In this document: piece after piece, positions 1-20,265 of the stretch
Layout: the number at the start of each line of letters is the position of its first letter
How positions within the stretch are numbered: position 1 is the first letter of the stretch
IMG/VR virus record: IMGVR_UViG_3300007538_000255
Coordinates: 1-20,265 of that record
DNA: 20,265 nt
Direction: 5' to 3' (one strand)
Origin: a virus
Position numbers and translations under genes: made by a program
Notes under the pieces: model-generated
Databases searched by the model: none
Told to the model about the DNA's origin: nothing
Seen by the model: only the letters and a program-made list of their open reading frames with translations

Positions 1-74
1 AGGTACCTGTCCCTGTGTACGGCATACCATTTACCTGTGTACTCATTCCAATGGAACACGTAGTTCCAGATAAT
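1..74 (-). CDS. Partial small phage protein, cut by the window edge
   Basis: The minus strand downstream of the primase-helicase stop stays open to the window edge and reads WNYVFHWNEYTGKWYAVHRD, then RY. The aromatic N/W-Y-V-F-H-x-N-x-Y-T-G-x-W pattern matches the N-terminus of a small protein type I recall from Bacteroidota phages (NWVFHYNPYTGLW). Its function is unknown. The start is unclear because no in-frame ATG exists: ATT at 74-72 or GTG at 59-57 are the options, and the family pattern favours the upstream one. The gap to the primase-helicase stop is only a few bases, so it would be the next gene in the operon. The C-terminus lies outside the window. Confidence 0.45.
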   Translation of the reverse strand, partial: MIWNYVFHWNEYTGKWYAVHRDRY

Positions 75-78
75 TACA

Positions 79-2487
79 TTAGTCTTCATCTTCTTTTTTG
101 CTTTTAATAATAATCCATCGTCCTTGTTGGTCCCTGTCCTCCTCAGGAAAGGTCCCCTCTTTATATATCGCATAAGACACCAACCACCTGTAGAACTTAG
201 TCCTGCTTATGCTCATGCGTCCTCGTGGACCATAGTCAGGATACTCTTCTACAAAGTTGGAGTACAGCTCGTTCTTGTACAGCCTCACGTCTGTCTGTAG
301 CATCACGTTACGCTCTGTGCTGTCAACCAGTCCACACCACTCGATAAACTCATGGCAACTCTCAGCAGATAGCTGACGTATTTTTAAGTTAACGAATTTA
401 CTTTTCACTAGGCCTGTCTTCAAGTAATTCTTAAGGCAACCAATCATGTAGTTGTCAAACTCGCACCAGTCGTCATCGTTCCAGTCACCGAACATTAGCC
501 TGCCGAACTCATCCAATGGCGTGTAGTCCTTGCTGTAGTATTGGTGTAGCTCCAGCTCCCACTTACGCCTTGCGAATGAGTTGCCTGCACCCTTGATTGC
601 ATAGTTAGTTGTCATGGCAATCTTTGGAGACTTGGCGAACGGAATCTTGATGGCGTCCTTATTCTTCTTCTCCAAGGTCAAACCCTCAGTGATGACACTG
701 AATAGCCTCTCAAAGTCAAAGTGCTTTCTCACGTCATCGAAGCAAAGTATCTGTGTATCTGCTGACACCAGCTGGTAGGCGAAGCTACGCTCAAACGCAA
801 ATGACTTGCCGTCAATCACGACTAGCTTCTTCATCTTGCTGAGCGCATTCATAATCAATCCCTTCCCTGTGCCACCCTCAGGGTTGTCGCTAATCACCTC
901 ATCGTTCAGGATTACTGCAGGGCAGAAGCTAAGGTTCTTGTATCCATGCAACAGGAATCCTATCGTGCTCTCCATGGACTTGATACGTCCCTCGTCACCA
1001 CCATTAATGTTGCTGATAAACTTTTTGAAATCAAAGCCTTCAGATACACCGCACATAACGAAGTTCCTGTCTATCACGTGGTCCTTCCACACATAGCCTC
1101 CAAGGTCTAGGTAGTCCAGCGTGGACACGCCATCCTTGGTAATCTTTACAGCGCAGTTTTTGTAGTACAGGTATGCGGCACCCTTGGTGTCTGCTATGAA
1201 GTAGATGTCAATCGTGGACAGCAGGGATAAGAACTCCTCCCTGAAGAACCTAGTTTGGTCAGCGAAGTAATTGTACACGCCAATGTCGTCCAGCTCCAGC
1301 AGATGGTTTAAGACGAAGTCCTTAATCTCCTTCTCTGAGGTGTGGTCAATCAAGTTGTTGGTGACCTTGACAAACACGTAGTTCTTTCCTCCCTCAGGGC
1401 AGTACTTGTAGAAGCCATTGTCCTCAAGGAATTGCTTGAACTGAATGTGTATTATCTTGATTACTCCCTTATCGTTTCTGTCCCAGAATGTTTGCTTAGC
1501 ATTCTCCTCCTCTACTTTATTAAGGACTGATTCGATGGTATCGCTGTCCAAGTGGGAGTCTTGCAGTTGGATGCGAATCTCTTTTTTTGATACACCACGT
1601 CTGAGTTTAGCTCTGATGTTATTAATCCGCTCCTCATCCTCGTAGTACTTGGTACCGAAGTTGGTCGTGTGACTATACGCTGAGTCGATGGTCCTAGAAA
1701 TCTCACGTACGGAGAAGTCCTCAGAGGCGTACTGATTCAGGACGTAGGACGCAAGGCCCTTGTTGATACCGAAGTCATTGAAGGCCATGGCTAGGACGTA
1801 GCAGTTCTGATTGCGCTGGCCCTCGTTCATGGGATACTTCTTTGTCCACCACTTCACGAGTATATCCACAATCTTATTCTCGTCCGTGATTGGTATGGTA
1901 GGCTGGTCTCTAGTCTTGTTTACCTCGGTGTACTCAGGCTCCTCAATCAGGTCCCAGATACTGCTGTTCTCGTTGATGTGTAGCAATGGGTCGTAAGACT
2001 CATAGCATACACGTGACAAGTTCTTGCTAGTCTTGTCGAAGTAAGGGCTGTTGAAGTACTTCTCTAGGCTGTTGAAATAGTTGGTGTGGTTCTCAGCGTC
2101 CGCAGGTATCTTAACCAACACCTTTAGGCCATTGCCTGAGGGACTAATGAATACGGAGAACACGTACTTGTTCTTGCTCAGGTTCTCCTTGTCATGGAGT
2201 AGGTCCTTTGACTTTTCATAGCCATCAAAGTCCAAGCATATAAACCCTGAGTGCTGAATAAGGGACGCATCTGTACGCTTGTTGAATGTACCGCTGAAGC
2301 ATATCGCAGGCAACTGCTTCTTTAGTTCTTGTCTCTCAGGCTTACGCTTCTCTAGGCGTATGCGCTTGACTAAATCCCGTGTGGTCTCTGAACCATCCTT
2401 GATTCGGAGTAGAATAAGACGTATGTCCCTGAAGAAGGGAGTGTCAGTATCCTTGATATCCTTAAAAATAGTTACGTTTTGTGTCAT
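79..2487 (-). CDS. Phage primase-helicase (VirE_N/BT4734-like primase plus SF3-like helicase)
   Basis: An 802-aa replication protein expected to make primers and unwind DNA at the fork. Residues ~25-185 resemble the VirE_N/BT4734-like domain, related to archaeo-eukaryotic primases, with the acidic CLDFDG patch (~84-89) and SPSGNGLK (~116-123). The C-terminal part has a P-loop GGTGKG (~538-543), a Walker B ILCFDD (~580-585), a sensor-like KIAMTTNY (~622-629) and a following RRK (~640), as in SF3/D5-type phage helicases. I start at the first ATG (2487) preceded by an A-rich ACCCAAACAACATAAA leader. An in-frame TTG at 2538 would add 17 residues but lies inside the repeat-rich regulatory region. 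It follows the SSB-like gene, separated by a terminator and its own upstream region, so it is probably transcribed independently. Confidence 0.9.
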   Translation of the reverse strand: MTQNVTIFKDIKDTDTPFFRDIRLILLRIKDGSETTRDLVKRIRLEKRKPERQELKKQLPAICFSGTFNKRTDASLIQHSGFICLDFDGYEKSKDLLHDKENLSKNKYVFSVFISPSGNGLKVLVKIPADAENHTNYFNSLEKYFNSPYFDKTSKNLSRVCYESYDPLLHINENSSIWDLIEEPEYTEVNKTRDQPTIPITDENKIVDILVKWWTKKYPMNEGQRNQNCYVLAMAFNDFGINKGLASYVLNQYASEDFSVREISRTIDSAYSHTTNFGTKYYEDEERINNIRAKLRRGVSKKEIRIQLQDSHLDSDTIESVLNKVEEENAKQTFWDRNDKGVIKIIHIQFKQFLEDNGFYKYCPEGGKNYVFVKVTNNLIDHTSEKEIKDFVLNHLLELDDIGVYNYFADQTRFFREEFLSLLSTIDIYFIADTKGAAYLYYKNCAVKITKDGVSTLDYLDLGGYVWKDHVIDRNFVMCGVSEGFDFKKFISNINGGDEGRIKSMESTIGFLLHGYKNLSFCPAVILNDEVISDNPEGGTGKGLIMNALSKMKKLVVIDGKSFAFERSFAYQLVSADTQILCFDDVRKHFDFERLFSVITEGLTLEKKNKDAIKIPFAKSPKIAMTTNYAIKGAGNSFARRKWELELHQYYSKDYTPLDEFGRLMFGDWNDDDWCEFDNYMIGCLKNYLKTGLVKSKFVNLKIRQLSAESCHEFIEWCGLVDSTERNVMLQTDVRLYKNELYSNFVEEYPDYGPRGRMSISRTKFYRWLVSYAIYKEGTFPEEDRDQQGRWIIIKSKKEDED

Positions 2488-2498
2488 TTTATGTTGTT

Positions 2499-2650
2499 TG
2501 GGTGTCGATTTTATGTCGTGTAAGTTACTGATTATCAAACTACTGTCGATTATGTCAATTTTATTCTTAAAATTTAATTAAAAAAAAATAAAAAGAATAG
2601 AAATTATATATAGAAAGAATAGGGGAGTTTGTGTTGACATTTTCGTCAGG
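2499..2650. repeat. TGTCG-box regulatory repeat, copy A
   Basis: This gap upstream of the primase-helicase carries TGTCG boxes at 2503-2507, 2514-2518 and 2544-2548, TGTCA at 2553-2557 and the inverse TTGACA at 2634-2639. They fall in two pairs (start-to-start spacing 11 and 9 bp), followed by an AT-rich tract with ATATATA and ATAGGGGA. Box order, tract and flanks match the region at 11596-11775 in the same orientation (copy B). Likely roles are operator sites for a phage regulator or iterons of a replication origin; the sequence alone does not decide. Confidence 0.6.
2531..2558 (-). promoter_or_regulatory. Candidate promoter of the primase-helicase gene
   Basis: On the minus strand TTGACA (2558-2553) is followed after 16 nt by GATAAT (2536-2531), about 45 nt upstream of the ATG. 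The TTGACA lies on one of the TGTC(G/A) boxes, so a box-binding protein would interfere with it. There is no good TAnnTTTG box here, so this is only a plausible promoter. Confidence 0.3.
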
Positions 2651-2660
2651 CAAAAAGGCC

Positions 2661-2686
2661 AAAAAAAAGGGAGAGATTGTCTCCCC
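2661..2686 (-). terminator. Intrinsic terminator after the SSB-like gene
   Basis: Read on the minus strand, GGGAGA (2685-2680) and TCTCCC (2674-2669) form a perfect 6-bp stem around a 5-nt loop, directly followed by eight T (2668-2661). It lies 15 nt past the SSB-like stop and would end the long leftward early transcript before the primase-helicase gene. Confidence 0.8.
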
Positions 2687-2700
2687 CTATTTTTCCTCCA

Positions 2701-3000
2701 TTAGAATGGCAACTCACCATCATCCTCGGGCTCTGGTAGTACCACCTTCGTTTGTGGCTTAGCCTTCACTTCAGTTAGCTTGGCTCCAGAAGGTGCCTCA
2801 TAGGTGTCTAACTCAACGTAGTGGTTCCCGCTACGAGCGGTCTTCACGTTCAGGTTGACCCAGCCATTACGCTGGTGTTCCTTGAGGAATGCTACTGCAT
2901 CGTCAACTTTTAAAGATAGTCTCCCTACTACAAATTCAGGAGCCTTTTCGTTTCTCTTGAAGGAGAAACCATCTGCAAAGATTTTTTCGTCTTGTGCCAT
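2701..3000 (-). CDS. SSB-like single-stranded DNA-binding protein
   Basis: A 99-aa protein beginning MAQDEKIFADGFSFKRNEKA. The C-terminus is acidic and ends DDGELPF, closely resembling the DDxIPF tip by which bacterial SSBs recruit partner proteins. The N-terminal ~65 residues form a compact beta-rich segment (FVVGRLSLKV...GWVNLNVK...HYVELDTY) consistent with a small OB-fold; a linker rich in K, P, V and E follows. I recall similar short proteins next to recombination genes in Bacteroidota phages. It sits downstream of the nuclease and annealing-protein genes and upstream of the primase-helicase, the expected place for a replication or recombination SSB. The ATG at 3000 follows a tRNA-like hairpin region; a terminator follows the stop. 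Confidence 0.75.
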   Translation of the reverse strand: MAQDEKIFADGFSFKRNEKAPEFVVGRLSLKVDDAVAFLKEHQRNGWVNLNVKTARSGNHYVELDTYEAPSGAKLTEVKAKPQTKVVLPEPEDDGELPF

Positions 3001-3020
3001 TGTGTAAATTGTTTTTGTAT

Positions 3021-3057
3021 GCCTCAGTCTATTTGAACCAACACCTACCTCTGAGGC
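3021..3057 (-). other. tRNA-like hairpin, possible tRNA relic
   Basis: On the minus strand GCCTCAG (3057-3051) and CTGAGGC (3027-3021) pair perfectly over 7 bp, the length of an acceptor stem. The 23-nt interior contains GGTTCAAAT, which resembles a T-loop, but no complementary T-stem follows. It could be an internally deleted tRNA or simply a hairpin in the SSB leader. It begins 18 nt after the tRNA-Leu-like element. Confidence 0.35.
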
Positions 3058-3075
3058 TAAGTGAATGTTAGTTGT

Positions 3076-3191
3076 AGTCAGGACAGGATTCGAACCTGTA
3101 GTTGTGAGCCTTCAGCCATAGGAGCAGCTCAACCTCGAGTCACCTTGATTTTTCCTATATTGAGTGCGTCTGCCTTTTCCGCCACCTGACT
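3076..3191 (-). tRNA. tRNA-Leu-like RNA with expanded anticodon and variable regions
   Basis: The minus strand shows a clear tRNA upper half: acceptor AGTCAGG (3191-3185) pairs with CCTGACT (3082-3076), the T-arm is ACAGG-TTCGAAT-CCTGT, and the D-arm GCG-GAAAAGGCAGA-CGC has the 3-bp stem and GG typical of leucine tRNAs; the discriminator base would be A. The expected anticodon stem CTCAA/TTGAG exists but closes a 27-nt loop instead of 7. The loop begins TATAGGA, which would give anticodon UAG but with A instead of the invariant U33. The region between this stem and the T-arm is 28 nt, long even for a class II tRNA. AUAGGA and UCCUAU across the two regions are also complementary. Total length is 116 nt against a usual 85-88, and CCA is not encoded. 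It may be a decayed tRNA, a tRNA with an insertion, or a tRNA-like structure with another job. Confidence 0.5.
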
Positions 3192-3200
3192 ATTTTAAAA

Positions 3201-3262
3201 GGGAGACTACCTGCTAACAACTCACACCCCAATTGCAGGTAGGTGGGGTCCCTTAGTCTCCC
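3201..3262. other. Large hairpin downstream of gene 3274-3456
   Basis: GGGAGACTA (3201-3209) and TAGTCTCCC (3254-3262) form a perfect 9-bp stem; inside, CCTGC (3210-3214) pairs with GCAGG (3235-3239). An alternative 8-bp pairing CTACCTGC/GCAGGTAG (3207-3214/3235-3242) competes. On the minus strand it is followed by TTTTAAAA, so it may weakly terminate or protect the transcript 5' of the tRNA-like RNA. Its GGGAGA/TCTCCC arms recur in the terminator at 2661-2686. Confidence 0.5.
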
Positions 3263-3273
3263 CTATTATTAAT

Positions 3274-3456
3274 TTAATAAACAATTCTCTTAAATGCGTT
3301 ATCACTTAATAAAGAGGTAACAAATTTTCCATCCTTATCTAGGATAATTACTGCAAGTATTGAAAGTCCTTGATTAACTAACTTAATAATTTGACCTGTA
3401 TCACCCTTCTCCCAATCAAAACTACCCTTGGTAAATTCTATTTCTATTTCTTCCAT
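3274..3456 (-). CDS. Hypothetical 60-aa protein
   Basis: A small ORF beginning MEEIEIEFTKGSFDWEKGDT and ending FKRIVY. I recognise no family. The N-terminal half is acidic; residues ~24-40 (IIKLVNQGLSILAVIILD) are hydrophobic with a beta-strand pattern rather than a clear membrane helix. It begins 12 nt after the nuclease gene stop, in the same operon, and is followed by the hairpin and tRNA-like region. The ATG is preceded by an A/T-rich stretch without a Shine-Dalgarno sequence, as elsewhere in the operon. No function can be assigned. Confidence 0.65.
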   Translation of the reverse strand: MEEIEIEFTKGSFDWEKGDTGQIIKLVNQGLSILAVIILDKDGKFVTSLLSDNAFKRIVY

Positions 3457-3467
3457 TTTTTTATTGA

Positions 3468-4238
3468 TTAAAGTAAATACTCATCTATGTAGTAGTTCTC
3501 GATGTTGTCTGTAGGAGTGCTTCCGAAGTACTTAGAGAAGACTTCTATGGCTCTGCCTACCTTGGCCTCACCTGAGCGAATGAACTCCTCAGTGGGCTTA
3601 AAAATGCCCAGTACGCCCGTGCCCTTGTCAATCACATAAAACACCAATGGCTTGCCGAACAACTGCTGATAAATATAGCACTGCGAATCGTAGTTGTACG
3701 CCTTCGCTGAGTATTTAAATTTATGGATGTCGCTGGTAGTCTTCAAGTCAATCAAGAAGTCCCAACCAACGATGTCGGCCTTACCTTTCCACATCATCCC
3801 CTGTATCATGCCTACAGCAGGTACCTCAAACTGATTGCCCTCTCTAAATATCTCATCGTAGAATGTGATGTTTCCCTTGATGATGTCAACCAGATTCTCT
3901 ACCTCCTCCATCTCCTTCTTGAGCATACAGAACGGTAGGTTATTGGTCTCGCAGTAGTTCTTGTACTCCTTGGTAGTCCTTGTGCTTACGTCCACGAATG
4001 GAGTTAGCTTGGCCTTCTCGGGTTCCAGAATCAATTGGTGAAAGTAACGGCCATCCATGAAAGCCTTGTTGTCTTCCCGTGACTTACCGAAATCTTTTGG
4101 GTTATTCAGTAGCGTTCCGATGTCAGAGTTGGATAGGTAGTTCTTACCTATACCACTATAGTACTCCTTGTCATCTGTAAGGAGAGCCAAGATATTTGGC
4201 TCCCCTGTTAGGTCAATTGTCTCCAATAGTGTCTTCAT
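3468..4238 (-). CDS. RecE-like PD-(D/E)XK exonuclease
   Basis: A 256-aa protein with the layout of RecE C-terminal or phage exodeoxyribonuclease VIII-like nucleases, which resect dsDNA ends so that a partner protein can anneal the exposed strand. Visible motifs are GRYFHQLILEP (~63-73, the conserved histidine region), the PD-(D/E)XK core with KADIV (D155) and IDLKTT (D164, K166), and the downstream YDSQCYIYQ helix (~183-191) typical of this nuclease clan. The start ATG overlaps the stop of the annealing-protein gene (TAATG), so the two are translationally coupled, as expected for a two-component phage recombination system. The assignment to the nuclease fold is strong; DNA-end specificity is inferred from context. 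Confidence 0.85.
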   Translation of the reverse strand: MKTLLETIDLTGEPNILALLTDDKEYYSGIGKNYLSNSDIGTLLNNPKDFGKSREDNKAFMDGRYFHQLILEPEKAKLTPFVDVSTRTTKEYKNYCETNNLPFCMLKKEMEEVENLVDIIKGNITFYDEIFREGNQFEVPAVGMIQGMMWKGKADIVGWDFLIDLKTTSDIHKFKYSAKAYNYDSQCYIYQQLFGKPLVFYVIDKGTGVLGIFKPTEEFIRSGEAKVGRAIEVFSKYFGSTPTDNIENYYIDEYLL

Positions 4239-4870
4239 TATTTGATTAGGTCTACGAGTGCTTGCTTAACTTCATTGCTCAATTTGTACTTCCTGCTCAA
4301 CTGCTGGCCTATCTTGTCAAAGCCAAGTGCCTTGTTGTCCTTTGCGTACTTAACAACTCCCTTCCAATTCTCATCGTCAACCACCAAATCAATTAGTCCT
4401 GTAGTAGGCTTAGCCTTTGCAGGAGCAGGCGTAGGTGCCGTTGTCTCAGCCTCAGGTAAGTCTTCGCCAGCGTAGATATAGATACCAAGACCAAACATCG
4501 CTAGATTCTTCACCAAGCAACGCATCAAGGTCTTGTTGATGTCGAACGTAGTTGCCGCATCCACGGTCTTGGTGCCGTACTTGGTAGCGTACTCATAGGA
4601 CTGCTTCTTCATGGACTTGTTCTTGCCGTCCATCACAGGAAGCCACATCTCTAGGGTCTCACCCTCGATGGTTACATTGGTGTGACACATGAAGCCAAGG
4701 GCCTCATCGTACTCTGTCTCCAGAATTTTGTAGGTTGCGTCTGGACACTCTCTCTTGGTCTGAGACCATGCCCATGCCCATGATAGGTAGGTGAGGTTGT
4801 CCTTCTTTTCAACGTGCTCGTTGACGTTGATGGCCGATAGCCTGTCGAATACTGATTTTTTCTTTTCCAT
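4238..4870 (-). CDS. Sak3-like (DUF1071) single-strand annealing protein
   Basis: A 210-aa protein matching the Sak3/DUF1071 group of phage single-strand annealing proteins (RAD52-like superfamily). Typical features are the N-terminal LTYLSWAWAW (~27-36), a central LPVMDGKNKSM (~77-87), and ATTFDINKTLMRCLVKNLAM (~106-125) followed by FGLGIYIYAGEDLP. After ~140 comes a Pro/Ala/Lys-rich linker (ETTAPTPAPAKAKPTT) and a small helical C-terminal domain that may contact partners. It should anneal the 3' single strands produced by the adjacent RecE-like nuclease during recombination-dependent replication or repair. It lies upstream of the nuclease with a TAATG overlap and 6 nt after the acidic 86-aa gene. 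Confidence 0.85.
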   Translation of the reverse strand: MEKKKSVFDRLSAINVNEHVEKKDNLTYLSWAWAWSQTKRECPDATYKILETEYDEALGFMCHTNVTIEGETLEMWLPVMDGKNKSMKKQSYEYATKYGTKTVDAATTFDINKTLMRCLVKNLAMFGLGIYIYAGEDLPEAETTAPTPAPAKAKPTTGLIDLVVDDENWKGVVKYAKDNKALGFDKIGQQLSRKYKLSNEVKQALVDLIK

Positions 4871-4876
4871 TAGTTG

Positions 4877-5137
4877 TTATAGGGTTTCTCTTATGTACTC
4901 TGTAATAAAATATTTCAAGTCGTGGTCAAGTAAGATGTGCTCGTACTCTCCCTCATCATTTGTTTTAAGCAACTCCGTAGTATGAATTAGCTTAACCTTG
5001 GTCTCTCCACTAGGAGGCGTGTCGTAGTCTCCGTCCTCATCGTAGGACTCAACCCTGTAGTCACCCTTCCACAAATAGTCTGAGTCCTCATAGGTGAACT
5101 CAAACGTCTCGTCATAAAACTCTTCTGAAGTATACAT
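4877..5137 (-). CDS. Hypothetical acidic 86-aa protein
   Basis: A strongly acidic ORF (MYTSEEFYDETFEFTYEDSD at the start; many D, E and Y throughout) with no recognised domain. Its charge would suit a DNA mimic or an inhibitor of a DNA-binding protein, but that is speculation from composition. It lies between the DnaA domain IV-like gene (4 nt away) and the annealing-protein gene (6 nt away) in a tight operon, so it is very likely expressed. The ATG at 5137 is the first available and is preceded by an AT-rich leader. Confidence 0.7.
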   Translation of the reverse strand: MYTSEEFYDETFEFTYEDSDYLWKGDYRVESYDEDGDYDTPPSGETKVKLIHTTELLKTNDEGEYEHILLDHDLKYFITEYIRETL

Positions 5138-5141
5138 ATCA

Positions 5142-5444
5142 TTAAATAAATACGGCTCTCTCGACTTCCTTAACCACGGACACGTAGTCCTTATCCTCTG
5201 CTATGCGCTTCTCTACAGCAGATATGCCATGGATGATTGATGGGTGCGCAATGCTGTACCCTCCCTCATTCATGTACCTCTCGATGTAAGTAATTTGCAT
5301 CGGTCTCTTGGCACATAGGTAGTAGACCAATTGTCTAGCATCTACTATGGCCCGCTTCTTATTCTTGGAGAAGAAGTCCTCCTTTGTAATCCCGAACAGG
5401 TCCACGACCCGCTCTACGTACTGATTAAACACGTCCTGTTTCAT
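5142..5444 (-). CDS. Stand-alone DnaA domain IV-like DNA-binding protein
   Basis: A 100-aa protein resembling the C-terminal domain of DnaA, which reads DnaA boxes with a helix-turn-helix. The region KKRAIVDARQLVYYLCAKR (~29-47) corresponds to the R-x(n)-AR-x-x-x-YL helix, ITYIERYMNEGGYSIAHPSI (~51-70) to the IG-x-x-F-x-R-x-H-x-T segment, and IHGISAVEKRI to the last helix. The AAA+ ATPase and other DnaA domains are missing, so it could bind DNA but not remodel it alone. It may mark the phage origin, recruit the primase-helicase, or occupy host DnaA sites. It sits in the replication and recombination part of the early operon. Confidence 0.7.
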   Translation of the reverse strand: MKQDVFNQYVERVVDLFGITKEDFFSKNKKRAIVDARQLVYYLCAKRPMQITYIERYMNEGGYSIAHPSIIHGISAVEKRIAEDKDYVSVVKEVERAVFI

Positions 5445-5472
5445 GGATGTAAATATATTAAAATGTTTAATA

Positions 5473-5715
5473 TTAGTCTATTTTTTGCATGACTTTTTCT
5501 AAAAAAAGATTCTTCTCCACCTCCTCTATGTCCTTACTCCGATTGGTGTTGCACTCGTAGTACGACCCGTCCCAAAGCATTTGGATGTAGTATCCACCAT
5601 CGTAGGCCATCACATCGTCACAGGCACCCAGCAATTTAACGTCTGGGAAAAGGGATAGAAAGTGTTTTCTAGTGTAGCATATCCCAGAGTCTCGCCAATT
5701 TTTGAAATCCTCCAT
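5473..5715 (-). CDS. Hypothetical 80-aa protein
   Basis: A small ORF beginning MEDFKNWRDSGICYTRKHFL. The middle is rich in aromatic and beta-prone residues (YDGGYYIQMLWDGSYYECN) and the C-terminus is a charged helix (SKDIEEVEKNLFLEKVMQKI). No known family is recognised. Three cysteines (13, 32 and ~55) are not arranged as an obvious metal site. It lies 13 nt after the MazG-like gene and 28 nt before the DnaA domain IV-like gene in the leftward operon. Confidence 0.65.
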   Translation of the reverse strand: MEDFKNWRDSGICYTRKHFLSLFPDVKLLGACDDVMAYDGGYYIQMLWDGSYYECNTNRSKDIEEVEKNLFLEKVMQKID

Positions 5716-5728
5716 AATTTTAAATTGA

Positions 5729-5917
5729 TTATTTTTCGTTTAAATCTGACTTTAATTTTTCAATGTACAAAGTAGCGTCCATTAGTTCTTCTTGCAAATG
5801 GGTAAGCCACTCAATTAAGGTGGCTTTGTTCTCATTAAGAGTGGTCCCGTACTTGGCTATGCCAACCTCAGACCTTTGCCTGTACTTGGCCAGCACATCC
5901 TCAACTATTTTATCCAT
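5729..5917 (-). CDS. Small MazG-like protein
   Basis: A 62-aa mostly helical protein: VLAKYRQRSEVGIAKYGTTL followed by LIEWLTHLQEELMDATLYIE. The pairing of a 'KYR-R-E-G--KYGTT' helix with an 'EW--HLQEELMDA-LY-EKL' helix is a widespread small phage family that I associate with the MazG/all-alpha NTP pyrophosphohydrolase clan (EEL-D acidic motif). Such proteins hydrolyse or bind nucleotides, but this one is shorter than a full MazG domain, so catalysis is uncertain. Its ATG overlaps the end of the upstream 128-aa gene by 8 nt, indicating coupled translation. Confidence 0.7.
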   Translation of the reverse strand: MDKIVEDVLAKYRQRSEVGIAKYGTTLNENKATLIEWLTHLQEELMDATLYIEKLKSDLNEK

Positions 5918-6296
5918 AGACTACCTCCCCCATGGCTAGGTATTGGAACACAATGTCAGCGGAATCCGCATCACCTTCCTCATTCATGTGGGCCTGTAAC
6001 GCCCATTTGTCATCACTTGTAGCTAACTTGCTTAGCCTATCAGCCATTGTGTCTAGACCTACCCATCCGATAATATCTTCCTCGTTCTCGACATCGTTGA
6101 TAGGTATAATAGTTCCCTTCATTACCGCCTTGAACGTGGCCACAGATAGGCACGACTCCTCTTCTCTAGGCACTACCTTTCTTATCAATTTTACGGCATC
6201 TTCGCTAAGGAAATACCAATAGTTGCTACCTCCCTCGATAGCTGTAACGAACACGTCCTCTAGGACTGAATCGTCAATTTCAATTTGAATCCTCAT
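5910..6296 (-). CDS. Conserved phage protein, 128 aa, unknown function
   Basis: The sequence has the pattern EGGSNYWYFL near residues 21-30 and ends in SADIVFQYLAMGEVVYG, both hallmarks of a protein seen in many tailed phages with no assigned role. The N-terminus (MRIQIEIDDSVLEDVFVTAI) is strand plus helix and the protein is strongly acidic. It overlaps the upstream 55-aa gene by 17 nt and the downstream MazG-like gene by 8 nt, so it is embedded in a coupled series. A cytoplasmic early function is likely by position only. Confidence 0.75.
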   Translation of the reverse strand: MRIQIEIDDSVLEDVFVTAIEGGSNYWYFLSEDAVKLIRKVVPREEESCLSVATFKAVMKGTIIPINDVENEEDIIGWVGLDTMADRLSKLATSDDKWALQAHMNEEGDADSADIVFQYLAMGEVVYG

Positions 6297-6447
6297 TTTG
6301 CTTTTTGATTTGTTGAATTAATTCGATTATAAAGTTCTCCTCCTTTGATGTGACGCAGTCAGAATAAAAGAGAGCGTCTGTGACGCACTCTAGGGTGTGG
6401 TCGAGGTCCATGTCATTTGGCACCTCGATAGTGATTGTTACTTTCAT
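6280..6447 (-). CDS. Hypothetical 55-aa protein
   Basis: A short ORF starting at the ATG at 6447 and reading MKVTITIEVPNDMDLDHTLE onward, ending QIKKQNEDSN. It looks like one small alpha/beta unit: a beta strand, then helices with two cysteines (21 and 31). It overlaps the end of the 66-aa gene upstream by 35 nt and the start of the 128-aa gene downstream by 17 nt. Without it there would be an unusual gap in an otherwise gapless operon, which supports it. The N-terminal pattern resembles that of the following gene (MRIQIEIDDSVLED), perhaps by distant duplication. No function is assigned. Confidence 0.6.
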   Translation of the reverse strand: MKVTITIEVPNDMDLDHTLECVTDALFYSDCVTSKEENFIIELIQQIKKQNEDSN

Positions 6448-6613
6448 CTTCTATTATGTTTGAAAATTGTGCTACAATAAATTGCTCATATGTAAATACT
6501 TTTCTTCTATCTTTTGGAATCGACTTGTATGTCTTCTTTAACTCTTTGTCAAAAGTGCTAACGAAATCATACATTAATTTTAAAATGTAATCTTCTTTGC
6601 TGATATTTTTCAT
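6413..6613 (-). CDS. Hypothetical 66-aa protein
   Basis: A Lys-rich, probably helical small protein beginning MKNISKEDYILKLMYDFVST and ending NIIEDESNNHYRGAK. No family is recognised. Its ATG overlaps the stop codon of the membrane peptide gene upstream (ATGA), and its 3' end overlaps the 55-aa gene by 35 nt, the usual signature of coupled translation in phage early operons. Base composition is more AT-rich than in the neighbouring genes. Confidence 0.6.
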   Translation of the reverse strand: MKNISKEDYILKLMYDFVSTFDKELKKTYKSIPKDRRKVFTYEQFIVAQFSNIIEDESNNHYRGAK

Positions 6614-6741
6614 TTGAATTTCTTATAGATGATGTAAAACACAAGTCCAATGTGCAGGCCGATGTAAATGGCCAGCGCAATAGGGAGGCCAATGAAAATT
6701 AATTTCATCAACTCCCCTACAATTGACAGCGCATTCTTCAT
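6610..6741 (-). CDS. Small membrane protein, 43 aa
   Basis: The ATG at 6741 opens a 43-residue ORF beginning MKNALSIVGELMKLIFIGLP. Residues ~12-39 form one long or two short hydrophobic segments around a proline (LIFIGLPIALAIYIGLHIGL, then VFYIIY), and the protein ends with the basic KKFK. It should be an inner membrane protein with a cytoplasmic basic tail. It overlaps the next gene by the ATGA arrangement and starts 2 nt after the stop of the ribozyme-preceded gene. Early phage membrane peptides can be superinfection-exclusion or host-takeover factors; nothing in the sequence specifies which. Confidence 0.6.
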   Translation of the reverse strand: MKNALSIVGELMKLIFIGLPIALAIYIGLHIGLVFYIIYKKFK

Positions 6742-6743
6742 GG

Positions 6744-7019
6744 CTAGTTATTCGATAAATTATCAAACAAATCGTTGATGTTTACTGAGTCTTTGTACTG
6801 CTCAACCATGCCGACTAGACTAGTCGTGGCCATCAACAAAATAATCCTGTAGTCCACACAGGTGTGGAGTAATTGGCTAAGTCTACTTAGCTTCTCTTCA
6901 TCGCTGGCCTCATATATGGCCATTACGGCCGCTAATTGGTTCGCAAATGAGTGCGGGTCTACATTTAGTGCACGCACTAATGAGGACGCCTCGTGGTCGA
7001 AATTCATTTCTTTTTTCAT
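6744..7019 (-). CDS. Hypothetical 91-aa helical protein directly downstream of a hammerhead ribozyme
   Basis: An all-helical-looking acidic protein starting MKKEMNFDHEASSLVRALNV; the middle (MAIYEASDEEKLSRLSQLLH) and the end (DSVNINDLFDNLSNN) are helix-prone. No family is recognised. Its interest lies in the leader: the whole 96-nt gap upstream is a type III hammerhead ribozyme. Cleavage would leave the message for this gene with the ribozyme body and a 5'-hydroxyl end about 68 nt upstream of its ATG. The leader between ribozyme and ATG is A-rich (AACCCAAAAAACAATTTAAAG). Confidence 0.7.
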   Translation of the reverse strand: MKKEMNFDHEASSLVRALNVDPHSFANQLAAVMAIYEASDEEKLSRLSQLLHTCVDYRIILLMATTSLVGMVEQYKDSVNINDLFDNLSNN

Positions 7020-7036
7020 TCTTTAAATTGTTTTTT

Positions 7037-7099
7037 GGGTTGCAGTTTCGTCCTTTCGGAGCTCATCAGCACGGGCACTCACCCGTGGACTGCGGGCCC
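7037..7099 (-). ncRNA. Type III hammerhead ribozyme
   Basis: The minus-strand RNA has every core element in order. Stem III 5' strand GCAG (7093-7090) is followed by UC (7089-7088), giving a GUC cleavage triplet. Stem I is CACGGG (7087-7082), loop UGAGUG, CCCGUG (7075-7070). Then come CUGAUGA (7069-7063), stem II GCUCC-GAAA-GGAC (7062-7050; one bulged C and a GNRA loop), GAAA (7049-7046) and stem III 3' strand CUGC (7045-7042). Stem III can extend through GGG (7099-7097) with CCC (7039-7037). Predicted self-cleavage is between 7088 and 7087. A GGGCCC-UGCAU-GGGCCC hairpin (7110-7094) abuts the 5' side. The element fills the gap between genes 7116-7325 and 6744-7019. Confidence 0.88.
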
Positions 7100-7115
7100 A
7101 TGCAGGGCCCACTAA

Positions 7116-7325
7116 CTATGTATTGATGTAACCCACCTCTATGCCTATCTCTAGGCCATGCTTCTCTACCATCTCAAGTGCGGCATCAATCCCGTACCCG
7201 TAGACCGAGGCCTCAGAGCCATCGTCATAAATGATAAACAATTCAAACAGGTCCGCATCCCAGACCTCTCTTGCTTTGTGGGTTACAATTAACCACACGA
7301 ATCCGTCAATAATTCTAATGTCCAT
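7116..7325 (-). CDS. Hypothetical 69-aa protein
   Basis: A beta-rich small protein beginning MDIRIIDGFVWLIVTHKARE and ending EIGIEVGYINT. The motif FIIYDDGSEASVYGYGIDAA (~30-49), strand-turn-strand then helix, resembles small phage early proteins, but I cannot name a family. Two bases separate it from the upstream 121-aa gene, and its TAG stop lies 6 nt before the hammerhead's 5' hairpin. It is the last gene of the RNA segment that the two ribozymes would release. Confidence 0.7.
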   Translation of the reverse strand: MDIRIIDGFVWLIVTHKAREVWDADLFELFIIYDDGSEASVYGYGIDAALEMVEKHGLEIGIEVGYINT

Positions 7326-7327
7326 GT

Positions 7328-7693
7328 CTAGAAAGATTTTTTAACTTTTAATAACCTGTGAGCAAATAGGCTATACTTACCGCATTCAACAAAATTTGAC
7401 TCTAAGTCAAGTAGTGCTGTAATCTGTAATACATCGCCTCTCTTTGGTGGATTCTCAACGAGTTCTGTGTCGTCTATCAATACCACAAGGTCGTTAACAC
7501 TTAGGATATTGCCATCAATGTCGTTGAAAGTCGACCCATACAAAGTGGCAGTGATTCCCTCTAATTCTCTGTCGTCTGCCCATCTTGTCAAGATGTGTTC
7601 TAAGATGTCGGCATCAGACATTTGTTGTGATACCTTGTTGAACTCTTCGATGGTTCCTTGGTTGTGCCCGCTACGGGTGTCTAATTGAATCAT
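7328..7693 (-). CDS. Hypothetical 121-aa acidic protein
   Basis: It begins MIQLDTRSGHNQGTIEEFNK; a helical segment (MSDADILEHILTRWADDREL, ~25-44) is followed by a beta-rich C-terminal part (NILSVNDLVVLIDDTELVE, then KRGDVLQITALLDLESNFV) that looks like a small barrel, ending HRLLKVKKSF. No known family is recognised. The start is supported by the recurrent early leader AACCAAAACAACC just before the ATG. It follows a 75-nt gap containing a strong hairpin and precedes the 69-aa gene by 2 nt. Confidence 0.7.
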   Translation of the reverse strand: MIQLDTRSGHNQGTIEEFNKVSQQMSDADILEHILTRWADDRELEGITATLYGSTFNDIDGNILSVNDLVVLIDDTELVENPPKRGDVLQITALLDLESNFVECGKYSLFAHRLLKVKKSF

Positions 7694-7746
7694 GGTTGTT
7701 TTGGTTATGATTTAAACTAATTATATGCTAACGTAATACTAGAAAT

Positions 7747-7769
7747 AGACATTTGCAAGCGCAATGTCT
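7747..7769. other. Intergenic hairpin
   Basis: AGACATT (7747-7753) pairs with AATGTCT (7763-7769), extended inside by GC/GC pairs after one bulged T and closed by loop AAGC. It sits right after the 47-aa gene on the minus strand, overlapping its TAA. There is no T-run, so it may be an RNA-processing or stability element rather than a terminator. The rest of the gap to 7694 is AT-rich with no clear promoter. Confidence 0.45.
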
Positions 7770-7912
7770 TATTTTTTTACTTTTGCTACCAAATTTAATT
7801 GGCATCCCGATTGGGCTCTGGCCCGCTCAATGGCCTCATATCTGGTGGACGCTAGGCCCTCCCAGATATTTATGCCACTTGTCCACACGGAATAATAAGT
7901 TTTCTTTTCCAC
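7769..7912 (-). CDS. Hypothetical 47-aa protein with GTG start
   Basis: A short ORF whose only plausible start is GTG at 7912, with an in-frame TAG immediately upstream. It reads (M)EKKTYYSVWTSGINIWEGL onward, then STRYEAIERARAQSGCQLNL and a basic VAKVKK end. The pattern (strand, W-rich turn, then a helix like 'Y-AIERAR') suggests a small folded protein and has a phage-like appearance, though I cannot name it. It starts 3 nt after the stop of the 60-aa gene. Without it the gap would be 222 nt in an otherwise dense operon. Confidence 0.5.
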   Translation of the reverse strand: MEKKTYYSVWTSGINIWEGLASTRYEAIERARAQSGCQLNLVAKVKK

Positions 7913-7915
7913 CTA

Positions 7916-8098
7916 CTATTTTATTTTAGTTAGGTTGAACGGCTCAGCATCAAGGCCAAACTCAAAGGTGTAGCCCTCGGCCTCAAGGTCGGCCAGCATT
8001 CTCTCACAAGCTTCGTAGCTCTTTTCCTCCCAAGCATATTCCCATAGTATTTTTTGAACTCGCTTGGGTAGTGTGTCTATTGCTTCAAATAGGTCCAT
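7916..8098 (-). CDS. Conserved small phage protein, 60 aa
   Basis: The sequence MDLFEAIDTLPKRVQKILWE, then YEACERMLADLEAEGYTFEF and GLDAEPFNLTKI, matches a pattern I recall from Bacteroidota phages and mobile elements (LPE-VQ--L, YE-CE-LL-ELE--GYTFEYGLDAEP--L). It is a compact helical protein with an acidic middle; no biochemical role is known to me. Its start codon overlaps the stop of the preceding 64-aa gene by one base, and the GTG-start gene follows closely. Confidence 0.75.
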   Translation of the reverse strand: MDLFEAIDTLPKRVQKILWEYAWEEKSYEACERMLADLEAEGYTFEFGLDAEPFNLTKIK

Positions 8099-8292
8099 TA
8101 CTTTAGATTTTGATTGGTTGGATAATAGCGGACACCCATGGCGTCCGTATTTAAATTTAAGTTGAACTTTTGGTGCAGGGCTTCTAACTCCTGCAAATAT
8201 TGAGCACCCTGCTCAGCATTTAATCGGGTCAAGCGGTCGATAACGTCCTGCACTAGCTCCCGTCTCTTTTCAAAATTGATTTGATAGAACAT
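8098..8292 (-). CDS. Hypothetical 64-aa coiled-coil protein
   Basis: Mostly helical: MFYQINFEKRRELVQDVIDR, then LTRLNAEQGAQYLQELEALH, with heptad-like spacing of leucines over residues ~10-42 suggestive of a coiled coil, then a short polar tail (GVRYYPTNQNLK). No family is recognised. It shares one base with the following gene (TAATG-type overlap) and lies 5 nt after the membrane peptide stop. Confidence 0.65.
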   Translation of the reverse strand: MFYQINFEKRRELVQDVIDRLTRLNAEQGAQYLQELEALHQKFNLNLNTDAMGVRYYPTNQNLK

Positions 8293-8297
8293 AGTTT

Positions 8298-8405
8298 TTA
8301 GTAGTTTATTTTGTTTAATTCCATGCCGTACAATACGCCAAGGGTAATGATTACCGCCATGATTCCAAAGGCGATAAGAGTCGAAAGCAATTCTTCTTTT
8401 CTCAT
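8298..8405 (-). CDS. Small single-pass membrane peptide, 35 aa
   Basis: The ATG at 8405 opens MRKEELLSTLIAFGIMAVII, then TLGVLYGMELNKINY. Residues ~8-28 are a clean transmembrane helix, with basic and acidic residues before it and a polar tail after. The start is supported by the recurrent early leader (AACCAAATCCCCCAAAAC before the ATG) and by tight packing: its TAA is 5 nt from the next ATG. This is the second small membrane peptide of the operon. The function is unknown. Confidence 0.55.
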   Translation of the reverse strand: MRKEELLSTLIAFGIMAVIITLGVLYGMELNKINY

Positions 8406-8429
8406 TTTGTTTTGGGGGATTTGGTTATT

Positions 8430-8543
8430 TTATTTAATTAATTCTATTTCAATATATGGCTCATTTATGCCGTCAGCATTTAGCCTGTTTATTACACGCT
8501 CACGCACCCATCCAATGCCTGCAATGTAGAATGAATCCTTCAT
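8430..8543 (-). CDS. Hypothetical 37-aa protein
   Basis: A short ORF reading MKDSFYIAGIGWVRERVINR, then LNADGINEPYIEIELIK. It begins 3 nt after the stop of the 70-aa gene upstream, which argues for a real gene. The helix 'GWVRERVINRLNADG' next to two strands suggests a tiny alpha/beta fold. No family is recognised. Confidence 0.5.
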   Translation of the reverse strand: MKDSFYIAGIGWVRERVINRLNADGINEPYIEIELIK

Positions 8544-8546
8544 GGC

Positions 8547-8759
8547 TTAGATATTGTTTTGGTAGCAAAAATTGTCAAAATAGGCGTCCTCATTTGCCTT
8601 GATGTGGGCGAAGGTTTGGAGCACATCCTTTTGGTCCCTGTAGACCTTTGAGTCCATGCTGTAGGCCTTGCCGTCAAAGTAGATTGACTCGCCTTGTTTA
8701 ATTGTTTTGCCCGTCTCAGCGCAAGCGCTTTTAAATCGGGCCGTAATAAATTTACCCAT
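8547..8759 (-). CDS. Small conserved phage protein, 70 aa
   Basis: It begins MGKFITARFKSACAETGKTI and continues KQGESIYFDGKAYSMDSKVY. The 'FITARF-S-CAETGK-IKKGE' strand-turn-strand start is a pattern I recall from short phage and bacterial proteins in which one or two cysteines (13 and ~65) may matter. The role is unknown. Its leader is special: the 5' strand of stem I of a type I hammerhead (UUAACC) lies 15 nt before the ATG, so after ribozyme cleavage the message would start with a 5'-hydroxyl about 21 nt upstream of the start codon. Confidence 0.7.
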   Translation of the reverse strand: MGKFITARFKSACAETGKTIKQGESIYFDGKAYSMDSKVYRDQKDVLQTFAHIKANEDAYFDNFCYQNNI

Positions 8760-8774
8760 AGTTTTGTTTGTTTT

Positions 8775-8824
8775 GGTTAAGAGCCCTCACGGGCTTTCTA
8801 GCAATTAGCCGTCATCAGTTAACC
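8775..8824 (-). ncRNA. Type I hammerhead ribozyme
   Basis: Minus-strand RNA order: stem I GGUUAA (8824-8819), CUGAUGA (8818-8812), stem II region CGGC-UAAUU-GCUA (8811-8799), GAAA (8798-8795), closed stem III GCCC-GUGA-GGGC (8794-8783), UC (8782-8781, giving a CUC triplet), then stem I UUAACC (8780-8775), a perfect 6-bp partner of GGUUAA. Predicted cleavage is between 8781 and 8780. Stem II is the weak point: C10.1 faces A11.1 and only G-U, G-C and C-G pairs follow. The UGA inside CUGAUGA (8817-8815) is the stop codon of gene 8815-9009, and stem I uses its last codons, so translating ribosomes would unfold the ribozyme. Confidence 0.75.
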
Positions 8825-9009
8825 TTGATTTCTTTTAAGAATTTTAAAATTGATTCATATGTACCAAGGTCACTTGGACACTCTACTATATCCCATTGTT
8901 CCCACTCATCGTATAGTATTATCAACTCATCGAATAGTCTGTCATATTCGGTTTTCGGATTAAATATAATTTCGTGTAGCTTGGTAAAAAGAAAGAAATT
9001 GTAGTCCAT
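8815..9009 (-). CDS. Hypothetical 64-aa protein overlapping a ribozyme
   Basis: A helical acidic protein beginning MDYNFFLFTKLHEIIFNPKT and ending YESILKFLKEIKVN, with aromatic-rich DEWEQWDIVECPSD in between. No family is recognised. Its last codons (GTT AAC TGA) are part of the hammerhead ribozyme at 8775-8824, so coding and RNA structure constrain the same bases. The ATG at 9009 is preceded by the A-rich AAACTAAAACAAATAAAATC leader typical of this operon. Confidence 0.65.
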   Translation of the reverse strand: MDYNFFLFTKLHEIIFNPKTEYDRLFDELIILYDEWEQWDIVECPSDLGTYESILKFLKEIKVN

Positions 9010-9027
9010 GATTTTATTTGTTTTAGT

Positions 9028-9459
9028 TTATACGTGCATTAAATTTTTACCTACGCCATCGGCATCGGATTGCTCAATTTTTACGGCTATATCAAGCCAC
9101 TTCTCGGCCTTATCGTAGTAGGACTCGGAGGCCCCAGTAAAGCCCTCATGCATGGCACTTACGCTCTTGGCAGAGTAATGCTTATACAGGCCGAACGCTT
9201 CAAAGCGACTCACTTCCACCAAGTTGGCTTGGGGCTCGGCATTGGCGATTTCTTTTAGGGTTTCAAGAAATTCAAAATGAGAACGAAGGTCTATTTCGTC
9301 ACTTCCCCAAATAGAGTGCGCAATATTCATTAAAACACAGATTTCCCCTTTTAAAAATCCCTTTTCAACTTCGTTTTGGCGGTAATTTTCCAATACATCG
9401 AGACAAACTTTGTAGTCTGTTAATAATTTTTTTGCTAGGGTTTGTTCTAGATTTTTCAT
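9028..9459 (-). CDS. Hypothetical 143-aa helical protein
   Basis: It begins MKNLEQTLAKKLLTDYKVCL and is alpha-helical throughout, with Glu/Lys-rich amphipathic stretches (EKGFLKGEICVLMNIAHSIW, ~32-51) and ends KIEQSDADGVGKNLMHV. No domain is recognised; the layout recalls small helical-bundle phage early proteins. It is the second longest of the tiny genes at the promoter-proximal end of the operon. The leader AACCAAAACAATT supports the ATG at 9459. It lies 13 nt after the 62-aa gene. Confidence 0.7.
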   Translation of the reverse strand: MKNLEQTLAKKLLTDYKVCLDVLENYRQNEVEKGFLKGEICVLMNIAHSIWGSDEIDLRSHFEFLETLKEIANAEPQANLVEVSRFEAFGLYKHYSAKSVSAMHEGFTGASESYYDKAEKWLDIAVKIEQSDADGVGKNLMHV

Positions 9460-9472
9460 AATTGTTTTGGTT

Positions 9473-9661
9473 TTATTTCTTAGCTATTTTTTTTAATTCA
9501 TTATCGTATAACTCGGCTCTGAATATTACTTCAGATGTCGATACCAATATGGGGTGTAAGCGACCAAGGGCTTTCACATAAACGTATAATTGGTCGTCAT
9601 TTGCATAGCAATCAATTCCATTTGAATCGAGCCATCTTTTCGCTTTTTGTAATTCAGTCAT
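9473..9661 (-). CDS. Hypothetical 62-aa protein
   Basis: The ATG at 9661 gives MTELQKAKRWLDSNGIDCYA, then DDQLYVYVKALGRLHPILVS and a Lys-rich helix ending KKIAKK. A helix-strand-strand-helix pattern is likely; no family is recognised. The reading frame continues upstream to 9790 without an ATG, but that extension lies inside the coding sequence of the Cys-rich gene, and the leader TTAACCAAACCCCAAAAAATC just before the 9661 ATG supports the short form. Confidence 0.65.
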   Translation of the reverse strand: MTELQKAKRWLDSNGIDCYANDDQLYVYVKALGRLHPILVSTSEVIFRAELYDNELKKIAKK

Positions 9662-9684
9662 GATTTTTTGGGGTTTGGTTAAAA

Positions 9685-10395
9685 TTAATGCTCTAAGATT
9701 TGAATATTTTTGGTGCCTTTTCTTTGTCCACTGCATAGGCCACACTTTTCGCACGTGGATTTGAAGCCCGCTTCTTTGCTCGCAGGACATACAACAGCAC
9801 CAGCCAAAGGTTTGTCCGTGGCTATGAAGGAACGGAACCCGATTTTTTGGGCCATATTTGCTTGATTCTCGTTATGAGTCGATGCCATGAAAAAGGCTGC
9901 ATAGTCGGGCTTTTTGGCCCATTGGTGGGTATAGCCCGTGTGGGATTTGCTGGCCTTGACCATGCTTGAAACCAAGTTCAATGGCAATAAAGTAGGTTCC
10001 CCGTACGTGCCAAAACGAATATATCTATCGTTTGAAATTTCAACAATTTTCTTTTCCAACAAGTGGATTGAAGGTACTTCCTGCACGTTTTTGAATTCTC
10101 TTGCAATGCTTTTTAGCATCGAAATAAACCCGCTGTATTGCTGGTATTTGTGTGTATAGCACTTCAAATAGGCCCTAAAAGGGCAATCAAAACACACGGA
10201 ATCGGCAAGGTCAAAAAAGGTCTTGGGGTCAATTTTTTGGCCGTTTTTTACCGATTCAGACACGTAGGTAAATTGCGCATCCGAGAAGCTATATACCTGC
10301 AAAATTTTCTCTTTGCCGTTCGAAATTTTGGCGTTCGTGGTCTTACCTAGCTTGAAGACCAAAATAGCATTGTTTACTTTTGTTGTAACTCGCAT
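9685..10395 (-). CDS. Cys-rich conserved phage protein, probably metal- or Fe-S-binding
   Basis: A 236-aa protein of a family widespread in tailed phages and mobile elements (I believe it is catalogued as DUF7227, unverified). Signature segments are CFDCPFRAYLKC (C68, C71, C79), YIRFGTYGEPTLLP (~125-138), SHTGYTHQW (~151-159), a -FMAST--E----A---GFR-F- stretch, and the C-terminal CPASKEAGFKSTCEKCGLCS (C203, C215, C218, C221). Two cysteine clusters imply zinc or an iron-sulfur cluster. The arrangement has been compared with radical SAM-like proteins, but no CxxxCxxC loop is visible, so I assign no reaction. I start at the ATG at 10395, preceded by ACCAAACCCAAACCTTT; a TTG at 10437 would overlap the previous gene. 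It is the second gene after the early promoter. Confidence 0.8.
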   Translation of the reverse strand: MRVTTKVNNAILVFKLGKTTNAKISNGKEKILQVYSFSDAQFTYVSESVKNGQKIDPKTFFDLADSVCFDCPFRAYLKCYTHKYQQYSGFISMLKSIAREFKNVQEVPSIHLLEKKIVEISNDRYIRFGTYGEPTLLPLNLVSSMVKASKSHTGYTHQWAKKPDYAAFFMASTHNENQANMAQKIGFRSFIATDKPLAGAVVCPASKEAGFKSTCEKCGLCSGQRKGTKNIQILEH

Positions 10396-10414
10396 AAAGG
10401 TTTGGGTTTGGTCA

Positions 10415-10648
10415 TTAATAATATTTTGATGATTCAATTTGCTTCACTTCACGACTTGGTAGTTCGCTAATTATTTCTAGGTATTTATCAAAGGTCTTCT
10501 CGCAAATGCGGTCGTATTTCTTGCAAGCCTTTTCGTCCCCGTCCCCATCGGCATGGTCTCTTAGGGTATTGGCTTCATTGTGTTTAATTAGCCAATTAAT
10601 GGCTCTGTTTACTTTAGATTGGTGCTTCTTGTTGATTGCTTGTAACAT
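10415..10648 (-). CDS. Hypothetical 77-aa protein, first gene of the early operon
   Basis: From the ATG at 10648 it reads MLQAINKKHQSKVNRAINWL and ends SREVKQIESSKYY; it is basic, mostly helical, with DHADGDGDEKACKKYDRICE in the middle. An in-frame ATG at 10675 exists, but it would coincide with the predicted transcription start of the early promoter, so 10648 is preferred; it is preceded by AACCAAACCCTATAATATT. No family is recognised. As first gene after the promoter it should be expressed early, so a host-takeover or regulatory role is possible but unproven. Confidence 0.65.
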   Translation of the reverse strand: MLQAINKKHQSKVNRAINWLIKHNEANTLRDHADGDGDEKACKKYDRICEKTFDKYLEIISELPSREVKQIESSKYY

Positions 10649-10678
10649 AATATTATAGGGTTTGGTTGAAATCATGTA

Positions 10679-10708
10679 CAAGTATAGTACAATTTTAATT
10701 CATGTCAA
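10679..10708 (-). promoter_or_regulatory. Early leftward promoter
   Basis: On the minus strand TTGACA (10708-10703) and TATACTTG (10686-10679) are separated so that TTG-N19-TA holds, fitting the Flavobacterium/Bacteroides consensus TTG-N17-23-TAnnTTTG with one mismatch. It lies just upstream of the first leftward gene and shares its exact spacing with the groEL promoter. It probably drives the whole early operon down to the terminator at 2661-2686. Confidence 0.7.
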
Positions 10709-11110
10709 TAGCTTGACGAATTTTTTTTTATTTTTTTATTAATTTTTTTAAAGTCAATTAGTTAGCATGACAACTATTGTTGCGCTAAGTTTTAGTATAC
10801 CAAGGAAGGGAGGGGGATAAAGAGAATCCTCTTCTTGTCTCGCTGTATTATGTATGTAGCGAGCTAGCTGGAGCGTACCACCACCAGGGACGGGGCCGTG
10901 GTCAGTGGCATGGGGCGTGGCGTGGTGCCCGTGGTTCTGCAGACATGGGACCAGCAAAGGGGCCTCCATGGGGCCAGCAAAACGCCAAAAAATCCGAGGT
11001 GCGCCAACGAATTCGACCCCCCACCCCCAAAAAAAAAGTCGGTTTCCGTGGAGAGCTTGTCTCGTCAAACCGCTATATAGCCCCCACACTCAGGATATCT
11101 AAAAATTTTT
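10709..11110. other. Gene-free divergent region: AT-rich tract plus GC-rich structured block
   Basis: This gap between the leftward operon and the first rightward gene has no credible gene. 10709-10760 is an AT-rich tract of long A/T runs. 10800-11095 is strongly GC-rich against an AT-rich background and full of hairpins: AAGAG-AATC-CTCTT (10820-10833), CTCGCT/AGCGAG (10839-10844/10858-10863), CGGTTT/AAACCG (11040-11072) around GAGA/TCTC, and the palindrome GCTATATAGC. GGG(A/G)CCAGCAAA occurs twice (10947 and 10971). GGGAGGGGG (from 10808) can pair with the CCCCCCACCCCC tract near 11017-11028 with one mismatch. It may be a structured non-coding RNA of about 300 nt, or part of an origin or packaging site. 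The strand is undetermined; TTTAGTATA at 10791-10799 repeats the first nine bases of the late promoter string. Confidence 0.5.
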
Positions 11111-11121
11111 TTACCTTTACG

Positions 11122-11133
11122 TAGTTGCAACTA
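11122..11133. promoter_or_regulatory. Perfect 12-bp palindrome, operator candidate
   Basis: TAGTTGCAACTA is a perfect palindrome 11 nt upstream of the 79-aa gene, following TTACCTTTACG, which resembles a -7 box (TAnnTTTG) with a final mismatch. The position suggests an operator for a dimeric regulator overlapping the transcription start of this gene. Confidence 0.35.
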
Positions 11134-11144
11134 AAAAAAATGAT

Positions 11145-11384
11145 ATGAAGAAGTTAAAGCTTAGTAACTCTATTTACGCTGGTGGCGTAATGATGGGTAG
11201 TGGACTTGATGTCCAGAACGGGAGATTGATTAACAATCGTCCTGATGGTATGACTGGCCTTGCGCAGATGGCTGCTAATAAAAAAATCATGAAGCGTATG
11301 GACAAGGTTGGCATGATTGCTGAGGGTGTATCTATGGGATACATGAGAGCTGAGATGATGGAAGGTCCTGAAGACATGGGTTAA
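11145..11384 (+). CDS. Hypothetical Met-rich 79-aa protein
   Basis: It begins MKKLKLSNSIYAGGVMMGSG and ends MGYMRAEMMEGPEDMG. Methionine is very abundant and the C-terminal half (AQMAANKKIMKRMDKVGMIA) is an amphipathic basic helix. No family is recognised. It is a single-gene transcription unit: a palindrome and possible -7 box lie upstream, and a strong intrinsic terminator lies 90 nt downstream. Isolated placement in the control region, between the structured block and the TGTCG-box cluster, would suit a regulator or nucleoid-type protein, but this is inference only. Confidence 0.65.
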   Translation: MKKLKLSNSIYAGGVMMGSGLDVQNGRLINNRPDGMTGLAQMAANKKIMKRMDKVGMIAEGVSMGYMRAEMMEGPEDMG

Positions 11385-11470
11385 CCATAATGTCAATTAA
11401 CTTAAAGGTTATCGGAATTAATCCGAATTGATGCCTATAGATTTACATAGTTGTTTTGGGTTTGTTTTGG

Positions 11471-11502
11471 AAAGGGGTACTCATGTTGGGTACCCTTTTT
11501 TT
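11471..11502 (+). terminator. Intrinsic terminator after the 79-aa gene
   Basis: GGGTAC (11475-11480) pairs with GTACCC (11490-11495), extended by a G-T and three A-T pairs (11471-11474 with 11496-11499), around a 9-nt loop; seven T follow (11496-11502). It separates the 79-aa gene from the groEL unit. The 11385-11470 stretch before it holds no gene. Confidence 0.85.
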
Positions 11503-11585
11503 GTTGACATCATTCTATGCTGAAGCACAGAATACTTAAAACGAAATCAGTTTTTTATTCCCAATGAATTGTTTACGGTTAAAAC

Positions 11586-11835
11586 CGACATTATTGACAT
11601 GGGTTTATGTCGTTTTTTATGTCGATTTTTTTTTCTTAACTAATTGATTATTAATACTTTATTTTTTTTATGTCGAAAATGTCGATTTTAAAGAGAGAAT
11701 ATAATAGAGAAAAAAATAAAAGGAGAGAAATATATATATAGTAGTATAGGGGAAATAAATTGTCATTTCCGACAATAACCTGATTCTCAGGTTATTAATC
11801 GACATTAATCCTGCATACTTGGTTTAAAGTCGACA
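11586..11835. repeat. TGTCG-box regulatory repeat, copy B
   Basis: The gene-free region upstream of groEL holds CGACA at 11586-11590, TTGACA at 11594-11599, TGTCG at 11608, 11620, 11671 and 11680, TGTCA at 11761, and CGACA at 11770, 11800 and 11831 (the last inside GTCGAC). Forward boxes form pairs with start-to-start spacing 12 and 9 bp, then an AT-rich tract with ATATATATA and ATAGGGGA. This mirrors copy A at 2499-2650 in the same orientation. Fits an operator array or origin iterons; the 11503-11585 part adds one TTGACA (11504-11509) and nothing else recognisable. Confidence 0.6.
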
Positions 11836-11849
11836 TTTCGCCACAATTA

Positions 11850-11879
11850 TTGACAAGTGTGGTAAAAATCTTATCTTTG
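11850..11879 (+). promoter_or_regulatory. groEL promoter (Bacteroidota type)
   Basis: TTGACA (11850-11855) and TATCTTTG (11872-11879) give TTG-N19-TAnnTTTG, a perfect match to the Bacteroidota housekeeping promoter. The expected start site (~11886) leaves a ~42-nt leader before the ATG at 11928. The TTGACA overlaps the last box of the TGTC(G/A) array, so the cassette may be regulated by the box-binding factor. Confidence 0.85.
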
Positions 11880-11927
11880 CATTATACCATCCTGATGGAT
11901 GGTCTACTGAAATCTAAATCAAATCAA

Positions 11928-13544
11928 ATGGTAGAAACATCTGGACTGGGCTATTCGCCCAAGGACTTAAAGTTTGGTACTGAGGGTAGGACCAAATTGA
12001 TTAGCGGCATCGTCAAGATGTCCAAGGCTGTTAAGTCAACTCTCGGCCCTTCGGGCAATACGGTGTTGATAGAGAGCCCGCATCACACACATGGCATTAC
12101 TGTAACTAAGGATGGGGTGACTGTTGCCAAGTCTATTGACTTGATAGACCCTGTTGAGAACCTTGCGGTAAGAATGATGAAGGAGGCTGCTGACAAGACT
12201 GCTACCTCTGCTGGCGATGGCACGACTACGGCTATAGTGCTGACTGAGGGCTTGGTGTTAGGAGGCCTTGAGCACATTACTGAGGGGATGAACAGAACGG
12301 AGGTGTTGAGAGAGATGGTGGACATAAGCGCTAAGGTGGTGGACAAGCTCCGCAAGAAGAGTAAGAAGGTGAGCACGTCCATGTTGCTTGATGTCGCTGC
12401 TATCAGCGCTAACAATGACCGGGAGATAGGCAAAATTATCTCTGAGGTATACAAGGAGGTCGGCAAGAGTGGTGTGGTTACTGTTGAGCGGAGCCAAACT
12501 AGTGAGACCTATTCTCAAACTACTAAGGGACTAAAGATTGACAGGGGCTATTTGAGCCATTTGTTCGTCAATGACGTGAAGAAGGACGAGTGTGTGTTCG
12601 ATGACGTGATGGTCTTGGTGGCTGACATTGAGATAGCCAACATTTTGCAGATTGAGAACGTGCTGAAGCCAATAATTTCCGAGGGGAAGAAGCTGCTCAT
12701 CATCTCTCCGTGCAATGTGAACGTGGTGAATACGCTTGCGGCCAATAGCATGAAGGGAAATTTGAAGGTGGTGGCTGTTGCTCCTCCTAATTTCGGCTAC
12801 AAGCAGCACGAGTTGATGCAGGACATTGCGGTCAGCGTGGGTGCTACGTACTTTAGTGAGAAGACAGGTGATGATTTGAGCCTTATTAACTATGGTGACT
12901 TGGGTCATGCGGCAAAAGTCATCGTTGGTAAGGACAAAACGATAATTATTCGCAGTAATGTAAAAGTTGACCAAGGGTCAATAGACGAGAGAGTCGCACA
13001 ACTGTGGCAATTGCATGAGCAAAGTACACGCAAAACTGACAAAGACTTTATTTTGGAGCGCATTGCGTCATTAACGGGTGGGATTGGTGTCATATTTGTT
13101 GGCGGCCAGACTGACTTGGAGCAGAAGGAGCTGTATGACAGGGTCGATGACGCTGTGTGTGCAGTTCGGTCCGCTCTTGAAGAGGGCATATTGCCCGGGG
13201 CAGGCAAGGCATTGCTCGATGAGAGCGCTGATTTGTTTGACTCTGAGTCAAAAAGTGCTGAGCAGACCGCAGCATTGCACATTGTGCGCAACGCATTGAT
13301 GGCTCCATTCCAGCAAATCCTTGCAAATGCGGGCCTAAAGCCAAGTGACGTGTATAAAGAAGGCACTCCGGTGGGTCACGGCTACAATTTGAAGACGGGT
13401 CAAGTTGGGGACCTAGTGGCGATGGGCGTCATAGACCCATTTAAGGTGACACGCTCAGCGTTGCAGAACGCAATCAGCGTTGCGGTCACTATTTTATCAA
13501 CTAATGCCATCATCACAATGGCTCGGAGCTATGACGCAGAGTAA
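11928..13544 (+). CDS. groEL: Phage GroEL-like chaperonin (Cpn60)
   Basis: A 538-aa group I chaperonin that should form ring complexes and fold proteins in an ATP-driven cycle with a GroES cap. Conserved sites are present: LGPSGN (39-44), TKDGVTVAK with the aspartate equivalent to E. coli D52 (D62), AGDGTTT (95-101), and DDAVCAVRSALEEGILPG (407-424) carrying the equivalent of catalytic D398 (D408). Length is close to the 548 aa of E. coli, but the C-terminal GGM-repeat tail is absent; the protein ends ARSYDAE. I start at 11928, preceded by AAATCAAATCAA; an upstream TTG at 11850 is the promoter itself, and ATG 11895 is possible. It overlaps the next gene by 14 nt. It probably assists folding of phage proteins. 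Confidence 0.95.
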   Translation: MVETSGLGYSPKDLKFGTEGRTKLISGIVKMSKAVKSTLGPSGNTVLIESPHHTHGITVTKDGVTVAKSIDLIDPVENLAVRMMKEAADKTATSAGDGTTTAIVLTEGLVLGGLEHITEGMNRTEVLREMVDISAKVVDKLRKKSKKVSTSMLLDVAAISANNDREIGKIISEVYKEVGKSGVVTVERSQTSETYSQTTKGLKIDRGYLSHLFVNDVKKDECVFDDVMVLVADIEIANILQIENVLKPIISEGKKLLIISPCNVNVVNTLAANSMKGNLKVVAVAPPNFGYKQHELMQDIAVSVGATYFSEKTGDDLSLINYGDLGHAAKVIVGKDKTIIIRSNVKVDQGSIDERVAQLWQLHEQSTRKTDKDFILERIASLTGGIGVIFVGGQTDLEQKELYDRVDDAVCAVRSALEEGILPGAGKALLDESADLFDSESKSAEQTAALHIVRNALMAPFQQILANAGLKPSDVYKEGTPVGHGYNLKTGQVGDLVAMGVIDPFKVTRSALQNAISVAVTILSTNAIITMARSYDAE

Positions 13545-13782
13545 ACTGGACCAAATACTTGAGCTGTATCCAGACGATACGTTCAAAATAGCGGATGGCT
13601 TCGATGATGCCATCATTGGCGTTGATGACAATAACTTAAAAATTGTCTACGACATTTACAAAATCATTGACATACTCATAAAAGATGGGATGACCGATGA
13701 TGAGGCCATTGAGTTCTACGAGTACAACATTGCAGGCTCCTACGTTGGGGAGAATACGCCATCATTTATAAGACTACTATGA
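13531..13782 (+). CDS. Conserved phage protein between groEL and groES, 83 aa
   Basis: From the ATG at 13531 (overlapping the groEL end by 14 nt) it reads MTQSKLDQILELYPDDTFKI onward, with IADGFDDAIIGVDDNNLKIV and the C-terminal GMTDDEAIEFYEYNIAGSYV followed by GENTPSF. This 'D-A--G----------YD-------DGMT-EEA-EF-E-NI-GAYVGE-TP-F' pattern is common in many unrelated tailed phages and has no assigned function that I know. It is strongly acidic. Its stop overlaps the groES start (ATGA), so all three genes are translationally coupled. Position between the chaperonin subunits suggests co-expression rather than a proven chaperonin role. Confidence 0.8.
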   Translation: MTQSKLDQILELYPDDTFKIADGFDDAIIGVDDNNLKIVYDIYKIIDILIKDGMTDDEAIEFYEYNIAGSYVGENTPSFIRLL

Positions 13783-14036
13783 GACCAATAGGGAAATACA
13801 TTATTGTTAAGGACATACAGGAGGAGATTAAGACCCAGAGCGGTCTAATCCTATCTGGTGAGGATGCCAATCAGCTGCGATATAGGCGTGCTGAGGTGAT
13901 TGCTGTAGGCACAGACGTGGACGTCATTGATGAGATGGACGAGCTGTACTACGACAAGGGGCACAGCTTCACGATGCTAATTAACAACGAGCAGTTCACA
14001 ATTATTTCTGAGCGTGACGTAGTGGTGGTGCTTTAA
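13779..14036 (+). CDS. groES: Phage GroES-like co-chaperonin (Cpn10)
   Basis: An 85-aa protein with the Cpn10 layout: N-terminal MRPIGKYIIVKDI strand, a mobile-loop segment EEIKTQSGLILSG (~15-27) resembling E. coli ETKSAGGIVLTG, a central AEVIAVGTDVD strand, an acidic turn, and a C-terminal strand SERDVVVVL. It is shorter than E. coli GroES (97 aa), apparently in the region of the beta-hairpin roof. It should cap the GroEL-like ring encoded two genes upstream. Order groEL-X-groES is the reverse of the bacterial operon. Its TAA overlaps the TAA of the convergent minus-strand gene by 2 nt. Confidence 0.85.
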   Translation: MRPIGKYIIVKDIQEEIKTQSGLILSGEDANQLRYRRAEVIAVGTDVDVIDEMDELYYDKGHSFTMLINNEQFTIISERDVVVVL

Positions 14037-14497
14037 CCATCATTGTCATCCTCTTTTATTGGCTTACGATACTTGTTGGCCCTGTTGTAGGCGTTCATTT
14101 CAAGTATCATATTCCGATAGACCTTATCATTGTAGGAGACATTCTTTAGGAACATTGGGTTGAAGGAGAGACTGGTCGGAATCTCCTCTCCCTCAAGCTT
14201 TCTATAGATGTCTCTTACTAAATTTTTTGCCTTGTCGCTCAAAGAGTACAGGGCCCGTCCGTCAGTGCCTCTTCTTCTGAAGCGTTCAAGCCACCTTTCT
14301 CTTAATAGGCTGGCAAATCGGTCCTTATCCCAGCTAACTAGCTGCACATATTGCTCAAATTTCTCTTTACCAAAATATCCTTCGGAGTACAGGAACAGGA
14401 TGATGTCAAGGTCTGCTTGACTTATCTGGTGCTTGGCCTTAACGTAATATCTAATTACACGCCAAAACTTTAGGTAGTCACTTGGTGTTGATTTCAT
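14033..14497 (-). CDS. Possible winged-helix phage regulator, 154 aa
   Basis: From the ATG at 14497 it reads MKSTPSDYLKFWRVIRYYVK. The segment ISQADLDIILFLYSEGYFGK (~25-44), then RFASLLRERWLERFRRRG, and RALYSLSDKAKNLVRDIYRK has the layout of a MarR-like winged helix (recognition helix, beta-wing RRRGTDGRALY, then the LS-KAK helix). The tail FNPMFLKNVSYNDKVYRNMI is a pattern I recall from Bacteroidota phages. It is the only leftward gene in the right arm, convergent with groES and divergent from the late genes across two facing promoters, a typical position for a regulator. An in-frame start at 14527 is non-ATG and overlaps the promoter. Confidence 0.75.
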   Translation of the reverse strand: MKSTPSDYLKFWRVIRYYVKAKHQISQADLDIILFLYSEGYFGKEKFEQYVQLVSWDKDRFASLLRERWLERFRRRGTDGRALYSLSDKAKNLVRDIYRKLEGEEIPTSLSFNPMFLKNVSYNDKVYRNMILEMNAYNRANKYRKPIKEDDNDG

Positions 14498-14519
14498 TAA
14501 TTTAATTTTATTACATTTG
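14488..14519 (+). promoter_or_regulatory. Rightward promoter for the late small-protein cluster
   Basis: TTG (14488-14490), a 21-nt spacer and TACATTTG (14512-14519) match TTG-N17-23-TAnnTTTG, 27 nt before the ATG at 14547. It faces the leftward promoter at 14525-14532 and overlaps the start of the winged-helix gene, so one regulator could control both. Confidence 0.6.
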
Positions 14520-14524
14520 TAAAG

Positions 14525-14532
14525 CAAAGGTA
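14525..14532 (-). promoter_or_regulatory. Leftward -7 box of the winged-helix gene
   Basis: On the minus strand TACCTTTG (14532-14525) matches TAnnTTTG, 27 nt upstream of the ATG at 14497. No TTG is found at the usual -33 distance, so it may need an activator or be weak. Confidence 0.45.
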
Positions 14533-14546
14533 AATAAATTATACTT

Positions 14547-14798
14547 ATGGCAGAAAAGAAGAAATCCGAAGAGAAATCAACTGAGGAGGAGGTTAAAAGC
14601 CTACGCAGTGAGATTGATGCAATTACCTTTAAGAATAAGCAAGCTAGAGAGATTGCTGCTATTCAAGCTGGAAAAGAGAAGCTAAAGGATAAGCTATCTA
14701 AGAACAGAGAGCGTAGGGTTGGTGGAGCGAACAGAGTATCTGGCTTGGGTAAATTACAAGGATTAGCTACATTTAAACAGAAATACAAGGATTATTAA
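14547..14798 (+). CDS. Hypothetical Lys/Glu-rich 83-aa protein
   Basis: It begins MAEKKKSEEKSTEEEVKSLR; residues ~10-55 are a highly charged, likely coiled-coil helix, followed by a basic glycine-containing part (RERRVGGANRVSGLGKLQGL) and YKDY at the end. It is the first gene of a cluster of eight small, mostly basic late genes. Possible roles are virion-internal or scaffold-like, inferred only from charge and location. A good promoter lies 27 nt upstream. Confidence 0.65.
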   Translation: MAEKKKSEEKSTEEEVKSLRSEIDAITFKNKQAREIAAIQAGKEKLKDKLSKNRERRVGGANRVSGLGKLQGLATFKQKYKDY

Positions 14799-14819
14799 TT
14801 TTAAAACAAAACAAAAAAA

Positions 14820-15002
14820 ATGAAAAAGGACATTCCTAATCTTCCTGCATCTTCCAAGTTGCAACCTCCTTCAGGTGGTGGACCATCTATCAAGGGAGCA
14901 TTAAAGGCCAAGCCTTTGGCTATGTCAGGTGGCGTACCATCTAAGGGTGCTAAGTCTGCAATTAAATCAGGTGGCGTAGCCAAGAAAATGGGCAAGAAAT
15001 AA
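14820..15002 (+). CDS. Hypothetical basic low-complexity protein, 60 aa
   Basis: It begins MKKDIPNLPASSKLQPPSGG and is built of P/S/G/A/K residues, with the repeated unit (M/K)SGGV(P/A)(S/K)K (two copies) and the basic end KKMGKK. No folded domain is apparent. The leader TTTTAAAACAAAACAAAAAA precedes the ATG. It probably binds nucleic acid or is a disordered virion component; this rests on composition only. Confidence 0.6.
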   Translation: MKKDIPNLPASSKLQPPSGGGPSIKGALKAKPLAMSGGVPSKGAKSAIKSGGVAKKMGKK

Positions 15003-15004
15003 TC

Positions 15005-15247
15005 ATGGCACCTATGTATGGTGGAGGAAGCGGCAAGGCTGCTAGAGCCACAAAAAAAATAGCTAAAGTTGCAGAAAAAGCTGTAAAGCGTATGGATAGC
15101 GGTAAGGCTGCAGGAAAAGTTTTAAATCGTATGGCTAAGGTAGGAGCAAGTGCTTCTGACTTTGCATCGGCCATAGCTAAATCTAGTGATACTAAAGGTC
15201 AAACTAAAGCAGCAATGAATTATCTTAAAGGTAAAACAAAAAAATAA
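15005..15247 (+). CDS. Hypothetical Lys/Ala-rich basic protein, 80 aa
   Basis: MAPMYGGGSGKAARATKKIA, then KVAEKAVKRMDSGKAAGKVL: an Ala/Lys-rich protein resembling histone H1-tail or nucleoid-protein composition, ending LKGKTKK. The stretch from ~14 to 60 should form amphipathic helices. It starts 2 nt after the previous stop and its own TAA overlaps the next ATG (TAATG). A DNA-condensing or virion-internal role is plausible from composition but unproven. Confidence 0.6.
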   Translation: MAPMYGGGSGKAARATKKIAKVAEKAVKRMDSGKAAGKVLNRMAKVGASASDFASAIAKSSDTKGQTKAAMNYLKGKTKK

Positions 15248-15396
15248 TGGCAAAGCAAGAAGTAAAGTCAGGACTAGTAGAGAACGAGGTGGCTGAGAAG
15301 GCACCAGTTGTAAAGAACATCCCTGTAGCTAAAGTAGAGAAAGTACAGGAGGCTCCAGCAGACCCGGGTAACACTACTAGAGCATTTAGAAGTTAA
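15247..15396 (+). CDS. Hypothetical 49-aa protein
   Basis: A short ORF reading MAKQEVKSGLVENEVAEKAP onward and ending PGNTTRAFRS, rich in V, E, K and A with no hydrophobic core. It is connected on both sides by one-base TAATG overlaps, which makes a real gene very likely despite its length. It lacks any recognisable motif and is probably disordered. Confidence 0.6.
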   Translation: MAKQEVKSGLVENEVAEKAPVVKNIPVAKVEKVQEAPADPGNTTRAFRS

Positions 15397-15686
15397 TGGC
15401 TGATAAGTCAAAGATGTCATGTAACCGTCCTGTTGCTTCGGATAGACCGGGCAAGAAGAAGATGGTTAAGGCCTGTTCCAATGGGGAGGAGAAGCTCCTC
15501 CACTTTGGAGCAAAGGGCTATGGTCATAATTATAGTGCTGCTGCTCGCAAGAGCTTCAAAGCAAGGCATGGCTGTGACTCAGCAAATGACAAACTAACAC
15601 CCAAGTATTGGGCCTGTAAGAACCTATGGGCCGGGCCGGGAGGCTCAACCAAATCATCACCTAAAGGACGAAGAGGCAAATACTAA
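15396..15686 (+). CDS. Conserved basic phage protein, 96 aa (KSFKARH...WACKNLW family)
   Basis: The pattern MSCNRPVASDRPGKKKMVKA, then EEKLLHFGAKGYG, ARKSFKARHGCDSANDK and YWACKNLWAGPGGSTKSSPK is a recognisable family in large phages and environmental viruses ('K--VKAC--G-EK-I-FG---------RKSFRARH-CDSAKDK-TA-YWACK-LW'). Four conserved cysteines (9, 27, 60 and 73) and many basic residues suggest a small metal- or nucleic-acid-binding virion-associated protein, but I know of no established function. It overlaps both neighbours by one base. Confidence 0.75.
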   Translation: MADKSKMSCNRPVASDRPGKKKMVKACSNGEEKLLHFGAKGYGHNYSAAARKSFKARHGCDSANDKLTPKYWACKNLWAGPGGSTKSSPKGRRGKY

Positions 15687-15811
15687 TGAAGACAGGTATC
15701 AAGGAAGCAGCGAAGTACGAGTCTAAGAAGTCCTTAGATGGACCTATGAAATTTCTTAAGGGAAATGTAGGCAAGACTAAGAAGAATTCTATCTCTATTA
15801 AAAAGAAATGA
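15686..15811 (+). CDS. Hypothetical basic 41-aa protein
   Basis: A short ORF, MKTGIKEAAKYESKKSLDGP then MKFLKGNVGKTKK, with about one third lysine. Its start overlaps the previous stop (TAATG) and its stop overlaps the next start (ATGA), the strongest argument that it is translated. No family is recognised; composition matches its basic neighbours. Confidence 0.55.
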   Translation: MKTGIKEAAKYESKKSLDGPMKFLKGNVGKTKKNSISIKKK

Positions 15812-16164
15812 AAAAGAATAATGTAGACGATAAAATAAATCGTATAGACAATAGTAAAAGACTTAATAAAAAGGTCGAAAGAAAATACGAACGTCTTGAA
15901 AACAAAATCAGTAAAGCAAAAGGTGATACTGAAAAGTTAAAAAAAATTGATAAAAAGTACGGATACAATTATGAAGCCGCTACTAAATCAGGGTTAACTC
16001 CTGATAAAAGTGGTCACTGGGGAAGCATAGACCCAAGCACCGGAAAAATTTTAAAAGGACCAAAGCATCCTTCAATGATGAAAACAAAAAAAATTGAAAG
16101 GGTTCTTGGAAATAAGATTGTAAAAAAGGACGGAGAAAGATATAGTGTTCCAAGAAGGAAATGA
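15808..16164 (+). CDS. Conserved phage protein with YNYEAA...GHWGS...HP domain, 118 aa
   Basis: The N-terminal half is a Lys-rich coiled-coil-like helix (KKVERKYERLENKISKAKGD). Residues ~50-85 carry GYNYEAATKSGLTPDKSGHW, then DPSTGKILKGPKHPSMMKT. The pattern 'YDY--A-R-GL-PD-TGHWPSR-P--G-ILKG--HPT---T' occurs in many phage genomes, often near virion genes. Its role is unknown to me. The AT-rich composition of this gene differs somewhat from its neighbours. ATGA overlaps link it to both flanking genes. Confidence 0.75.
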   Translation: MKKNNVDDKINRIDNSKRLNKKVERKYERLENKISKAKGDTEKLKKIDKKYGYNYEAATKSGLTPDKSGHWGSIDPSTGKILKGPKHPSMMKTKKIERVLGNKIVKKDGERYSVPRRK

Positions 16165-16496
16165 AAGACGCTTGCTACAAAAAGGTTAAGGCATCGTATG
16201 ATGTGTTCCCTTCAGCGAGGGCATCACAGGCTATTGCCAAGTGTCGTAAGGCATCAGGCAATGTAGTTAAGTCTGAGAAGGGCTCTAGCTTAAAGCGTTG
16301 GGAGAAAGAGAAGTGGAAGGACACCAAGACTGGTAAAGCCTGTGGTGCTGGCGGTAAGAACGAATACTGCCGTCCAACAACTAGAGTGTCTTCAAAGACA
16401 CCAAAAACTAAGAGTGAGATTAGTCCATCAAAGCTTGCAGCTAAAAAGTCTGAGAAGTCAAGAGTGGGTATGGGTAAAAGAGTTTCAAAAGTTTAG
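16161..16496 (+). CDS. Conserved basic phage protein, 111 aa (RWEKEKW...YCRPT...SSKTPKT family)
   Basis: It starts MKDACYKKVKASYDVFPSAR, with YDVFPSARASQAIAKCRK, a motif seen in phage and virus proteins. The second part SLKRWEKEKWKDTKTGKACG, then YCRPTTRVSSKTPKT matches a family also found in large DNA viruses. Cysteines at 5, 28, ~62 and ~70 and a high Arg/Lys content suggest metal or nucleic-acid binding. It appears to fuse two small conserved units. It overlaps the preceding gene by ATGA, and its stop abuts the late promoter string at 16492-16506. Confidence 0.75.
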   Translation: MKDACYKKVKASYDVFPSARASQAIAKCRKASGNVVKSEKGSSLKRWEKEKWKDTKTGKACGAGGKNEYCRPTTRVSSKTPKTKSEISPSKLAAKKSEKSRVGMGKRVSKV

Positions 16497-16506
16497 TATA
16501 TTTGTT
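16492..16506 (+). promoter_or_regulatory. Late promoter string, copy 1
   Basis: TTTAGTATATTTGTT contains TATATTTG (16497-16504), a perfect TAnnTTTG -7 box, 20 nt before the ATG at 16526. No TTG lies at the usual -33 distance. The identical 15-mer occurs at 19118-19132 before the tail fibre gene. Confidence 0.65.
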
Positions 16507-16525
16507 CAAATTAAAATCAAATTAA

Positions 16526-16927
16526 ATGGCAACTAAAGTAAACAAATCAAATGCAGAGTTATTGGAGCTAGTGCGTGCACTTAACGTAACCCCTGTAGAA
16601 AAAGGTAGCAAGGCTGAGGTCAAGCTAAAAAAGATTGCGGAAAAAATTAAGCCGCTATTCGAGAGTTACAATGAGAAGCGTGAGGACATCCGTCTTGACA
16701 ATGCCCACACTGAATCAAATGGTGTGTTGGACTTGAACGAGAAGGGGGACTACAAGTTCACCAAGGATGGCATCAAGGCTATGGCTAAAGACATGAAGAA
16801 GCTTCTTGATGAAGAGTTTGAGTTTTATCAGTTTACATTTTCAAGTGAAGGCATCGAAAGCTTCAAGTTCCTCGCAGGATGGGTTGAAGGCATAGAGCCT
16901 GAGCAACCTTCAGAAGGCGATGAATAA
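16526..16927 (+). CDS. Conserved Bacteroidota-phage protein, 133 aa, unknown function
   Basis: The pattern NAELLELVRALNVTPVEKGS, then KEDIRLDNA-like REDIRLDNAHTESNGVLDLN and GDYKFTKDGIKAMAKDMKKL, ending FLAGWVEGIEPEQ, is one I recall from phages of this host group. It is acidic and helical, without membrane segments. It stands in its own transcription unit between a late promoter and a hairpin terminator, suggesting high expression and a virion or assembly-related role, but no function is established. Confidence 0.7.
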   Translation: MATKVNKSNAELLELVRALNVTPVEKGSKAEVKLKKIAEKIKPLFESYNEKREDIRLDNAHTESNGVLDLNEKGDYKFTKDGIKAMAKDMKKLLDEEFEFYQFTFSSEGIESFKFLAGWVEGIEPEQPSEGDE

Positions 16928-16959
16928 TAAGTTAGTTACACAACAAGCGTAATAAACAA

Positions 16960-16986
16960 GGCATCAGCTCTATCTGGGTTGATGCC
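16960..16986 (+). terminator. Hairpin, probable terminator
   Basis: GGCATCA (16960-16966) and TGATGCC (16980-16986) form a perfect 7-bp stem with a 13-nt loop, 33 nt after the 133-aa gene. The following ATTATTTCTT is T-rich but not a clean T-run, so termination may be partial. Confidence 0.6.
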
Positions 16987-17004
16987 ATTATTTCTTATAA
17001 TGAT

Positions 17005-17160
17005 ATGAAAAGCAAAGGACTAGGAGACACGATTGAAAAGGTTACTAAAGCTACTGGAATTAAAAGAGTAGTCGAAGCAGTTAGCGAAGCCACTGGTAAA
17101 GATTGTGGATGCAAGGCACGCAGAGACGCATTAAATAGAGCATTTCCTTATAAACAATAA
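17005..17160 (+). CDS. Conserved small phage protein, 51 aa (CGC...LNRAFPY family)
   Basis: It reads MKSKGLGDTIEKVTKATGIK, then VVEAVSEATGKDCGCKARRD and ALNRAFPYKQ. The 'GLGDTIEK-TKATGIK--VE---E-TGKDCGC--R---LN--FPYK' pattern is common in phage genomes near tail and virion genes. The CGC pair could bind metal or form disulfides; the function is unknown. It lies just after the hairpin terminator and 5 nt before the next gene. Confidence 0.75.
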   Translation: MKSKGLGDTIEKVTKATGIKRVVEAVSEATGKDCGCKARRDALNRAFPYKQ

Positions 17161-17165
17161 AAATT

Positions 17166-17657
17166 ATGTCAGTATTTAAAACAACTTTCTCAAGAGCATT
17201 AACGGCTGTAAAAACCGATGACGCTAATATTCCTTTTCCTGCTATACTTGAACAAGGAACAAACACATCTGTTGTGGCCTTATCTCTTGTAGATAGCTCT
17301 GCAACATTTGTTACTAATAATGTTAAAACTGGTGACATTGTCTACAGCACATCTGACGCTACTGCAGCAACAGTACTTGAGGTTGTAAATGAAACTACGC
17401 TACTTTTAAATGCAAACATTTTTGACACAACTCCAACTAATTACATCGTATACGCTGCAAGTCCTCAGACCACAATTGGCAATCAGGGATGTTATTTGTA
17501 CGTTGGAGTAGCAGGTAACGTAAGAGTTACTACCATTGGAGGAGATATAATTACTTTCTTTGGTGCTAAAGCAGGAGAAGTATTACCAGTACAAGTGATT
17601 AAACTTTGGTCATCTGCCAGTGGCACTTCTGCTGTTCAACTTGTAGCTCTTTGGTAA
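17166..17657 (+). CDS. Probable virion surface (decoration or head-fibre type) protein, 163 aa
   Basis: It starts MSVFKTTFSRALTAVKTDDA and is almost wholly beta-rich. The C-terminus GNVRVTTIGGDIITFFGAKA, then GEVLPVQVIKLW and the end SAVQLVALW match a 'GNV-V-T-GGD--TF-GV-AG-FLPVQV--V---GTTAT-IVALW' module frequent in small phage structural proteins. That module forms beta-barrel caps on virions, so a decoration or head-fibre role is likely; the exact position in the particle is inference. Confidence 0.65.
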   Translation: MSVFKTTFSRALTAVKTDDANIPFPAILEQGTNTSVVALSLVDSSATFVTNNVKTGDIVYSTSDATAATVLEVVNETTLLLNANIFDTTPTNYIVYAASPQTTIGNQGCYLYVGVAGNVRVTTIGGDIITFFGAKAGEVLPVQVIKLWSSASGTSAVQLVALW

Positions 17658-17658
17658 C

Positions 17659-17796
17659 ATGGCAAAGGCTAAAATTTCAATTGCAAGCACATACGTTAAG
17701 AAGTCAAACAGTAAAGGTGTGGCTGCTAAGACAAAGACTAGCACTAGCAAAGGAAGTAAACTTTATAAGAAGCCATATAAAGGGCAAGGACGATGA
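17659..17796 (+). CDS. Small basic phage protein, 45 aa
   Basis: It reads MAKAKISIASTYVKKSNSKG onward and ends KGSKLYKKPYKGQGR. The terminal 'GSK-YKK-Y-GQGR' motif is one I recall in tiny proteins beside holin genes of Bacteroidota phages. It is about one third Lys/Arg and probably disordered. The stop overlaps the holin start (ATGA). The function is unknown. Confidence 0.65.
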   Translation: MAKAKISIASTYVKKSNSKGVAAKTKTSTSKGSKLYKKPYKGQGR

Positions 17797-18224
17797 AATA
17801 TCTTCAATACATATTGGCGTCCATCTTGCTCCTATTCGCCCCTATATACGGGCTATTAATAGCTGTAGCGGCAGCAATTATTCTTGATACTATCACAGGA
17901 ATATTTAAGTCAATTAAAATAAATGGTTGGTCAAGCATAAGGAGTAGGAAGTTGTCGAATATAGTTAGTAAGATGCTTCTTTATGAAGTCTGCATATTGT
18001 TTCTTTTTTTGATGGACAAATTTCTTTTGAACGAATTTGTCAAGTCTGCTTTTGGATTTGAGTTCATGTTTACCAAAATCTGCGCAATTCTGTTGATGTT
18101 TATTGAGCTAGTTTCTATTAAAGAAAATATTGAAGAAGGGTTTAAGGTTAACATCTGGGCTTTGCTTAAAAAACTTTTAAATAGAGCCAAAGAAATAAAG
18201 TCAGATATTGACGATATAAAATGA
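17793..18224 (+). CDS. Phage holin (phage_holin_4-like)
   Basis: A 143-aa membrane protein: hydrophobic segments at ~5-20 and ~21-38 (LLIAVAAAIILDTITGIFKS), ~60-80 and ~90-110, then a charged C-terminal tail (LLNRAKEIKSDIDDIK). The motif LD-I-TGI-KS---N----S---R-K--NI, then SIKENIEEGFKVNI, is typical of the phage_holin_4 family in Bacteroidota phages. It should form lesions in the inner membrane that trigger lysis. It directly precedes the endolysin gene with an ATGA overlap, the classic lysis gene order. Confidence 0.85.
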   Translation: MKYLQYILASILLLFAPIYGLLIAVAAAIILDTITGIFKSIKINGWSSIRSRKLSNIVSKMLLYEVCILFLFLMDKFLLNEFVKSAFGFEFMFTKICAILLMFIELVSIKENIEEGFKVNIWALLKKLLNRAKEIKSDIDDIK

Positions 18225-18685
18225 AAATATCTAAGCATTTATCTCTTGCTGAAGTAACCAGAAGTGATTCTGCAAAGCGTAATGGAATAGATAATACACC
18301 TACAGAAGAGCACTTGGAGAATTTTAAATTGCTTGCTGAAAAAGTATTTGAGCCTATTCGTGCTCACTTTGGAGTCCCTATCCATATCAGCTCTGGGTAC
18401 AGGTCACAGGCTCTTAATAAATTCATTAAGGGCAGCGCATCGTCTCAGCATTGTAAGGGTGAAGCGATTGACATCGACATGGATGGCAGTAGTAGTGGGG
18501 TTACCAACAAGATGGTCTTTGACTTTATTGTTGCTAACTTAGATTGGGACCAAATTATACATGAATTTGGGACGGATGCAAACCCTGATTGGGTTCACGT
18601 ATCCTACACTAAAGGCAAAAATAGAAAGCAAAAGTTAAAAGCTGTACGTACAAATGGTAAGACTTCTTACATTAATCTGCCTTAG
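18221..18685 (+). CDS. Endolysin, M15-type peptidase
   Basis: A 154-aa peptidase of the M15A (D-Ala carboxypeptidase-like) family that cleaves peptidoglycan stem peptides. Residues 58-62 are SGYRS; 74-84 read SSQHCKGEAID, with zinc ligands H77 and D84; the third ligand is H126 in DWVHVSY. An N-terminal helix (LSLAEVTRSDSAKRNGIDN) is also typical of this family. No signal peptide is visible, so it relies on the holin for release. It overlaps the holin start-stop (ATGA) and its 3' end overlaps the spanin gene by 32 nt in another frame. Confidence 0.9.
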   Translation: MKISKHLSLAEVTRSDSAKRNGIDNTPTEEHLENFKLLAEKVFEPIRAHFGVPIHISSGYRSQALNKFIKGSASSQHCKGEAIDIDMDGSSSGVTNKMVFDFIVANLDWDQIIHEFGTDANPDWVHVSYTKGKNRKQKLKAVRTNGKTSYINLP

Positions 18686-19109
18686 CCTTCTAGTTTTTTC
18701 GTGCTCTACGAAGAAGGTAGCTGTATCTAAAAATAAAGTAGAGACAATCACAGACAGCGTTGTTGTAGAGAAGAAGGACAGCGTTGTTTTTCAGCAGAAC
18801 GCAATCAGTATTAAAGAAGACATTGATGAGATTCAGGTTGTCCCAATAGACAACACAATGCCCATAGTCATTGGGGGTAAAGAGTATTTTAATGCTGCAG
18901 TCAAAATTAAAAAGACTAAGCGTGATGTTGTGGACACTACAAAAATAACTGTTGCTGTTGCTGACTACAATCAAACCGAGGTAAGCAAAGAAGAGAGTAA
19001 AGAGACCTATGAGAAGTTCGTAGAAAAGAAGCCCAGCGCACTTAATATGGCATGGCTGCTGCTAATTCCAATCGTCATTTTGTCGATTAGATTCTTCTTT
19101 AAAAAATAA
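18654..19109 (+). CDS. Putative unimolecular spanin (lipoprotein with C-terminal membrane anchor)
   Basis: A 151-aa protein with an N-terminal lipoprotein signal (MVRLLTLICLSLLVFSC, lipobox cysteine C17), a charged periplasmic stretch rich in K, E, V and D, and a C-terminal transmembrane helix (~131-148, WLLLIPIVILSIRFFF) with a KK end. A lipid-anchored N-terminus in the outer membrane and a C-terminus in the inner membrane is the topology of a u-spanin (as in phage T1 gp11), which fuses the two membranes after endolysin action. Its place immediately after, and overlapping, the endolysin fits. No sequence family match is claimed; the call rests on topology and context. Confidence 0.75.
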   Translation: MVRLLTLICLSLLVFSCSTKKVAVSKNKVETITDSVVVEKKDSVVFQQNAISIKEDIDEIQVVPIDNTMPIVIGGKEYFNAAVKIKKTKRDVVDTTKITVAVADYNQTEVSKEESKETYEKFVEKKPSALNMAWLLLIPIVILSIRFFFKK

Positions 19110-19117
19110 GGCTTATC

Positions 19118-19132
19118 TTTAGTATATTTGTT
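19118..19132 (+). promoter_or_regulatory. Late promoter string, copy 2
   Basis: TTTAGTATATTTGTT with -7 box TATATTTG (19123-19130) lies 18 nt before the ATG of the tail fibre gene and is identical to the string at 16492-16506. No TTG at -33, so a phage-specific or activator-dependent promoter is possible. Confidence 0.65.
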
Positions 19133-19149
19133 TAATTATTTGACAGCGA

Positions 19150-20265
19150 ATGGCACGGATAAGTACATACCCCATAGTTTCTATACCTACCCTCAACGAC
19201 CTGTTGATAGGTACGGACGTAGAGAACCTCAATGAGACCAAAAACTTTTCGTTAGGTGACATTAGTGGGCTTATTGGTCAGGGATATGTGCCTTATGTTG
19301 GAGCAACTGGCAACGTAAACCTTGGAGTATATAGTATTGAAGCAGCTTCTTTTATTGTTGAAGGAGGACTTGCTTCAGAGTTTGTTAAGGCTGATGGTAG
19401 CTTAGACAGCACTGTTTATGTGCCGCAGACAAGAACGATTACAATTAATGGCGTAACATATAATCTGTCTGCGAACAGGTCTTGGGATTTAAATACAGTT
19501 GACACGCTTACTACAGTTGGTACCAGCGGTGCTGCTACTTATATTGGTAAGACTCTTAACATCCCACAGTATCAGGCACAGGGAGCTTACATCACACAAC
19601 TTTCTGGTGAAGCAACTGCGGTTGGCCCAGGGAATGCGACTGTTACTTTAAGCAACAGTGCTGTAATAGATAAGATATTAACAGGACTGAACGTAACAGG
19701 TGGCACTGTAGTATCTACAGACACCATCTTGCAGGCATTTGGTAAGGTTCAGAACCAGATAAATGCACTGGCAGGTGGAGTTGAATATCAAGGCGTTTGG
19801 AATGCAGCTACGAACAATCCGTTTCTACAGAGTTCGGTAGGCGTACAGGGACACTACTACGTGGTTAATGTGGCCGGTAATACTAATTTGAATGGGATTA
19901 CTGACTGGCAGGTAGGTGACTGGGCAATATTCAATGGCTCTACTTGGGACAAGGTAGACAACACTGATGCTGTGGTAAGTGTGAACGGGTACGTAGGTGC
20001 CGTTGTGCTTACTGCTGGTGATGTCGGTGCTGTCCCTACTACAAGAACGCTTACTATCAATGGAGTTGGATATGACTTGTCTGCGGATAGGTCATGGACT
20101 GTAGGTGATGTACGTACAGACCAGACTTATGCTAACCCATCTTGGATTACTTCACTAGCATGGACTAAGATTACCGGTACTCCTACCACATTAGCTGGAT
20201 ATGGGATTACCGATGGTGCATTAAACACCACTACATTAACGATTAATGGGGTAACATTTGACCTC
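19150..20265 (+). CDS. Tail fibre-like protein, N-terminal 372 aa (runs off the window)
   Basis: The frame is open from the ATG at 19150 to the window end. The N-terminus MARISTYPIVSIPTLNDLLI, then YVPYVGATGNVNLGVYSIEA (the 'YVGATGNVNLG' unit) is typical of repetitive fibre proteins in Bacteroidota phages. The unit RT(I/L)TINGVxYxLSAxRSW occurs at ~95-112 and ~299-316 and begins again at ~361. Between them lies VEYQGVWNAATNNP, then QVGDWAIFNGSTWDKVDN and VVSVNGYVGAVVLTAGDVGA, a common fibre shaft-to-cap module. It likely mediates host attachment. It starts right after the lysis cassette with its own late promoter. Confidence 0.8.
   Translation, partial: MARISTYPIVSIPTLNDLLIGTDVENLNETKNFSLGDISGLIGQGYVPYVGATGNVNLGVYSIEAASFIVEGGLASEFVKADGSLDSTVYVPQTRTITINGVTYNLSANRSWDLNTVDTLTTVGTSGAATYIGKTLNIPQYQAQGAYITQLSGEATAVGPGNATVTLSNSAVIDKILTGLNVTGGTVVSTDTILQAFGKVQNQINALAGGVEYQGVWNAATNNPFLQSSVGVQGHYYVVNVAGNTNLNGITDWQVGDWAIFNGSTWDKVDNTDAVVSVNGYVGAVVLTAGDVGAVPTTRTLTINGVGYDLSADRSWTVGDVRTDQTYANPSWITSLAWTKITGTPTTLAGYGITDGALNTTTLTINGVTFDL

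Follow-up and report, generated by a model that had tools for sequence, protein, structure and literature searches.

The window analysed here, the whole 20,265-nucleotide stretch of IMG/VR virus record IMGVR_UViG_3300007538_000255, carries a type III hammerhead ribozyme on its minus strand between two early genes, and the same anatomy recurs more than 100 times in related phages, with a rule for the position of the hairpin in each ribozyme topology. We consider it likely that this element is a cis-cleaving punctuation mark, by which the early polycistronic transcript is cut once between the two genes. From the anatomy, conservation, covariation, strand and placement that we observed, we infer cleavage in the cell, protection of the resulting ends and altered stability or relative output of the messages.

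The type III hammerhead and its flanking genes

The gap and the genes on either side of it are made up of the following features.

7116..7325, minus strand: upstream early gene, 69 aa, its stop codon adjoining the element (open reading frame)
7094..7110, minus strand: hairpin GGGCCC-UGCAU-GGGCCC, abutting stem III (strand reading, folding)
7040..7095, minus strand: type III hammerhead ribozyme, predicted cut between 7088 and 7087, after GUC (RF00008, model R1)
7050..7062, minus strand: stem II with unpaired C7061 and GAAA loop (strand reading, RF00008, model R1)
7020..7041, minus strand: A-rich leader from ribozyme to start codon (strand reading; same spacing in relatives)
6744..7019, minus strand: downstream early gene, 91 aa, family unknown (open reading frame)

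The initial annotation had proposed a complete type III hammerhead at 7037-7110, and every element that it named can be read off the minus strand, with the core kept in a homologue. The 5' strand of stem III, GCAGU (7093-7089), pairs with ACUGC (7046-7042), C17 is 7088, and stem I (7087-7070) has seven pairs, CACGGGU/GCCCGUG, the final one U-G, and a GAGU loop. It is followed by the core CUGAUGA (7069-7063), stem II with its GAAA loop (7062-7050), the core GAAA (7049-7046) and, after the leader, the downstream ATG at 7019; the GUC site, CUGAUGA, GAAA and the cut position all lie where they had been placed. The copy meets the criteria for type III (CUGANGA, GAAA, A15.1-U16.1 and H17 at the cleavage site), with three helices around the core, and is open at stem III. 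Stem II has a GNRA cap as described earlier (here GAAA), but an unpaired C7061 had been overlooked, and the helix consists of a G-C pair, this bulged C and three further pairs (UCC/GGA). The bulge could lower activity. The exact stem II (GCTCC..GGAC) occurs in no other IMG/VR contig, so this copy may be a weaker one than those of related phages, or it may carry a one-base insertion.

The 96-nt gap between 7116-7325 and 6744-7019 is filled, as had been claimed, but the ribozyme shares it with the hairpin and the leader. The hairpin said to lie directly 5' of stem III is present (7110-7094), and MFE folding of the single strand recovers it together with stems I and III (z -3.1). An intrinsic terminator was rejected on reading the sequence, in which the hairpin passes straight into stem III without a U-tract.

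No Rfam family matched the window at gathering thresholds, and lower thresholds and models of our own were therefore used. The best Rfam match was then RF00008 (Hammerhead_3) at 7040-7095, with 37.3 bits and an E-value of 5e-7 locally and 6e-5 over the whole window, against a gathering score of 48.5, while model R1, built from type III copies of relatives, gave 65.9 bits (E 3e-16). The covariance-model check suggested in the initial annotation is satisfied by our model, although the hit of Rfam's own model stays under the 48.5 cut-off, which is an annotation rule and not a property of ribozymes. The copies described here share with RF00008 the core, the GUC/GUA site and the topology (stems I and II closed, III open), but differ in their short stem II, mostly with a 4-nt loop, and score mostly under 48.5, a value that only one reached among about 21 type III copies from six relative loci. 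Since current Rfam cut-offs miss nearly all copies, phage annotations miss them too. A blastn search of the ribozyme region against phage records gave no match.

The 69-aa upstream gene belongs to no Pfam or PHROGs family, and its homologue in relative L002 (90% identical) has no ribozyme behind it. Members of the downstream gene's family stand behind a type III ribozyme at 14 distinct loci; in L003, where the homologue is 96% identical, the ribozyme is of the same design and has the core retained, but its stem II differs and has U-U as its base pair. A separate intergenic hairpin (GACAUUGCGCUUGCAAAUGUC) at window 7748-7768 (minus strand), after gene 7769-7912, is also conserved in L003.

Two hammerhead families in related phages

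Relatives of the window's Sak-type annealing protein (PF06378) were used to fetch 80 loci. In these protein-selected loci and the window, a relaxed pairing descriptor gave 98 matches versus 3 in controls, the controls being reversed and complemented sequence of all loci collected by then, and all 97 matches in the protein-selected loci (97/97) lay on the coding strand, that of the annealing gene. An anchor search for type III that did not require pairing (GT[AC], 18 nt, CTGANGA, 12 nt, GAAA) yielded 113 distinct matches and 0 in reversed sequence. Part of the loci behind these matches had been fetched with an RNA pattern, and one match (L276:2101-2155), a type I copy misread in the wrong register, was excluded from the model alignment. 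At each of seven positions of stem I, 111-113 of the 113 were paired (99%), by a wide variety of base pairs, and three positions of stem II were paired in every match. Pair 10.1/11.1, the first of stem II, was G-C in 82 and U-U in 29, U-U here being reported as the mismatch that supports most activity (PMC3088659). An alignment of 60 diverse type III members had 92.4% of its cells paired and a covariation of 0.638, against 0.07-0.13 when slid. Its core positions are invariant except for N7, and its stems vary freely. The anchor matches have conserved loops I and II, mostly GNGU and NAAA.

The pairing descriptor also revealed a second hammerhead in the window, of type I.

8815..9009, minus strand: 64-aa gene; its stop codon, UGA at 8817-8815, lies within the type I core CUGAUGA (open reading frame)
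8775..8824, minus strand: type I hammerhead, stem I GGUUAA/UUAACC, predicted cut between 8781 and 8780 (descriptor, model R2)
8547..8759, minus strand: 70-aa gene, AUG 15 nt after the type I ribozyme (open reading frame)

The core of this copy is present, stem I is open, stems II and III are closed, and the basal pair of stem II (10.1/11.1) is a C-A mismatch; model R2, built from type I relatives, scored 55.4 bits (E 1e-10). A hammerhead among early genes of a Bacteroidota phage had been called unusual: the placement holds, but with this second copy and the many relatives it is no isolated oddity. Phage hammerheads reported so far had been described as mostly of types I and II; the presence of types I, II and III alike in phages has already been published (PMC7761336).

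Altogether 160 distinct type I copies were found in relatives, and at least 120 IMG/VR stretches hold copies that match the pattern. As the search pattern fixed stem I and left stems II and III free, the conservation of stem I rests on the protein-selected loci, in which it is exactly GGTTAA in 13 of 14 matches, rarer variants occurring elsewhere; the free stems covary (score 0.565 versus 0.05-0.12 slid). For type I members in five loci, Rfam at E 0.1 gave nothing but one sub-threshold match to RF03152 (RAGATH-1), likewise a hammerhead class, which had no match in the window.

Across 26 whole records the strong matches are gathered into a single early-region cluster a few kb long, such as 27,077-30,269 of 62,751 and 55,889-59,398 of 62,896. 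Relatives have up to four type III hammerheads per early operon, many records have a single copy, and phage G021 has five type I copies spaced by about 260-610 nt, near one per gene. Two conserved genes often precede type III copies: one encodes about 300 aa and belongs to no Pfam family, and the other is a glutamine-amidotransferase-like/gamma-glutamyl cyclotransferase fusion. For several gene families the hammerhead alongside is of type I or of type III depending on the phage; the family of the 70-aa gene, for instance, has type I ahead in four and type III ahead in two distinct loci. That the same families are flanked by either type argues that the cut, and not a particular RNA, is kept. 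No hammerhead was found by the descriptor in 38 of the 80 protein-selected loci, many of them truncated, and none was detectable in the related phage MW202828.1, which is complete, encodes GroEL/GroES and shares the primase. The existence of related phages without any detectable copy indicates that the hammerhead is dispensable.

Placement and proposed processing of the early transcript

In type III copies the stop codon is followed by a hairpin that abuts stem III, then by the ribozyme, an A-rich leader and the ATG. In most cases about 28-40 nt, taken up by the hairpin, separate the stop codon of the upstream gene from the ribozyme, and the next ATG comes mostly 15-54 nt downstream of the ribozyme. 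In the protein-selected set the hairpin had a median z of -4.0 against shuffles (82% below -2), and in 56 of 65 type III cases 0-1 nt separated its 3' end from stem III, whereas the same folding test found no hairpin ahead of type I (median z -0.15, 9% below -2). Ahead of or within type I copies (n=160), the stop codon of the upstream gene was most often TAA within GGTTAA in 39, TGA within CTGA in 30 and TAG overlapping the first G in 18, and the next ATG came 12-18 nt after TTAACC in 133 of the 160. These arrangements fit one rule, in which a hairpin ends the upstream RNA after the inferred cleavage either way, being added in type III and provided by the intrinsic stem III in type I. The rule was formed from the first listing of copies and afterwards tested by shuffled folding, and the type III copy of Flavobacterium phage elemoF, without a strong 5' hairpin, is an exception to it.

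If the type III ribozyme cuts as predicted, cleavage would give an upstream mRNA that ends in the hairpin and GCAGUC with a 2',3'-cyclic phosphate, and a downstream mRNA that begins with a 5'-OH, followed by the stem I hairpin, an unstructured A-rich leader and the AUG. As stem III is short, with 4-5 pairs, the cleavage products would be able to separate; by inference, the hairpin probably stacks coaxially on stem III until the cut is made and then shields the 3' end. In type I, the closed stem III would itself serve as the 3' hairpin, and cleavage would leave a leader of 5'-UUAACC and A-rich sequence. 5'-OH ends escape 5'-phosphate-dependent decay, and we infer that the downstream mRNAs may be protected in this way. 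Two reports describe Bacteroidota as having no Shine-Dalgarno sites and as initiating on leaders tuned by structure (PMC6847099, PMC3155529); given this lack, a freed A-rich leader would be a sensible product. The outcome would be the same as in punctuation by RNase III/RNase E or by tRNAs, namely polycistronic RNA divided between genes, but the proposed cut is made by the RNA itself and leaves 5'-OH and cyclic phosphate ends. A wider reading, in which our confidence falls somewhat short of even, is a punctuation code in which the early operon is split gene by gene by interchangeable self-cutting modules, with topology matched to the need of the upstream RNA for a 3' hairpin, and with other junctions marked by solitary hairpins and degenerate tRNA-like structures.

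Cleavage might instead compete with translation or with a bound protein, which would make the ribozyme a conditional off-switch and not a constitutive punctuation mark. The ribosome occupies the core of a type I copy as it terminates, the stop codon being in or beside the ribozyme in most cases, and the 5' hairpin motif also stands alone ahead of start codons; the stop-codon spacer of type III, however, is 30-40 nt, beyond the ribosome footprint, and no ligand domain was seen, and we regard a regulated switch as unlikely. Pieces cut between neighbouring ribozymes could also be ligated into circular RNAs, as in retrozymes and viroid-like RNAs, given that single genes are flanked by several hammerheads per operon and that 5'-OH and 2',3'-cyclic phosphate ends suit RtcB-type ligation. 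We give circles little credence, as none of the 26 records has RtcB (though the host could supply one), the order from stop codon to ATG answers the needs of mRNA ends, many records are single-copy, and others who searched for circular or spliced RNA arising from clustered phage hammerheads found none (Perreault et al., PMC3088659).

It is also conceivable that some other role, such as protein binding or transcript stability, is conserved, and that catalysis is incidental or was lost in the window copy, whose type III ribozyme has the bulged stem II and a sub-threshold Rfam score and whose type I counterpart has the C-A mismatch. This we find very hard to credit in view of a catalytic core that stays fixed across the 60 members while the stems are free to vary, and of a sole common mismatch, U-U at 10.1/11.1, that is reported to allow most activity (PMC3088659). 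Self-cleaving punctuation of the early transcript, the reading that we prefer, has a precedent in prophage hammerhead arrays that flank genes, for which processing of long transcripts was inferred and some of which have been shown to cut themselves in E. coli as well as in vitro (Perreault et al. 2011, PMC3088659). As in those clusters, several hammerheads here flank single genes or short gene blocks; unlike them, the present ones form two lineage-specific families, belong to viruses whose nearest named relatives infect Bacteroidota, have a fixed stop-hairpin-ribozyme-leader-ATG order, are confined to early operons and include types I and III on the same gene families. The role of phage and bacterial hammerheads has been called an open question (PMC6155905). 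Our literature search found no report that describes Flavobacterium phage hammerheads or this order of elements; preprints and most subscription journals were outside the search, and an earlier description is possible. What we add to the known phage hammerheads are the anatomy, the logic of the two architectures and a culturable host.

Host group, cultured phages and further RNA elements

The primase protein of the window matches phages of Flavobacterium, Maribacter and other Bacteroidota, and this sequence similarity points to Bacteroidota phages as its group. The window SSAP and 70-aa proteins had no Bacteroidota relative among the INPHARED matches listed, and a host search by bacterial contigs gave nine mixed matches, mostly of MAG origin, and was not conclusive. 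On its minus strand, Flavobacterium phage elemoF (NC_055853.1) has one hammerhead of type III (17865-17921) and one of type I (16045-16102), each upstream of early genes, in a region common to 68 records of phages of Flavobacterium sp. BAL314. The type I variant of elemoA and elemoC has four perfect pairs in stem II, where elemoF has a mismatch; elemoF gp66, annotated on the opposite strand and overlapping the type I copy, is probably a spurious gene. Since cultured Flavobacterium phages have both types, the role of the ribozymes is testable by end-mapping in infected cells. The window also encodes GroEL and GroES (11850-13544 and 13779-14036, plus strand), beside a divergent operon boundary.

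Other RNA structures accompany the hammerheads. The hairpin GTGTCT-UCAA-AGACAC is dispersed in relatives at intergenic sites without ribozymes, ahead of start codons and tRNA-like genes (e.g., L034:1658-1673, L040:1568-1583), and may therefore have another role; its loop reads TCAA versus TTGA on the coding strand by 34 to 3, which suggests a role at the RNA level. A subset of type III copies (L011:4717-4760, L014:5605-5645, L008:4528-4575) has a further structured leader, AAACCGGAGGUUUGAAACGCCUCC-like and possibly a pseudoknot, between ribozyme and ATG.

ARAGORN called no tRNA in the window. tRNA-like RNAs were seen at window 3075-3191 (minus strand), between exonuclease and SSB-like genes, and at L003:9285-9394 and 9730-9817 and L052:3714-3755; they keep the acceptor (mostly AGUCAGG/CCUGACU) and the T arm, their anticodon region is oversized, variable or missing, and one is just 42 nt long. 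They could be processing sites for RNase P or of a tRNA-mimic kind. At window ~3012-3082 (minus strand), ahead of the ATG of gene 2701-3000, lies a conserved RNA element with a near-invariant GCCUCAG/CUGAGGC helix, which a second helix would cross to form an H-type pseudoknot; this was seen in 11 aligned phage sequences, in which covariation was not counted and the next ATG follows 26-28 nt past the motif. The element resembles the autoregulatory pseudoknot of T4 gene 32.
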